DNA from: Alicyclobacillus sp. ALC3
GTDB lineage: Bacteria; Bacillota; Bacilli; Alicyclobacillales; Alicyclobacillaceae
Direction: 5' to 3'
Assembly (NCBI RefSeq): GCF_028751195.1
Contig: NZ_CP066784.1
Location: 1,550,001 to 1,614,000 of the forward strand
Length of the DNA: 64,000 nt
Positions within the stretch are counted from its first letter, which is position 1. Every line of letters starts with the position of its first letter. The position numbers and the translations under genes were made by a program. Under the pieces are notes generated by a model. The model had not been told where the DNA came from. It ran no database searches and worked only from the letters and a program-made list of their open reading frames with translations. Below are positions 1 through 64,000 of the stretch, piece after piece.

Positions 1-645
1 TTCTGCCATTGCAGCAGCCGGGACTTCATGGGGGTTCAATACTTCTACCGTGATCTCTCGACGATTAGCCACTCGATTGATTTCTGCCAATATCGCCTCC
101 GGCAGAGGAACCCCTTCACTCCACAAAGCCCAAAACTCTTTCTCTACCCAGTCTGCACTCTCCTCATCGTCATCCTGCCATACAAGTTCATAGTTGTGAG
201 AAAAGGCACTTTTCGACTCGTTTACTGAGCCAATGAACGATCTACGGCTACCGTCCGGATAGTGTATCGCCCCCGCTTTGCCATGTAGAAACAGACGCTC
301 CTTCGGTACAACCCGAATTTCCACATTTCCCGACTGCAACAACTTGCCCAGGGTCTGATAGCGTTCCCTTTTCAAGAGCGCTTCCGCTTCGACATCCACT
401 GCATTCCAGCGTTCTTTAAGGACCGTATCCCTCCCTGTTGCCACTTGGAAATCAGCCAAATCCAGTTCGGAATTGCAAATAATCTTCACCTCTGGAATTT
501 GAGCAATTTCCTCACCAACAAGTTCGAAAATAGAACTCCTGAAATAACCTGCAATACGGAAATACTTTGATGCACCTTTTAAAGTTTTAGCCAAGAACTC
601 TGTATCCAATCTCTCTGTTCGAGATGAAAAGCGCTTCAACGTCAT
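1..645 (-). CDS. PLD-domain protein of an anti-phage operon, N-terminal part (runs off the window)
   Basis: Open frame on the minus strand with its ATG at 643-645, three bases after the stop of the DUF1156 methylase gene, so it is the fourth gene of the operon; the C-terminus lies outside the window. About 215 residues are visible. Residues 121-123 (HGK), followed by a GSVNESKSAF segment around 139-148, look like the H-x-K...N signature of phospholipase D-like domains. In related defence operons such a domain sits at the N-terminus of a large SNF2-type helicase, so the missing part is probably a helicase; that is inference. A stand-alone PLD nuclease is the alternative. Confidence 0.7.
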   Translation of the reverse strand, partial: MTLKRFSSRTERLDTEFLAKTLKGASKYFRIAGYFRSSIFELVGEEIAQIPEVKIICNSELDLADFQVATGRDTVLKERWNAVDVEAEALLKRERYQTLGKLLQSGNVEIRVVPKERLFLHGKAGAIHYPDGSRRSFIGSVNESKSAFSHNYELVWQDDDEESADWVEKEFWALWSEGVPLPEAILAEINRVANRREITVEVLNPHEVPAAAMAE

Positions 646-648
646 ATC

Positions 649-3522
649 TTATAACCTCTGGTTTCGTATGGCCTCTGCGAGTATACGTGCACAACTCGCC
701 TCGAGCTCGGGTTTGAAGGTCTTCGTGCCTTTAATGCCTTCCCGTTTTTCTGCCAGATAGTCTGCCATTTTAGCTAATAATGCTTTGTTTGGTAGGTAGT
801 TGGGGCAGTTTTCCATCAGGTGTAAGAGCACATCATCCACTTCGACTTCTTTCGAGAGTTCAAAGAGTGCATAGAGTAGGGCTCGTAACGGTGTCCCTGC
901 AATTTCAGCGTCTCCGGACATCATCCCACTCTTGAACTCGGACGAGAGCTTCAAACGTGCAGAATTGGCTTTCGAGCTGTCGCTCATCAACTTGTCAAAG
1001 TGATGCACCTGGAAGGCTTTGGCGAAGTTCTGGTAGTTATCCAAGGTTTTGGCGCCCTGATGCTCCATCTCCACCATCTTAAGATAGAAACGCTCCACCG
1101 CCTGTAGTTTCTGCCATTCACCCTTTTCAAACCCTACAGGGACAAGAAACTGGACCGCGGTCTGAACTGCAAACTCGATCAGTTCATCGACAAAGGTTTT
1201 TTTGCCCTTTTGCCGAGGCGCTTCCGCCTCGGCGATCATGTCCTTGCCGTCAATGCGAGAATAGGCTGTCAGGACTTTCAGAGCCGCAGCATAGCCGCCC
1301 ATCTGTAAGTCAGCGTCAGTGTAGAGTCCTTCTGAACCTTGGGCCCGAACCCTTTTATCCAACCCGACCAGCGACTCTACCTGTTCCTTAACGGCTTCCT
1401 CAATCTCCCAACCCAGATCATCTCGGAAGGTCTCCAATTCTTGATGGCGTTTACGCAGAATTAGAATAATGGTTCCCTTGACATTTGCCCCCTGACGTAC
1501 AGCTGAATCAGTTTCCGTTACCACATACCAAGCCGCCGTCACTTGCAAGCCACTGGCCCAAATGATGTTTGCCATGTCTGCCCAGATAGCCCCGCTTTGA
1601 TGGGTAAACATTAGGACCTGAATGCCGTTATCCGGCATCTTCTGGGCCATCTTGTGGTAGGAAGCCACCATGCCTTGGCGAAAGCCTGCATCCTCTCCTT
1701 TAATAGCTAAAGAACGGCGGCTGTCCCAGGTCCAGTGAGCAAATTCTTTAGGAGGATCTTTTCTAAGCCAAGCAATGAAAAACTCAGTGATTTCTTCATA
1801 TTTAACTGCATCTCCGTATGGGGGGTCGGTGATATATATATCGTTTTCAACTGGAACTTCTGAGGCAAGGTCATTTCCGACCCTTGTTTCCGATGTGAAT
1901 GGTATGCTTTTTATCGGCTTGTCCAACACCGCGAACAAGTCCAATAAAGAACGGCAACCCCAATTATAGAGTGTATTAAGTGCCTGATTATAAAAAACAT
2001 TAGAAGTGTTATTGCTGGCACCACCGATTTGCTTGCCACTACCATCTTTTGCGATTCTAGCACCCGATGTTGTCCATCTACTCAACTTACTTGAAAAATC
2101 CAACATAGATGGTAACAGTGGGTATAGAACAGAATTTTTAATATTTTTCTTTATAACTCCAAGATAGAGTAAGTGTCTCGGATTAAACAAATGGTGCCAG
2201 TAAGTCCAGCCGCGTTCGCGGATTGGCTGGTCAGTGTTATATCCCTTTTCAATGACCATATCAGGTATATAACCCTTTTCCTGCCACTTCTCGAGATGTT
2301 CATTGACGTAGTCTATTACTTTTCTCTCGCGAGCCAGATCTTCATCTGTGACCGAACGAAATTCATAGTCGTATTTCGACCCCGTTGGTTTCTTTTTCAT
2401 CCATTGAATACAATAGAGACGCTCTTGAAATATATCATCTGGACGTGGTACAAAATCTGTTTTTTCCCACAAACGAAGGCGATTTTTATTTTCTTCACCT
2501 TCTTTGTAGTCTCCTCGAATGGTTTTTATGTTTATCCGATATTGAGTAACTCCATCAGGTGAATGAACAACATTACCATCTTGAATGGTGCCAACCTGAG
2601 CTGCGTTCAACTCTTCGGAAGAATTAACATGTCGTACTTCAATGTCGTAGCGCTTACTAGAGTGATTGGGGATTAGTTCTGCAATAACCCCATACCCCTT
2701 GCTGATAATTCTGTCCGGCAATAGGGGCACCATCCAACCAGTTTCAGGGCATTTGACTTCAATACAGTAAAGATAAACCTTGGCCTCCCAGCCTTTTCCA
2801 TCCGTTTCAATACCTAGCGTGTCAATCTCATTTTGCACCTGCTGTGATAGCGTCTTCTGAACCTTGTCCATTTCGGCCCGTTTTTCCGTGCTTGCACCCA
2901 CGATATTAAAAGCCCCCCACGTGAGCAGAGAGGCAATAGGATTGAGATCAGAAGCATAAACATCACAGCCAAGGCGTGCCGCTTCAAAGGGAATCTGCCC
3001 TGAGCCCGAAAAGACATCAGCAACCTTTGGACGACGTCCGAAGCGGGCAATCCCCATCTGTTCTACCAGTTCGGGGAAGGATTCGGCAGATGTACCCAGA
3101 TGCTGATTCACACGGTTCCAGATATGCATGTGAAGATCGTCGCCTAGTTCTTCGGGGCGTTTGGCTTTACTTACCTGTTCAGAGTATGGCAACACCAGAA
3201 ATTTCCCCACTGAATCGCGTCTAGAAGCAGGAAGCGTAGCCTCAATGCGCTTTCGCATGGTCTCAGCATCCATCCCCATCAGCATCTCAAAAATCTCCAG
3301 ATCTTTGAGATGATCCTCTGTAGCAGGAAGTAATGACCCAAGAATACATGCCTTGTTCAAAATAAGCGGCTTGCGACCCTTCCAATAACTTCCTAGAGCT
3401 GTGAGTGTTTTGCCTGCTCCCGCCATCTGTTCTTTGTAGCTCTCAGCAGATATTTTTTGGACAGGAAACAAATGTTCAATCAGTGCTGGTTTGTCTTTCC
3501 ATTCAAATGGTGCTAGGGCCAT
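649..3522 (-). CDS. DUF1156 domain DNA adenine methylase (anti-phage associated)
   Basis: A 957-residue protein. An N-terminal DUF1156-like segment (GAGKTLTALGSYWKGRKPL, about residues 35-53) precedes a Rossmann methyltransferase: SAM-binding motif I is FSGSG at 171-175, and the catalytic motif IV is DPPYGD near residue 567, typical of N6-adenine or N4-cytosine methylases. The large insertion between the motifs probably carries target recognition. The start overlaps the stop of the DUF3780 gene (TGATG), indicating translational coupling. By analogy with related operons it would modify host DNA to mark self, with the ATPase and helicase acting on unmodified phage DNA. The middle of the gene is visibly richer in A+T than the core genome to the right, as expected of acquired DNA. 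Confidence 0.88.
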   Translation of the reverse strand: MALAPFEWKDKPALIEHLFPVQKISAESYKEQMAGAGKTLTALGSYWKGRKPLILNKACILGSLLPATEDHLKDLEIFEMLMGMDAETMRKRIEATLPASRRDSVGKFLVLPYSEQVSKAKRPEELGDDLHMHIWNRVNQHLGTSAESFPELVEQMGIARFGRRPKVADVFSGSGQIPFEAARLGCDVYASDLNPIASLLTWGAFNIVGASTEKRAEMDKVQKTLSQQVQNEIDTLGIETDGKGWEAKVYLYCIEVKCPETGWMVPLLPDRIISKGYGVIAELIPNHSSKRYDIEVRHVNSSEELNAAQVGTIQDGNVVHSPDGVTQYRINIKTIRGDYKEGEENKNRLRLWEKTDFVPRPDDIFQERLYCIQWMKKKPTGSKYDYEFRSVTDEDLARERKVIDYVNEHLEKWQEKGYIPDMVIEKGYNTDQPIRERGWTYWHHLFNPRHLLYLGVIKKNIKNSVLYPLLPSMLDFSSKLSRWTTSGARIAKDGSGKQIGGASNNTSNVFYNQALNTLYNWGCRSLLDLFAVLDKPIKSIPFTSETRVGNDLASEVPVENDIYITDPPYGDAVKYEEITEFFIAWLRKDPPKEFAHWTWDSRRSLAIKGEDAGFRQGMVASYHKMAQKMPDNGIQVLMFTHQSGAIWADMANIIWASGLQVTAAWYVVTETDSAVRQGANVKGTIILILRKRHQELETFRDDLGWEIEEAVKEQVESLVGLDKRVRAQGSEGLYTDADLQMGGYAAALKVLTAYSRIDGKDMIAEAEAPRQKGKKTFVDELIEFAVQTAVQFLVPVGFEKGEWQKLQAVERFYLKMVEMEHQGAKTLDNYQNFAKAFQVHHFDKLMSDSSKANSARLKLSSEFKSGMMSGDAEIAGTPLRALLYALFELSKEVEVDDVLLHLMENCPNYLPNKALLAKMADYLAEKREGIKGTKTFKPELEASCARILAEAIRNQRL

Positions 3523-4109
3523 CAGATATCTCCCTTTTCTATGAAATCAAAAAGAGGCAACGTGTCTTGTTGTTCGGATTTCTCCTTTGTCTTGGGCTTC
3601 TGTTTGTGTCCCAACTTAATACTTAATCCGTCAGACAAGGCGCAGTAGAGTGCTTTGCGCCAGCCTCGGTCAGACTGACTGTCCTGCCCTGCTTCCGATG
3701 CAGTCTTACTGTAAAGCCACCAGCGCTCCTCGGGCCGCAATGCCAGCCATTTTTGGGATATTACAAGGCACTCATCAGGTGTAGCATGCTCCGCCGCCCA
3801 CCCAAGCACACACAACTCTCTACCCAGAAATCGGTCCAGCTTGACTCTTCCGATTGTCCAACTGCCGGCACTTTGCTTTTTAGTTTTTAAGCGTGCATTA
3901 AAGTCCCGTCTGGCATCATCGCGAATTTTGTTCCAAAGCTCTCGAGCCAGTACCAATCTGCATTCAACCATTTCACGCCGAGCTTCATCACCATCGAAGC
4001 CAAAATCCTCGTAAATACAGATAGCTTCCCGCTGACTTGCGGGAATTTCCACGTAAAAATGGTGCATCCCAAATTCGGTTGGCGCTCCAAAACCTGTAGT
4101 GCCACTCAT
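3522..4109 (-). CDS. DUF3780 domain protein (anti-phage associated)
   Basis: A 195-residue soluble protein with no signal peptide or membrane segment. Its N-terminus (GFGAPTEFGMHHFYVEIP) and its place between a DUF499 ATPase and a DUF1156 methylase match the DUF3780 family, for which I know no biochemical activity. The start overlaps the upstream ATPase stop by four bases (ATGA) and its own stop overlaps the methylase ATG, so the three proteins are translationally coupled and probably act in one complex. The C-terminus is lysine- and glutamine-rich (residues about 165-182). The family call rests on recognised sequence and context, not on a search. Confidence 0.82.
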   Translation of the reverse strand: MSGTTGFGAPTEFGMHHFYVEIPASQREAICIYEDFGFDGDEARREMVECRLVLARELWNKIRDDARRDFNARLKTKKQSAGSWTIGRVKLDRFLGRELCVLGWAAEHATPDECLVISQKWLALRPEERWWLYSKTASEAGQDSQSDRGWRKALYCALSDGLSIKLGHKQKPKTKEKSEQQDTLPLFDFIEKGDI

Positions 4110-7100
4110 TTTTGTTCTACCTCACCGTTGCCTATCTCAATGCCAAGCTGTTTTGCAAATTGTTCTAGATCATAGCCAGTTGGCATATAGGCTTTTTTAA
4201 ACGTCATAATCACAGGTGCTTCCGATCCAACGAGGCTTTGAAGATGTCCCAGTTCCGTCTCAATAAACTCTGCATCAATCTTAATTTCACCAAGAGAAAG
4301 ATGAATCGCCCTTGGTGCAGAACCAACCATCAGCATAACCTGTTCAAATTCAATGCTTTTTTCCTTAGCCATCTTCAGTCCCTCATACGTCTTCGAGGAA
4401 TTATCCAAACGCTTTGGTGACGGACTATGCCAAATTGCTGGCGATTCCCTAATAATTGGGACTTCTTTGGAGCCGGATTTAGCAAAGGTAAAGTTGCGCT
4501 TTTCCTCAAGGCCATCACACTCAGCAAAGACATAAACTGTCGTTTCGTCGTCTCCCAACTGAATGGGGCCTGCATAATCGGTTCCGTTTCGAGCTTCTGA
4601 TCCGTCCAAGGTGTACTTAATAGACCCTTTTGGTGCGACAAACAATTCTACTGTTCTGGAAACCTCGTCAAATCGGTTGCGTAGCGTTAGACGATTCTTC
4701 CAGGTCTTTGGGGCACCCGTGAGATTCTTTCCGGTAGGGTCGACGGCGAGAAACTGAACTCGCAGTGCTTTGGTTACAAGTGTATTGTCACTCAATACTG
4801 GGCTGCTTTCGGAAACTTCACTATCCTCTGCATAGTGGATTCGAGGACTGTTTCCGGCATTCGCCACATCAATCTTCAACCGCACTGTGCCTGAGTCATC
4901 CGGAGAAGAGTCTTCACCGATAATGACCTCCGTTGTCTTTGGCTTCGGTTTTTTTGTAATGGAACCATTCCCCAAATCTTCCCATACACCACGCTGGTAT
5001 GCTTCAATCACAAGCTGATCAAACCCACGGCTTGGAAGCCACGGCATCTGAGTCTTCTGCTTCATTTTGTCTAGCAAGTCCGTCTTGCGTGCCTCGTCCT
5101 GAGAGCCAAAAAGCAAAGACTCTGCTCTGGCACGAAGGGCGTCAAAGTTCTGGCTGATCTCGGTATACAATTTTATAGGATCTGAAGTCAGCGTCTTTAC
5201 AACCTGCTTTTCACCATTGTAGGGCTCATTGGATGGATACGTACTATCAAGTGCTTTAGGTCGAAGTACATCTTCCCCCCGATTGTTTCCAGGGAAAAGA
5301 AGTTTGTCAAAAACTGAAAGAACGGTGGTTTGGAAATCCTGCTCATATTGCGTAATTTTTGTGTCCAACTCTTCTCGTTGGGGATGCGATTGAGGAATTT
5401 CTGGATTTGCTTTTGCCACCGCATAAACGTGTCGAGCAGCCTTGTCTATACTAGCCATGGAGGACTTATCACCGGTTAACACGAGCATATTATTTTTGTT
5501 AACTAAACCCTTGAAGAAATTCGCAACAACACCTGGAGGAGTTTTCCCATCCGGACTGATTATCAAAAGTGCTCGTCCCGTTTTAAGAACAGCCTCTGCT
5601 TCATCCATTTCAGGAAGAGGTAACACTTTTTCATATGCTTCCTTTGTTGTCGGTTTATACATCTCCTCAAGCCGATGGCGTATCAGTTCATCCACCTTGT
5701 TTTGTGGAGCTTTATCCGCATACCCCTGAAGTTTCTTCGTTAAATTTTCCTGATGACTAAAATAGTGACGTCCTTCTTGGGTCTGGTGTAAATACCAAGC
5801 GGACTTTTGAAGCTCACTGAATGCGGCTAGAAAACCGCTTCCTTGGTGAATGGGGTCGATTAAGCACTCAAGCATCTCACTATCAGTGAGGCCTCTAACA
5901 GAATTCACTGCAGTTGAAAGACTGGCCGTTAGCACTAGAGTTCCAACTTGTTGCGCATAGTGATTTCCACTGTGGATGTCGATGATCTGCGCATGAGCGC
6001 TGTACGTGGAATCCCAAAGGTCTCTTGCAATCACATCTCTCATTTCTGAGATTTCGGCCAGTTTTTCTCTTACGTCTTGGATGGAAAGATCAAAATGCTG
6101 AGCACCAATCAGATAAACGTCTTCGCTGCTTTCCCACACAGACTTTAAAAGCCTCGAAACCAATTCCATTAATCCTCGCGTTTGTTTGAATTTCTCGTTT
6201 TCCTTAAACAGAGCAACAATACTCTTGAAGCTTGGATGGAAGGGATAGGTTGATTCAATTTCGTTGGCCAGTGCCTCGGCGCTTCTTTCAACCGTTTTTG
6301 CCTTTGCTGCTTCTGCCAGCCTCGACGCATAGACAGAAGCAACTTCTGCAATCTCGCTTTTATCCGGTAACGAAAGGAAGAGTCGCTTGCGAAGAATTTC
6401 ATATATCTCGTTGGATTCCAGATTAACCGGAGTAATGGAAACTTCAGCACGCCCCAGTTCCTGTGTGGCATCGTCAAGAGCACGTTGTATTAACTTCCCA
6501 CCAGTATCGTAGGCAGCTTCCAGGTCAGAAACGACAATACAGACATTTTTTCTTTTTTGAGCTGCAGTCAGCATATTGGAAAATGCTCTGGTAATCACGT
6601 CGGCAATCGTTCCATGTCCTAAGACCTGCGTGCTGTAATAATGGAAATATGGAGGCATTTCATCCAAGAGAATAAGAACTGGTTCTTCGCCATCGAACAG
6701 ACTTAGCCATGATTGTTCATCCGGGGCCTTTGCACCAGATTCCCAATATTCCCGAAAGAGGCCCTCTTTTCCTAACTGACGAGCAATTTCTCCCCAGAAA
6801 TAAGTATGAGGATTATTGCGTCCATTAAAAGCGGCTACCTTTGCTGAATTAAAACCTGACTGATATGGCATAGAGCCTATTTGTGTCTCGCGAAGCGCTG
6901 CATCTTTTGCTAGAAGTCCAAATCCAACCATCAGGTGTGTTTTACCACCACCCATGGCTTGTTTAAGATGGAACACGGTATCGTTTGACTTCCCTGCAAG
7001 GCGCGCCATCCCTTTGGAAAGAAGCGCCTTCATTCCTTCAGTGATGAAAGTTTTCTTAAAATAATCCGACCCATTGGTGTCATTAATAATCTGATCAAGT

Positions 7101-7174
7101 TGTTCGATCTGATCCCCAACATTTATTTCAAGGGCCTTGGGCTGTAACTGGCATGCTGATTTGATTGTTCTCAC
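4106..7174 (-). CDS. DUF499 domain ATPase (anti-phage associated)
   Basis: P-loop ATPase of about 1,022 residues. The Walker A is GGGKTH (near residue 75) and the Walker B is VLILLDEMPP (near 170). Toward the C-terminus a YTLDGSEA-containing segment resembles the chitobiase C-terminal-like domain seen in these proteins. I take GTG at 7172-7174 as the start because AGGAGG lies 12 bases upstream and the conserved-looking protein begins there; the frame stays open to 7297 but the added 41 residues look non-native. It is the first gene of the defence operon. In related operons it is named an anti-phage ATPase; its exact role (DNA translocation or sensing) is unknown. It lies directly downstream of a truncated helicase fragment in the same orientation. 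Confidence 0.85.
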   Translation of the reverse strand: MRTIKSACQLQPKALEINVGDQIEQLDQIINDTNGSDYFKKTFITEGMKALLSKGMARLAGKSNDTVFHLKQAMGGGKTHLMVGFGLLAKDAALRETQIGSMPYQSGFNSAKVAAFNGRNNPHTYFWGEIARQLGKEGLFREYWESGAKAPDEQSWLSLFDGEEPVLILLDEMPPYFHYYSTQVLGHGTIADVITRAFSNMLTAAQKRKNVCIVVSDLEAAYDTGGKLIQRALDDATQELGRAEVSITPVNLESNEIYEILRKRLFLSLPDKSEIAEVASVYASRLAEAAKAKTVERSAEALANEIESTYPFHPSFKSIVALFKENEKFKQTRGLMELVSRLLKSVWESSEDVYLIGAQHFDLSIQDVREKLAEISEMRDVIARDLWDSTYSAHAQIIDIHSGNHYAQQVGTLVLTASLSTAVNSVRGLTDSEMLECLIDPIHQGSGFLAAFSELQKSAWYLHQTQEGRHYFSHQENLTKKLQGYADKAPQNKVDELIRHRLEEMYKPTTKEAYEKVLPLPEMDEAEAVLKTGRALLIISPDGKTPPGVVANFFKGLVNKNNMLVLTGDKSSMASIDKAARHVYAVAKANPEIPQSHPQREELDTKITQYEQDFQTTVLSVFDKLLFPGNNRGEDVLRPKALDSTYPSNEPYNGEKQVVKTLTSDPIKLYTEISQNFDALRARAESLLFGSQDEARKTDLLDKMKQKTQMPWLPSRGFDQLVIEAYQRGVWEDLGNGSITKKPKPKTTEVIIGEDSSPDDSGTVRLKIDVANAGNSPRIHYAEDSEVSESSPVLSDNTLVTKALRVQFLAVDPTGKNLTGAPKTWKNRLTLRNRFDEVSRTVELFVAPKGSIKYTLDGSEARNGTDYAGPIQLGDDETTVYVFAECDGLEEKRNFTFAKSGSKEVPIIRESPAIWHSPSPKRLDNSSKTYEGLKMAKEKSIEFEQVMLMVGSAPRAIHLSLGEIKIDAEFIETELGHLQSLVGSEAPVIMTFKKAYMPTGYDLEQFAKQLGIEIGNGEVEQK

Positions 7175-7346
7175 TGTAATATATTTCCTCCTCTTACCCC
7201 ACATAAACCTCTGACGCTTCAATATATTTACACCGCTTTTGAGGGTGTCCCGGGCGTCTGCGCGGAGCAGCAGTTCGCGCATGTACGGACACACCAACCT
7301 GCACCAGCCCGCACGAGTTGCAGCTGCTGCCTAGGTTACATCACTC

Positions 7347-7706
7347 TTACACGGCCGTGAGCCTCACGGCCAGCTTGAAGTCATCTCCGCCGGCATCGAA
7401 CGACCAAGGTAGCCCGGCTTCAACCAGGCTCAGGCTAGGCTCGTGACCTTGAAACAGTGTCTGCTCCTGCAGTACGCCCGTAGGCGTCCGAAAGACAACG
7501 TTGACTGCATCCTGGCCAATCGGCTCCGCGCTGACGATTCGCACCGAGTCATGCGGCAGTATCCCCTCAATTATCTCGTCCTTCTTTATGTCCTCCAACC
7601 GCACCACGCAGTGATCACCCGTTTTCCAAACGCCCCACCGGACGTATTTTTCTATTTCACGTACTACTTCCATTCTCCTATTAGATATTATAGTACATCC
7701 CAGCAA
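7347..7706 (-). pseudogene. N-terminal fragment of an SNF2-type anti-phage helicase
   Basis: The 119-residue reading matches, from memory, the N-terminal domain of large SNF2/DEAD helicases found with DISARM-like and DUF1156/DUF499 operons. Matching segments are an LEDIKKDEIIEGILP-like opening, VRIVSAEPIGQDAVNVVF, and the closing GLPWSFDAGGDDFKL. In full-length proteins the helicase motor follows directly after a PWSFDxDG-like motif. Here the frame ends eight codons after it, and nothing helicase-like follows before the DUF499 gene 170 bases downstream. A good start context (GGAG upstream of ATG at about 7671-7673, beginning MEVVREIEKYVRWGVW) remains. I read it as the stub of a larger gene truncated by deletion. 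Confidence 0.6.
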
Positions 7707-7838
7707 CCAAAGTAGACGGAAAATTCGGGTGGGCGCGGACAGACCTGCCAGTCATGGTGCATGCAGTTAACACGTGATGCCCCTTCGACTTCCTCTATGG
7801 TACGAAACGGACTTGCGTGCGCAATTCATTCATGACAG

Positions 7839-7918
7839 TTCCTCAAGAATCCATAATGAACTTGCCTTGCTACAGGCATCTGCTACATAGAATTAATTCT
7901 TGAAGAATTCTTGAGGAA
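7839..7918. repeat. 12-bp inverted repeat plus tandem ATTCTTGA motifs upstream of an unknown gene pair
   Basis: TTCCTCAAGAAT at 7839-7850 is the exact reverse complement of ATTCTTGAGGAA at 7907-7918. A second ATTCTTGA lies at 7895-7902, making two direct copies 12 bp apart on the right-hand side. The set ends seven bases before an AGGAGG ribosome binding site, so it looks like an operator region, or a long-loop leader structure, for the genes that follow. Confidence 0.5.
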
Positions 7919-7937
7919 TCACACAGGAGGTGAATGA

Positions 7938-8576
7938 CTGCTGAGTCTCTTTCAAGTAAAGTCAAGACCACTCGGAGGTCCCGACCGCTCGTCGTTGTAT
8001 TGGGAGAATAGGTTGGTTTGTATCGGTTATCCTGCCATTGGCAGTCTTGAGGGAAAACGAAAGGAAGAAACTCGTGCCATGTATGTGGAAGCGTATCCGG
8101 ACGACGAATCGGCCCAGATTCGTTTCCACCTTGGGGTTATCAACGCATTTGTCAACACCATCGTAGCTGAACGTGATCTGATCCTAGTTGAGGACAAGAG
8201 TGACCCAGTGACTTACGTTGGAATCGCTGGAGAGTACGAGTACGTGGGAGATACGGAGTCAGTCAGATTAGGCCTTACGCACAGAAGACACGTTGACTGG
8301 CGGGCGAAGGTCCCCAAATCAGACTTAGTTCCTGAAGTGCAGGAACTGCTGCGCAACCGCCCCACCATCACACAGTTTAAGTACCCACAGTCCGTTGCAA
8401 TGCTTGACTGGGTCTTCGACACAGAGGCGAAGTTAGATGGCACCGCGGACTTAGTGCACCAGGCACTGGAGGTTTTAAAGGACGACATGGGTCAGACGGA
8501 AGACCCGCTTCGAAGAACTCTTGCCGCATGGCAATCCTACGCCAATCTAAGGAGGCTGGCCGACCGTGATCATTGA
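7938..8576 (+). CDS. Unknown protein with EVE/PUA-like restriction-system features
   Basis: The first canonical start in frame is TTG at 7995 (193 residues), but the frame is open back to CTG at 7938. The only strong ribosome binding site (AGGAGG, 7925-7930) is correctly spaced for that upstream position, so the protein may be about 212 residues with a rare CTG start. The stretch AGEYEYVGDTESVRLGLTHR followed by VDWRAKVPKSDL resembles the EVE/PUA-like modules of modification-dependent restriction proteins (a GxYEY... HxRxVxW pattern). No catalytic motif is visible. It overlaps the next gene by 11 bases. The function is not recognised; a base- or DNA-sensing role is inference. Confidence 0.55.
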   Translation: MLSLFQVKSRPLGGPDRSSLYWENRLVCIGYPAIGSLEGKRKEETRAMYVEAYPDDESAQIRFHLGVINAFVNTIVAERDLILVEDKSDPVTYVGIAGEYEYVGDTESVRLGLTHRRHVDWRAKVPKSDLVPEVQELLRNRPTITQFKYPQSVAMLDWVFDTEAKLDGTADLVHQALEVLKDDMGQTEDPLRRTLAAWQSYANLRRLADRDH

Positions 8577-8940
8577 CGTCGAATCAGGTAAAGTGCTGGA
8601 TACGGTGCCACACGCACGCGAGTACAGGGTGTGGGTCAAGTTGCTGAATAACAAGTACCCGGGCGCGTTAGATGTTATTCGCAGCCACCTTAACGACATC
8701 GCGGACTCGAACGATGTGCTGACTTCAAGCTGGATTCCAGGATCCGACTGGCACGGAACTATCTTTGAGCCCCTTTACCACGCCTGCCTCCAGAATGAAG
8801 TTCAGGCTGCCCAGTTCTACGGACTGGTACTATACGAGGTCATGATTAACCGTCACGAGTCTTGGGGCTACGGAAGATATACGACTGCGGATGGTCGTCA
8901 GATTAGAGGCTTAACGTACTTCCGCTTCTCAGCAGCTTGA
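8566..8940 (+). CDS. Unknown 124-residue protein, partner of the preceding gene
   Basis: Starts at GTG 8566-8568, with AAGGAGG about 12 bases upstream and inside the end of the preceding gene, so the two are translationally coupled. The protein is soluble, acidic at the start and rich in aromatic residues in its second half (WHGTIFEPLYHACLQN, FYGLVLYEVMINRHESWGYG). I do not recognise a family. Coupling to an EVE/PUA-like protein inside a defence-rich region suggests the pair forms one functional unit, possibly a small restriction-like module. Confidence 0.6.
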   Translation: MIIDVESGKVLDTVPHAREYRVWVKLLNNKYPGALDVIRSHLNDIADSNDVLTSSWIPGSDWHGTIFEPLYHACLQNEVQAAQFYGLVLYEVMINRHESWGYGRYTTADGRQIRGLTYFRFSAA

Positions 8941-9069
8941 TACTTGGGGAGTACCACGCCGCGAGAACACTTTGCAAAAGCACAGTCCAGTGACCAATTT
9001 AATTTGGGACGCTGGACTGTACTGTTTCGCGGCCGTGCCAAAGTGAAGTGCACTTGTCCGCTACCCTCA

Positions 9070-9393
9070 CTACAATCCGAGGCTTCGAATCGTGTATTGC
9101 TTCGCGGCTTCGCCCCACATAGTTTCCCAATCAGAAAAATCTGTACTCGCTCTAATGTACTCATCCCATTTTTCATTCGGGATGGACGTAAAATCCTCTT
9201 GGGTTTCAATTGGAAAACCGCTCTTCTCCACCAACTCCTGCATGTTGTTCAATGCAGAGTGACGTTGTACAAACTCGGGTGGAAATAGTTCTGCAAATGA
9301 CACGGTCTGTTCTCCGTCCAATTGCTGAGCCTTGCGACTCAGGTCATCCAATTCGCGTCGCATATCGTCAAGCCCATCAACCCGAATGTCCAT
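9070..9393 (-). CDS. Small conserved protein starting MDIRVDGLDDMRREL
   Basis: Translation from ATG 9391-9393, preceded by GGAGGTG with a 7-base spacer, gives 107 residues; upstream in-frame ATGs lack this site. An N-terminal helix is followed by a segment containing SFAELFPPEFVQRHS and a C-terminal DFSDWETMWGEAAKQY motif. This layout is familiar from small proteins common in Firmicute accessory and prophage regions, whose role I do not know. It is soluble and acidic. It is converging with the 8566-8940 gene, separated by about 130 bases in which I see nothing. Confidence 0.65.
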   Translation of the reverse strand: MDIRVDGLDDMRRELDDLSRKAQQLDGEQTVSFAELFPPEFVQRHSALNNMQELVEKSGFPIETQEDFTSIPNEKWDEYIRASTDFSDWETMWGEAAKQYTIRSLGL

Positions 9394-9744
9394 CTCAACA
9401 CCTCCATACAGGATGTCTGAGAACGTATGTTCCTGTATCATCATTGCACAATTCCTCGATGGATACAACATCCATTTGAAGCTCTAATGAATATCAAGGC
9501 CAGTAGGCGTACCCATAGAATTATCGGAACCGTTAATCGTTAGATTGGTCTCATCGACACCGATTTGAGAGAAATTTTCTCGTAATCACCTTTTAATGGA
9601 TAACGAAATTGAGCAACGATGACGTACTCGGTTAAAGTCCTTTAACCTAATCGTCGCAGAAATACGAATGTGGCTCATGGATGTGCACATCGCACCCAAT
9701 CTGGGCTGCGTCGTGTACCGGGGTGATTTCGACGAAATCTGTCG
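9394..9744. other. Non-coding stretch, no clear feature
   Basis: About 350 bases upstream of the 9070-9393 gene. It holds a short GAGAGAAATTTTCTC hairpin near 9568-9582 and no convincing reading frame. It presumably contains the promoter of the minus-strand gene. Confidence 0.4.
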
Positions 9745-10026
9745 GTGACTGCAAGGAGCGGGCTGCACGATTGTTGGGCACGGCACAAACTGGCTAAAGA
9801 TATGCCCCCTACTGACTGCCGACCGACCCTTGGGGGACGATCAGACGAATCTGATAGGCTGTACTATTTTGCTGCCGGTTACAAAGGCCTAACATGCGAA
9901 CTGTGCAGAAAGACCATGGCGATACAATACAGCCGACACGACAAGTTTCACGGGTGCACGGAGTTCCTACGAGGTGATGGCAAGCAACCTCTCACGTATC
10001 GGGACGACAGCTACCAGACATACTAG
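9745..10026 (+). CDS. Small zinc-ribbon-like protein (uncertain)
   Basis: A 93-residue frame; the true start may be ATG 9800, as no strong ribosome binding site is seen at either position. The C-terminal half contains CELCRKTMAIQYSRHDKFHG followed by C, which resembles the C4 zinc ribbon of DNA topoisomerase I (CxxCxKxM... GKFxGC), although the fourth cysteine is missing. It ends four bases inside the stop of the convergent 10023-11102 gene. It could be a degraded zinc-binding remnant or a real small DNA-binding protein. Confidence 0.35.
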   Translation: MTARSGLHDCWARHKLAKDMPPTDCRPTLGGRSDESDRLYYFAAGYKGLTCELCRKTMAIQYSRHDKFHGCTEFLRGDGKQPLTYRDDSYQTY

Positions 10027-11102
10027 GGCGCGACGTGTTCGGTACGATTGAACATCTGCTCCAGAGATCCGTACCCCAACTCGCGAAGTGCCCAATCGAG
10101 CCACGTCACTTCATCTTGGTACCAGCGCATGACCTCGCCGACATCGCCCTTGCCACGCTTGTCACGCCGCACAATAATCGTCTCGCGCTGTCGTCCCCCA
10201 GTTGCAAAGTTGCGGCGCATGCTGAAATTTCCGTCGACGCAGACAACCTCATCCGGCGCACCTATCTGCCAGCCTAGCCCGCTGGACAGGATTACCCCGG
10301 AGACGTGATCGTACCGACGGATTTCCGAGTGGCACACGGGTACAATGGCCTTAAGTTTCTCCTTCATGCCTTGTTGAGCCCACGCCGTGAGCTGCCATAG
10401 TCCACTCAGCACTTCAATTCGTAGCCACACATTCTGCCCGCTCGCCGACTGCCGGGCCTTATCCCGTATCTTCGCGGCCAATCGGTCCCACTCATTTGTC
10501 GACGTGACGGGTCCCGACATCATTCGAACCTCCGGGTGACTCGTTTTGGTGATCACGAGCTTTGCGACTTCGGTCTTGACAGGTCTCGACTGTCCGATTT
10601 CCTTCAGGCTGGTTCCGACTTCATCCACCTGCGCCAGTAGCGCTTGCAACTCTTCTTCGCCTACCACCTTCAGATAATGTCCCTTCACCGAGAGTGAGTG
10701 GTCCTTCGCGGGCTTTGCCAACGCACGGTCGAGTTTTTTGACGAACGAATTCGTCTCGCGAACGGATGTGTGTTCGCCGATCTGGGTCACCTCAAACATC
10801 ACTTTCTTCGAGTCGAGGAAGACCTCCAAATCCCCCATTTTACCGCCCGGCAAACGCGGTTCGAACTCGACTGGCCATCCTCGACGGAGCGCGAATCCGG
10901 CAAGTTCCATCTGCACGGAAGCGTGAGTCCACTCCACCCAGGTCCTGTCGCTGCGCAGTGCCTTGCGCACCTCTCGAATTTCGCTTGATCCTTCAGCAAC
11001 TGTAGCTTCGCGTAAAGCTCTAGCAAGGATACGTAGACGGGAATAGTGTCGTTTTCCGGAGTAAGAAACAGGGAGAAAAACGGATGATTCCTGCCCATAC
11101 AT
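10023..11102 (-). CDS. Unknown 359-residue protein, possibly PD-(D/E)xK nuclease-like
   Basis: Around residues 100-125 the sequence GGKMGDLEVFLDSKKVMFEV has the shape of a PD-(D/E)xK nuclease core: an acidic residue on one strand and a glutamate in the following strand. The usual lysine after the glutamate is replaced (FEVTQI), so catalysis is doubtful. No membrane segment or signal peptide is seen. The ribosome binding site is weak (GCAGAG). The alternative frame at 10990-11095 also reads protein-like (NDTIPVYVSLLELYAKLQLL), so the 5' end may contain a frameshift. The function is not established; it lies among other putative nuclease or DNA-binding genes. Confidence 0.5.
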   Translation of the reverse strand: MYGQESSVFLPVSYSGKRHYSRLRILARALREATVAEGSSEIREVRKALRSDRTWVEWTHASVQMELAGFALRRGWPVEFEPRLPGGKMGDLEVFLDSKKVMFEVTQIGEHTSVRETNSFVKKLDRALAKPAKDHSLSVKGHYLKVVGEEELQALLAQVDEVGTSLKEIGQSRPVKTEVAKLVITKTSHPEVRMMSGPVTSTNEWDRLAAKIRDKARQSASGQNVWLRIEVLSGLWQLTAWAQQGMKEKLKAIVPVCHSEIRRYDHVSGVILSSGLGWQIGAPDEVVCVDGNFSMRRNFATGGRQRETIIVRRDKRGKGDVGEVMRWYQDEVTWLDWALRELGYGSLEQMFNRTEHVAP

Positions 11103-11334
11103 CTCTGCAAGAATTCATCCCCAAAGAATCAGCGGAACTCTTCCACTGCCCCCGACACCACGCCCCTACCAGTTGAAGTGAGCACAGCAGACGAAGTGAC
11201 GGACGATGCCCACAGGTCCCAAGTCATTTTGGCATCGCCACGGATCACCCTGAGCCATTCCATCGCACTTTCACTGTTCATACTCCACCCCAACAATCCG
11301 CAGACGCTGCCCCTGCATTTCACACGTGGAACAT

Positions 11335-12078
11335 CTACGCGAACATGTATACGTCGCAGTCCGGTCGCAAGACTGCGAGGTCACACCCAACAGCCTTGGC
11401 CACAGCCTCCCACATAGAGTACGTGTGGCAACCCTCAACCGGACTCGCACTAGTCGACCAACCCCTAACTGGGTTCCTGTGGTCCCGAACGGCCTCGACT
11501 ACGGCGTCATCGACTACGCGATCCTTCATCAGTGAATCAAGAAGTACTACTCTTCGACCCACATCTTGCATCGCTAACCACCCGGGTATGGCGACGGTCA
11601 AGGCGTCGGTCATGTTGCGGGACCGAGCGGTCGAATTGTCCATACGGGCTGAGACCTTGAATGCTCCTGTCGCGAAACCCTCGTAGACGTAGATGCCGCC
11701 GCCACGCGTGGCAGCTCTGGTATCCGTCGTAATCGGACGGTTGCACTGTGCGGCCACCTGCAGCAACGACGGCAGCACAAGCCAGGACATGGCTGTGGCA
11801 GCTGCGCCGCTACGTAGGTACCAGTGATAGTGAAGATTGCCGCTCCCCGCCTCTTCGGCGAAGCGCGGCTCGGGCTGGTCGATGACCCACATCGGGGCGT
11901 CGATCCCTAGGGCTATCCTGACCTCTCGTGACCTCACATCCGCGCTGAAGCTCTCAAGAAGTGCATCGCGTGAACCTAGGCCGCTTCCGCGGCCAGAAAC
12001 GTTGCCTTCATGCCCTAACCGCACCCACGCGAAGGACCCCACGCCTGAGTCGATCCCGTACGACACGGCTTGATCCAC
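11335..12078 (-). CDS. Unknown protein resembling the DUF429 / RNase H-like fold
   Basis: I choose GTG at 12076-12078 because GGAGGG lies seven bases upstream; the frame extends to 12174 without a better site. That gives 247 residues beginning VDQAVSYGIDSGVG. The GIDSG and ALGIDAPMW motifs, about 55 residues apart, resemble the acidic strand motifs of DUF429-type RNase H-fold proteins. The predicted activity is therefore a nuclease-like fold, but the similarity is weak. The gene lies just downstream of the HTH protein at 12187-12678 on the same strand with a 110-base gap, and may be co-transcribed with it. The 230 bases to the next gene hold nothing I recognise. Confidence 0.5.
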   Translation of the reverse strand: MDQAVSYGIDSGVGSFAWVRLGHEGNVSGRGSGLGSRDALLESFSADVRSREVRIALGIDAPMWVIDQPEPRFAEEAGSGNLHYHWYLRSGAAATAMSWLVLPSLLQVAAQCNRPITTDTRAATRGGGIYVYEGFATGAFKVSARMDNSTARSRNMTDALTVAIPGWLAMQDVGRRVVLLDSLMKDRVVDDAVVEAVRDHRNPVRGWSTSASPVEGCHTYSMWEAVAKAVGCDLAVLRPDCDVYMFA

Positions 12079-12186
12079 ATGACTCACCCTCCATTCACTG
12101 TCAGCCGCCCACAAATTCAACGTTACCTCCCCTTCGACATTTGAGACACATGGCCATGACTGCCCCCCAGCCACGAGTCAATCCAC

Positions 12187-12678
12187 CTAACCATCCCAAA
12201 TACTCCCTCGTCTTCTCTTTCTCTTGTCGCGCTTTACAAAGAGCGCTTTCCCTGTCCGTTCCTCGATGAGTTTGATTGCTTTGCAAAGTGCAGAGTACCT
12301 AACACCACAATCAACATCAACTGTTTCACCATCGTTCCACATAGTCCCAACATAATGGCTCCTGATTTCTTGATAGAGTTCCATTCGGTCTTTCGCATTC
12401 ACGGATCCCGGCTGCCGTTCCACGAACTTGAGAAATGTGTCAGTCAGCTTCCCTTCGGTAAAAACGGCATTGGTAATTGCATTTTCCAACCGTTTTATCG
12501 TGTCCTCGGCTGGCCTGCTCTCATCTATATCATCCAACCAGGATTGCATCGCCGAAATGTATTTTTTCGCTGTATTGCGGTGGACTCCCAACTGTCTCGC
12601 AATGTCCCTCTGTGACCGTATTTGCTCGAAATACAGATGTGCAACGCCCATTTGCTCGTCGGTGGATAGCAAGGACAT
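12187..12678 (-). CDS. Helix-turn-helix protein, terminase-small-subunit- or resolvase-like
   Basis: A 163-residue protein with a clear HTH near the N-terminus (QRDIARQLGVHRNTAKKYIS, about residues 23-42), the type used by resolvases, IS21-like transposases and some phage proteins. The rest is helical and ends in a strongly basic tail (KRDKRKRRRG). Two starts are possible: ATG 12678, which is very close to the AAGGGGG site, or TTG six bases later with a better spacer. No catalytic serine or DDE residues are visible, so a DNA-binding or regulatory role is more likely than recombination. Confidence 0.6.
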   Translation of the reverse strand: MSLLSTDEQMGVAHLYFEQIRSQRDIARQLGVHRNTAKKYISAMQSWLDDIDESRPAEDTIKRLENAITNAVFTEGKLTDTFLKFVERQPGSVNAKDRMELYQEIRSHYVGTMWNDGETVDVDCGVRYSALCKAIKLIEERTGKALFVKRDKRKRRRGSIWDG

Positions 12679-13121
12679 TCCCCCTTACACGTCTGAGTCT
12701 ACGAAGAATGACCGTAACGCAGCACCTTCGTCGAAATTTTATCACTCTGTACAAGTCTATGCGGAGAACGATCCCTGCTCATTCGACGCGGTTACAGTCA
12801 GCAAACCTGTACCAAGGTGATGGACTTTCCCCTAGGCTGACAGCAGCTTGCGCGGCTAATTCGTCCGGGACATTTTCGTCAAGCCATGCGGTGAGGCAGA
12901 GGCCTCCACTGAGAAGGATCTAACGGCACTGGTACAATTTTGCGGAAAAACGTCTTCTACATGTATGTATGGGGCCGCGTCAGATTTTCCGCCGCCCACG
13001 TACGAGTTGAAAGGAGGAATGCGTCTAGATCCGCCCTATCTCGTGGGAGTGTGTCTTCCGCATATGCCCCATGGTCACTTTCCCGTTCTTCGGGCACTTT
13101 AGGCTCTTGCTTCGTAACCAG
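12679..13121. other. Non-coding or decayed stretch
   Basis: About 440 bases between divergent genes. There is an AAAGGAGGA at about 13009-13017, but the frame after it stops within 30 codons, and no longer frame has a ribosome binding site. It probably contains the promoter of the 12187-12678 gene and decayed coding DNA. Confidence 0.4.
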
Positions 13122-13759
13122 ATGCCGAACCGTGGCAAGCCGTACGAATCCAGTGTACGGAACTTTAGTCATCCACCACAGACGTTCCCCCTTTTCAGAC
13201 TAGGACAGAAATCTATGAGGACAAGACTGCAACTTGGACTCAAAAAAGGAGAGAATTCCGTGAGCATACCAAGAAAAAAGCGGGTTCAGTCGCACCTTCT
13301 CGCGAGCTGAAGTTAAGTGACGTCACTCCAGTCGCCAGCACATACACCCCTAAAGGGACCGCAGCCCCGAGTATGGTGAGTTTCGTGAAGGCAGACGGAA
13401 ACGGCAACCGCACCGTAATCTCGGCGGACGTGGTGGAACACACCGGCGCGACCGACTCCATCCAGATTCTTTTGCACGATGACGGCCCCATCTTTTGCAA
13501 CAATGCTCCAGGCGTCGGCAACCGCTTCGGACTTAGGCCGTACGGCAAGAAGCACGCGATTTACGCCTGCAGTCTAATTTTGGAGTTTGAGGCCAAGTAC
13601 GAATTGGACTTTTCAAGCGCTACCAGCATCAGCTTCCAAGAAGCTGAGTTCATCACAGTCGAAGGTGCACCTGCAGTGCTCATTCCGATAACGAAATCAT
13701 CTATGACACCCGAGCCACTGTCTCTTGAGGGTTCTGACGACGACCCCAGTGACCTGTAA
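13122..13759 (+). pseudogene. Hypothetical gene, probably frameshifted at a C5T4 run
   Basis: The C-terminal 128 residues read well from ATG 13373, but the same frame is open back to 13169 with protein-like sequence (TWTQKRREFREHTKKK) and no usable start. The neighbouring frame supplies an ATG at 13122 and a plausible N-terminus (MPNRGKPYESSVRNF) that meets this frame near the CCCCCTTTT run at 13187-13195. One indel there would join the two into a gene of about 210 residues. I do not recognise the product; the second half is beta-rich with no membrane segment. A real internal start at 13373 or a sequencing error are the alternatives. Confidence 0.4.
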
Positions 13760-13954
13760 ACCTACAGACGCGAATTGAACGGCCGGGCTGACGTGCAAAG
13801 AGATTGCGACGTAGCCCTTTGAATTGCGTCGCAATCGTTCTTCCCTCGATATCTCGATACCTTCGTACGGGCAGCTCGTTTTGAACCAACGTACCGAAAG
13901 GTTGTCTTAAGGACTATCCCGCAGGCATCACCCAATAGGAGGAGAGTTCAAACC

Positions 13955-14116
13955 ATGTCGATCGATGATGGCAACACCCTCGTGCGCCCAGAGTTCGATT
14001 CCCTTCACGATGGCAAGTTCACAGTGACGGTGAATCAGGCCGGCATCGTAATGCCAACCGCGAGCAAAAAATTGCGCCTAAAGGTTGGTTTGAGAACCAA
14101 AGCGGCAACGGTCTAG
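13955..14116 (+). CDS. Small unknown 53-residue protein
   Basis: ATG 13955 has a strong AGGAGG-type site (TAGGAGGAGAG) upstream at proper spacing and the frame runs to TAG at 14114-14116. The product starts MSIDDGNTLVRPEFDSL and ends in a basic segment (SKKLRLKVGLRTKAATV). No family is recognised. It follows the frameshifted gene at 13122-13759 on the same strand and converges with the broken NTPase remnant, so it may itself be the remaining start of a larger gene. Confidence 0.45.
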   Translation: MSIDDGNTLVRPEFDSLHDGKFTVTVNQAGIVMPTASKKLRLKVGLRTKAATV

Positions 14117-14128
14117 AAGATTCAGTGC

Positions 14129-14968
14129 TCATCCACCCTGACTGAAAGGCAGGCAGTCCGTTTCGCAGATTGCTTGAGTTGGCGAGTTGCTTCCCCGAAA
14201 GAAACGAGAGCGTAGACTTGGACACGCTGTTGGAGCATGAAGATACGCTTCTAATCTCGGAGATGACACCACGCTACGAACGATCCCGTTTGCTCCACAA
14301 ATAATCCATCTAAGTCCCTTAACAGTGAACAGTTCATCACGTAGGCTCTCCAGACGCTCTTTTGCTAAACTAGATTCCTGTAATAGTTCAAGATTGTCTA
14401 TTACGCAAACAATGCCGCCACCTTGACCGTCAGGGAAAATCTCTTCAACCCAATCCAAGATTTGCTTCCTGAAACCACTTGCTCTATATCCGTCTGATGT
14501 GTTCGGAGCTGAACTATGCCCTAAAGACCCCCCAACCCAGCGAAGCTCATACCGCCCTGCCATTGTGCGAGTTCCGGAGAATTCAGCCATCTTGAAACTG
14601 GCCCGAGATGACTAAGATGATTCCCTCGTTCCCTGATCCCGCGTGCCTCACGTAGTAAAGTCTGTCCGGCTTCCAACGGGATTTCGTGGACAAGCTGCGC
14701 GAGTGTTTTTTCGGATCTATTTGAAATGACTTGGCACACGGAATGAGTAGTTCATCGGACTGACCTGACAAATAGGACCTGTACTCTTTGTACACGGCGA
14801 CATTGGCCACGCTTGTCTTGCCGACCCATTTTCACCTTCCAATGTCGTGCATTTTGGTGGCGATGTAAGACGTCCGTGCAACTTTCTTAAGCCAGTGTTA
14901 CGACCAACCAGTAATTGCTCGCCTTCCTCGTTCGGCTCCAATGCCAATGTGTTAGTGACGGAGCATAG
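14129..14968 (-). pseudogene. P-loop NTPase gene broken by several frameshifts and cut by the insertion sequence
   Basis: Pieces of one ATPase are spread over several minus-strand frames: TLALEPNEEGEQLLVGR (around 14,910-14,960), then LEGENG, the Walker A continuation VGKTSVANVAVYKEYRS one frame over, and IVCVIDNLELLQESS (Walker B, about 14,375-14,420) in another. The Walker A is interrupted exactly where a single G appears missing (14,832-14,838), and at least two more shifts are needed downstream. The 5' end stops at the left terminus of the insertion sequence at about 14,970. The intact family would be a STAND/AAA-like NTPase of roughly 400 residues. It is not expected to be functional. 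Confidence 0.7.
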
Positions 14969-14971
14969 TGG

Positions 14972-14998
14972 CCAAAACTTGACGGTGTAAGTTGTCCG
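14972..14998. repeat. Left terminal inverted repeat and binding-site-like repeats of the insertion sequence
   Basis: The segment starting CCAAAACTTGACGG aligns to the reverse complement of 23,396-23,421 at about 20 of 26 positions. Immediately inside, TTGACGG...GTCCGC occurs twice (14,979-14,999 and 15,003-15,022), the usual arrangement of repeated transposase-binding sites at TniA/TnsB-type ends. Confidence 0.6.
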
Positions 14999-15038
14999 CG
15001 AATTGACGGCGTGATTGTCCGCTGCCTCAGACAAAGAG

Positions 15039-15060
15039 GGGGAAGAGTTTCCCCTTCCCC
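15039..15060 (-). terminator. Hairpin after the DUF5348 gene
   Basis: GGGGAAG at 15,039-15,045 pairs with CTTCCCC at 15,054-15,060, 20 bases downstream of the last IS gene on the minus strand. The following T stretch is short, so termination is only likely. Confidence 0.4.
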
Positions 15061-15079
15061 AGTGCTCGTAGATTTTAGA

Positions 15080-15310
15080 CTAGACGTCGATGTTGACTCT
15101 GTAGGTTCTTCCCTCGGTAAGACCAAGGGGTACACCGTCGGCAATGACGTACCATGAGCGGGCCATTTCTAGTCTGACAATCTGATCTTTGTCGCCGATG
15201 CGTAATTGAAATGCCTCCCCGCAGTGCAGGCCATACCATTCGCCGTCTCCTTCCACTACCCAGCGTTGCAGTTCCCCATCGTATTCCAGCCTTGCATCCT
15301 TGAGTTTCAT
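15080..15310 (-). CDS. DUF5348 domain protein of the insertion sequence
   Basis: A 76-residue beta-rich protein; the sequence MARSWYVIADGVPLGLTEGR followed by YRVN is the DUF5348 pattern as I remember it. Its ATG overlaps the stop of the AAA ATPase gene (ATGA, 15,307-15,310), so it is translated with the transposition genes. The role is unknown; as the last gene of the element it may be an accessory or regulatory component. Confidence 0.7.
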   Translation of the reverse strand: MKLKDARLEYDGELQRWVVEGDGEWYGLHCGEAFQLRIGDKDQIVRLEMARSWYVIADGVPLGLTEGRTYRVNIDV

Positions 15311-16107
15311 GACAGTTCCCCCTGAATCACCCGGTTGACGATATGATCATCGATGATTCGATGCTTGGTCTGTGCCCCATACATGAGGCAGTGTGTGCAC
15401 ACTTTGTTGACCAAACGGGCTGCACCACTGGAGAACCGATAAATCTCATCGATGGCCTTGTCCGTGAAAATGTCATGCTCCTCTCCTGCGTAGGCCAGGT
15501 GCCGACGAATGTACTCGGCCACTTCGGAACGGTCGTAGTACGGCAATTTGCACTGGATGTCGATTCGCTGCCGGATTGCAGCATACGTCTGGAGGTTGAG
15601 TCGGTCCCAGAGTTCGCTCTGTCCAACCAGGATGAGTGACATGGGACTCTGTGAATCCATCCTGAAATTCAGCAAAAACCGTATTTCCTCAAGCATCTCC
15701 TTATCCAGAAGGTGGGCTTCGTCCACAACACACACCGGCTGTACGTGATGGATACCACGCATAAGTTCGATTTCACGATGTAGTTGTCTCTTTGCGTCTC
15801 CCCGGTAGAACTTAGACTCGCATCCAAGCTGCTCGAGCATGCCCTTGTAAAAGTGACGCGGTGTGAGCTTGGAGTCTGACAAGTACAACACCTGATACTT
15901 CGCGCCGTCTAGGGTCTCGCTAAAGCGACGGATTGCCGTGGTCTTTCCGGTGCCACAATCTCCTGTGATGACACAAAACAGCTGGCGTGCAGCCGCGTAA
16001 GAGAGTCGTCCGAGCGTATCCTCCAGTGATGGCGAGGTGTAGAATTCACTTGCCGGAATGTCTCTGGAGAACGGAGTACGCTTGAACTCGTAGTACGACT
16101 CAAACAT
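15307..16107 (-). CDS. AAA+ ATPase of the insertion sequence (TniB/ExeA-like)
   Basis: A 266-residue AAA+ protein that would select or deliver target DNA to the transposase. The Walker A is GDCGTGKTT (about residues 48-56), the Walker B VCVVDEAHLL (about 124-133), and a sensor-like SLILVGQSELWDRL follows near 155-168. The C-terminal helical lid (IDEIYRFSSGAARLVNKVC) is typical of the ExeA/TniB group. ATG 16,107 is preceded by GAGGTG, and the gene overlaps the transposase stop by eight bases. It appears intact, so target-choice capacity is retained even though the transposase gene now needs intron splicing. Confidence 0.88.
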   Translation of the reverse strand: MFESYYEFKRTPFSRDIPASEFYTSPSLEDTLGRLSYAAARQLFCVITGDCGTGKTTAIRRFSETLDGAKYQVLYLSDSKLTPRHFYKGMLEQLGCESKFYRGDAKRQLHREIELMRGIHHVQPVCVVDEAHLLDKEMLEEIRFLLNFRMDSQSPMSLILVGQSELWDRLNLQTYAAIRQRIDIQCKLPYYDRSEVAEYIRRHLAYAGEEHDIFTDKAIDEIYRFSSGAARLVNKVCTHCLMYGAQTKHRIIDDHIVNRVIQGELS

Positions 16108-16974
16108 CTCCCTTCACCTCGTTCCATGCTGAGGTGTAGGAGACCGCCCGAGTCTGTTGCTGCTGGCGGTTTGCATGCTGTATCTCCGCCGCTTCCAGCA
16201 GTCTGGATGATTCTGCTGACTTTGGTCCCAAGTGCCCCGGCATATTTGGACGCTGCCCGGCTCGTTCTCCAATGACCATGGGACGGGCCTGCCATGGCTC
16301 ATGTCCTTCGTGCTCAACGGTGACTTGACTGATGTCCGCCGGGTCGTAGATGACGTCGACGGTGCAGCCGATGAACGACAATCCCACCTCGTACTTGCGG
16401 TCCATGAAGCTGATACAGCCAGACTTGTCCACCTTGCGTGTCTCCGCATGGAGGAAGGCGTTGGCGAGGATTTCTGGTTCGACAAACCGAAGTGCCTTCC
16501 GGTCGCTTCGGTACGCAGTCTCTGGGCTCGTGGGTTGTATGCCCGTGGACAGAGCTCTATGCGGTTTGTTCTGGTAGCATTCCGACAGCCACACTGCAAA
16601 CTTGTGATTGAGGTCTTCAAGTGATTGGGGTTTGCCCAACACGGCTTCGCTCAGGAACGAGTCGATGGTGCGGTTAAACTTCTCAACCTTGCCTTTCGAT
16701 TCTGGAGCGTAGGGCTTCGTGAACAAGAGCCGGATACCAAGCTTTGAGCAGGTTCTCGTCATCCACCGGGTGCGGTATTGTTTACCGTTATCGAAGTACA
16801 CGGAGTCTGGAATACCGTACTTCTGGATTGCCTGACGGAAGCAATCTTCCACAATGGCTTGGTCCAGCGTGGGGTAGAACTCCGCATGCAACACGTACCG
16901 TGTGGCGTCGTCCAGGAAGACAACCAGATAGACCTGTTTCTTTGTGCCGCCAGGGCCAATGGGCAAGTACGGGC
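16100..16974 (-). CDS. DDE transposase, 3' exon (C-terminal two thirds)
   Basis: This part resumes at PYLPIGPGG and carries the retroviral-integrase-type catalytic core. DNGKQY supplies the second aspartate and PESKGKVEKFNRT the glutamate; the first aspartate is the one in ELWQSDIKF, encoded by the 5' exon at 22,238-22,724. Joining the two exons at the predicted splice sites gives 1,362 bases, an unbroken 453-codon frame. A C-terminal beta-barrel region (about DRKYEVGLSFIGCTVDVIYD) follows the core. Unless the intron splices, only a truncated N-terminal protein could be made. The local start at 16,990 is an artefact of the intron sequence. Confidence 0.85.
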
Positions 16975-17064
16975 GTGAAGTAAGAGACAAGGCGTAGTCG
17001 AACTATTTCCTTGCCTCTCCTTCCCGAACCGGACTTGCGCCTCTCAACGCATCCGGCTCTCCAT

Positions 17065-18292
17065 TTAAACGTTGCTCAGAGCAAAGGCGACTTCATCATA
17101 ATAGGACTCAATAGTCCGCTGATTTGTGGAACGTAGGATGTAGGGGTTCCCGTCGGGATTCCGCCACATAAACCACCCTTTTCGGCTGGTTATGAGCCTC
17201 CGAAGTGCCACTTGACCATAGAACCCGCGACTGTTTTGACCTTGTAGCACCCAGACCTTGGCTTTGCCCACTTCGGGGGAACGAACATGGTCTCGCATTA
17301 GTGTCCTGAAGCCTCGTTTGTACTTTCGGGCCAGCCAGTATCCAAGTTTCCAAAATATCACTCGGTCAACCTTGCTAAAAATAGTCGCTGTATGGTCGGT
17401 GTACTGATAAAAGTTGGCCCATCCTGTGATTTGCCGGTTGAGACTTTCGATGACGTCTATTGTGTTCGCACCGTAATTTCCTGACAGCTGCTTGACTATT
17501 CTTTCCGTAAAGCGGCGGTACTTCTCCCACGGAATTGTCGTTACAACCCGCATTTGCCCACGTGGGCCTTTTTTACGGATAATACGATGGCCCAGAAACA
17601 CAAAGCCGTCATTTACATGGGTGATATGCGTCTTCTCCATATTCAGTGTGAGTTTAAGATGGTCCTCTAGGTAAGCACGACATGCCTCGCGCACTTCTTC
17701 TGCATGAGCCCTGGTTCCTTTGACAACAACTACGAAATCATCTGCGTATCGGCAATACGAAATCGCCGGCTTCCACTGCCGACCTTCGCGTATCGCGATA
17801 GGGCGTTCGTTTTGTATTCCGAAGTTCCATGCCCAGCGGTCCTTTCTCACCTTTTTGTTCAGGTAATTCGCGTCCATCCATTGGTCAAATTCGTGTAACA
17901 TGATATTTGACAGTAGTGGTGAGATAACACCACCTTGTGGAACGCCCTCACTTGCAGAACAAAATAGGCCGCGGTCTATACAACCAGCCTTGATTATTCT
18001 CCAGAGGAGCCTGAGAAATCTCTGGTCGGAAATGCGTTTGCGGACGGCCTTCATTAGCAGGCGATGATGTACCGTGTCAAAGTAGCTTGAGAGGTCACCT
18101 TCGATGACCCAGCGCCCTGCAGTGGCGTTGCTTTGTGCATTCCCGTCCTGCAGTTGCATTCTGATGGTTCGAATCGCATGATGGACACTACGGGCCGGTC
18201 TAAATCCGTAGGATAGCGTATGAAAGTCACTTTCCCATATAGGTTCCATTGCCATCAGCATCGCTCGCTGTACGATACGGTCTCGTAGGCAT
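17065..18292 (-). pseudogene. Group II intron reverse transcriptase/maturase, C-terminal part (split)
   Basis: It carries the RT core: SYGFRPARSVHHAI, the SEGVPQGGVISPLLSN motif, and the catalytic YADD (within SYCRYADDFVVVVKG). Then come GFVFLGH and a maturase domain X (SLNRQITGWANFYQYTD). The N-terminal part lies at 21,263-21,573. Joining 21,263 to 18,292 after removing the inserted transposon gives 1,539 bases, a complete 512-residue RT. A WFMWRNPDGNPYILRSTNQR tail is present, but I see no clear HNH endonuclease. As it stands no intact RT can be made here, so intron mobility must be lost unless RT is supplied in trans or the transposon excises. Confidence 0.88.
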
Positions 18293-18602
18293 GGGACGGT
18301 CAGCGCAAAATGCACTTCAGCTCAATCCCCTTTCGGCATCTGTAACTATTACCCATCCATTTCATCCTCTCCACGGGCAGACCTTTGCCCTGCTTAAAGT
18401 GAAGCACGTAAATGGGACTGCTCTGTGCTCTCTTCAAACGGATTCCACTGTCCTCTGCGTTCCAGAGTCCTGGACGGATTGGTGTCGCGTCGACTCCCAA
18501 CCGGTCACCCCATTTAACGCACTGGACTTGAAGGAATTAGCCGAACTCCTTCAAAGCCTAGATGATTCCTCGATCTCAGCAACGAATTTAATTGACAATT
18601 GA
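18291..18602 (+). CDS. DUF5372-like transposon protein
   Basis: The frame contains THPFHPLHGQTFALLKVKH followed by a VLCVPESWTDW motif, the pattern I know from DUF5372 proteins encoded next to serine recombinases. The only standard start near the element's left end is ATG 18,291, whose first two bases lie in the interrupted RT gene; translation would then depend on the insertion site. About 103 residues. The function is unknown; the steady association with this transposon type suggests an accessory mobility role. Confidence 0.65.
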   Translation: MGRSAQNALQLNPLSASVTITHPFHPLHGQTFALLKVKHVNGTALCSLQTDSTVLCVPESWTDWCRVDSQPVTPFNALDLKELAELLQSLDDSSISATNLIDN

Positions 18603-18626
18603 AAATCAAGGAGGTAATTTCTTATT

Positions 18627-18989
18627 ATGAATACTACTGATAAGAACGAGGCACCTAGAAGATTCAAATCTGTTCCTTTGCAAGACATCAAACAGCGGAA
18701 AGGGCAGCTGTTAAAGGCGCTGCCGCCAATGGACCAGATTCTGCGCGGATCCCTTATCACTCGACACGTAAAGTGTGGCAAGCCAACCTGTCACTGCGCG
18801 ACTGGCGTTGGTCATACAAGCTTATACCTGTCGTCTTTTTATCATGGTAAAACGCAAATGGATTACGTTCCTGCAGCCTGGGAGCAACGGGTCCGAGCTG
18901 GGCTCGAAAATTATGAGGTCGCACAGGACATTCTCTCGGAACTGACTGAGCTCAATCTAGAACTGCTTCGACGCCGAGATAACGAATAG
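18627..18989 (+). CDS. DUF6788 family transposon protein
   Basis: A 120-residue protein with a good ribosome binding site (AAGGAGGT about ten bases before ATG 18,627). The central motif RHVKCGKPTCHCATGVGH, with three cysteines and a histidine, is a probable zinc-binding knot, and it continues into a basic YVPAAWEQRV segment. This matches DUF6788, commonly encoded between DUF5372 and a large serine recombinase. A DNA-binding helper function is inferred only from the motif and context. It lies 24 bases after the DUF5372 gene and about 150 before the recombinase. Confidence 0.75.
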   Translation: MNTTDKNEAPRRFKSVPLQDIKQRKGQLLKALPPMDQILRGSLITRHVKCGKPTCHCATGVGHTSLYLSSFYHGKTQMDYVPAAWEQRVRAGLENYEVAQDILSELTELNLELLRRRDNE

Positions 18990-19141
18990 TTCGTCGGCCT
19001 CGTCGGAGGGGATGTTCGTGTCTAGTTCGGCATTAGCCGCATTGGTCGGAGATGACGCGCAAAGCTTGGACGAGCTCATCACGGTCGTAGCTGGGATGGT
19101 GCGTTCGTGCCTTGCGGCAATGCATGGGGAGGAACAAATTC

Positions 19142-21184
19142 ATGACGACAGCACCGTCGAAGGTTCACCCAGAGCACCTGAACAGACCAGCAATTGTGTA
19201 CATCCGTCAATCGAGCCTAGCCCAGGTCCGGTTTCACCGGGAGAGCACGGAACGCCAATACGCTCTGCGGGAGAAGGCCATCGATCTGGGATGGGCTCCG
19301 GAACAGATTCAGGTCATCGACGAGGACCTCGGGATTTCAGGGTCTGGCCGTTCGCAGCGTTTGGGCTTCCAGAACCTCGTGGCTCAAGTATCACTTGGCG
19401 AAGTTGGTGCAATCTTGGGTCTGGAGATTTCGCGCTTGGCGCGTTCTTCAGCGGATCTGCTGCGCCTTCTCGAGCTATGTGGCCTGTTCAACACCATCGT
19501 AGTGGATGAAGACGGCATCTACGATTTGCGAGATTTCAATGACCGATTAATTCTTGGTTTCAAAGGAACCATGAGCGAGGCAGAATTGCATTTCTTACGC
19601 GCTCGGTTAATTGGCGGCAAAAAGAACAAAGCAAAAAAGGGCGAACTCCGTTTTCCACTACCCGTTGGCTATGTGTATGACGCCAACGGACAGACAGTGT
19701 TGGACCCTGACGAAGAGGTTCAAACAGCCATTCACAATGTTTTTCGTGCATTTCGTACGACAGGTAGCGCCTACGGTGTGGTTCAGTTCTTTGCCCAAAA
19801 CGGCCTTCGGTTTCCAAAACGGGCCTACGGTGGTGCGTGGGCCGGACAACTCGTTTGGGGAACACTCAACCACAGCCGAGTTCTAGGGGTACTGTACAAT
19901 CCCGCGTACACTGGCGCATACGTTTTTGGTCGATATCGCGACCAAAAACGTGTGAATCCTCAAGGGCTGTTTATTCATCATACGGTGCGGCTCCCTCGCG
20001 AGCAGTGGGAGGTGTTCATTCCGGACCATCACCCGGGATACGTCACATGGGAGGAATACGAAAGGAATCTCAAGCAACTACACTCGAATCGTACCAACCT
20101 CGAGAAAAGTGGCCCCGCACGAGAAGGTACAGCCTTGCTTCAAGGGCTCGTAATATGCGGGAAGTGTGGTCGGCGCATGAGTGTACGCTACACTGGTAAC
20201 GGTGGGATTTCTCCGCACTACGAATGCAAAGGACGGTGGGAACATGGGCACCGAGCCACATGCACGACAGTGCCGGCTCCGAGCATCGACCAGGCCATCT
20301 CAGAGCGCCTGCTGCAGGTAATACAACCAGCCGAATTAGAGCTTGCCCTACAGGTAATGGACAAACTGCTTCACGAAGAAGATGATGCAGATAAGGGCTG
20401 GAAATTATCACTAGAGCGGGCGCGGTACGAGGCAGATCGAGCCGAGAGACAATACCAGCAGGTCGAGCCAGAAAACCGTCTGGTAGTGCGCAGCCTTGAG
20501 GCACGATGGAATGAAAAGCTTACCGAATTGGCGCAGCTTCAAGAGCAGTACACCCAGTATGTGGAGCGCCGCAGTTGGCGGCCTACCGAACACGATAAGG
20601 TGGCAATTCTGAGCCTTGCGAAGGAGCTACCTCGAATCTGGTCCAAGCCATCCACTACATTCAAGGACCGAAAACGAATCCTTCGTTTAATGATTGAAGA
20701 CGTCACCATATTCGCTGAACCGAGGAACCCAGCTGTTCGGCTTGGCTTGCGATGGCGCAATCAACATTGCGAAGAGCTCTGGGCTTGTAAGCCGTTACCG
20801 CAACATATGGTGGTCAAACATTCACCTGAAACCGTTGAGGTCGTCCGCAGGCTCTCCGAAACGATGATCGACCAGCAGATCGCAAAACAGCTAAATGAAT
20901 CAGGCATGCGCACACCAGACGGCAGAATGTTCACGATTGACTCGATCAAGTGGATTCGCTACATACACAAGATACCTGGATACACTTCACGGCGTCATGG
21001 GCTATCCGTCAAAGAAGTTGCTGAGCGCCTTAGAATTGCTCCGGGGGTCGTCTACTACTGGCTCAATCGTGGAATTCTTAGTGCGACAAAAGCTGCTCCC
21101 GGGTATCCTTGGGAAATTCACTTGAATGAGCAGAAAGAACTTGAACTGCGGGAACGAATCCAGAAGTCAGGCCATTTGAATTAG
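19142..21184 (+). CDS. Large serine recombinase (transposase)
   Basis: I choose ATG 19,142 (GGGGAGG upstream), giving 680 residues. The N-terminal resolvase domain contains the nucleophile region YIRQSS and the arginine-containing ISRLARSSADL. A recombinase domain (about 180-300) is followed by a zinc ribbon (LVICGKCGRRMSVRY...C...C) and a long helical coiled-coil segment (about 400-460), the layout of large serine recombinases. A C-terminal extension includes an HTH-like EVVRRLSETMIDQQIAKQLN and an excisionase-like HTH (SVKEVAERLRIAPGVVYYWL). It should excise or integrate the surrounding 2.97-kb element. The gene appears intact. Confidence 0.92.
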   Translation: MTTAPSKVHPEHLNRPAIVYIRQSSLAQVRFHRESTERQYALREKAIDLGWAPEQIQVIDEDLGISGSGRSQRLGFQNLVAQVSLGEVGAILGLEISRLARSSADLLRLLELCGLFNTIVVDEDGIYDLRDFNDRLILGFKGTMSEAELHFLRARLIGGKKNKAKKGELRFPLPVGYVYDANGQTVLDPDEEVQTAIHNVFRAFRTTGSAYGVVQFFAQNGLRFPKRAYGGAWAGQLVWGTLNHSRVLGVLYNPAYTGAYVFGRYRDQKRVNPQGLFIHHTVRLPREQWEVFIPDHHPGYVTWEEYERNLKQLHSNRTNLEKSGPAREGTALLQGLVICGKCGRRMSVRYTGNGGISPHYECKGRWEHGHRATCTTVPAPSIDQAISERLLQVIQPAELELALQVMDKLLHEEDDADKGWKLSLERARYEADRAERQYQQVEPENRLVVRSLEARWNEKLTELAQLQEQYTQYVERRSWRPTEHDKVAILSLAKELPRIWSKPSTTFKDRKRILRLMIEDVTIFAEPRNPAVRLGLRWRNQHCEELWACKPLPQHMVVKHSPETVEVVRRLSETMIDQQIAKQLNESGMRTPDGRMFTIDSIKWIRYIHKIPGYTSRRHGLSVKEVAERLRIAPGVVYYWLNRGILSATKAAPGYPWEIHLNEQKELELRERIQKSGHLN

Positions 21185-21262
21185 CTAGTTTAGCACCAAC
21201 AGTGTTGCTAGCTCTCCAATTCCAAAACCTTATTGGGAGGCGTGCAGTATGAATTCACCGTC

Positions 21263-21573
21263 GGGATACCAAGTGGTCTAAGTTTTCCATTTGCTTTTGG
21301 AATATAGACACGTCGGGCGGGGAGCGGGCAGTATGTGCCTGTTAAGAGCTCATACCGTATGGCTTCCAACTCGGGAACTAATCGCGCCTCCATCTTGCGC
21401 TTATCAACACCATCTACACCGGGTGTTCGGGAGCCCTTAGAGGCCAATGTGATTCTCGCCGCTTCACTAATCCATGTTCTGTCAGTTATGAGTCTCAAAA
21501 GCCGATCAAACTTACGTTCCTTGTCTTCTGATGACCACGTCGCCAGTTTGCTTTGCATTTCACTGATTATCAA
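21263..21573 (-). pseudogene. Group II intron reverse transcriptase, N-terminal part (split)
   Basis: Encodes the RT-0/RT-1 region of a maturase: GSRTPGVDGVDKRKMEARL and RRVYIPKANGKLRPLGIP, after which the reading enters the transposon end and soon stops (21,208). It continues at 18,292 as CLRDRIVQRAML. The start is TTG 21,573, with GAGGTG seven bases upstream, or ATG 21,558. See the C-terminal part for the restored length. Confidence 0.88.
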
Positions 21574-22237
21574 AGGTCTTCACCTCACTATGGTCAGTTA
21601 ATGAGCCAAGCAAACCGTTTAAACTGCCCCCCTTCGCCATGTGGTTGGCTTTCCCAACCTCGGACTACTACGAGGGCTCCGTCAACTTGCACAGCATTGG
21701 GGATACACTCCCTTAGCATCTGTGCCAGCCTTCCCCAGTTCACACGTTGGACTCTACACATGGGTGAGGTTGCCTATCGCAGTCTTTGACCTTGCGTTCT
21801 GCAAGTCGTAGCGGACATTACGTTCTAGCTGTGCACTCAACGTAATTCCCTGCAGGTCAGCCTACGTGTCTAACCAGCATTCGTGATTCCCGCCAATTCG
21901 GTTAGCGTGTCTCAGTCCGCAACCTGCCTATTAAGCGGTGTAGGCAGGGGTGACATTTCAACCCCTAGATGCGGTTTAATAGGTTCGTGTTCCTCAACCG
22001 TCCCATGCTCAGCCTAGAGACTCATCTTGGCGTAACCGCTTCGCCGCAAGCCCCGTTTCCCGCAAACTACGTCACCTTGCCAGTGTCGGCAAGTCACCGT
22101 TGCTTCGGCTCACTTCCTCTCACAGCAGAAGAAGGGCATGTCCATGGAAAAAAAAGAACCATGTCGACGTGCATTCCAAACGTGCTCAATTAACCGCATG
22201 GCATCCGTAAATGGATGATTTGGTTATCTGGGCGTAC

Positions 22238-22724
22238 CAAACTTGATGTCCGATTGCCACAACTCATTTCGATGCCGACGCTGAAAACGACGAGCGGCTG
22301 TGCCAGTGGCAGCGTACATGCGCATCTGACGGGAGCTGTAGCCGCGTTCTGTGAGCTTCTCCTGCAGGGTACTGCGCCTGAGCTGGCCAGGCTGTGCGTG
22401 TCCTTCCCTCTCAAGAATCTGGATGATCTGCGAGATGCTCCGGGTGGGAACCTCTCGCCGTAGCAGGATCGCCTGATTCAGCAATGACTCCGGAATTGCC
22501 TCTTGCCTCTGATGAGTCTTGGGTCTTGGCTTTAGTCCCTGGAATCCTTCCTGACGATACTTGGCTAGGTACCGGCGAAGGGTTCGCTCTGAGATGCCTG
22601 TCTGCGAGCAGATCTCGGCCTTAATCTGCCGGGCGCGACCTGCATCTAGGCCCTCCGCCAGTAACTGGGACAGCAACTGCACCCGATTCGCGGCGATTTC
22701 CTCTGCTTTCCTCGAGTCTTTCAT
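22238..22724 (-). CDS. DDE transposase, 5' exon (N-terminal third)
   Basis: Start ATG 22,724 (MKDSRKAEEIAANRV) has GGAGGTG upstream with a six-base spacer. It encodes a helix-turn-helix domain (EICSQTGISERTLRRYLAKY) and a second HTH-like region (SISQIIQILEREG), then NELWQSDIKF, where the first catalytic aspartate lies. The frame is broken by the group II intron after TTTG at 22,238. Unspliced, it ends a few codons later. Together with 16,100-16,974 it makes a 453-residue transposase. Confidence 0.85.
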
Positions 22725-22780
22725 GCCAACCACCTCCATTTTGCTAGGGTCAGCATGAACGTACTCCGGACAGAAGAGGC

Positions 22781-23290
22781 TCATAACGCCGAACGGGTAT
22801 GTACCCACAAATGCAAATTTGCAATGGGCCGGACAACACGTTCCAGCCAACCACGATCACTTCCGACAATGCGTCCGATTCGATGGAGTGCGGTTTGTGG
22901 AGGAGCGGACGCACTCTCCACAGTCCACTGAAAACGATGCGCGATGGACTCCAGACAACCGGCGGCATATGGAGCAAAGGTCTCAAACCACTGCCGCCAG
23001 CGACGAATGGTTGATTCCTCAACACCTGCAGGTGCGGCTTTGTCCATGACAGCATCCTCAATGACCTGTGCCTCATGACGACGGTAGGGGACCAGGAAGT
23101 TGGGTAGCTCGTGGTGGATTTTATGACAGCCCAGACAGCGAAGACGGCGAATGATGATTTTTGCCCTGCTACCGGAGCCTTGAATCCACGTCCGCTTTCT
23201 ACTTCCTATGACATGGAGCCTACTTTGGCAGCAAGGGCAGGGGACAATCTCCGCACTCCGAACGAAAAATACCGATAGTAAGGCTTTCAA
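22781..23290 (-). CDS. DUF6431 zinc-finger protein of the insertion sequence
   Basis: A 169-residue protein opening with a four-cysteine zinc motif: CPCCQSRLHVIGSRKRTW, then RRLRCLGCHKIHHELPN, followed by LVPYRRH. This is the pattern of DUF6431, a small protein encoded at the head of TniAB-like elements in Firmicutes. The start is TTG at 23,290, with no better site in view. The second half contains a helical WRQWFETFAPYAAG segment. Probable roles are DNA binding at the element ends or regulation; neither is demonstrated. It is 57 bases upstream of the transposase start. Confidence 0.75.
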   Translation of the reverse strand: MKALLSVFFVRSAEIVPCPCCQSRLHVIGSRKRTWIQGSGSRAKIIIRRLRCLGCHKIHHELPNFLVPYRRHEAQVIEDAVMDKAAPAGVEESTIRRWRQWFETFAPYAAGCLESIAHRFQWTVESASAPPQTALHRIGRIVGSDRGWLERVVRPIANLHLWVHTRSAL

Positions 23291-23395
23291 CGAGCTCGTA
23301 ATCTGCTAGAATGACCATATCTGAGGTTTGGGACGTCCCTGGTGTGCTGTTGGCGCAGCGCACATGAGCAGGGGCGTCTTTCCTTTCCTAGGATA

Positions 23396-23421
23396 CGGTC
23401 ATTTTACCCAGCAACTTTTGG
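23396..23421. repeat. Right terminal inverted repeat of the insertion sequence
   Basis: The reverse complement (CCAAAAGTTGCTGGGTAAAA...) matches the left end at 14,972-14,998 at about 20 of 26 positions. A further CGTCAGCTTTCGGTCATTTGG just outside (23,433-23,453) looks like another binding-site copy, so the true end may lie some 35 bp further right. Confidence 0.55.
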
Positions 23422-23453
23422 ACAGGCAATTACGTCAGCTTTCGGTCATTTGG

Positions 23454-23965
23454 CGATGGCTAAAACACCAATGTACTGAAAGGATTTGTTGAAAAACCCC
23501 ACTTTTCCACACTGACAATACTACCCCCCCTACGTTGCATTTCATAATCATACTATCATTTTCCATCGTATAGCAGTATAAATATTACATCACAATATAC
23601 ATTTGAAGATTTGCCTTTGAGTCACTATGGGCAAATGCATTGGACTCTCTTCGTTAATAGAGACCTCTTGCCCCCACCCTGTTTCAACGAAAGCACAAAT
23701 CGTGTGTGGTGAGACCCATCGGTCCGAAGCACACTCAACACGTATGACGGATGACTGTGTCAATCACACGAGTACGGGGGGCTGTTCGACTTTAATGTTT
23801 GTAAACACACCCTTCGCGTATCGAACCCGGATGTGGAAGCGCCGGGAGGAGACATCGTGCACTTCCAGTTTTACTATAAGAATGCTACTTGTTGGGTCTC
23901 AGGCATGGTCTAATGGTGTCACAGGCTTAACAATACTTCTATTTACTCAAGGAGTTGCGACTCAT
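23454..23965. other. A+T-rich non-coding stretch before a three-gene cassette
   Basis: About 510 bases. The section 23,540-23,610 is clearly A+T-rich and could hold promoters. A frame opening at 23,627 continues into the next gene but looks non-native before 23,966. No RNA gene is recognised. Confidence 0.4.
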
Positions 23966-24295
23966 ATGGGCACTGATAGTACTTCCGATAATTCACTTCG
24001 TAACCAAGACGACTACAAGGGTCGCCTGTGTCGGGAATTGACCGAGAAGGTCCATCAGGCGGCACACGAAATTAAGGTGAGTTGCTTGGAAGAAGAGGCC
24101 AAGCAAGCTGAGATCAAGAAGGCTGTACGTGGCTACGTCCGCCGTCGCAAAGCTGAAACACAGAACTTCGTCGCATCGATTCAAGCCCCGGATCCAACGC
24201 GTGAGGCGCTGATCCGTCAACTGGAACAAGCAACTACAAGCGGAGACTTAGACAAAATCCAAGGAATATTGCAACAGTTGCGGAACCTCGTCTGA
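23966..24295 (+). CDS. Unknown charged helical protein, first of a three-gene cassette
   Basis: ATG 23,966 has AAGGAG ten bases upstream and gives 109 residues (MGTDSTSDNSLRNQDD...). It is strongly charged and almost entirely helical, with coiled-coil-like stretches around 30-75 (ELTEKVHQAAHEIKV, EEEAKQAEIKKAVRGYVRRR) and 88-108. There is no membrane segment and no family I recognise. It is followed after 88 bases by a hydrophobic-hairpin protein and then a third helical protein, all on the plus strand. Confidence 0.6.
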   Translation: MGTDSTSDNSLRNQDDYKGRLCRELTEKVHQAAHEIKVSCLEEEAKQAEIKKAVRGYVRRRKAETQNFVASIQAPDPTREALIRQLEQATTSGDLDKIQGILQQLRNLV

Positions 24296-24383
24296 GAGTG
24301 ATGCTGAGATGCGCTTATAGCCGCATACGCAGGTATCATCGTCAGCTGAGTTGTGGACAACATAGGAAGGGCTCGGTGATTTT

Positions 24384-25409
24384 GTGTCAGGGTTCTGGTC
24401 AGAGTTAGGTGACCTTTGGAAATCCGTTTCTGAGAGCGCGGCAGAGATAACGGAAGTCTTGACAGGCGGTTTTGGGGAAATTGTGATCCGCGGGAACTTG
24501 GATTATAAGACTTCCTATGAGAAACGAGCAGCTGCGAAGCAAATCATTTCTCTGGCGAAGATGCATTATGACGTGAGTTTGGCTGCATTTGAAACAGTGG
24601 CCATGGGAACGCAGATTCTCCTTGAAATCCACTACATGAGAATTGGCATGGCACTAAACGGTCCGGTGAAGGACTGGCTTCGAATCGTGCGAGAAACTCA
24701 GCATGTCCCATGGGCTGAGTTGATGGAGAAACATCCAGGCTTCTTGGATTATCTGACCTTTGTGAATGAGGTTGCAATCGAAAGTCTCGTACAATCCGCG
24801 CCAGTTCCCGATAACCCACCCTCGTACGATGAGAAACTGAACGCTCCTAATTTTTTTACACCGAACATCATCGGTACTGGAATTGCGGCAGGTTCGCTCA
24901 CGGTACCTGTCCTCGGGGGGCCGGCGATACTCGTGACTCTCCCGGTTTATGTGACGATAGTAGCGTTTGATCAACATCGGCGCGTGAAAGAAGCGGATGC
25001 CTTATTGGCCGGTGCAGAGAAATACCGGCTCGAAGTGGAAAACTCCGTGAAAACAATGGACTTACTGGCAGAAAACTTCCTTGCCACCAAGCATCGTTTA
25101 GACGAGGCGCAAAAGCTCATAGATCTGTTTCAGTCCTGTTTAGTCTCGCTTAATGAGAGAGTTCAGCAGGTGCCCATCCGGCAAAAACATTGGTTCAGAC
25201 GGCTGTTCTTTAAGAGGCTAAGAAAGGACGAATTGAATCTCATCAAAACTTCATACAACTTAGTAGTGGCAATCCATAACCTATGCATTTCGCCTGTGTT
25301 GACGAAAGAAGGATTTGTATCATCGTCGTTGAAATACCTGTTGGACAAGCTTGAAAAAGACGCAGACACACTCATTTCGGTCTTCCCGTCGAGGTCAATG
25401 CGTTCGTAG
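24384..25409 (+). CDS. Unknown 341-residue protein with a central hydrophobic hairpin
   Basis: Starts at GTG 24,384, with GGAAGG about 12 bases upstream. The N-terminal 145 residues are amphipathic helices (AAAKQIISLAKMHYDVSLAA). Residues about 155-195 form a long hydrophobic stretch broken by Gly/Pro (NIIGTGIAAGSLTVPVLG, then PAILVTLPVYVTIVAF) that could be a membrane hairpin. The C-terminus is again helical and coiled-coil-like (ENSVKTMDLLAENFLATKH). This layout recalls helical pore-forming or membrane-inserting proteins, but I find no specific family. It is the middle gene of a cassette beside ssrA. Confidence 0.6.
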   Translation: MSGFWSELGDLWKSVSESAAEITEVLTGGFGEIVIRGNLDYKTSYEKRAAAKQIISLAKMHYDVSLAAFETVAMGTQILLEIHYMRIGMALNGPVKDWLRIVRETQHVPWAELMEKHPGFLDYLTFVNEVAIESLVQSAPVPDNPPSYDEKLNAPNFFTPNIIGTGIAAGSLTVPVLGGPAILVTLPVYVTIVAFDQHRRVKEADALLAGAEKYRLEVENSVKTMDLLAENFLATKHRLDEAQKLIDLFQSCLVSLNERVQQVPIRQKHWFRRLFFKRLRKDELNLIKTSYNLVVAIHNLCISPVLTKEGFVSSSLKYLLDKLEKDADTLISVFPSRSMRS

Positions 25410-25436
25410 TGCCATGCCAAACGCTAAAGGGAGAGA

Positions 25437-25856
25437 ATGCCTGTGCCAAGTCTGCGTCCATTGAATCCAAGAGAACCTGTTGCGAAATCGAGTTCTGCTG
25501 CCGATGCGATTTCTGCACTAATTGCGCCGGAAGCGATGGTTGTCACATCCGCGGCCGAAGTATTGAACAATATCATTACATCCGCCAAAGAGTACGCGAT
25601 TGCTGCGGGCAAAGAACGTACAGAGCGGGAACGCATTGCGGCCGATCTTGAAAAACACTTTGCCGATGTCGAGGCGGATCTGATCAAATTCAGAGCAGTA
25701 CTTGATAAAAGCCATGATGAGAAGATGACATTGTACACACAACTCACTTTCTCTGTGCAACTCGCTGCTGCAAATGGGGACCACAAAACCATTGAGGTTC
25801 TCACAAACTTTATGTACCAACTATATGAGACTGACCCAACACACGGGTATCGTTAG
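25437..25856 (+). CDS. Unknown 139-residue helical protein, third of the cassette
   Basis: ATG 25,437 follows AAGGGAGAG by a short spacer and lies 27 bases after the preceding stop, so co-transcription is likely. A proline-rich start (MPVPSLRPLNPREPV) is followed by alanine-rich helices (VTSAAEVLNNIITSAKEYAI) and a coiled-coil-like charged region (TERERIAADLEKHFADVEAD). There is no signal peptide. The ordering charged-helical, hydrophobic-hairpin, charged-helical suggests a membrane-acting protein and its partners; that is inference. Confidence 0.6.
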   Translation: MPVPSLRPLNPREPVAKSSSAADAISALIAPEAMVVTSAAEVLNNIITSAKEYAIAAGKERTERERIAADLEKHFADVEADLIKFRAVLDKSHDEKMTLYTQLTFSVQLAAANGDHKTIEVLTNFMYQLYETDPTHGYR

Positions 25857-25978
25857 AAAAGAGAGTCTATAAAACCGAACAAACATGTTGTCCTTGCTCC
25901 CCTGTTGTACTGAATTTGGATCATACCCCAAAAGGCGAACAGACACCTAGATTTTCTCCAAGTGTTCGTGGTTTTGCA

Positions 25979-25997
25979 TGGTGGAGGCGACGGGAGT
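25979..25997. repeat. Duplicated tmRNA 3' end, probable attachment-site copy
   Basis: Nineteen bases (TGGTGGAGGCGACGGGAGT) identical to the 3' end of ssrA at 26,163-26,181, in the same orientation and 184 bases apart. The ssrA 3' end is a classic integration site, and tyrosine integrases leave such a duplication at the far end of an inserted element. This copy therefore probably marks a former or present island junction. Confidence 0.7.
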
Positions 25998-26128
25998 ATC
26001 TATTTCTCGATTTGACAGTTGCCTTCGGCAACCTCTCTAAGGAAGAAACAGATGCCGTTCTCCTCGCTGCGCTCGTGCGCGCGGAGCTGAACCCGGCGGT
26101 TTCTCGTCCTCATCCCTTCAACCACATG

Positions 26129-26158
26129 AAAAAGGCACCCTCATGCGGGTGCCTTTTT
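26129..26158 (-). terminator. Rho-independent terminator of ssrA
   Basis: AAAAAGGCACCC and GGGTGCCTTTTT form a stem around a six-base loop, with T-runs on both strands, just downstream of the tmRNA 3' end. It lies between the two attachment-site copies and could act in both directions. Confidence 0.85.
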
Positions 26159-26162
26159 CATG

Positions 26163-26541
26163 TGGTGGAGGCGACGGGAGTCGAACCCGCGTCCGAAGAC
26201 CTCGCCACGCGAACTTCTACGGGTGTAGATTGTCTACTGAGATGTCCCTATGCCGCGCGGACAATCACGCTCAACAATAGGTGAGTTCGTTTCATTTCAC
26301 CGGCGGCCCACGAACGCGTGCCGACGACTATCCCGCTAAGTTGACGTTACCGAGTGTGCACGGGCGACACACGGGGTAACGGCCTAACTGCAATTAAGCA
26401 GCGAGGGCGACGGTGGTGCTTTTTGAGGTAAAGCGGTTTGCTTTGCCAGTTAACTTATGGTCCGCGTTTTTTACGTGGCCTCGCAGCCCCACGACCCGCC
26501 ATTCACGCTCGAACTGTCCCCGTCGAATCCAAAGCGCCCCC
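26163..26541 (-). ncRNA. ssrA: tmRNA
   Basis: The 5' end reads GGGGGCGCTTTGGATTCGAC and the 3' end forms the T-arm GGTTCGACTCCC and closes with an encoded CCA at 26,163-26,165, giving about 379 nt. The tag reading frame is GKANRFTSKSTTVALAA followed by TAA. It ends in the ALAA degron recognised by ClpXP and starts after the usual resume region (AAGTTAACTGGC). The RNA rescues stalled ribosomes with SmpB, encoded just upstream on the same strand. The 3' end also serves as an integration site here. Confidence 0.95.
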
Positions 26542-26782
26542 ATGTCGGGTACGCCTGGAAGGACGATGTGTTCGTCCATTCTGGCACGGTTCCTTGGGTT
26601 GGCGCCACAAGTGAACCGTTCTCTTGCTTACATAAGCATACTACAACGGACGGCGTAATCAATCAATGGTCGCTTGGTGGTGCGGCTTCCATGGTGCGCT
26701 TCTCCAGCAAAAATGAATGCCTGCACTGGTGTCACAATGCGCTCGGCCAACCGGCTGGCCGCCCCGCGGCACACCGACTGGC

Positions 26783-27247
26783 TTACCGCTGCCTATCGCG
26801 GAATGCGCGCTCAATCTCGCGTGCGGCTTCCTTCTTCTTCACGGCTTCGCGCTTGTCGTGCAGCTTCTTGCCTTTGGCGAGGCCAATCTCCACCTTGCAG
26901 AAGCCGTTTTTCAAGTACAGCTTGGTCGGCACCAGCGTGGAACCTTGTTCGCGGACGGCGCCGATGAGCTTCGTAATTTCGCTCTTGTGCAGCAGCAGCT
27001 TGCGCGGCCGCAGAGGCTCGTGATTGAAGCGGTTGCCTTGCTCGTACGGGCTCACGTGCATGTTGTACACGACAATCTCGCCGTTCTCGACGCGCGCGTA
27101 CGCGTCGCGGAGGTTGACCTGGCCGCGGCGGATGGACTTAATCTCGGTGCCGAGCAACACGATGCCCGCCTCATACGTCTCCTCGATGAAGAAGTCGTGG
27201 TAGGCTTTGCGGTTTTGCGCGAGCAGCTTTCCGTCGTGTTTTGCCAT
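26783..27247 (-). CDS. smpB: SsrA-binding protein SmpB
   Basis: A 154-residue OB-fold protein that binds tmRNA and delivers it to stalled ribosomes. Family signatures include [38 protein letters not shown] and the [15 protein letters not shown] block. The basic C-terminal tail ([20 protein letters not shown]), which occupies the empty mRNA channel, is complete. The length is normal. It lies between rnr and ssrA on the same strand, the usual order in Bacilli. The 240 bases to ssrA presumably hold the tmRNA promoter; a TGCTTA-CA-TAAGCA palindrome is at 26,625-26,638. Confidence 0.97.
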
Positions 27248-27401
27248 GGTCTCACTTCCTCACCGGGTCGATCGCGTACCTCGTATCATACCACGGTGTG
27301 AAGGCGCGGACAACAGCACGTTTCAATTACACCGGGCAATTGCGGCCTGCTTCGGGCGCGTCTTCGCAGGCGATGCGGCGGTCGAAGCGCCGTACGCGGC
27401 T

Positions 27402-30400
27402 CTAATGCAGACCGCTGCGCGCCTTTGACTTGGACTTGCGGCCTGCGCGCACGCCGCCTTTGGCGAACGCGGACGACCGATTGCTGTTCTTCCCTGCACC
27501 GGCTGGTCGGCCAGATCCGCCGTGCCCATGTCCATTGCCGCCACCGCCGGTTGTGCTGCGTTCCCCGTTACCGTTGCCGTTCCCGTGCGACTTTGTGCTG
27601 CGGCGACGGCGTCGGTTCCCGTTTGGACCAGGCCCGGCTTCGCGATCACCGACGCGAGGAGCCTGCTCGTCGCGGCCGCCATCGCGCCGAGAGTCACGGT
27701 TCTCACCATCGCCTGTGTCTGGACGGCCTTCGGCGAAACTGGGGTCAAGCCCGTAACCGCCCTTGCGGTTGCGCTCGGCCCAGTTGAACTTGCGTTTGCC
27801 GACGGGCTGGCCGCCGTGGCGATTGTGCGGCGTGGCGGCGCGACTGCTGCCGGCCTGGCGGTTGTGCGGATCAGCGGCCGGGCTGGACTCGCCGCGGCCG
27901 TTTCCGTGGCTGCGACCGCCCCGTTCGTCGCCTCGATTGTCCGCGGGTCCACTGCTCGGCCGTCGTGATCCTCTGTTTGCGAAGCCCGGGCTTCGGCTGC
28001 CGCGACCGTCACCGCGGCGCTCGTCCTTATCCGCGCCAGGGCGCTTGCCGCGGCGGTCGAAGCGGTCGTCACGAGGAGCACTATCGCCATCGCGCTGGTC
28101 TCCGCGCCCGGGGTTGCCCCGTCCAAAACTGTCCCGTGCGGAGTCGCGACGGCTGTGGCGGTCGCCGCGCGAAAACTCGTCGTCAGACCTGTGTCCCCGT
28201 TCGCGGCGGCGCTCGGAGCGCTGCCGAATGGCACGTTTGCGGGCGCCTGCTTCGAGGTCCTCATCGTAAATCACCATTTCGCCGCCGTCGTCGTCCACCA
28301 TTGTCCCTTCGCGATGGTGTGCGACGAGCGAGAAGTCAATCGTCAGGTTCTCTTTGCTGGCGCCGGCCACCTCGACGCGGATGGGGTCGCCGAGCCGGAA
28401 CACGCGCCGCGTCCGCTCGCCGACGAGCGCGAGGTGGCGCTCGTTGTAGACGTAGTAGTCGTCGTTCAGGTAGCTGACGTGAATCAGGCCTTCGACGCCG
28501 TTTTGCAGCTGCACAAAGAGGCCGAACTGGGTCACACCGCTGACGATGCCGTCGAACTCCTCACCGACGTGCTCCTGCATAAACTCAACCATCTTCAGCT
28601 GGTCGCACTCGCGCTCTGCGTCTTGAGCCACGCGCTCGCGCTCACTGGACTGGATGGACGCACTCTCCACGAACTCGCGCAGTTTCTGCTCGCGCGTCTC
28701 CGGCAATGGCCCCCGCAAGGCTTCGCGGATAATGCGGTGGATGCACAGGTCCGGGTAGCGGCGAATCGGCGACGTGAAGTGCGTGTAGTACTCGGCGGCA
28801 AGGCCAAAGTGTCCGACGCATTCCGGCGAATACCGCGCTTGGCGCATCGACCGCAGCATCAGCGTTGCGATGACGCGCTGTTCCCGCGTTCCCTCTGCCT
28901 TCTCAAGGATGTCCTGGAGCGCGCGCGGTTTGACGTGATTGCCGAGACCTTTGACGTGGTAGCCGAAGTTGTGGATAAACTCGTTGTACTCCATCATCTT
29001 CTCGAGCGTCGGCTCTTCGTGAATGCGGTAGATGAACGGCACGTCGAGCCAGTGGAAGTGCTCGGCGACGGTTTCGTTCGCCGCGAGCATGAACTCCTCG
29101 ATGATGCGTTCTGCGACCGAGCGCGGGCGCGGCACGATGTCAATGGTGTGCCCTTCGTCGTCGACGACGACCTTCACTTCGTCGAAGTCGAAGTCAATCG
29201 CGCCACGGCGCATGCGCATCTTGTTGAGGATGTCGGCGAGCTCCTCCATCCGCTCGAACATCGGTACGAGCGGTTTGTAGCGCTCGATCAACTCCTCATC
29301 GCGTTCGACGAGGATGCGCCGGACGTTCGCGTAGGTCATCCGCTCCGCCGTTTTGATCACGCTCGGAAACACGTCATGGCGCGTCACTTCGCCAGCGGGC
29401 GTGATCTCCATCATGCACGACAGTGTCAGCCGGTCGACCTGCGGGTTGAGCGAGCAGATGTTGTTGGAGAGGCGCTGCGGCAGCATCGGAATGACGCGAT
29501 CGACCAAATAGACACTGGTGCCGCGCTTGAACGCTTCCTTGTCGAGCGCCGAGTTCTCCTTGACGTAGTAGCCGACGTCTGCGATGTGCACGCCGAGCAG
29601 GTAGTTGCCGTTCTCGAGCTGCTCGACCTGGACGGCGTCGTCGAGGTCCTTGGCGTCTTCGCCGTCAATCGTGACGATGACTTCGTCGCGCAGGTCGCGC
29701 CGTCCCTCAAAGTCTTGTTCGGAGAGCTCAATTGGAATGAGCTCGGCTGCACGCAACACCTCTTCGGGGAAGGCCTCTGGCAAGCCGTACTTGCGAACGA
29801 CGCCGAGGATGTCAACGCCTGGCGCGTCCGGGTGTCCGAGCACTTCGACCACTCGGCCTTCGGGGCCACGGGTGGTGGTGGGATACTCGGTGATTTCGGC
29901 GACGACCACGAAGCCGTCGTGGGCGTCGAGCGCGTCCTCGGTCGCGATGAACACGTCCTGCGGGAAGCGCTTGTCGAGCGGCGTCACAAAGCCGTGCGTG
30001 CGGTGGCGCGTGAACTTGCCGACGACGCGGTCAGCCCCACGTTCGAGGATGCGGATGACTTTGCCTTCGCGCCGTGATCCGCCGCCTGAAGTCTTCTCAA
30101 TGCGCACCATGACTTTGTCATTCGGGAGTGCGCCGTTCATATCGGACGCGGGCACGTAGACGTCCGGTTCCCCTGGCGCCTCTGGCTGGCAGAAGCCGTA
30201 GCCGCGCGCCTTTACCTGCAACCGTCCGACCACCAGGTTCATCCGCTCTGGCACGCCGTAGCGATTGGCGCGCGTGCGCACCACTTCCCCAGCCTCTTCG
30301 AGCTGGTTCAATAGTTTGATGAAGTCGCGAAATCCGTCGCCGCCTTCGACTTCAAACGCCTCGGCCAACTCCTGTACGGTCAGCGGCCGATAGGCGTCGT

Positions 30401-30431
30401 GGCGCATGTATTCAATCAGTGATTCTTTCAA
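27402..30431 (-). CDS. rnr: Ribonuclease R with a long basic C-terminal tail
   Basis: A 3'-to-5' exoribonuclease of structured RNA. I take TTG 30,431 as the start (GAAGG six bases upstream; product begins KESLIEYMRHDAY), giving 1,009 residues; the frame extends to 30,536. In order: N-terminal winged helix (1-70), cold-shock OB domains, the RNB catalytic domain with DGEDAKDLDDAV near 260, and an S1 domain near 620-700 (GIVSGVTQFGLFVQLQNG). From about 710 to the end is a 300-residue tail rich in Arg, Gly, Asp, Ser and Asn. Usual Bacilli RNase R is about 780 residues, so the tail is exceptional. In Bacteria RNase R works with SmpB/tmRNA in decay of defective mRNA, which fits the neighbours. Confidence 0.95.
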   Translation of the reverse strand: MKESLIEYMRHDAYRPLTVQELAEAFEVEGGDGFRDFIKLLNQLEEAGEVVRTRANRYGVPERMNLVVGRLQVKARGYGFCQPEAPGEPDVYVPASDMNGALPNDKVMVRIEKTSGGGSRREGKVIRILERGADRVVGKFTRHRTHGFVTPLDKRFPQDVFIATEDALDAHDGFVVVAEITEYPTTTRGPEGRVVEVLGHPDAPGVDILGVVRKYGLPEAFPEEVLRAAELIPIELSEQDFEGRRDLRDEVIVTIDGEDAKDLDDAVQVEQLENGNYLLGVHIADVGYYVKENSALDKEAFKRGTSVYLVDRVIPMLPQRLSNNICSLNPQVDRLTLSCMMEITPAGEVTRHDVFPSVIKTAERMTYANVRRILVERDEELIERYKPLVPMFERMEELADILNKMRMRRGAIDFDFDEVKVVVDDEGHTIDIVPRPRSVAERIIEEFMLAANETVAEHFHWLDVPFIYRIHEEPTLEKMMEYNEFIHNFGYHVKGLGNHVKPRALQDILEKAEGTREQRVIATLMLRSMRQARYSPECVGHFGLAAEYYTHFTSPIRRYPDLCIHRIIREALRGPLPETREQKLREFVESASIQSSERERVAQDAERECDQLKMVEFMQEHVGEEFDGIVSGVTQFGLFVQLQNGVEGLIHVSYLNDDYYVYNERHLALVGERTRRVFRLGDPIRVEVAGASKENLTIDFSLVAHHREGTMVDDDGGEMVIYDEDLEAGARKRAIRQRSERRRERGHRSDDEFSRGDRHSRRDSARDSFGRGNPGRGDQRDGDSAPRDDRFDRRGKRPGADKDERRGDGRGSRSPGFANRGSRRPSSGPADNRGDERGGRSHGNGRGESSPAADPHNRQAGSSRAATPHNRHGGQPVGKRKFNWAERNRKGGYGLDPSFAEGRPDTGDGENRDSRRDGGRDEQAPRVGDREAGPGPNGNRRRRRSTKSHGNGNGNGERSTTGGGGNGHGHGGSGRPAGAGKNSNRSSAFAKGGVRAGRKSKSKARSGLH

Positions 30432-30659
30432 TAAAACCCTTCTCTCTGCGCTCGCACGTGCGAGCCGCGGTGGTTCCCGGCGTCCACGGTATGGAGCATT
30501 GCACCGGTCAAACCCGAAATCCATGCTCGTCTCCATAGTATAGGCAATGACCGGCGCATGTACTCAAACTGGCGCACAAACGGAGCGGATGGTGGTTCTC
30601 GGCGGGCACGAGCCGGCATCCGTAGCCGTTTGAATCGGCACTGTGCTCGATAGACAGAC

Positions 30660-30684
30660 AGCGCCGTCTGCAGGAGACGGCGCT
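30660..30684 (-). terminator. Hairpin after secG
   Basis: AGCGCCGTCT and AGACGGCGCT pair perfectly around a five-base loop, 43 bases downstream of the secG stop on the minus strand. The downstream side is T-containing but not a clean T-run, so it may terminate only part of transcription into rnr. Confidence 0.6.
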
Positions 30685-30726
30685 TGGTCGGTGGTATCCG
30701 AATGTGTGCGAACCCTTATCTGATCG

Positions 30727-30972
30727 TTACAGTTTCAGGTTCGGGTGTGCGTTTAGATACGCAATGGCGAGCGTCACCAAGAAAAACAGGGTGGCCACCA
30801 CGACCGTCACCTTCGCGAGCAGGGAGTCCATGCCCTTCGGGCGGCGGTTTGTCACCTGATCGCTACCGCCAGTGATCACACCAGACAAGCCCGCGCTGCG
30901 ACCGGACTGCAGCAAAATGACAGTGATTAAAAGAACTGACAGCACAACAAGGGCAATTTTTGCAACTTGCAT
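30727..30972 (-). CDS. secG: Preprotein translocase subunit SecG
   Basis: An 81-residue membrane protein with two transmembrane helices (about residues 4-22 and 57-76) and the connecting segment QSGRSAGLSGVITGGSDQ, the SecG hallmark. It is an accessory part of the SecYEG channel. ATG 30,972 follows a GAGGG site; an in-frame GTG lies one codon upstream. It stands between eno and rnr on the same strand, as in other Bacilli. Confidence 0.94.
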   Translation of the reverse strand: MQVAKIALVVLSVLLITVILLQSGRSAGLSGVITGGSDQVTNRRPKGMDSLLAKVTVVVATLFFLVTLAIAYLNAHPNLKL

Positions 30973-31118
30973 CACGGGTACATCCCTCACTATCCAACCG
31001 CGCAAAGCCGTTCTGTATGCGGTCACGGCCTTTGCCGGCACATGCTAGTTCCAGTCTACCACGCGCCACCCCATTCGACAAAACGAAAACTTGGAAATTT
31101 GGGGTGCCTGTAAGTAAT

Positions 31119-33300
<2,182 letters not shown>

Positions 33301-33334
33301 GCCCCACCCCGCGCCTGCCCTACTGCCGCTCGCC

Positions 33335-34984
33335 TTAGTGGTCGATCAGCGTTTTGCCGGTCATCTCCGCAGGCTGCGGGACGCCGAGCAGGTCGAGCAT
33401 CGTCGGAGCGAGGTCGGCCAGAATGCCCGGGTGCACTGTCACGCCAGGCTTCGTCAGGATGAATGGTACCAGACTCGTCGTGTGCGTGGTGCAGGGGCCG
33501 CCAGTGGCGGGATCAATCATGATGTCCGCGTTGCCGTGATCGGCTGTAATCAAGGCTACGCCATCAACAGCGCCGAGGGCATCTAGCACCTGGCCGAGGC
33601 AGGTGTCGACCGCCTCAATGGCGCGGATGGCGGCTTGCAAGTCGCCAGTGTGTCCGACCATGTCCGGGTTGGCGAAGTTGAGGATCATCACGTCCACTTC
33701 CCCGCTGCGAAGGCGCGCGGCGGCTTCGGCTGCGACCGTATAGGCGCTCATCTCCGGCTGCAGGTCGTACGTCGCGACCTGCGGCGACGGGACTAAAATC
33801 CGCTCCTCGCCCGGGAACATCGCCTCCTGCCCACCGGAGTAGAAGTAGGTCACATGCGGAAACTTTTCCGTCTCCGCGATGCGCAGCTGCACGAGGCCAT
33901 GCTCCGACACCACCTGGCCCATCGTCTGCTGCAACTGCGTCGGCCCGTAGGCGACCGCGCCCCGACCCGCGAACTCGTCGCTGTAGCGCGTCATCGATGT
34001 GTAGCGGACGCGCGGGCGGGATGGACCGCGACTGAATCCGGTGAAACTCTCGGCCGTGAGCGCCTCCGTCAACTGAATCGCGCGGTCCGGGCGGAAATTA
34101 AAGAAGATGACCGCGTCGCCGTCCGCAATCGGACCGACTGGGGTGCCGTTGGCATCGACAATCGCCATCGGGATCACGAACTCGTCCGTCACCTCTGCCG
34201 CGTAGCTGTCTTCGACAGCACTGATGGGGTCGCGGACTTGGTCCACTTGTCCGCCTGTACCATAGACCATCGCGCGGTACGCCTTCTCGGTGCGCTGCCA
34301 GCGGTTGTCGCGGTCCATCGCATAGTAGCGACCGGACACGCTCGCGATTGTGCCCGTCCCGATAGATGCCATCGCCTCCTGCAGCTGCCGCAGGAAGCCG
34401 ACGCCTGTGGTCGGCGGCACGTCGCGACCGTCGAGAATCGCGTGCACAAACACGCGCGGTACGTTTTGTTCCTTGGCCAGGCGCAACAGCGCCAAGAGGT
34501 GGTCGATGTGGCTGTGCACACCGCCATTGGACAAGAGCCCTGCGAGGTGCAACGACTTGCCCTCGCTGCGCGCATACGACATTGCTGCGACGAGCACTTC
34601 GTTTTTGTAGAAGTCGCCGTTTTGCACAGCGAGGTTGATGCGGGTCAGGTCTTGGTACAGAATGCGACCTGCACCGATGTTCGAGTGCCCGACTTCGGAG
34701 TTTCCGAATTGCCCTTCGGGCAGCCCAACTGCAAGTTCGCTCGCTTGCAGTGTGGTCGTCGGGTACTTCGCCCACAGCGCGTCAAAGACAGGCTTCTTGG
34801 CCTGGGCGACAGCGTTGCCGGAGGTCTCGCTGCGCCAGCCGAAGCCGTCCAGGATGATCAGCGCGACAGGCCCTGCTCCCGATGGCCTCGCCTGCCGCGT
34901 AAACGGCGCATCCGACTTCGAGCGTGCAATCGGCCGTTCCCCCGTTCTTGAGCCCTTCGAGCTGCTAGCTGCTTGGTCGCTCAT
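33335..34984 (-). CDS. gpmI: 2,3-bisphosphoglycerate-independent phosphoglycerate mutase
   Basis: A manganese-dependent enzyme interconverting 3- and 2-phosphoglycerate. The core begins ALIILDGFGWR; the phosphorylated serine lies in GQFGNSEVGHSNIGAGR, and metal ligands are in ITADHGNADIM near the C-terminus. The start ATG 34,984 (AGGAGG, eight bases upstream) gives 549 residues, because about 36 residues of Ser/Gly/Arg-rich sequence precede the conserved core; Bacilli enzymes are usually about 511. It starts one base after the tpiA stop, so the two are translationally linked. Confidence 0.97.
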   Translation of the reverse strand: MSDQAASSSKGSRTGERPIARSKSDAPFTRQARPSGAGPVALIILDGFGWRSETSGNAVAQAKKPVFDALWAKYPTTTLQASELAVGLPEGQFGNSEVGHSNIGAGRILYQDLTRINLAVQNGDFYKNEVLVAAMSYARSEGKSLHLAGLLSNGGVHSHIDHLLALLRLAKEQNVPRVFVHAILDGRDVPPTTGVGFLRQLQEAMASIGTGTIASVSGRYYAMDRDNRWQRTEKAYRAMVYGTGGQVDQVRDPISAVEDSYAAEVTDEFVIPMAIVDANGTPVGPIADGDAVIFFNFRPDRAIQLTEALTAESFTGFSRGPSRPRVRYTSMTRYSDEFAGRGAVAYGPTQLQQTMGQVVSEHGLVQLRIAETEKFPHVTYFYSGGQEAMFPGEERILVPSPQVATYDLQPEMSAYTVAAEAAARLRSGEVDVMILNFANPDMVGHTGDLQAAIRAIEAVDTCLGQVLDALGAVDGVALITADHGNADIMIDPATGGPCTTHTTSLVPFILTKPGVTVHPGILADLAPTMLDLLGVPQPAEMTGKTLIDH

Positions 34985-34985
34985 G

Positions 34986-35753
34986 TCAATTGCCTCCTGC
35001 CAATGCCGTCGCCATGCGAGCAAATGAGGATGCGTCCAAGCTCGCGCCACCGACTAGCGCACCATCGATGTTCGGCTGTGCGCCGAACGCCGCGATGTTC
35101 TCCGGCTTGACGCTGCCGCCGTAGAGAATGCGCACAGCATCGGCCGCAGTGGAACCCTTGTCTTCAGAGATCACTTTGCGGATCCCGTCGATCACCGCCT
35201 CAGCATCCCCCGGCTCGGGCGTACGGCCGCTGCCGATGGCCCACACGGGCTCGTAGGCGACGACGCTTGCAGCCACCTGCTCCGCGGATAGCCCGGCGAT
35301 GGCCGCACGCGTCTGTCGCGCAACGACTTCCGCCGTTTGGTTCGCATCGCGCTCGGCGAGGTTTTCGCCAACGCAAATGACCGGTGTCAGGCCGTGCTTG
35401 ACGGCGGCGACAGCTTTCTGGCCGACCGCTGCATCTGTCTCGCCGAACAGGGTCCGGCGCTCGGAGTGGCCGACAATCGCGAGCGTCACGCCAGCGTCAA
35501 CCAACATCGCGGGCGAAATCTCCCCAGTGAATGCGCCTTGCTCCTCGAAGTATACGTTTTGCGCGCCGACTTTGACGGACTCCGGCAGCGCCTCCACCAA
35601 GGCCGAAATGGCGGTGAAGGGCGGGCAGACGGCGAGGTCGACCGACGCCTGCGCTGCGCCGGACTCGGTGTTTAGGTCCGCAGCGAACGCGCGCGCCTCT
35701 GTAGCAGTTTTAAACATCTTCCAATTTCCAATCAACAGTTTTCTGCGAGTCAT
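34986..35753 (-). CDS. tpiA: Triosephosphate isomerase
   Basis: A 255-residue TIM barrel interconverting dihydroxyacetone phosphate and glyceraldehyde 3-phosphate. It shows the N-terminal GNWKMFKT lysine, the catalytic histidine in IVGHSERR, the catalytic glutamate in [11 protein letters not shown], and the phosphate-binding [12 protein letters not shown] 35,753 follows GGAGG by seven bases. It lies between pgk and gpmI in the glycolytic operon. Confidence 0.98.
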
Positions 35754-35884
35754 GGCAGGTCCTCCGTACTTGAAGTAGCGGCGTGCGTCGACGAACACCT
35801 CGGAATGTCATACCTGGTCGTTCAGGGTCCACCCAAGTTCTTGGCGTTCGCCCCTGATTCCATCCCGATGGTTCTGCCCACCGC

Positions 35885-37099
35885 TCACGTTCTGTCGTTC
35901 AGGTCGTTGAGTGCCAAGACGCCGGGCAACTCCTTACCTTCGAGAAACTCGAGCGAGGCGCCGCCGCCGGTTGACACGTGCGTCATCCGTTCGGCGAGAC
36001 CGGCTTGTTCCACAGCGGCGACGGAATCGCCACCGCCGACGATGGTCGTGCCATCGACAGCCGCCATCGCCTGTGCGACGCCGAGCGTCCCAGCTGCGAA
36101 CGGCGCCAGTTCAAAGACACCCATCGGGCCGTTCCAGATGACAGTCTGCGACTTCTGCACTTCTATTTCGTAGGCGCGCTGAGTCTCCGGTCCGATGTCG
36201 AGCGCCATCCAGTCCGCAGGCACATCGCGAACGCTGCAAACCTGATGCTGTGCCTCGGCCGAGAAGGCGTCTGCGATGACGAGGTCGACCGGAAGTAGCA
36301 CACGACAGCCAGTGCCTTGCACGCTCTCAAGGAACGACTTTGCGGTCTCGACGGCAGTTGCCTCAACCAGCGACTTCCCCATCGCGTAACCCTGAGCTGC
36401 CAGGAACGTGTTCGCCATACCGCCGCCAATGAGCAGGGTGTCGACCTTCTTGGCCAGGTTTTCTAGCACCGACACTTTGTCGGACACCTTGGCCCCACCG
36501 ATCACTGCGGTAAACGGTCGTTGCGGGTTGGCGAGCGCAGCGCCCATCACCGAAATTTCCCGCTCCATCAACAGACCTGCCACCGCGGGCAGGAATTTCG
36601 CGATGCCGGCAGTCGATGCGTGCGCGCGGTGCGCGGCGCCAAACGCATCGTTCACATAGACGTCGCCAAGCGCGGCGAGACTGTGTGCAAAGGTCTCGTC
36701 GTTCTGCTCCTCCTGCGCGTGGTAGCGGAGGTTTTCCAACAGTAGGACGCCGCCTGCGGCCAAATGTCCGACGGCTTGCGCCACCTCAGTCCCCACGCAG
36801 TCGTCAGCAAACTCCAACGGCGTGCCGGGCAACAGTTCCTTCAACCGCTCTGCAACCGGCGCAAGCGAGTACTTGGCGTTGCGTTCTCCCTTTGGCCGAC
36901 CCAGGTGGCTCATGAGGATGACTTTGGCACCGCTCTCGGTTAACTTCTGAATCGTCGGCAGTGCGGCGCGTATGCGTGTGTCGTCCGTGATGCGTCCGTC
37001 TTCGAGTGGCACGTTAAAGTCCACGCGCACCAGCGCGCGCTTCCCTTGCCAGTCGATGTCGCGGATCGTCTGCTTTGTCATTGTGTACTCCATGGCCAT
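35885..37099 (-). CDS. pgk: Phosphoglycerate kinase
   Basis: A 404-residue enzyme that forms ATP from 1,3-bisphosphoglycerate. Substrate-binding segments are [20 protein letters not shown] and MSHLGRPKG; the nucleotide-binding [11 protein letters not shown] lies near the C-terminus. ATG 37,099 has AAGGAGG ten bases upstream, so I keep the MAMEYTM start over the internal MTKQ. Downstream of gapA by about 170 bases, the usual Bacilli order. Confidence 0.98.
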
Positions 37100-37269
37100 C
37101 TCGATGCGACCTCCTTTTTGCTTGGCGGACCTAGGTCACGGATACGAGCGGGACGAATTCCATCCCGCACAAGTCGTCTTCATTGTAACACGCGAGCGCT
37201 GTATGTAACGCACCCCGAGCCCTGGATCGAGACCCAGGGCCCGTGCGGAACTGTGGTGTGATGGCTCGC

Positions 37270-38307
<1,038 letters not shown>

Positions 38308-38331
38308 CTAAGGGTGGTGAAGAGTCTGGAT

Positions 38332-39381
38332 TCAAGACTTGCTGTCTGCTTTTGCAGTCTCTTTACTCGCCAGCGACAGGATTTCACTCGCTGCTCCCTC
38401 GTCTGTAACGAGGACATTGATGCGGTATGCCTTCGCGGCCGCCGCGATGGCCCGCGCCTTACTGTGTCCGCCTGCGACAGCGAGAACCAACCGCATACGG
38501 TCGAGGTCCGCAAGTTGAAGGCCGACCGTGGTCATCGCGTAGACCGGCTGTCCGTCTTCGTTGAAGTAGTACCCGAATGCTTCTGCGACGGCGCCACTCT
38601 GTCTGAGGATGGCGATTTCCTCCGGCGTCAACTGCCTACGCTCGGCCATTCGCAGCGCATCGCCAATGCCGTGGGCTACGATGGTCGCGCGACGGATTTC
38701 CGGTATGCGCTCGCGCACGTACGGGTCAGTCAGCAGTTGTTCGAGGGTGTGCTGCTGCACGCGGTCGGGTATGTGCAGCATCATCGAAGTGCCGCCGATC
38801 CGTTCCGCTAACACGGCTGCCACCGTGTTCGCCTGCAAGTCCACCTCTTCTCCGAGCCCGCCGCGAGCCGGAACCACTCGCACGGAGAACGGCTGTTTGC
38901 GCATCGGCATCATGTTCGCGATTGCCGCCATTGTGGAGCCCCCAGCCACTGCGAGAATATCGCCTTGTGCGAGTTCTCCCTGCAGGAAGTTGGCGGCTTG
39001 ATGACCGAGTGTGTTCTGCACCCAGCCATCGCGGTCGCTGTCCCCAGAGACGACGATGACCCGCTCGATGCCGAGCACCCGGGCCAGCGCCTTACTGAGT
39101 TCCGTTCGCCCTTCGAGGCTAGCGACAACTTCGTCGAGAGATTCCAGGAGGTCTTCCCCCTCCTCGGACAGCGCCATGCCTGCCGGTGAGGCCACGATGA
39201 GACCCTGTTGTTTGAGGAAGTCGACCTCAGCGCGAAGCACCCGCTCCGTGAGGCCCAGGTCGATGGCCAGTGCTCGCCTGCCAATTGGCTGCGCGAGGTA
39301 GATGCGCTGCATGATGCGGACGCGTGAGCGCAGGACATCCACGAGTTCCGGAACAATGCGGCGCGTCAACGACCAGTCCAT
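38332..39381 (-). CDS. cggR: Central glycolytic genes regulator CggR
   Basis: A 349-residue SorC-family repressor. The N-terminal HTH lies in RALAIDLGLTERVLRAEVDF (about 38-57). The C-terminal sugar-binding domain contains LAVAGGSTMAAIANMMP and VLAVAGGHSKARAI, typical of fructose-1,6-bisphosphate sensing in this family. The start ATG 39,381 (GGAGG, seven bases upstream) is preferred over the open frame to 39,525, which would read through its own operator. It is the first gene of the cggR-gapA-pgk-tpiA-gpmI(-eno) operon; repression relieved by FBP is known for the family. Confidence 0.95.
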   Translation of the reverse strand: MDWSLTRRIVPELVDVLRSRVRIMQRIYLAQPIGRRALAIDLGLTERVLRAEVDFLKQQGLIVASPAGMALSEEGEDLLESLDEVVASLEGRTELSKALARVLGIERVIVVSGDSDRDGWVQNTLGHQAANFLQGELAQGDILAVAGGSTMAAIANMMPMRKQPFSVRVVPARGGLGEEVDLQANTVAAVLAERIGGTSMMLHIPDRVQQHTLEQLLTDPYVRERIPEIRRATIVAHGIGDALRMAERRQLTPEEIAILRQSGAVAEAFGYYFNEDGQPVYAMTTVGLQLADLDRMRLVLAVAGGHSKARAIAAAAKAYRINVLVTDEGAASEILSLASKETAKADSKS

Positions 39382-39406
39382 GCGACCTGCCTCCTCTCTT
39401 TGCCTT

Positions 39407-39442
39407 GGACTCAATCCGTCCCGATGGACGTTTTGTGTCCCG
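39407..39442 (-). promoter_or_regulatory. CggR operator upstream of cggR
   Basis: On the minus strand two CGGGAC half-elements (39,437-39,442 and 39,418-39,423) are each followed six bases later by a GTC(C) element, an arrangement repeated with a 19-bp period. This closely matches the B. subtilis CggR site (CGGGAC-N6-TGTC repeated at 20 bp). It lies 26 bases before the cggR start, so CggR should autoregulate the glycolytic operon. A possible promoter (TTGGTG, 18 bp, TAATCG) lies just upstream at about 39,442-39,471. Confidence 0.8.
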
Positions 39443-39534
39443 ATTACTGCAAAGCAAACTGTTTCACCAATATTGTAGACGAATGGCGTCCGCTTGGCAA
39501 CTTCTATTCGTCCAGTTTTAGCCAAAGCCGCCGC

Positions 39535-40875
39535 TCAGAAGCGGCGGCGGCGGTGTGACGGCGGGATCGACATCGCTTCACGGTACTTCGCAACCGTCCG
39601 GCGGGACAGGAATACGCCATCGGCTTCCAACTTACTTCTGATCTCTTCGTCAGACAGTGGCGCACCGCTGTCTTCCGACTCAATCATCGCACGAATGGCG
39701 TGCTTCGCGGACTTGGCTGAACCGCTGCCGGTTTTCGTCGTGATTTCCGTGGAGAAAAAGTATTTCATCTCGTAGATGCCGCGGGGCGTCTGCATGTACT
39801 TGTTTCGCGTCGCGCGGCTGATGGTCGACTCGTGCAGTCCGAGCGCATCGGCGACCTGACGCAAAGTCAGGGGACGCAGGGCACAGGCGCCGCGATCGAA
39901 AAATTCTGCCTGCAAGCTGACCAGTGCGTCCGCGACGCGGTGCAGCGTCATCCGCCGCTGCTCAATGCAGCGAACCAGCCACTGTACTGCTTGCGCCTTG
40001 CTGGTGAGATACTGGCGCGTCTCGGTGTCGGCGGCCGCAATGAAGCGGTGATACCCCGCATCCAGGCGGATGTTCGGCTGCGCCGAATCGTTGGTCAAAA
40101 CAACCCACTTGTCTCCGACCTTCTCCACAGTTACGTCCGGGATGATGTACGCCGGGCGGTCTCCCCAGCTCGACAGCCCAGGTCGCGGGTTGAGCTGACG
40201 GAGCGCATCCACGGCTTCCTGCAAGGCACTCGTCGAAACGCGCAGGCGACGAGCCAGCCGAGCGAGTCTTCCCGCCGCAACGTCTTCGAGTCCGGAGGTA
40301 ACGATTTGCTCCACTAAATCGTAATGGCAAACGGGCACGAGGTGCAGCTGCATATACAGACACTCCTGCAGGTTGCGAGCGCCAATACCCGGCGGATCAC
40401 AGGACTGCAAGCGCTCAACTGCTGCAGCAATATCGGATAGCGGCGCGTGAATCCAGCAAGCGAGTTCCTCGTCGCTCTCGCGCAGGTAGCCTTGTTCGTC
40501 AAGAGCCCCGACGAGAAAACGAGCGATCTCAGAGATGCGGTCAGAGGGATAGCTGAGGCGAATTTGTTCTTCTAAATAGTCCTGGAGTTGCTGTGGAGAG
40601 GCAACGACCTGTTCGAGTGGCGGTGCTTGCCGCTCGCCAGAAGCGACGTGCGCGCGGCTACTACGTACGCTGCCAAGTCGCGTGCCAGTCCACGGCCGCA
40701 GCCATTCAGTCGACACCGGCTGAACGTCAGCGAGCGGATTGGACGACATTTCTTCCTGAACATACTGATCGAGCTCAACAGCCGAACACTGCAGCACCGT
40801 AATGGCCTGCCGCATTTGCTGGGTCATAAGTAGTCGTTGGACCTGTTCCTGATACAACCCATACCCCATGCTCAT
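39535..40875 (-). CDS. rpoN: RNA polymerase sigma-54 factor
   Basis: 446 residues from ATG 40,875. The N-terminal glutamine-rich activator-interaction region (YQEQVQRLLMTQQMRQAITV) is present, followed by core-binding and HTH domains (LRQVADALGLHESTISRATR) and the RpoN box SRRTVAKYREAM near the C-terminus, which binds the -24 promoter element. It ends 154 bases before cggR on the same strand; rpoN next to cggR is seen in several Firmicutes. No sigma-54 activator is encoded in this window. Confidence 0.96.
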   Translation of the reverse strand: MSMGYGLYQEQVQRLLMTQQMRQAITVLQCSAVELDQYVQEEMSSNPLADVQPVSTEWLRPWTGTRLGSVRSSRAHVASGERQAPPLEQVVASPQQLQDYLEEQIRLSYPSDRISEIARFLVGALDEQGYLRESDEELACWIHAPLSDIAAAVERLQSCDPPGIGARNLQECLYMQLHLVPVCHYDLVEQIVTSGLEDVAAGRLARLARRLRVSTSALQEAVDALRQLNPRPGLSSWGDRPAYIIPDVTVEKVGDKWVVLTNDSAQPNIRLDAGYHRFIAAADTETRQYLTSKAQAVQWLVRCIEQRRMTLHRVADALVSLQAEFFDRGACALRPLTLRQVADALGLHESTISRATRNKYMQTPRGIYEMKYFFSTEITTKTGSGSAKSAKHAIRAMIESEDSGAPLSDEEIRSKLEADGVFLSRRTVAKYREAMSIPPSHRRRRF

Positions 40876-41335
40876 CGTGATCCACCCTTCCTGTCTGGGG
40901 CTGGCCTCAGAATCGCGTACGAGCCTGCACAGCTTTCCCTGGTTGAAAGCGTATTCAAACAAGAGACAACGAGACGGAGAAGTCGGCGGATGGGAGGGTT
41001 GGACTCGTGATGGTCTATCCTGCCTAGTCTACATGTCCATATCAACACTTATTCTGCATCGTTGGCATGATTCCTGCTAGGGGTACTTGAAAAGATTTTA
41101 TGCAGCGGCTGGGTAAATCTTGCCTCCGTTCGCCCCATACGTGCATTTTCGCCCGATTGTAAGCGACTCTCGGTATGCCTGCCGTGCCGCTTAGTGGCAG
41201 TCCGGAATCGACTGTGTAGCAAACGAGCCTATGGAGAATACACATAGAGTACGGTCCGGCAGAGCACAAGCCGGTGGAATAAGCTCTGGTTGTCCACGGC
41301 ACGGCAGCCGGGTGAAGGAATGCGAGGGAGCGGCA
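40876..41335. other. Divergent intergenic region rpoN/comER
   Basis: About 460 bases with the promoters of two diverging genes. I see no RNA gene, riboswitch or strong repeat. Confidence 0.4.
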
Positions 41336-42151
41336 TTGCGCATCGGGATCATTGGAACAGGCAGCATGGGCGGCATGTTGGCCAAAGCGTGGGCCACGGC
41401 TGGCAAAGCGGAAGTGTTCGTATACAACCGTACGCCAGAAAAGGCGCGAGAATTAGCGCGCCAAGTCCCGCGAATCCACGTCGCCGCAAGCGCCCAGGAC
41501 GTCGCTCGGTTTACAGACGTACTGGTCGTCGCCACGCGAGCTTCGGACGGCCGCGTGTTGCTCAATCAAATTGGCGATATTCTCGCACCGTCGCAGGTTC
41601 TCGCCACCACTATCAGCACCATCCCGCTCACCGAACTCGAAACCTGTACGCGCGCCAAAGTGGCCAAGGTCATACCCAGCATCGTGCAGTCAGTCCAAAG
41701 CGGTGTACTTTTGGTCAGCTATGGATCGCGTTTCAGTGGCCCCGACCAGGAGGTCTTTGAGTCGGTACTCGGGCAGATTGCTCTCCCGTTCGCCGTCGGC
41801 GAAGACCAACTCCGCGTCTGCTCTGACTTGACGAGTTGCGGACCGGCCTTCATCGCGTCCATCCTGAACGCGTGGGCAGAAGCCGCCACCAAGACGGGGC
41901 GCATCAGCCGTGGCGAGGCGGAGTTTTTGATCACGCACACCTTTACCAGCACGGCCAACCTGTTCTTGTCTGGCTTGTCGGCCGCTGACGTCTTACAGCG
42001 CGTCACTGTGCCGGGAGGCGTGACCGAAGTCGGACTCGACGTCCTCGACGGGCGCGTTCGGGCGGTCTTCGAGGACCTGCACGCGCAGACTGAGCAGCAC
42101 AGTCGCTGCAAACCGGCGGTTCAACCGCTCGCATCTGGGCAGGAGTCGTAG
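41336..42151 (+). CDS. comER: ComER-like NAD(P)-binding protein (pyrroline-5-carboxylate reductase family)
   Basis: 271 residues from TTG 41,336, chosen because GAGGGAG precedes it by five bases and the Rossmann motif starts at once (RIGIIGTGSMGGMLAKAW); the frame is open to 41,231. The fold is that of ProC, with a C-terminal helical domain (LTSCGPAFIASILNAWAEAA, VTVPGGVTEVGLDVL). The divergence from true ProC, especially around the substrate pocket, matches ComER, a protein named after the late competence locus but of unclear enzymatic role. It converges on pepF across a 1.35-kb repeat region. Confidence 0.82.
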   Translation: MRIGIIGTGSMGGMLAKAWATAGKAEVFVYNRTPEKARELARQVPRIHVAASAQDVARFTDVLVVATRASDGRVLLNQIGDILAPSQVLATTISTIPLTELETCTRAKVAKVIPSIVQSVQSGVLLVSYGSRFSGPDQEVFESVLGQIALPFAVGEDQLRVCSDLTSCGPAFIASILNAWAEAATKTGRISRGEAEFLITHTFTSTANLFLSGLSAADVLQRVTVPGGVTEVGLDVLDGRVRAVFEDLHAQTEQHSRCKPAVQPLASGQES

Positions 42152-42169
42152 CGGGATGGGGCCCGTATG

Positions 42170-42238
42170 GGCCTGGCCGGGGGGCCTGGCCGGGGGGCGG
42201 GGCCGGGGGGCGGGGCCGGGGGGCGCGGGGGCGGGCGC
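42170..42238 (+). repeat. G-tract-rich segment
   Basis: Successive runs of four to six Gs separated by GGCC or CC spacers on the plus strand, immediately after comER. It could fold into a G-quadruplex in DNA or in the comER transcript and may act as a termination or pause site. Confidence 0.6.
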
Positions 42239-42250
42239 ATCGAGGGGCGC

Positions 42251-43051
42251 AGGTGTCATTTTGACACCTACGGGCGGTAGCAGGGCAGCGTAAGTGTCAT
42301 TTTGACACTTACGGACGGGACCACGCCTGCGTAAGTGTCATTTTGACACCTACGCACCGGACCACGCCTCCCTAGGTGTCATTTTGACACTTACGGGCGG
42401 AACCACGCCTACGTAAGTGTCATTTTGACACCTACGGGCAGGACCACGCCTACGTAGGTGTCATTTTGACACTTACGGACGGAACCACGCCTCCCTAGGT
42501 GTCATTTTGACACCTACAGACCGGACCACGCCTGCGTAAGTGTCATTTTGACACCTACGGACGGAACCACGCCTGCGTAAGTGTCATTTTGACACCTACG
42601 GACCGGACCACGCCTGCGTAAGTGTCATTTTGACACCTACGGACCGGACCACGCCTGCGTAAGTGTCATTTTGACACCTACAGGCGGAACCACGCCTACG
42701 TAGGTGTCATTTTGACACCTACAGACGGAAGCACACCTGCGTAGGTGTCATTTTGACACCTAGGGAAGGAACCACGCCTGCGTAGGTGTCATTTTGACAC
42801 CTAGAGAAGGAACCACGCCTACGTAGGTGTCATTTTGACACCTACAGACGGAACCACGCCTGCGTAAGTGTCATTTTGACACCTACGGACGGAACCACGC
42901 CTACGTAGGTGTCATTTTGACACCTACGGACCTGACCACGCCTACGTAAGTGTCATTTTGACACCTACGCACCGGACCACGCCTCCCTAGGTGTCATTTT
43001 GACACCTACGGACGGAACCACGCCTGCGTAGGTGTCATTTTGACACCTACG
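42251..43051. repeat. Tandem array of 20 palindromic repeats, 41-bp period
   Basis: The 13-bp core TGTCATTTTGACA occurs 20 times, from 42,254-42,266 to 43,033-43,045: 19 steps over 779 bp, exactly 41 bp on average. The core is invariant, while the flanks alternate TAGG/TAAG before and CCTA/CTTA after. The spacer is a degenerate ACGGACGGAACCACGCCTGCG-like sequence. The core is a palindrome with arms GTGTCA/TGACAC and a three-T centre. It could bind a dimeric regulator on one DNA face (41 bp is about four helical turns) or form a row of hairpins in RNA. There is no cas gene nearby and the spacers are not unique. Confidence 0.9.
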
Positions 43052-43086
43052 CACGGGATGGTAGTTTACAGGTGCGGATCTCGGCC

Positions 43087-43271
43087 GCCAATTTGGCGCT
43101 ACTGATACGCCAACGCCACTTTGGCCGGGTCTTCGCTTCCGCCATGTGCTGTAACGCCAAACTGGCGCTGTCTCAACAGCCGGACACAGTAATTGCGCCA
43201 GAATGGCGCTCCGCCTCTGTCGTCGACTTAGCACTAGAATCTCTCATGCTCCTGCGGAACGCCAAAATGGC
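43087..43271. repeat. Five copies of a second palindrome, GCCA-N3-TGGC
   Basis: Copies at 43,087-43,097, 43,115-43,125, 43,156-43,166, 43,197-43,207 and 43,261-43,271 have centres ATT, CTT, AAC, GAA and AAA. Arms are fixed while centres vary, as in binding sites of a dimeric protein. Spacings are 28, 41, 41 and 64 bp, so part of it keeps the 41-bp period of the neighbouring array. Confidence 0.7.
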
Positions 43272-43505
43272 CGCAAGAGACGATTTTCTCATCAATTGCC
43301 GGGAGACGAGCCGGCTCCCCCGCCCTAGTCCCCACCTTGGCCCATTCAAGGCCATTCATCGGTCACGGAACGGAAACACGAGAAGCCCCTTGGTTGCCAC
43401 TGGCTTGGTTACACTGGCTTGATCGCGCCCGGCCACGCCCCGACGCGTCCGATCGAGAGTCCGGTGAAGAAGGCGCGCACGGCGCGCCTCCCCCTACGCC
43501 TCCCC

Positions 43506-45308
43506 CTACAGCAGCTGGCCGAGTTCCTCCGTCTGCTTGGCGAAGAGGTCAATCGTGGTGCGGACGGGATCAGGCGAAGTCATGTCGACGCCGGCCAGCT
43601 TGAGCTGCTCAATCGGGTAGTCGGAGCCGCCACTCTGCAAGAATTTGAGGTAGCGGTCGACGGCCGGTTGGCCTTCAGTCAAAATTTGCTGGGACAGGGC
43701 CGTTGCAGCCGAGATGCCGGTCGCGTACTTGTAGACGTAGAACGAGTTGTAGAAGTGTGGGATGCGCGCCCACTCGAGTTCGATGTCCTTGTCGACGTCG
43801 CAGACAGGGCCAAAGAACTGCTGGTTCAACTCGTAGTAGGTGGCGCACAGCCACTCCGGCGTCAAGGCGCCGCCTTCGGTCGCGTACTGGTGCGCTAGCT
43901 TCTCGAACTCCGCGAACATCGTCTGGCGGAACAGCGTCGCGCGCAGGCGCTCGAGCTGGAAGTTGAGCAGATACGCGCGCGTCTGCTTATCCGTCGACTG
44001 CTGCAGCAAGTGGTGCAGGAGCAGGGCCTCGTTGCAAGTGGACGCGACTTCCGCGACAAAGATGGTGTAGTTCGCGTACACAAACGGCTGCGCCTCGCTC
44101 GAAAAGTAGGAGTGCATCGTGTGGCCGAGCTCGTGGGCGACGGTGAACACGTCGCTCATCCGATCCTGGTAGTTGAGCAGGATGTAGGGATGCACGCCGT
44201 ACACGCCGGCGCTGTACGCCCCGCTCGCTTTGCCCGGTGTCTCGTAGACGTCGACCCAACGCGAGTTGAACGCCTTCGTAGCAACCTCACCGTACTTTTC
44301 GCCGAGCGGGCGCAGAGCCGTTTTGACCGTTTTGACGGCTTCGTCATACGGGATCTGCAAATGCAAGTCCGGGACGAGCGGCGTGTAGAGGTCGTACATA
44401 TGCAACTCGTCGAGGCCGAGCACGCGTTTGCGCAGGCGCAGGTAGTCGTGCAGTTTCGGCAGTGCCTCGTGGACGGCGTCAATCAGGTTGTCGTAGACGG
44501 ACAGCGGCACGTTGTCATCGTCGAGGGCGGCTTCGCGCGCAGACCCATAGTTGCGTGCGCGGGCGTAGAACATATCCTTCTTCACGTTCGCCGAGAACGT
44601 TGCAGACAGCGTGTTGATGTGTTTGCGGTAGGTCGGCAAAAACGCCTCGAACACATTTTTGCGCACGTCCCGATTGCGACTCTCAATCAGTGAACCGTAG
44701 CGGCCGTGCGTCAGTTCAACCTCGTTGCCGTCCTCATCTTTCACCTTCGGAAAGCGGGTGTCGGCGTCATTGAACATCGTAAAAATCTGGTCCGGCGCCT
44801 CCGCCATCTCCCCCGCCATCGCGAGCAGTCGCTCTTCTGCCGCAGAGAGGATGTGCGCTTTGTGGCGCAGCATCTCGTTCAACAGGAACGTGTAGAGGCG
44901 AAGGTCCTCGTTCTCGGCGAGAAAGCCCTTGATGCGGTCCTCCGGCATCGCCAAAACTTCTGGGACAAAGAACGAGCGAGCACTCTCGGTCTCAATTAAC
45001 AGCGCGAGGCCGCGGTCGGCGAGCGCTTGGTACTCGGAGATGGTGTTGTCCTCATCGCGCTTGCGGTGCGCGTAGTTCAGCAGGCGCGAGGCCCTTTCGT
45101 TGATGTCGTCGGAGAGGCGCAGCGCTTTGAGCAGGTTTTCCGCCGAGTCACCGAGGTGTCCGGCGAGTTGCACAAGCTCCCCAGTCAGCGCCTTGATGTC
45201 CTCGGCGTCTTTGTCCCACGCCGCCTGGTTCTCGTAAATGTCTTCAAGGTTCCATTTGTACTGCGGGTCGATCTCGGCTCTCGTCGCTGGTGTCGTTTCC
45301 TTTGCCAT
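43506..45308 (-). CDS. pepF: Oligoendopeptidase F
   Basis: A 600-residue M3-family zinc metallopeptidase cleaving short peptides in the cytoplasm. The zinc motif HELGH lies in VAHELGHTMHSYFSSEA near residue 389, with the downstream glutamate in VAEVASTCNEAL. The N-terminal helical domain (PQYKWNLEDIYENQAAWDKD) and C-terminal GSDYPIEQLKLAGVDM are typical. The length is normal. It starts three bases after the end of the pdp-cdd gene and is probably co-transcribed with it. Confidence 0.96.
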   Translation of the reverse strand: MAKETTPATRAEIDPQYKWNLEDIYENQAAWDKDAEDIKALTGELVQLAGHLGDSAENLLKALRLSDDINERASRLLNYAHRKRDEDNTISEYQALADRGLALLIETESARSFFVPEVLAMPEDRIKGFLAENEDLRLYTFLLNEMLRHKAHILSAAEERLLAMAGEMAEAPDQIFTMFNDADTRFPKVKDEDGNEVELTHGRYGSLIESRNRDVRKNVFEAFLPTYRKHINTLSATFSANVKKDMFYARARNYGSAREAALDDDNVPLSVYDNLIDAVHEALPKLHDYLRLRKRVLGLDELHMYDLYTPLVPDLHLQIPYDEAVKTVKTALRPLGEKYGEVATKAFNSRWVDVYETPGKASGAYSAGVYGVHPYILLNYQDRMSDVFTVAHELGHTMHSYFSSEAQPFVYANYTIFVAEVASTCNEALLLHHLLQQSTDKQTRAYLLNFQLERLRATLFRQTMFAEFEKLAHQYATEGGALTPEWLCATYYELNQQFFGPVCDVDKDIELEWARIPHFYNSFYVYKYATGISAATALSQQILTEGQPAVDRYLKFLQSGGSDYPIEQLKLAGVDMTSPDPVRTTIDLFAKQTEELGQLL

Positions 45309-45311
45309 CTC

Positions 45312-47090
45312 TTATCCCTCCAGAGTCATTTGTGCGGGTCCAAACGCGTATGGCAACAAGCCTTTGATGGACGTCTGCTTGGTATTGCCTCTCATATCGC
45401 CGAGCACCACCGGCATGTCAGGCGGACAGAACTCCGCCAGCACCTGCCGGCATGCGCCGCAGGGCGCGACAGGGCCGTTGCTGTCAGCTACGACTGCCAG
45501 TGCAGCGACCGCTGGCGGCGTGCCACCGTTCTCCATCAGCGCGCGAAAAACTGCCGTTCGCTCGGCGCAGTTTGTGAGTCCGTACGAAGCGTTCTCGATG
45601 TTCGCACCGAGAATGACACGGCCGTCGCTCAACTGCAAGGCTGCGCCGACGGCAAAGTGCGAGTACGGCACATAGGCCGACTTGTGCGCTTCTTTCGCTT
45701 GTTCGAGGAGCGCTCCGAGGTCAGGTAACGATGCTGATCTCGATTCCACAACCACACCTGTTGCCGCGGACGCGCCCACATGTCCGCCGCGCACCGTGTC
45801 GAGCACGAGCGGGCGTTCAAACGGAGCTTCGTTCGCAATTCCGATGCACCCACGCAGCGATTTCATCGCCGCCTCGGCGTCTGCCTCCGTCTTCGCGTGC
45901 ACTTCGACGAGCGGTTCGCCTTGCACAACCCGCTGGCCGACTTTGCGGCGCAGGACGAGGCCAACTGCGGCGTCAATTGTGTCGGTGTGTTTAGCGCGGC
46001 CTGCGCCAAGTTCCATCGCGACGCGGCCAATGGCCTGTGCGTGCAGGTATGTAACAACGCCATCTTCCCAAGCCGTCAAGTTGGTTGTGACCGGAGCGCT
46101 CGGGAGCAGCGTGAGGTCATCGGTGACGCGCGGGTCGCCGCCTTGAGCCGCAATCCACGCCTTCATCTTCGCGAGCGCCGCGCCGCTTTCAATCAGCTCC
46201 GCAAGCGCGTTGCGCGCTTCTTCAGCACTCGCTGCCTTGCCGCCTGCCACGAGCATCTCTGCGCCGAGCGTCAGGCACAGTTCAGTCAGGTCCGCTGGAC
46301 CGCGGCCGTGCAGGGTGAGAATCGCCTCGCGCACTTCGAGCGCATTGCCCACCGCGTAGCCAAGCGGCTCCTCCATGCGCGTCAGCACAGCGGTTGCGCG
46401 GCGACCGGCGTGATCGGCAATCGCGACCATCGTCTCCGCTAGCTTGCGCGCATCCGCGATGTCTTTCATGAACGCGCCGTCACCGACTTTCACGTCCAGC
46501 ACAATCGCGTCTGCGCCGCTCGCCAGCTTCTTGCTCATGATGGAACTCGCAATCAACGGAATGGCGTCTACCGTCGCAGTCACGTCGCGCAGAGCGTACA
46601 GCTTCTTGTCCGCTGGCGCGAGGTCTGCCGTTTGGCCGGCGACTGCGATTGCGATGCGTTGCACCTGCTCGCGGAACGCCGCCATCGCGATGTCTGTCCG
46701 AAACCCAGGAATGGACTCCAGCTTGTCGATCGTGCCGCCCGTGTGTCCGAGTCCACGCCCGGACATCTTCGCGATGGGCACACCGGCAGCGGCCACGAGT
46801 GGACCGAGCACGAGCGTGGTGGTATCCCCGACGCCGCCAGTGCTGTGCTTGTCGACTTTGATGCCGGGAATGTCTGACCAGTCAAGTTGCTGACCGGACT
46901 CCGCCATGGCCATCGTCAGTTCAGCGGTCTCCGTGTCGTTCATCCCTTGCAAGCAGACAGCCATCGCCAGCGCGCTCATCTGGTAATCCGGAACGTCGCC
47001 TTTCGTGTAGGCATCCACAGCGAAGCGAATTTCGTCTCGGGACAACACCTCACCGCGGCGTTTCCGATAAATGATGTCATACATTCTCAT
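45312..47090 (-). CDS. Fused pyrimidine-nucleoside phosphorylase / cytidine deaminase
   Basis: 592 residues from ATG 47,090 (GGAGG, eight bases upstream). Residues 1 to about 435 are a thymidine/pyrimidine-nucleoside phosphorylase: KVDKHSTGGVGD binds phosphate, KMSGRGLGHTGGT follows, and a C-terminal PYNP domain (VHAKTEADAEAA) is present. Residues about 455-590 are a complete cytidine deaminase: YVPYSHFAVGAAL, the zinc and proton-shuttle motif NCAERTAVF, and PCGACRQVLAEF. The two steps are consecutive in salvage: cytidine to uridine, then phosphorolysis to uracil. I see no frameshift or ribosome binding site at the junction, so it reads as a true fusion. In B. subtilis pdp and cdd are separate genes. 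Confidence 0.93.
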   Translation of the reverse strand: MRMYDIIYRKRRGEVLSRDEIRFAVDAYTKGDVPDYQMSALAMAVCLQGMNDTETAELTMAMAESGQQLDWSDIPGIKVDKHSTGGVGDTTTLVLGPLVAAAGVPIAKMSGRGLGHTGGTIDKLESIPGFRTDIAMAAFREQVQRIAIAVAGQTADLAPADKKLYALRDVTATVDAIPLIASSIMSKKLASGADAIVLDVKVGDGAFMKDIADARKLAETMVAIADHAGRRATAVLTRMEEPLGYAVGNALEVREAILTLHGRGPADLTELCLTLGAEMLVAGGKAASAEEARNALAELIESGAALAKMKAWIAAQGGDPRVTDDLTLLPSAPVTTNLTAWEDGVVTYLHAQAIGRVAMELGAGRAKHTDTIDAAVGLVLRRKVGQRVVQGEPLVEVHAKTEADAEAAMKSLRGCIGIANEAPFERPLVLDTVRGGHVGASAATGVVVESRSASLPDLGALLEQAKEAHKSAYVPYSHFAVGAALQLSDGRVILGANIENASYGLTNCAERTAVFRALMENGGTPPAVAALAVVADSNGPVAPCGACRQVLAEFCPPDMPVVLGDMRGNTKQTSIKGLLPYAFGPAQMTLEG

Positions 47091-47345
47091 GCTGTCAGCC
47101 TCCGTTCCTTCGCACGACATCCACAGTATAGCAAACTCGGGCCAAATCCCCTCGCCGACGGGCCGTGCAAAGCCCCCTCACAGACTAGCCGCCTGAACAG
47201 ACAACTGCCTTCGCAATCGCCTGGGCAACTCCCTGCCAGTCAAAACTCCCAATGGCTATTCTCCTGTTCGATCCACACTTGACACCTACTGTCCCCTGTG
47301 AGGAAATGAAGATATCTCAGTCGACCGACGGAACAGGGAGGCAGA

Positions 47346-48206
47346 ATGGCTCCTTCCACAGAGACTCAGCAGGCAGAACAACGCCGATTCGTGGTCCTCA
47401 TAGGCGCTGTGATGCTGTTACTGGCCGCTTTAGTCTGGTTGCTCGCGCGTACTCACCTGTGGATACGCGACTGGCCGCTTGCCGCAGTCATCAGTTTAAT
47501 CGCCTGTAGCGGCTGGATTGTAGCGGGCTGGACAGCTGTTTGGCACGTGCTAAAGCGCTGGTCACAGACGCGACACGGCGACATGGAAGCAACCATTTCG
47601 CAGCTCGTCGAGACGTTCTGCATGTCGGTTGAGATGAAAGATCCATACACTCGCGGCCACTCCGAACGCATGACCGCGTATTTGCTGTACCTCGCGGAAA
47701 AAGTCTACGGAAAACTCACGCCGGTCGACGAGGCGCGGATTCGTTCTGGTGGCTTGCTACACGATATCGGCAAGATCTACGTTCCAGACGAACTACTACG
47801 TAAACCGGAGCGGTTGCTCGCCGAGGAGTTTGAACTCGTGCGGGCCCACCCACAGACTGGCGCGGACATCGTCAGTCACATCCCGGGACTGCGCAGTTCT
47901 ATCCCAATCATCCTCTACCATCACGAGCGTTTTGACGGACGCGGTTACCCGGACGGCCTGTCGGGCCACGCCATCCCCCTTGAGGCGAGAATGGCTGCCA
48001 TCGCTGACACGTTTGACGCCATCACCTCGACGCGCGCGTACCGCGGTGCCCAGAGTGTCGAAGCCGCTTTGCAGGAGATCATCACACAGAGCGGCGACCA
48101 GTTTGATCCCGCTCTCGTCCAGACCTTCGTCTACCACTTCCACGGCATCAGGCAACTCCACCACCAGTTCCAGCAGCAAACGCTGCGCCCATCCGCCGGA
48201 CTGTAG
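47346..48206 (+). CDS. Membrane-anchored HD-GYP domain phosphodiesterase
   Basis: 286 residues. Two transmembrane helices (about 18-38 and 46-66) anchor a cytoplasmic HD-GYP domain. The metal-binding HD is in GLLHDIGKIYVP (about 137-148) and the GYP motif in HERFDGRGYPDGLSGH (about 196-211), both intact. Such domains hydrolyse cyclic-di-GMP or related dinucleotides. ATG 47,346 follows GGGAGG by six bases. No sensor domain other than the membrane hairpin is visible. Confidence 0.92.
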   Translation: MAPSTETQQAEQRRFVVLIGAVMLLLAALVWLLARTHLWIRDWPLAAVISLIACSGWIVAGWTAVWHVLKRWSQTRHGDMEATISQLVETFCMSVEMKDPYTRGHSERMTAYLLYLAEKVYGKLTPVDEARIRSGGLLHDIGKIYVPDELLRKPERLLAEEFELVRAHPQTGADIVSHIPGLRSSIPIILYHHERFDGRGYPDGLSGHAIPLEARMAAIADTFDAITSTRAYRGAQSVEAALQEIITQSGDQFDPALVQTFVYHFHGIRQLHHQFQQQTLRPSAGL

Positions 48207-48232
48207 CCGGGCGGTTGCCCCTGCCCCTTCGT

Positions 48233-48302
48233 TTGACACAACACCCTTGACACAACACCCTTGACACAACACCCTTGACACAACACCCTTGACACAACAC
48301 CC
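48233..48302 (+). repeat. Five tandem copies of a 14-bp unit
   Basis: TTGACACAACACCC repeats exactly five times (starts 48,233, 48,247, 48,261, 48,275, 48,289) in the gap between the HD-GYP gene and the flippase-like gene. Each unit contains a -35-like TTGACA. No hairpin is formed. Confidence 0.9.
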
Positions 48303-48458
48303 TTCCACCGACACGTTGCGCCCGTCAAAGCGCCTCAACCGGCACGCCGCCCCCATGTCGTCAAGCGACACACACAGGTGATCGGCCGTGATACAATGCT
48401 TAAAGCGCCCATGGACTCGGACGTAGTCCCGGCAGCCTGTTCCCGGAGTGTGTATTGG

Positions 48459-49895
48459 ATGAGTGCAACGAACCCAGTGACGCCGTCGCGCGGCAACATG
48501 TCGAAGAGCGCCTTCGTCACGTTCCTCTATAAAGGTGCGCTGTCTGCCCTGACGTTTGTCAACAGCGTGTTCGCCGCCCGCTTTCTCGGCAAAGTTGATC
48601 GCGTCGAGTTCCAGAACGCAGGCACCATCGCGACGATGGGTCAGCGATTTGTCGGTGGTTTTGCCAGCTACTATTCATACAGCATACCGCGCGACCCCGA
48701 TGAAGCCGCCGCCATTGCGAACATGGGCAACCTAGCCGTGTTTACCCTCAGCCTGATTATCTGGGCTGGCACATTCATTCTGACGTTTGCCCCAATCCCA
48801 CACGTCCACCTACCGCTAGCCTGGACGTGGGCACTACTCGCGATTCCCCTCAACTCCATTTTCAGTTACGGGACGCGTTTGCTACAAGGAACCAACTCCA
48901 TCTCTTGGCTCAACCGCGCGAACACAATGCAGCCGATTGTCTTTTTCATCATTCTCCTGCCCCTGTGGTTGGCCGGTCGGGGACTCCCGGAGCACGTTCG
49001 GCTGCTAGCCATCTACGCAAGTTGGCTGACCAGTTTTATCATTACTGCCGGCGCCACGATGATTGTCGCCTATCGGTTTGTAGCGCTGATGATCGACCGC
49101 CGGGCCGCCGCAAAGGAAAGTACAGAAGCACAAGGCAAGCACAGCCATGGTAGCTGGTGGACCGTCGCTAGCTGGCGGTTCGCGCGCGAACACTGGCTCG
49201 GCACCCTGAAGTACGGCGGTTGGTTCACCACAGCCAACATGGTTAACTACGTCAACTACCGGATCGACTTCTGGCTGGTGCTCGCATTCGTGCCGCTGCG
49301 AATCGCGTCAGACTACGGGATCGCAAGAACGGCTTCGGAAGTCCTGCTCAACATTTCGAGTTCGGTCGCGCAAGTCGTCTATACCCGGATGATCAGCAGC
49401 GCCCGCACCGACGCCATTCGGCTGACCCAAACCTCGACGCGGCAGACTTTCGTCTCCTGCGGCATCGTCTCCATCGTCATGTACGCCGTATTCCCCTGGC
49501 TCATACTTTTCGCCTACGGTTCTACATACAGGGGTGCGATTCTACCGTTTTGCATTCTGCTCCCCGGCATCATTTTCCGAGCGGCCGGCAATGTTTTGAT
49601 GGAGTATGCCACCAACACCCTCGGCAGTCCCCGCACCACCGTGTGGATGAGCCTCGTATCGATCGCCATTAATGGCGCGCTTTGCTTGGCCCTGCTGCCG
49701 ACGCTGCAGATGCTTGGCGGTGCCATTGCATCCTCGGCGGCGTACTTCTTGTCCTACTTTGTGATCCTCTACTGGTTCCAGCGGCAAGCTCACCGTCCGG
49801 CACACGAGATGTGGCCGGTCCACAAAGCCGACTACGCGCCTTATGGGATGCTCGTGAAAACGATCGTGCGGCGGGCACTGCGGCGCTCAGCATAA
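48459..49895 (+). CDS. Polytopic membrane protein of the MVF flippase superfamily
   Basis: About 478 residues from ATG 48,459 (GGAG ten bases upstream; the frame opens at 48,378). A positively charged start is followed by 12 or more transmembrane helices (LYKGALSALTFVNSVFAARF at the start; ASSAAYFLSYFVILYWF near the end). The general layout and a GxxxxFxNxxFAxR pattern resemble Wzx/polysaccharide export flippases, which move lipid-linked sugars across the membrane. No glycosyltransferase neighbours are present to support a substrate. The assignment is by architecture only. Confidence 0.72.
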   Translation: MSATNPVTPSRGNMSKSAFVTFLYKGALSALTFVNSVFAARFLGKVDRVEFQNAGTIATMGQRFVGGFASYYSYSIPRDPDEAAAIANMGNLAVFTLSLIIWAGTFILTFAPIPHVHLPLAWTWALLAIPLNSIFSYGTRLLQGTNSISWLNRANTMQPIVFFIILLPLWLAGRGLPEHVRLLAIYASWLTSFIITAGATMIVAYRFVALMIDRRAAAKESTEAQGKHSHGSWWTVASWRFAREHWLGTLKYGGWFTTANMVNYVNYRIDFWLVLAFVPLRIASDYGIARTASEVLLNISSSVAQVVYTRMISSARTDAIRLTQTSTRQTFVSCGIVSIVMYAVFPWLILFAYGSTYRGAILPFCILLPGIIFRAAGNVLMEYATNTLGSPRTTVWMSLVSIAINGALCLALLPTLQMLGGAIASSAAYFLSYFVILYWFQRQAHRPAHEMWPVHKADYAPYGMLVKTIVRRALRRSA

Positions 49896-50038
49896 GGGAA
49901 TGTGTGGTTCGAGCCGCCGTCGGCCGGCCGCTGTCGCGCCAGCCGTCGCGTTGACACAACTGTCCGTCCATCCGCGTATGGCACCGAACGGAAGTGGAAA
50001 GATTAACCGCATCTTCGATCAGATGCGGAGGGATTTGC

Positions 50039-50215
50039 GTGGATGCACAGCGTGCGAAAGAGATTATGTCGTCACCGAGCCAGATTCTCGTGACCCTCGA
50101 AGGAAAGCCCGTGTGGATTGACGAAGTGGACGATTCCCACAGCCAGGCTTGGGTGCACGACCTGGAGAATGGTGATCGCCACCAGATTGAAGTGACCCGC
50201 CTGCACGAGTCGTGA
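50039..50215 (+). CDS. sspH: Small acid-soluble spore protein H-like
   Basis: 58 residues from GTG 50,039 (GGAGGG, six bases upstream). The product begins VDAQRAKEIMSSPSQILVTL and continues with PVWIDEVDDSHSQAWVHDLE, close to SspH of Bacillus (NIQRAKELxxS...). SspH-family proteins are made late in the forespore, so a sigma-G-type promoter is expected upstream, though I cannot identify one with confidence. It is further evidence that the organism forms spores. Confidence 0.85.
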   Translation: MDAQRAKEIMSSPSQILVTLEGKPVWIDEVDDSHSQAWVHDLENGDRHQIEVTRLHES

Positions 50216-50392
50216 GCGACGGGGACTAGGGATGTTGGAGTTGAGCGGATTCGGCACCTCCCACTGCAATTGGCTGCTCACACCGTGATTGCAACGCCTC
50301 CTTCGGACAGATACCCTGAATGTATGTAGCCGCGCGCGGTACGTTCGAGGCCACTGTCGTGAGGTTGGTCTCGGTCCAGGGAGGAAAACTGC

Positions 50393-50797
50393 ATGCCAAT
50401 CTCGATCGATTGCCCGTTTTGCCAGCCGCAAGACGACCCGCACCAGCACGTCGTGATCGAAAATGAGACGTGCTACTTTCTGCAGCATGATGGCCATCAG
50501 GACATTCTCGAGGGCACCGGCATCATTGTGCCGAAGGCGCACCGCCCAACCGCGTTCGACTTGACGCCGCAGGAGTGGGCCGACACCTACGAGCTGTTAC
50601 ATCAGGCAAAAGCCTATTTGGACGCAAAGTTTGCGCCCGACGGCTATACCCTCGGCTGGAATGTCGGGCTGGTGTCGAATCAGACGGTCCCGCACGCCCA
50701 CTTCCACGTCGTCCCGCGCTACTCCGACGAACCCTACGCTGGCAAGGGCCTGCGCTACTGGTTCAAGCAGGAGGCGAATCGCCGACAGGGGCGATGA
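50393..50797 (+). CDS. HIT family hydrolase
   Basis: A 134-residue histidine-triad protein. The catalytic triad is HAHFHVVPR (about residues 101-109), and CPFC near the start belongs to the zinc-binding subset of the family. These enzymes hydrolyse nucleoside phosphoramidates or dinucleoside polyphosphates; the physiological substrate is unknown. ATG 50,393 is preceded by GGGAGGA. It appears to be a single gene with a terminator about 215 bases downstream. Confidence 0.92.
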   Translation: MPISIDCPFCQPQDDPHQHVVIENETCYFLQHDGHQDILEGTGIIVPKAHRPTAFDLTPQEWADTYELLHQAKAYLDAKFAPDGYTLGWNVGLVSNQTVPHAHFHVVPRYSDEPYAGKGLRYWFKQEANRRQGR

Positions 50798-51011
50798 TGA
50801 GGGGAGTGGTCTTTCCTTGGCCGATCCCGGTACCTACCTGCCTCTAGCGACACCAGCGTCGCTACAGCACGCCGCGCCGCCTCCTCGCTCCCGCGCGAGT
50901 GGAAATTTTGTCGCTATTCGACCCTCGCGACACCGCGCAGCGACATTTTTTCCGTTCGCGGCCGGCACACATCCACCCCCCCCCTTCACACGCGTCCCCC
51001 ACAATCAAAAT

Positions 51012-51031
51012 GGGGCCACCGCAGTGGCCCC
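51012..51031. terminator. Hairpin between convergent genes
   Basis: GGGGCCAC and GTGGCCCC pair around a four-base loop, preceded by AAAAT and followed by a pyrimidine-rich tail. It may terminate both the HIT gene and the convergent surface-protein remnant. The rest of 50,798-51,164 shows no gene. Confidence 0.65.
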
Positions 51032-51164
51032 ACCCTTCTCGTCATTTCTCTAGTTCGTCCCACGCTACCCGCCGATCGAGGTTGCACTCACTGCACCGCT
51101 CACAGCCCGAGCCTTGTCGCCCCCATTTCATCCCAGGGCGGCACGATGTCCCTTGCTCAGGCCG

Positions 51165-52289
51165 TTACTTCACGCCCGGCAGCATAAAGTTCCAGACGTG
51201 TCCGTTCCACGTCGTCGTGATGCCAAGCGACTGCAGCACCTGCTGCACATACCAAATCGGCATGTACGTTGTCATTACACCATCTGACATGTCACGATGC
51301 GCCACCGTCGGCGCATGCAGCACCAACACTCCGTTCACATACACCGGTGTACCGTGGTTGCTGAAGATGAGGTGCGGCGTCACGCCGGCGAACGCTCCGC
51401 TGCTCGTGTTCACCGTCAAGTCCCAGCGGTTCAAGTTGCCGTTCCACACCGCCGTCACGCCTGCCAATTGCAGCACGTTCTGCACGTACCAAATCGGCAT
51501 GTATGTCGTCTGGTTGTACACCATCGACGGCGAGAGGCTGAACGCTTGCCCATTCACTGCAATCACCCGGTCGTACGCTGGCAACAGCTTCGGTATCACG
51601 AACAGGTGGAAAGTCCTAGTCGCCACGTCGCCGCTCTTGTCAGTCACCCGCAGTGTGAACGTGGACATCCCCATCGTCTGCGGTGTGCCAAAGAGCATGC
51701 CGTTCGCCGCAATCATAAGACCCTGCGGCAACGTACCCGACGCCAGCGACCAAGTGTATGTGCCATCGCCGCCCGAAGCCGCCAATGTCCCAGAGTAGGC
51801 CGTGCCTGCTGTCGCGCCGGGCAGTGAGCCCGCGCCAATCACCAGCGGCTGCGACTGTGGCGGCGTAGGCGGTGTGACAGGCGGTGTTACCACTGGCGTC
51901 GCGCCGGCCTCGACCGTCAGCGTGTCGGTCGCCGTGGCCGTGTGGCCTGCGGAATCTCTCACTTCCACCGTGAACGTGTATGTCCCGCTCGCCGTCGGCG
52001 TCCCTTGCACCACGCCGTCCGAGTTCAGCACCGCCCCCGCAGGCAGTGACCCGCTCACAAGCGACCACGTGTAGGCTGGTTTCCCACCGTTGGCAATCAA
52101 CGTCTGTTCGTACAGCGAGCCCTGCGTGCCATCACCGAGCGTGATGCTCTGCACGGTCAGCGGCGATACCGCCTGCTCAATCACCCACGTCGCAGACTCC
52201 AGCCGCGTCGCGCCAAGCGAGTCCGTCACCCGCACAGTAAAGGCATACGTCCCCACCTGATTCGACTGGCCCGAGAGCAGGCCGCACAC
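51165..52289 (-). pseudogene. N-terminally truncated surface protein (Ig-like repeats plus copper-amine-oxidase-like domain)
   Basis: The 374 visible residues hold two or three He_PIG/cadherin-like beta-repeats (GSLPAGAVLNSDGVVQGTPT; GTLPQGLMIAANGMLFGTPQ), a Pro/Thr linker, and two copies of a copper amine oxidase N-terminal-like motif (TTYMPIWYVQNVLQLAG and TTYMPIWYVQQVLQSLG). Such proteins are exported, but no signal peptide is present: the frame starts inside a repeat domain 40 bases after the fumarase stop, with no ribosome binding site. It is probably the 3' remnant of a larger wall-protein gene left by a deletion. Confidence 0.72.
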
Positions 52290-52328
52290 GCAGCCGCCGC
52301 GGTCCCTCCCCGCGCATGAAAGCGCGAC

Positions 52329-53852
52329 TTACGCGAACACCGGCTCTTTCAGGTCCTCGAGCTTTAGCATCGACTCGTCGGCGACTTCCTTGTGCAGGCT
52401 GTTGCCGTGCGCGTCCATCGTGACGATGGCCGGGAAGCCTTCGACCTGCAGGTGCCACATCGCTTCGGGGACGCCGAAGCGGTCGAGCAGGTCGACGCCC
52501 GAGACCTCTTTCACGCAGTTGGCGTAGAACTGCGCCGCGCCGCCGATGGCGTTCAGGTAGACAGCGCCAGACTTCTGCAGGCCAGCGAGGGTTTTCGCGC
52601 CCATGCCGCCTTTGCCGATGATGGCTCTCAAACCGAACTTTTCGATGATGTCCGCCTGGTATGGCTCCTCGCGCGAACTCGTCGTCGGGCCGGCCGCTTT
52701 GACGTGCCACGTGCCGTCGTCGTCCTTCAGCATGACCGGGCCACAGTGGTAGATGATGCCACCCTGCAGATTGACCGGCGCCTCGTGCTCCATCAGGTAG
52801 TGGTGTAACTCGTCGCGACCCGTGTGCATCTCACCTTGGATAATCACGACGTCGCCCACTTTCAAGCTGCGAATCTGCTCGTCGGAGATTGGCGCCTGCA
52901 GGACAATCGCGTGCTCGCTGTCAAACGCGGCCACAGGCCGCTCCATTTTCTCCACTGTGTCTTTATAGAGCCAGCGTTTGATGTCGCCCGTCGCCGGGTC
53001 GAGCACGACGCCGAGTCGGCGGAATGCCCAGCAGTTGTAGGCGACAGAAACGTAGAAACTCGCCGGAATGCGGTTCATCACGCCAATTTTGCAGCCGAGC
53101 AATGTCACCTTGCCGCCAAAGCCCATTGTGCCGACGCCAAGCTGATTCGCCGTGCCCATGATGTAATTCTCGAGTTCAGCCAAGGTCTCATTCGGGTTCG
53201 TGTCTTCGAGATCGCGGAACAGTTGCTCCTTCGCCAACTCGTAGCCGGTCGTGCGGTCCCCGCCGATGCCGACGCCGATGAACCCTGCGCTGCAGCCCTG
53301 ACCTTGCGCCTGGTAAACGGCGTGCAGGATACACTTGCGGATGCCGTCCATATCCCGACCCGCGCGGCCAAGTCCCGGCAGTTCCGTCGGCAGCGCGTAC
53401 TGGATGTTTTTGTTCTCGCAGCCGCCGCCTTTCAAAATCAGGCGCACTTCAACTTCGTCCTGACGCCACTGGTGGAAGTGGATGACCGGGGTCCCCGGTC
53501 CAAGGTTGTCGCCAGAGTTTTTGCCTGTCAGCGGGTCGACCGAGTTCGGCCGCAACTTACCTTGCTTCGTCGCTTCGACGATAGCTGCGCGGATGTCGTC
53601 CGCGAACGTCAGTTGGTCAAACCCAGCCGGGCAGTGCACGATGAACGTCGGCATGCCTGTGTCCTGACAAATCGGTTGGGTGTCTTCCTCAGCTGAGACA
53701 ATGTTATCGACGATGGTATTCAGGGCCAGAGCCGCGCGGGAGCCAAACTCCTCTTGCAATTGTGCGCGCTTGAGCGCACGGCGCGCGTCGGCTGGCAGGT
53801 TGGTGGAAGTTTCCGTGATTAGCTGTAGCAGACTTTCTTGAACGGGATTCAT
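52329..53852 (-). CDS. Class I (iron-sulfur) fumarate hydratase
   Basis: 507 residues from ATG 53,852 (GGGGAGAG upstream). It contains both the alpha domain (PICQDTGMPTF; GGGCENKN; YNCWAFRRLG, with the cysteines that hold the 4Fe-4S cluster) and the beta domain (GDVVIIQGEMHTGRDE; GIIYHCGPVM; GPTTSSREEPYQADI). This fused form matches FumA/FumB-type enzymes, interconverting fumarate and malate in the TCA cycle. The length is normal. It lies 39 bases downstream of the EamA transporter on the same strand. Confidence 0.95.
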   Translation of the reverse strand: MNPVQESLLQLITETSTNLPADARRALKRAQLQEEFGSRAALALNTIVDNIVSAEEDTQPICQDTGMPTFIVHCPAGFDQLTFADDIRAAIVEATKQGKLRPNSVDPLTGKNSGDNLGPGTPVIHFHQWRQDEVEVRLILKGGGCENKNIQYALPTELPGLGRAGRDMDGIRKCILHAVYQAQGQGCSAGFIGVGIGGDRTTGYELAKEQLFRDLEDTNPNETLAELENYIMGTANQLGVGTMGFGGKVTLLGCKIGVMNRIPASFYVSVAYNCWAFRRLGVVLDPATGDIKRWLYKDTVEKMERPVAAFDSEHAIVLQAPISDEQIRSLKVGDVVIIQGEMHTGRDELHHYLMEHEAPVNLQGGIIYHCGPVMLKDDDGTWHVKAAGPTTSSREEPYQADIIEKFGLRAIIGKGGMGAKTLAGLQKSGAVYLNAIGGAAQFYANCVKEVSGVDLLDRFGVPEAMWHLQVEGFPAIVTMDAHGNSLHKEVADESMLKLEDLKEPVFA

Positions 53853-53891
53853 CAAAACTCTCTCCCCTCTCAAAGTCGTCAACCTTAACAA

Positions 53892-54812
53892 TTATACAGC
53901 ATCATCAGTACCCATATCAGGTACAGAAGGACTACCGCGCTTTGGCCGAATGCGCATCAGGACAGTCCCCCCAAGAATGAGCGCTGCGCCAATCAAAGTC
54001 GCCACTTGTGGAACGATGCCGAGCCACACCCACTCGATGACAGCGGCGAAGAGCACCTGCGGATAGAACGTCAGCGCCGATGCAATGCCTGCTGGCAACC
54101 GCCGCAGTCCGTATCCATAGAGTGCATAGGCAGCCGTGCTGACGATGAGCACAATGTACAAGAACTGCCACCAGCCGCTCGGGTGCAAAGCCCGAAGCGC
54201 CGTTGAGACGTAACCAACCTGTCCGCTAAGCAAGGTCCACATCCAGAGCATTACCGCTCCGATGACCGAAGTTCCAAGCAGAACGTCGAACAATGGCAGG
54301 TTCTGAAACAAAGAGCGTGACGACACCGTGTAGCCTGCGAAGGCCAAGGCGGACATGATTGCCATTGTAATTCCCGTACCCGCCGCCACACTCCCGACGC
54401 CTTCGAGCACGACGAGTGCCGCGACGCCGAGAAACGACACGACGATACCGGCAATCTCCAAGCCTCGCAGTCGTTCGCGCAGGAAGACAAAGCTGAACAG
54501 AACCGCGACGAGTGGCGCTGTATTGACGAGCAGCAACGTTTCTAGGGGAGACAGCGTCCGCAAGGCTTGGTAGTAGAAGAGTGGATAGAGTACGGCCCAA
54601 CACAGGCTCGCGAGCACGAGTTGTAGTTTAACGCGGACCGGGAGCCGAAAAAGATGGCGAAAGCGGCCAAAAAAGGGCAGGTAGCAGACGGCAGTAAGCG
54701 TGAACCGCCAGACGGTCAAAGGCAGCGGTGCAAACTGCTGCTCCACTGCCTTGCCAACTACGGCGTGGCCGCCCCAAAACAGACTGACCAGGATGAGCGA
54801 CAGAAAGGCCAT
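53892..54812 (-). CDS. EamA/DMT family transporter
   Basis: 306 residues from ATG 54,812 with ten predicted transmembrane helices in two EamA repeats. The first begins LILVSLFWGGHAVVGKAV, and GIASALTFYPQVLFAAVIEW lies in the second. Substrates in this family range from amino acids to drugs and cannot be told from sequence. It follows lysA by two bases, so it may export or import a lysine-related compound, but that is only context. Confidence 0.88.
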   Translation of the reverse strand: MAFLSLILVSLFWGGHAVVGKAVEQQFAPLPLTVWRFTLTAVCYLPFFGRFRHLFRLPVRVKLQLVLASLCWAVLYPLFYYQALRTLSPLETLLLVNTAPLVAVLFSFVFLRERLRGLEIAGIVVSFLGVAALVVLEGVGSVAAGTGITMAIMSALAFAGYTVSSRSLFQNLPLFDVLLGTSVIGAVMLWMWTLLSGQVGYVSTALRALHPSGWWQFLYIVLIVSTAAYALYGYGLRRLPAGIASALTFYPQVLFAAVIEWVWLGIVPQVATLIGAALILGGTVLMRIRPKRGSPSVPDMGTDDAV

Positions 54813-54814
54813 GG

Positions 54815-56197
54815 CTAGCGCAGCGGCCGGTCTTGCCGCGCTACGTCCGCCCAAGTTTCACGTTCGACCACAACCTTTGCCTCGCCGTCTTTGACGAAGA
54901 CGACGGCCGGGTGCGGAAGGCGGTTGTAGTGGCTGGCCATCGAGTAGTTGTACGCGCCCGTGGCAAAGACGGCAATCACATCACCCGTCGCAGGCTCCGC
55001 CAACAGCGCATCGCGAGCGACCAGGTCGCCGCTCTCGCAGCACTTGCCGGCGATTGTCCAAGCACCCCCCGCAACAGCTGTCGCGCGGTTGGCGACGAGC
55101 GCCTCGTACTTGGCGCCGTATAAGGCGAATCGGGGATTGTCTGTCATGCCACCGTCAATCGCGACGTAGTTGCGCACGCCTGGAATTTCTTTCTTGCTGC
55201 CAGCCCGGTACAGCGTCGTCCCTGCCGGTCCGACGACGCTGCGACCCGGTTCAATCCAGACAGACGGTTCGGTTACACCGCGAGCGCTAAAGTGTGAACG
55301 CACCGTGTCGACCATCTCGGAAATCAGCCGGTCAACAGGTTCAGGGTCATCCTCGTCTGTATAGCGGATCCCGAATCCCCCACCCAAGTTGAGCACCGTA
55401 AACGGCAACCCGAGTTTTACCCCGCTAGCGTACAAGTCGACGAGCCGCTCGACAGAGATGGTGAAACCTGCCGTGTCGAAAATTTGCGACCCGATGTGAA
55501 CGTGCAGCCCGATGCATGACAGACGAGGACTTGCTGCCACCAAGCGGAGCGCTTCTGCCGCTTGACCAAGAGCGAGATCAAAGCCAAACTTGCTGTCCTG
55601 CTGCCCGGTCGAGATGTGCTCGTGCGTGTGCGCCTCGACGCCAGGGGAAATCCGCAGCATGACGTCCACCGTTTTGTGATGCCGCTCGGCAACCTGACTG
55701 ATCAGTTCGATCTCGTTGAAGTTGTCGACGACAATCGCGCCAATCCCGGAGGAGACCGCGTACTCCAGCTCATCCTCGGTCTTGTTGTTGCCATGCATGT
55801 AAATCCGCGACGGGTCTACCCCCGCTGCGAGCGCCGTGTAAAGCTCTCCGCCAGAAACGACGTCGATCGCACAGTCCTCTTCAGCAGCAAGTTGGCACAT
55901 CGCGACGGTGCAAAACGCCTTTGAGGCGTATGTCACGCGGTAGGAAGCGCCGGTTTTACGAAAAGCGTTATGGTAACCGCGGATGGTGTCACGCAGCAAT
56001 TGTTCATCGTACACGAATAGGGGCGTACCGTACTCGGTCGCAAGTTCGGTAGTGTCACAGCCGCCAATGTACAGGTGGCCGTTCTCTCCTATGGCCATCG
56101 TACCGACTAACTGTGCAGTCCCTGCTCTCTGTTCTACCCTCACTCGGTCCGTTTGTTCCACTACGCGAAGGGCGCTCTCCTCTGCTCCACTTGTCAT
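54815..56197 (-). CDS. lysA: Diaminopimelate decarboxylase
   Basis: 460 residues from ATG 56,197. A PLP-dependent fold-III enzyme making lysine from meso-diaminopimelate. The PLP lysine is in VTYASKAFCT; the glycine loop GGGFGIRYTDEDDPEP binds phosphate; CCESGDLVA supplies the active-site cysteine and GAYNYSMASHYN the tyrosine region. About 35 extra residues precede the conserved start (GENGHLYIGGCDT), so an internal ATG at about 56,098 is possible. No lysine riboswitch is present in the short upstream gap. Confidence 0.95.
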   Translation of the reverse strand: MTSGAEESALRVVEQTDRVRVEQRAGTAQLVGTMAIGENGHLYIGGCDTTELATEYGTPLFVYDEQLLRDTIRGYHNAFRKTGASYRVTYASKAFCTVAMCQLAAEEDCAIDVVSGGELYTALAAGVDPSRIYMHGNNKTEDELEYAVSSGIGAIVVDNFNEIELISQVAERHHKTVDVMLRISPGVEAHTHEHISTGQQDSKFGFDLALGQAAEALRLVAASPRLSCIGLHVHIGSQIFDTAGFTISVERLVDLYASGVKLGLPFTVLNLGGGFGIRYTDEDDPEPVDRLISEMVDTVRSHFSARGVTEPSVWIEPGRSVVGPAGTTLYRAGSKKEIPGVRNYVAIDGGMTDNPRFALYGAKYEALVANRATAVAGGAWTIAGKCCESGDLVARDALLAEPATGDVIAVFATGAYNYSMASHYNRLPHPAVVFVKDGEAKVVVERETWADVARQDRPLR

Positions 56198-56266
56198 CTC
56201 CACTCGTCTCCACTCACTCTCTTTAGTCTCAGGGTTTTATTGTGCCAACGATTTGCGGCAGGGTTT

Positions 56267-56587
56267 CTAAAAATCAGCAGGATTGTAGGTGATGCGCCCA
56301 TGTGTGACGATGCGCAACTGTTGCAAAGCGTCATCGTATGTCACATCGCCGTGCCCTGCGTAAAACCAGACCTTCTCAGCAGACTGACCGTTCTCCTCGC
56401 GAAAAATAAATACGTTCAACTCGTCTTTGAACTCAAGAACCTGTTCGCAAGCCGGGGTGCGAGGAGATTGGACCGTGAACTGCCACGTATCCCCATCCTG
56501 CCTAACATCAAAGCCGACCCCTTCACGGTCCGAGTCAAAGAATACGCGTGATCCGACAGCATGGTGTATGCGCAGCTTTTCGTGCAC
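56267..56587 (-). CDS. Unknown 106-residue protein
   Basis: GTG 56,587 follows AGGAGG by seven bases. The sequence is beta-rich with no membrane segment (HHAVGSRVFFDSDREGVGFD, DTWQFTVQSPRTPACEQVLE). No family is recognised. It lies 69 bases before lysA and 31 bases after the pirin gene on the same strand, so it may belong to one transcript. Confidence 0.6.
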   Translation of the reverse strand: MHEKLRIHHAVGSRVFFDSDREGVGFDVRQDGDTWQFTVQSPRTPACEQVLEFKDELNVFIFREENGQSAEKVWFYAGHGDVTYDDALQQLRIVTHGRITYNPADF

Positions 56588-56618
56588 CCGTACTCCTCCT
56601 TTGCAAGAGCGCTGCCGA

Positions 56619-57341
56619 CTACGGCAGGTCAATCCACATCAGCAGCGTCGACTCGTCGGCTGTGACTGTAACCAACTCTTCGCCCTCAATGCGTGCCGCA
56701 TCACGCGAACGGAGTCCCTCGCCAGAGCCAAGATGCAGTCGACCTTCGATCACGAACAAGAAACCCCGCCGCTCTGCCGACCCTGGCAGCGGCCGACTCA
56801 TCCCAGTTTGGAGGCGGCTCAAGTAGACCGTCATGTCCTGATGAATTCGCGCACAAACTGGAACAGCATCGTCTGCGACGGGAGGTTCACCCGGCACCAC
56901 GACAGGGAGCAACTGGTCCTCGAGCGCGTGCACGTCAAATCGAGAGGTGTGGTAGGTGGGCGGTAAACCGCGCCTCGTCGGCATGAACCACATCTGAAGC
57001 AAATTGAGTTCTTCACTGTCCGACGCGTTAAACTCCGTATGAATAATGCCTTGTCCTGCTGACATCAGCTGAACCTCGCCAAACGACGTGACAGCGTCGT
57101 TGCCAAGGTTGTCCTTGTGGCGCATCTTGCCCTTGAGCACAATCGACACAACTTCCATATCGCTGTGCGGGTGAGCGCCAAAACCGTGTCCTGCCGCGAC
57201 AAAATCGTCGTTCAGCACGCGCATCGGGCCAAAGGCCGTGTTGTTGCGATCGAAGTAAGGCCCAAAGGAGAAGCTGAAGTTAGATTGCAGCCAGTCTTGC
57301 TCAGCGTGAAAGCGAGCGCTGGCTGGTTGGACCCGAATCAT
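56619..57341 (-). CDS. Pirin family (bicupin) protein
   Basis: 240 residues from ATG 57,341 (GAGGGA nine bases upstream). The N-terminal cupin has the metal-binding GFGAHPHSDMEVVSIVLKG and GQGIIHTEFNAS motifs of YhhW/YhaK-type pirins, some of which have quercetinase activity. The C-terminal cupin (FLFVIEGRLHLGSGEG) lacks obvious metal ligands. Activity in this organism is unknown. It is separated by 324 bases from the next gene. Confidence 0.9.
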   Translation of the reverse strand: MIRVQPASARFHAEQDWLQSNFSFSFGPYFDRNNTAFGPMRVLNDDFVAAGHGFGAHPHSDMEVVSIVLKGKMRHKDNLGNDAVTSFGEVQLMSAGQGIIHTEFNASDSEELNLLQMWFMPTRRGLPPTYHTSRFDVHALEDQLLPVVVPGEPPVADDAVPVCARIHQDMTVYLSRLQTGMSRPLPGSAERRGFLFVIEGRLHLGSGEGLRSRDAARIEGEELVTVTADESTLLMWIDLP

Positions 57342-57495
57342 CCACAGCACTCCCTCATGTCGTCATATGACTGACTATACCGGAAATTGTTCGTGAGCAG
57401 AAGAGGGAGCGCCAGACAGGATGTGACTCTTCACTGCAGTCGCTGCAAGTGCTCTCTGTCTGTGGTCCGCTCCACGATTGCACGATGTCCTCTCA

Positions 57496-57522
57496 CCTCA
57501 GCGATTACGGTAACCGCTGAGG
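57496..57522. promoter_or_regulatory. 27-bp near-perfect palindrome
   Basis: CCTCAGCG at 57,496-57,503 and CGCTGAGG at 57,515-57,522 flank TTAC-G-GTAA, making an almost continuous palindrome with no T-run. It lies between the zinc-ribbon gene (ending 57,666) and the pirin start (57,341), so it may be an operator for pirin or a terminator. A GACACGTCAGTTG direct repeat lies nearby at about 57,556 and 57,595. Confidence 0.5.
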
Positions 57523-57665
57523 AGTAGAGGTATACACCGCATGTGCGGGCTGGCGACACGTCAGTTGCGAAGACCGTGTGAGGCTCAGGGTGCCGACACG
57601 TCAGTTGGCGGGATCAGATAAGGCATAGAGTAACGTCACGTGGGATGTGTTCGGACTGCACTGCG

Positions 57666-57842
57666 TCAGTCTTCTCGATCTTCCACAACCTGGTGTTCTG
57701 TCACTACGTGCGTGTACTCATAGCCGTGCGTGCAGTGTTCGCATTCCACCCGTATCAACGTCTCGCCTTCCGGCACGCTGACATGGTTCACCTTGTCGCA
57801 CCTCGGACAAATAGAGTCAACTTCCCAGTGTCTGTGTGTCAC
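57666..57842 (-). CDS. Small zinc-ribbon protein
   Basis: 58 residues from GTG 57,842, with AGGGGG seven bases upstream. Two CxxC pairs (DSICPRCDKVNHVSV and RVECEHCTHGYEYTH) form a four-cysteine zinc ribbon, and the C-terminus is acidic. It is too short to attract most gene callers. A nucleic-acid or protein adaptor role is plausible but not known. It lies downstream of the germination operon on the same strand, about 170 bases after gerAB. Confidence 0.65.
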   Translation of the reverse strand: MTHRHWEVDSICPRCDKVNHVSVPEGETLIRVECEHCTHGYEYTHVVTEHQVVEDRED

Positions 57843-57862
57843 GTGTTCGCCCCCTGACCTGT

Positions 57863-57900
57863 CCCATCCGATGCCGGAAAGTTAAGCAGGCATCGGTGGG
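57863..57900. terminator. Long-stem hairpin between gerAB-like and the zinc-ribbon gene
   Basis: CCCATCCGATGCC pairs with GGCATCGGTGGG around a 13-base loop. It has no T-run on the minus strand, so it may be a weak terminator or an mRNA-stabilising structure ahead of the zinc-ribbon gene. Confidence 0.4.
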
Positions 57901-58012
57901 ATCAAGAAATGCTTCCAAAGGACATTATAAACTGTCTTTCAAAACGCCGTTCAAGAGGTAAAACCTCAATTTATCGAAGGTTTTATGCCGATTGCACTTT
58001 GAGGGTGCCGAC

Positions 58013-59110
58013 CTATTTGACCGCAGGGAGACGGCCTCGAAACACCCATCCGGCCAATAAGATGACAATCGGGAGTCCAAACGCGATCGGCAACGCGATG
58101 AGGGGCCAAAATTGCTCGACCAAGCGCATCGCTCGCTCCTGGTCGGACACAACCCAGTAACCCACAGCGCCAAGGACGATTGAGACGGGAACGACCAGTT
58201 TTTTATAGTTAGCCACCCCGATGACGTGTGCTGCCGAGATGGAGGCACAGTAGATTGACATCATCAACTGAACGAACAGAGAAAACGCAAAAAACGCAAC
58301 CATAATCATCTCGTAGCGGTGAATGAATAACCCAATCTCTGCGCTGCGAGCCATCTGCATGCAGGCGAGGATGTAATGACCCGTCTCTCGCGCTGACAGT
58401 GTGCCGACTTCAATCAACGGCCACAGCAGAACGAGCACCCCGCCAAACAAAATACCGCCAGCGCCTGCCTTCCACCAGACCTTTGGGTCCTTGACGAAGG
58501 GTAAAATCATGGCGGCGGTCATGGTCGCCATCGCGAAGTCAGTGTCCGCGTGGCGGCTTGTGGCCACCGTGTTCCACACACCCGTTTCGAACACCGGCAG
58601 CAGTCGTTTGACGTCCATCGCATTGAAACTCCCGGACAGGACGAGGAGATTCAAGATTATAATCGCGAACACGCCAACCATAGCGAGTCGGCCCGTGACC
58701 TCCAATCCGTGAAAGACCGCGTAGAGGGGGATAACGACAGCGGCGAGAACAAATACGATGAGTGGAAACCCAGGCAAGAAGTAGTCGCGCATGTGGAACA
58801 CGAACGTGATGAGGAGCACGATGTACGAGCCGAGGAAAAAGACAAAAGCGATGGTCCCAGCGAGTTTGCCAGTCCACTTGCCAAGCAGCACAGAGGCATG
58901 CTCAATCAGGTCCTTCCCCGGGATGCGCCTAACCGCGACGACCGTCACAAACATCATCGCGAGCCCTTGAGCGATGGCGAAGATTGTCGCGACCCACATG
59001 TCGGTCTCGCCTTCCCTCGCCATGACGCCTTGCGTGAGGCCAATGGCCTTACAAAACAGCAGGTTCATGACAAACGCCATCAACATCGCATTCGTGATCT
59101 GCACTTTCAT
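58013..59110 (-). CDS. Spore germination permease, GerAB type
   Basis: A 365-residue membrane protein with about ten transmembrane helices, beginning ITNAMLMAFVMNLLFCKAIG; it belongs to the GerAB/APC-related germination permeases. In the spore inner membrane this subunit binds small-molecule germinants and forms the receptor with GerAA- and GerAC-type proteins, both encoded directly upstream. Its start overlaps the GerAC stop by four bases (59,107-59,110). The specificity cannot be predicted from sequence. Confidence 0.92.
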   Translation of the reverse strand: MKVQITNAMLMAFVMNLLFCKAIGLTQGVMAREGETDMWVATIFAIAQGLAMMFVTVVAVRRIPGKDLIEHASVLLGKWTGKLAGTIAFVFFLGSYIVLLITFVFHMRDYFLPGFPLIVFVLAAVVIPLYAVFHGLEVTGRLAMVGVFAIIILNLLVLSGSFNAMDVKRLLPVFETGVWNTVATSRHADTDFAMATMTAAMILPFVKDPKVWWKAGAGGILFGGVLVLLWPLIEVGTLSARETGHYILACMQMARSAEIGLFIHRYEMIMVAFFAFSLFVQLMMSIYCASISAAHVIGVANYKKLVVPVSIVLGAVGYWVVSDQERAMRLVEQFWPLIALPIAFGLPIVILLAGWVFRGRLPAVK

Positions 59111-60330
59111 AAGCGGCTCCTCCCTGGACTGTCAGGACGCGTCGGCGTCCGAAGCAGCACACCGCTGCGGATGTGAGCGTGCACCTGAACGCGGATGACC
59201 GCCTGGTCGAGCGCGTCATACCATTTCAACCTGAGCGCTCGCCACTCCATGGGGTAGCGGTCCTCGAACCGGTCCCCGAGGCCGAGAAAGTCCGCGCGTG
59301 ACTGTAGCTCAGTCTGGATGATGCCTTTGATCTCGTCCTTGAGCATCGACTCTACTTGCGGCGTCAACTGGCGGATTACCTGTTCATGGGTCTCACTGGT
59401 CGTACACCCGAGTTCCACGATGTCAAAGCCAGCATTCAGGCGGACGTCAAACCCGACACGTCCTCGCTGATATGTCGGTATCACGTCAAAGGTGCGGCGC
59501 TTCAGTTCGAGGCTCGCCTTCCCTTGTCCACCGCTAGGGCAAGGGAGCGCGATTGCCCGCGACTCCGGCGGTTGGATAAACCACATGAGTCCTTGGCTTT
59601 GCTTCGAGTCGAGCACACCGGCGAGCTTTCCTTGTTTGAAGTAGCCAGCTCCCGACAGTTCGACCTGGGGCGTCGAGCCAAACTCCTCACTCTGCTCGGA
59701 CGATACCCCGCGAGACTCCGTCTCGACCACCGGCAGCACAGTATTCATCCCTTCACTCATGTAGTCCGCCTGCATAGTCCGCATGTCGATTCTTGGCGCC
59801 TCTGCAACCGAGCGCGCCTGGCGAAACAACTTCTCAATCGATGTCCCGGGCACGACTTCCAGACCCGTTTTGGTCGCAACAATGTCCCTTGCTTGGCCCG
59901 GGGTCAAGGTGACCCACGTGCGCATGCGCAACTCGTGATTGCGTGTAAAGAAGTCAACCACGTCGTGTACTCCCCGTTCTCTGGCGTAGTCCTCACTGAT
60001 CACCACGACCGCGTTCTGAGCCCAGTAGACTCGGCGCGACGAGTAGCGACCGAGGTTGCGCATTGCCGTGAAAATCGAGTCACCTGTGGCGGAAGCCGTC
60101 CAGATGGGCTCCCCGGTACCACCAGAAGGGGCGCCTGTCTGCCCCACAACGTCAGCAGGGCGAGCCACCTGCGCCGTAACCTGGACGCTGTCTGGGTCGG
60201 ACCCTTTGTCAATCCCGACGGCCATCACCAGCGCCAAATCGTCGATATCTGCCGAGCCATAGCAGCCGGGCAAACCAAGAGTGGCCAAGCACAGCAACAG
60301 CAGCGTTGCGACCTTCGCACTACGTTTCAC
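59107..60330 (-). CDS. Spore germination lipoprotein, GerAC type
   Basis: 407 residues from GTG 60,330 (GAGGAAG eight bases upstream). A basic signal sequence ends in the lipobox LGLPGC (cysteine at about residue 23), so the protein is lipid-anchored on the outer face of the spore inner membrane. The Ger(x)C signature DIDDLALVMAVGIDKG follows. Its start lies just inside the end of the GerAA-type gene, so the three are coupled. Confidence 0.93.
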   Translation of the reverse strand: MKRSAKVATLLLLCLATLGLPGCYGSADIDDLALVMAVGIDKGSDPDSVQVTAQVARPADVVGQTGAPSGGTGEPIWTASATGDSIFTAMRNLGRYSSRRVYWAQNAVVVISEDYARERGVHDVVDFFTRNHELRMRTWVTLTPGQARDIVATKTGLEVVPGTSIEKLFRQARSVAEAPRIDMRTMQADYMSEGMNTVLPVVETESRGVSSEQSEEFGSTPQVELSGAGYFKQGKLAGVLDSKQSQGLMWFIQPPESRAIALPCPSGGQGKASLELKRRTFDVIPTYQRGRVGFDVRLNAGFDIVELGCTTSETHEQVIRQLTPQVESMLKDEIKGIIQTELQSRADFLGLGDRFEDRYPMEWRALRLKWYDALDQAVIRVQVHAHIRSGVLLRTPTRPDSPGRSRL

Positions 60331-62320
60331 GAAGCATCTTCCTCGGCCGCCGCGCAACGCGCCGCCGCGCCCCGTCTCCAGTACCGCGCCCCGACAAGCG
60401 CCGTGCGGACGGCGCGTTTGACGAAGCCCCTACCTGCCCCGAAGGTCCACCGCCACCGCCAGCGCCACTGCCGGACGGCTGGCCCTGCCCCGAGGGTCCA
60501 CCACCACTGCCGGACGACTGGCCCTGCCCCGAGGGTCCACTGCCACCTCCGGTCGACTGGCTCACAGGCAGGGGGGCCTTCGCTTCGGTGCCGCCGCCTC
60601 CAGCCCCCTGCGGACCTGGCCGCTGGTCGTTCTCCTGCCGCCCCAGTTGCCCACTGAGGGCAGGGCGTTTGCGCATCGTCCACCACGGCGACCGGACCAA
60701 GTTGTCCTTTTGGTCGTCCGCGCGAAACGGGATAATCGGCGCCATATACGGCTCGCCGAACGAGCGCAGCGACAACACGTGCACCGCGAGCACAAAGAGA
60801 GCCCCGACAAAGCCGAGTAAGCCAAACATGCCGGACGCGATCACAATTGGAAAGCGCAACAAACGAATCGCGAATGAAGTCTCGTAGCTCGGGATGGCAA
60901 ACGACGAGATGCCGGTGACTGCCACGACGATGACCATCAAAGGCGACACAAGCCCGGCTTGCACCGCGGCTTGTCCGATAATCAGCGAGCCGACGATGCT
61001 GACGGCCTGGCCGACCGGACGGGGCATGCGTAGGCCTGCCTCGCGCATTAGTTCGAACGCGATCTCCATGACGAGCATCTCCACGAGGACGGGAAACGGC
61101 ACACTCTCGCGGCCTGCGGCTACGCTGAGTGCGAGTTGGGTCGGGATCATCTCCTGGTGAAAGCTCACGAGCATCACGTAGATGGACGACAGCGTCAGGC
61201 TCACGATGAACGCTAGGTAGCGCACCGTGCGCGAGAAAGTGCCGATGTAATAACGCGAATAGTAATCGTCGCTCGCCATCAAAGCGTCCCAGAAATAGGT
61301 TGGCACGATGAGCGCGAATGGCGTCGAGTCGGTCAGAATGACCACACGCCCTTCGAGAATTGCTGCCGCGGCGGCATCAGGGCGTTCAGTATAGCGGATT
61401 GTGGGGAACACGGAGTACGGGGCGTCACTGATGAGTTCCTGGATGTATCCGCTCTCCATGATGCCGTCGACTTGAATGCCTTGCAGCCGCTTCATGACCT
61501 CGTCGATCACGTTCTGCTTCGCGAGCCCCTCGATGTACGCCACATTGACAACGGTCTGGCTGCGCTGCCCCACCTTCAACGACTCGAGTCGGAACATCGG
61601 GTCTTTGATGCGCCTGCGGATGAGACTGGTGTTGGTGCGAACGTTCTCTGTGAATCCGTCGCGTGGCCCACGGATCACGACTTCAGACGCGGTTTCGCCC
61701 GGGCTGCGCGACTCCCAACCTTTGGTGCCAGAAAGGAAGGCGCAGTCCAAGCCGTCCACAAAGAGCAGGCTCTCACCAGATAAGAGACCGTCGATGCCGT
61801 GGCCGATGGTGTCCGCCGTCTTGACCTCGGAGACGACCATCCTGTTCTGGCGCACGTCGTCCGGGTCACGCACGCCCGGGACGGACACCGTGCCCGGTAC
61901 AGACGCTCTACCCGTGACAGACGCTGTGCCCGGGACAGACGCTATGCCCGGGACGGACGCTGTACCCGGTACAGACGCTGTGCCCGGTACAGACGCCGTG
62001 CCCGGGACGGAAGCCGTGCCCGGGGCAGACGCCGTGCCCGGGACGGAAGCCGTGCTATGGGAGGCCGTGCTGCGGGACATCGTGATGCCCTGCATGAGGG
62101 GACGCAACACACTCTCGTCGAGCAACTGGTTGCTTGACAGCCCATCAATATAAAACAGCACAGCCGGTGGACCGGCACCTTGACCTAGTGTGAACTCGCG
62201 CACAATCAGGTCTGAGTTCTTCACCAGGATTAGCTTCACGAGTTCAACATTGTCGGCGAGACGTGTATGCACGGGCTGGGCAAGCATCTCTTTCACACCC
62301 AACCCTTCGAACTCTCCCAC
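60320..62320 (-). CDS. Spore germination protein GerAA type, with repeat insertions
   Basis: 666 residues starting at GTG 62,320 (GAGGGGGCGAG upstream). An N-terminal soluble domain (NSDLIVREFTLGQG, FYIDGLSSNQLL) is followed by a membrane domain with five or so helices (YLAFIVSLTLSSIYVMLVSF onwards), as in GerAA. Two features are unusual. About ten hexapeptide repeats of the VPGTAS type occupy residues 85-150, and a Gly/Ser/Pro/Gln-rich tail with GPSGQGQ repeats occupies about 570-635. Typical GerAA proteins are about 480-550 residues, and the excess equals these two insertions. First gene of the operon AA-AC-AB. Confidence 0.92.
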   Translation of the reverse strand: MGEFEGLGVKEMLAQPVHTRLADNVELVKLILVKNSDLIVREFTLGQGAGPPAVLFYIDGLSSNQLLDESVLRPLMQGITMSRSTASHSTASVPGTASAPGTASVPGTASVPGTASVPGTASVPGIASVPGTASVTGRASVPGTVSVPGVRDPDDVRQNRMVVSEVKTADTIGHGIDGLLSGESLLFVDGLDCAFLSGTKGWESRSPGETASEVVIRGPRDGFTENVRTNTSLIRRRIKDPMFRLESLKVGQRSQTVVNVAYIEGLAKQNVIDEVMKRLQGIQVDGIMESGYIQELISDAPYSVFPTIRYTERPDAAAAAILEGRVVILTDSTPFALIVPTYFWDALMASDDYYSRYYIGTFSRTVRYLAFIVSLTLSSIYVMLVSFHQEMIPTQLALSVAAGRESVPFPVLVEMLVMEIAFELMREAGLRMPRPVGQAVSIVGSLIIGQAAVQAGLVSPLMVIVVAVTGISSFAIPSYETSFAIRLLRFPIVIASGMFGLLGFVGALFVLAVHVLSLRSFGEPYMAPIIPFRADDQKDNLVRSPWWTMRKRPALSGQLGRQENDQRPGPQGAGGGGTEAKAPLPVSQSTGGGSGPSGQGQSSGSGGGPSGQGQPSGSGAGGGGGPSGQVGASSNAPSARRLSGRGTGDGARRRVARRPRKMLRET

Positions 62321-62539
62321 TGACTCGCCCCCTCGCCATCAACATGAATCGTTCCGTGCAGGACTCCGCCGCTTGTTTAGGTTTCCGACCGAGTCACAAG
62401 CTTATACCGGCATATCTTGGCATGCGTATGGAGAACCTACGCTTGTGGACAGAGCGCAATCAGCACGAGGAGCAGCCCTTGCGGTGGAGAGACCTGTTCG
62501 TTCGAGGGATACTATCTACCCACGGGGAGGGAGGTTACT

Positions 62540-62764
62540 GTGGACGTCTACCATAGCTGGATCTACGTTTATATCCTCAACACGACTTGGATGGTTCGAG
62601 CCATCCTCTACGCAACGTTCGCGCTCAACATTCTGAGCCCTATTCTCGTCTGGTTCATCTTTCGCGGACAAAAGGTGTTGGGAAAGGGGGGGCTCATCAA
62701 CGGAGTAATCAAAACTGTAATAGACCGCAAGGGCGCGCAACAACCGTCTCCTACTCAGAAGTAA
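62540..62764 (+). CDS. Small unknown membrane protein
   Basis: 74 residues from GTG 62,540, with GGGAGG seven bases upstream. One or two hydrophobic helices (VRAILYATFALNILSPILVW) are followed by a basic tail. No family is recognised. It is divergent from the germination operon, across a 220-base gap that contains both promoters, so shared sporulation-stage control is possible. Confidence 0.6.
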   Translation: MDVYHSWIYVYILNTTWMVRAILYATFALNILSPILVWFIFRGQKVLGKGGLINGVIKTVIDRKGAQQPSPTQK

Positions 62765-62963
62765 TAAGCAGATTGGCAAAGACTGACTCAGATTCCTTGC
62801 CAGCTTCAGTCGTTTGCCCGCATGCGTGGTACCACGGTGCAATTCTAGTATCCTCGCCTTCTTCTGCATCTTGTGATATTATTCACATAATTTGCGCGAA
62901 ACCGCATACTTACGCAAACTTGTGCGCAAAGCGACCCCACTATAAAAGGAGGCTGTTTTTCGT
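62765..62963 (+). promoter_or_regulatory. Upstream region of glutamate dehydrogenase
   Basis: TTTGCGC (about 62,891) and GCGCAAA (about 62,924) form an inverted repeat. A possible promoter TTGTGC, 15-bp spacer, TATAAA ends a few bases before the AAAGGAGG site at 62,945-62,952. The short spacer makes the promoter call weak. Confidence 0.35.
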
Positions 62964-64000
62964 TTGGCGGAATCTCTCAACTCCTACGTCATTGCACAGC
63001 GGCAGGTAGAAGAAGCGGCAAACCTGCTCGGGTTGGAACCCCACGTCACAGAAATCCTGAAGCGCCCTAGGCGTGTACTGTCTGTCTCGTTTCCAGTGCG
63101 AATGGACGATGGTCGTATCGTGGTTTTTGACGGCTACCGTTCACAGCACAACGACGCCATGGGCCCTGGAAAAGGCGGCATTCGGTTTCACCCGCAAGTC
63201 ACCGTCGATGAGGTAAAAGCCCTGTCGATGTGGATGACCATCAAGTGCCAGGTCGTGGGCCTACCGTACGGAGGCGCCAAAGGCGGCGTCGTCTGTGACC
63301 CGCGGACCATGAGCCAAGGGGAGTTGGAACGTGTAAGCCGTGGCTTTATCGAAGCCATCGCCCAAATTATCGGACCGGACAAAGACATCCCAGCGCCCGA
63401 CGTGTACACGAACGCAACCGTCATGGGCTGGATGATGGACACGTACAGTCGCCTCCAAGGAACGTACTCTCCCGCCGTGATCACCGGCAAACCGCTGTCG
63501 ATCGGCGGCTCCAAAGGTCGCGACGAAGCGACGGCACGCGGCTGCGTGCTCACCGTACTTGAAGCGATGAAAGAACGCGGCTTGCCCGTGCAGGGCGCTT
63601 CCGTCGCCGTGCAGGGGTTTGGCAACGCCGGACGCACGGCTGCCCGACTGCTCGCGGAAGCTGGCATGCGCGTCGTCGCGGTCAGCGATTCGAGTACCGG
63701 CGTCTACCACGACGGAGGCCTCGACATCGCACAACTCGAGCGGGTGAAGGATGCAGGGTCTTTAAGGGGTGCGACTGGCGTATCGTTCATCACGAACGAG
63801 GAACTACTGGAAACTCCCGTCGATGTCCTCATCCCGGCCGCTCTCGAGAACGTGATCACGGCAGAAAATGCGGGCCGGATACGGGCGCAAATTGTCGCGG
63901 AAGCCGCCAATGGCCCCGTCACCCCTGACGCTGACGCAATCCTGTTCGAGAAAGGCACCCTCGTCATTCCGGACGTGCTCGCCAACGCTGGCGGCGTCAC
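62964..64000 (+). CDS. Glutamate dehydrogenase (runs off the window)
   Basis: Starts at TTG 62,964 after AAAGGAGG; 345 residues are visible. The substrate lysine lies in DAMGPGKGGIRFHPQVT; GLPYGGAKGGVVCDP holds the catalytic lysine region; the Rossmann motif VAVQGFGNAGRTAARLL binds the dinucleotide; AAEAANGPVTPDAD lies near the visible end. It converts glutamate to 2-oxoglutarate and ammonia. This is the hexameric class similar to RocG/GudB of Bacillus; catabolic use is likely but NAD versus NADP preference is not resolved here. The C-terminal 70 or so residues lie beyond the window. Confidence 0.95.
   Translation, partial: MAESLNSYVIAQRQVEEAANLLGLEPHVTEILKRPRRVLSVSFPVRMDDGRIVVFDGYRSQHNDAMGPGKGGIRFHPQVTVDEVKALSMWMTIKCQVVGLPYGGAKGGVVCDPRTMSQGELERVSRGFIEAIAQIIGPDKDIPAPDVYTNATVMGWMMDTYSRLQGTYSPAVITGKPLSIGGSKGRDEATARGCVLTVLEAMKERGLPVQGASVAVQGFGNAGRTAARLLAEAGMRVVAVSDSSTGVYHDGGLDIAQLERVKDAGSLRGATGVSFITNEELLETPVDVLIPAALENVITAENAGRIRAQIVAEAANGPVTPDADAILFEKGTLVIPDVLANAGGV

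Follow-up and report, generated by a model that had tools for sequence, protein, structure and literature searches.

Helically phased arrays of a 21-bp palindrome in an Alicyclobacillus chromosome, putative sites of a dimeric DNA-binding protein

Introduction

What does a long series of identical palindromes, set at a constant step between two converging genes, do in a bacterial chromosome? The question is raised by the window, the whole 64,000-nucleotide stretch of DNA analysed here, which comes from a 5.07-Mb array-bearing genome (G000). In the gap between the convergent genes of a ComER-like protein (ending at 42151) and of oligoendopeptidase F (ending at 43506) it holds 20 exact cores TGTCA-TTT-TGACA (TGTCATTTTGACA) at positions 42254, 42295 and onwards to 43033. 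We describe this array and its counterparts in G000 and in three related genomes, and weigh the explanations that can be given for them.

The array of the window

The sequence, the 20 copies, the 41-bp step and the location between convergent genes, all part of the original prediction, are confirmed by the listing of the sites (Table 1). When up to two mismatches are tolerated, the core has 21 matches in the window, while dinucleotide shuffles of the window give a mean of 1.41 and at most 5. TRF delimits the repeat to 42247-43056 with period 41, 19.8 copies and 89% matches. No T tail follows the units. The degenerate array of another palindrome family (C) directly beside it has sites starting at 43086, 43114, 43155, 43196 and 43260, spaced by 28, 41, 41 and 64 bp and separated by unrelated spacers; the last family-A centre (43039) and the first family-C centre (43092) are 53 bp apart.

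Elsewhere the window carries a group II intron domain match (16975-17061, minus strand; Rfam RF00029, 59.5 bits), a tmRNA whose predicted tag peptide, VGTRSWAAGEMKRTHLLLSVIVRAA, is unusual (26163-26541, minus strand), nested tandem repeats with units of 236-260 bp (32503-33257) and five perfect copies of TTGACACAACACCC just past an HD-domain gene (48233-48304).

Table 1. Positions of the arrays and of neighbouring features; coordinates without a locus label are those of the window
Feature	Position	Strand	Remarks
P5C-reductase family gene (P5CR), ComER-like, left flank	41231..42151	+	likely start 41312
G-rich 13-bp tandem repeat	42169..42229		between ComER and array
Family-A array, 20 x TARRTGTCA-TTT-TGACAYYTA	42247..43056		21-bp sites, 20-bp spacers, period 41 bp
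First and last 21-bp site of the array	42250-42270 and 43029-43049
20 invariant 13-bp cores TGTCATTTTGACA	42254..43045		19 steps, each exactly 41 bp
Degenerate family-C array, five CGCCA-NNN-TGGC(G) sites	43086..43272		directly beside the family-A array
Oligoendopeptidase F gene (Peptidase M3), PepF, right flank	43506..45308	-
Family-B arrays of G000, CTATGTGATCGAAA..GA(T/C)CACATAG-like palindrome	L273 10904; L276 2336; L281 1620; L284 18486; L336 8763; L343 598		period 42 bp
Clean family-C arrays of G000	L265; L272; L273; L274
MITE-like element, ends TTAGCGACATTTT / AAAATGTCGCTAA	flanks of L264 8731_R; L265; L266; L269; L270; L274; L275		inner TTAGCGACGCCTGCGTCGCTAA palindrome
G004 arrays, TTACGCAC-N5-GTGCGTAA	L407 1365; L408 17090; L410 13793; L413 9995

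Family-A arrays across the genome

This array is not the only one of its kind. A search of the whole G000 genome yields 266 exact cores with a TTT or AAA loop and, when other A/T-rich loops are included, about 31 arrays with 511 units, 465 of which have the exact TGTCA-NNN-TGACA core. Nearly all arrays are 4-33 units long and the 41-bp step separates 458 of the 477 neighbouring pairs. Weighted by array, the conserved site is TARRTGTCA-WWW-TGACAYYTA, with little information in the 20-bp spacers: the 13-bp core stands as it had been read, but the conserved unit is 21 bp long. The spacers form 14 unrelated families of equal length, 20 bp (median identity 0.45, shuffled 0.40). Loop type is uniform within each array, some spacer families and flanks of about 150 bp are common to several arrays, and GTAG is frequent at the edges of the units. 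All 31 arrays are intergenic, none overlapping a gene predicted by a simple gene finder. The sites are asymmetric, but no replication or replichore polarity of this asymmetry was found.

No family-A array was found in 397 other genomes of the phylum, and a viral origin was rejected, virus sequences giving only two single-site matches. When genomic and viral contigs were scanned with a wide gap, the matches listed were mostly isolated pairs; they also brought up the related Bacillota MAG YS1.bin19. A comparison of the initial 20 kb of the G000 plasmid with the plasmid collection gave no match.

At least two further palindrome families are present in G000, one with a period of 42 bp (B) and one with periods of 29+42 or 31+40 bp (C). 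Seven arrays have a "leader" in common at their side; it resembles a distinct MITE-like element, about 125 bp long and bounded by TTAGCGACATTTT and AAAATGTCGCTAA, which often directly adjoins family-A arrays.

Conservation of the site in a close relative

G001 is a related incomplete genome (a MAG) with about 90% DNA identity to G000. Its array-bearing contigs, seven out of seven, map to array loci of G000, among them the locus of the window (L290, 89.7% identity). Five pairs of orthologous arrays (23 units) show an unchanged core, 9 changes in 414 arm positions (2.2%) and 88 in 460 spacer positions (19%; p about 3e-17), an about 9-fold better conservation of the arms, on counts that underestimate divergence because each unit was paired with its most similar counterpart. 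Copy numbers of G001 were left out because they may be collapsed in a MAG. The core thus stays unchanged between species while the spacers diverge, in support of the selection on the core that had been proposed; from these alignments, purifying selection would appear to act on the site.

Other palindromes in other species

The sister species G002 (complete genome, PepF 75% identical to the oligoendopeptidase F of G000) has no array of the family-A site. Its sampled stretches hold about 57 arrays built on another 21-bp palindrome, TARGG-N11-CCYTA, with a step of 53 bp and with 24 unrelated spacer families. One of them lies between PepF and ComER, in the gap orthologous to that of the window, where an additional gene is predicted towards PepF. 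A third 21-bp palindrome, TTACGCAC-N5-GTGCGTAA, unrelated in sequence to that of the window, forms arrays with a step of 52-53 bp in G004, from another genus of the same family; none of the others among the 60 genomes searched has the motif in pairs. A 42-bp repeat of G004 (L383), first thought relevant, is probably a coding repeat.

Between G000 and G002 the position of the arrays is only partly shared, and a gap that holds an array in one genome does not regularly hold one in the other. Strict syntenic array gaps give 2 shared out of 11 (p = 0.065), and array-bearing gene ends give five shared (odds ratio 4.3, p = 0.017). Since this positional conservation is weak to moderate, we do not claim a shared position as a rule.

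Helical phase of the steps

An unbiased scan of G002 put neighbouring sites at distances of 42-43, 52-54, 60-65, 73-75, 92-94, 104-107 or 115-117 bp, the lone exceptions being one of 49 and one of 126; a reversed control pattern gave none in the same scan. The lower classes (42/43, 53, 63, 74) differ from each other by one helical turn. Once the main class and its doubles are set aside, the 54 spacings left give R = 0.86 at 10.5 bp. Spacing counts within one array are not independent, and independent phase observations are fewer than sites because most spacings of an array were copied from the same duplication. The off-step spacings of G002 do not go back to one duplication, since the 42-43 class occurs in seven separate arrays and the 60-64 class in nine. 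One array of G000 has steps of 50-52 and another has a single step of 52. Steps of whole turns are thus kept regardless of spacer sequence, as is proper to a helically phased protein-binding array. Dimers seated on one DNA face would need whole-turn steps across unrelated spacers, and the G002 exceptions, which jump whole helical turns, support the dimeric protein on one face of the helix that had been envisaged. In principle, the period could also reflect DNA curvature from phased W3 centres and not protein contacts.

Placement on the chromosome

Convergent gaps, which are 14% of all gaps in the sampled loci, hold 37 of the 86 arrays (43%; 11 of 31 in G000, 26 of 55 in G002). The convergent setting noticed in the window is enriched but not universal. 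Gene 3' ends are enriched for arrays. Divergent gaps hold 10 of 86, at the level of the background (13.4%), which together with the convergent excess speaks against the promoter operator offered among the original roles. Titration, offered alongside it, is implausible because each genome has more than 500 sites.

The dnaA gene is at 2.366 Mb in G000 and at 1.364 Mb in G002. The expected terminus falls within the longest arc free of arrays in both genomes. This arc makes up 33% of the chromosome in G000 (p = 0.003) and 24% in G002, where p is 0.009 but becomes 0.18 when a degenerate array at 3.51 Mb is included. A family-B array at 4.61 Mb lies inside the G000 arc. Avoidance of the terminus is only suggestive because the sampled array-free stretches are lower in GC, and this low-GC region is perhaps acquired DNA.

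Proposed function and alternative explanations

We favour, with moderate confidence, the hypothesis that the array of the window belongs to a set of about 31 chromosomal arrays made up of putative sites for a sequence-specific dimeric DNA-binding protein, phased by helical turns and most likely architectural. From the observed site, its phasing, its conservation and its distribution we infer that a protein binds the arrays cooperatively. One dimer would sit on each 21-bp quasi-palindrome, made of a 9-bp half-site, a 3-bp A/T centre and a second 9-bp half-site; whole-turn spacing would place all dimers of an array on one DNA face and in mutual contact, and the contacting dimers would build a regular nucleoprotein complex, of 4-33 dimers in G000. 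What such complexes achieve is a guess: they might anchor or insulate DNA, mark topological domains, or form protein roadblocks between converging transcripts. Site specificity would turn over, with TARRTGTCA at 41 bp and TARGG-N11-CCYTA at 53 bp in this genus and TTACGCAC-N5-GTGCGTAA at 52 bp in another. No gene family recurs beside the arrays, and isolated sites mark no obvious autoregulated regulator gene.

The other readings fit poorly. A functionless, palindrome-bearing minisatellite, amplified through slippage and spread through recombination, is the least improbable of them and still unlikely. It accounts for the concerted evolution seen in the uniform loop type of each array, for the spacer families and flanks that several arrays have in common, and for an uneven chromosomal distribution that reveals no even functional demand. 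A passive minisatellite would not be selected for unit sequence or phase, however, and here length is kept by unrelated spacers, exceptional steps are whole turns and arms differ by 2.2% where spacers differ by 19%. The original prediction held that absence from all close relatives together with drifted cores would favour a passive satellite, and the opposite is found: in G001 the array stands at its locus with no change in the core, and the same gap of G002 holds an analogous array of another palindrome. An RNA element, that is a hairpin ladder that would terminate transcripts or stabilise mRNA at converging 3' ends, is distinctly improbable. Every unit can fold and arrays are enriched in convergent gaps and at 3' ends, but Watson-Crick pairing at ±8 in G000 is 0.295 against 0.52 expected (10 of 31 arrays symmetric at ±8, p = 0.03), so that the pairing excess that such a ladder would call for is missing, and G002 sites are non-complementary in their inner arms, at ±1 to ±3. 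Moreover, the units lack a T tail, the array has no Rfam match, and RNA hairpins would not predict a fixed DNA period with helical steps.

Nucleoid-occlusion arrays like those of Noc or SlmA, protein-DNA complexes excluded from the terminus region, are a doubtful reading, somewhat less so than the RNA element. They agree with the expected terminus lying inside the longest array-free arc of G000 and G002, and NBS sites of B. subtilis avoid the terminus (PMC4331003). Against them stand the lower GC of the array-free region, the family-B array within the G000 arc, and a noc gene whose HTH stretch is identical in both species while the array sites differ; a Noc site of the ATTTCCCGGGAAAT type was not found in the sampled loci. 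True TGTTTCACGTGAAACA parS copies are located in parB of both genomes, and the arrays are unrelated to them in sequence. Canonical parS and a Noc with an identical recognition stretch occur in both species and leave their differing sites unexplained. The partition or origin site that had also been considered conflicts with the presence of a standard parABS and noc, with the number of arrays and with the distance of dnaA. REP/BIME-like elements, mobilised by a RAYT and with a gyrase-linked role at 3' ends, are the least probable of these readings. The intergenic palindromes, the GTAG edging many family-A units and the enrichment behind converging genes speak for them. The Y1 transposase domain (Y1_Tnp) occurs in G000 only as a 65-aa fragment, with one intact copy in G002; palindromes of G002 and G004 have no GTAG tag; and head-to-tail phased arrays are unlike the REP and BIME organisation described in PMC3733652 and PMC12306157. 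A CRISPR was rejected as spacers recur within and between arrays and no gene family recurs beside them, and a mobile element as no recurrent gene was found next to the arrays.

Returning to a dimeric protein that would read the arrays, we raise more tentatively the possibility of a new class of bacterial chromosomal element, in which tens of helically phased arrays per chromosome consist of 19-23-bp palindromes that differ between species. Each family of palindromes would have its own fast-evolving binder, which would stack regularly on the DNA to organise or insulate the chromosome. Site sequence and step (four or five turns) would be replaced between sister species and the architecture, sometimes also the locus, would stay. 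A search of the open-access literature, to which it was confined so that a prior description in subscription journals is possible, found no description of tandem or arrayed bacterial palindromes like these, and the passages searched in two REP surveys (PMC3733652, PMC12306157) mention neither the genus group nor such arrays. Intergenic palindromes scattered over a genome are familiar; what is apparently new, as far as we found, is their organisation in long head-to-tail arrays that keep to the helical repeat and have a species-specific word. A protein reading them would be a fast-evolving bacterial chromosome organiser of a kind so far undescribed, whose logic would be comparable to the turnover of eukaryotic centromere sequences. 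The locus lends itself to direct tests: G000 has 31 arrays, an ortholog has kept the cores unchanged, and the corresponding gap of the sister species holds a different site.

Relation to known systems

Plasmid centromeres and origin iterons (ParR/parC, TubR/tubC, Rep iterons) are tandem, helix-phased protein sites that build a nucleoprotein complex. The arrays described here differ in being chromosomal, in numbering about 30-60, in lying off the origin and in having no adjacent binder or NTPase gene. Noc-binding sites, SlmA sites and matS resemble them as palindromic sites at tens of chromosomal loci, with possible terminus avoidance, but these occur as single or few sites of conserved sequence, whereas here phased arrays have species-specific sites of 19-23 bp; the conserved Noc is excluded as the protein that binds the arrays. 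REP/BIME elements, including GTAG-tagged REPs, are likewise dispersed intergenic palindromes in many copies with enrichment at gene ends, and BIME-2 is bound by gyrase (PMC6379681). In contrast to them, the present arrays line up 4-33 units head-to-tail in steps of whole helical turns, conservation falls on the DNA site rather than on the hairpin, the palindrome differs from species to species, and G000 is without an intact RAYT. CRISPR loci have in common with the arrays a palindromic repeat and regular spacing, but the spacers here are 20 bp long, repeated and drifting, cas genes are absent, and a single 41-bp period is common to all loci. Intergenic minisatellites (VNTRs) also form tandem arrays subject to concerted evolution; the arrays are set apart from them by equal length despite unrelated spacers, by whole-turn steps and by a conserved palindrome.
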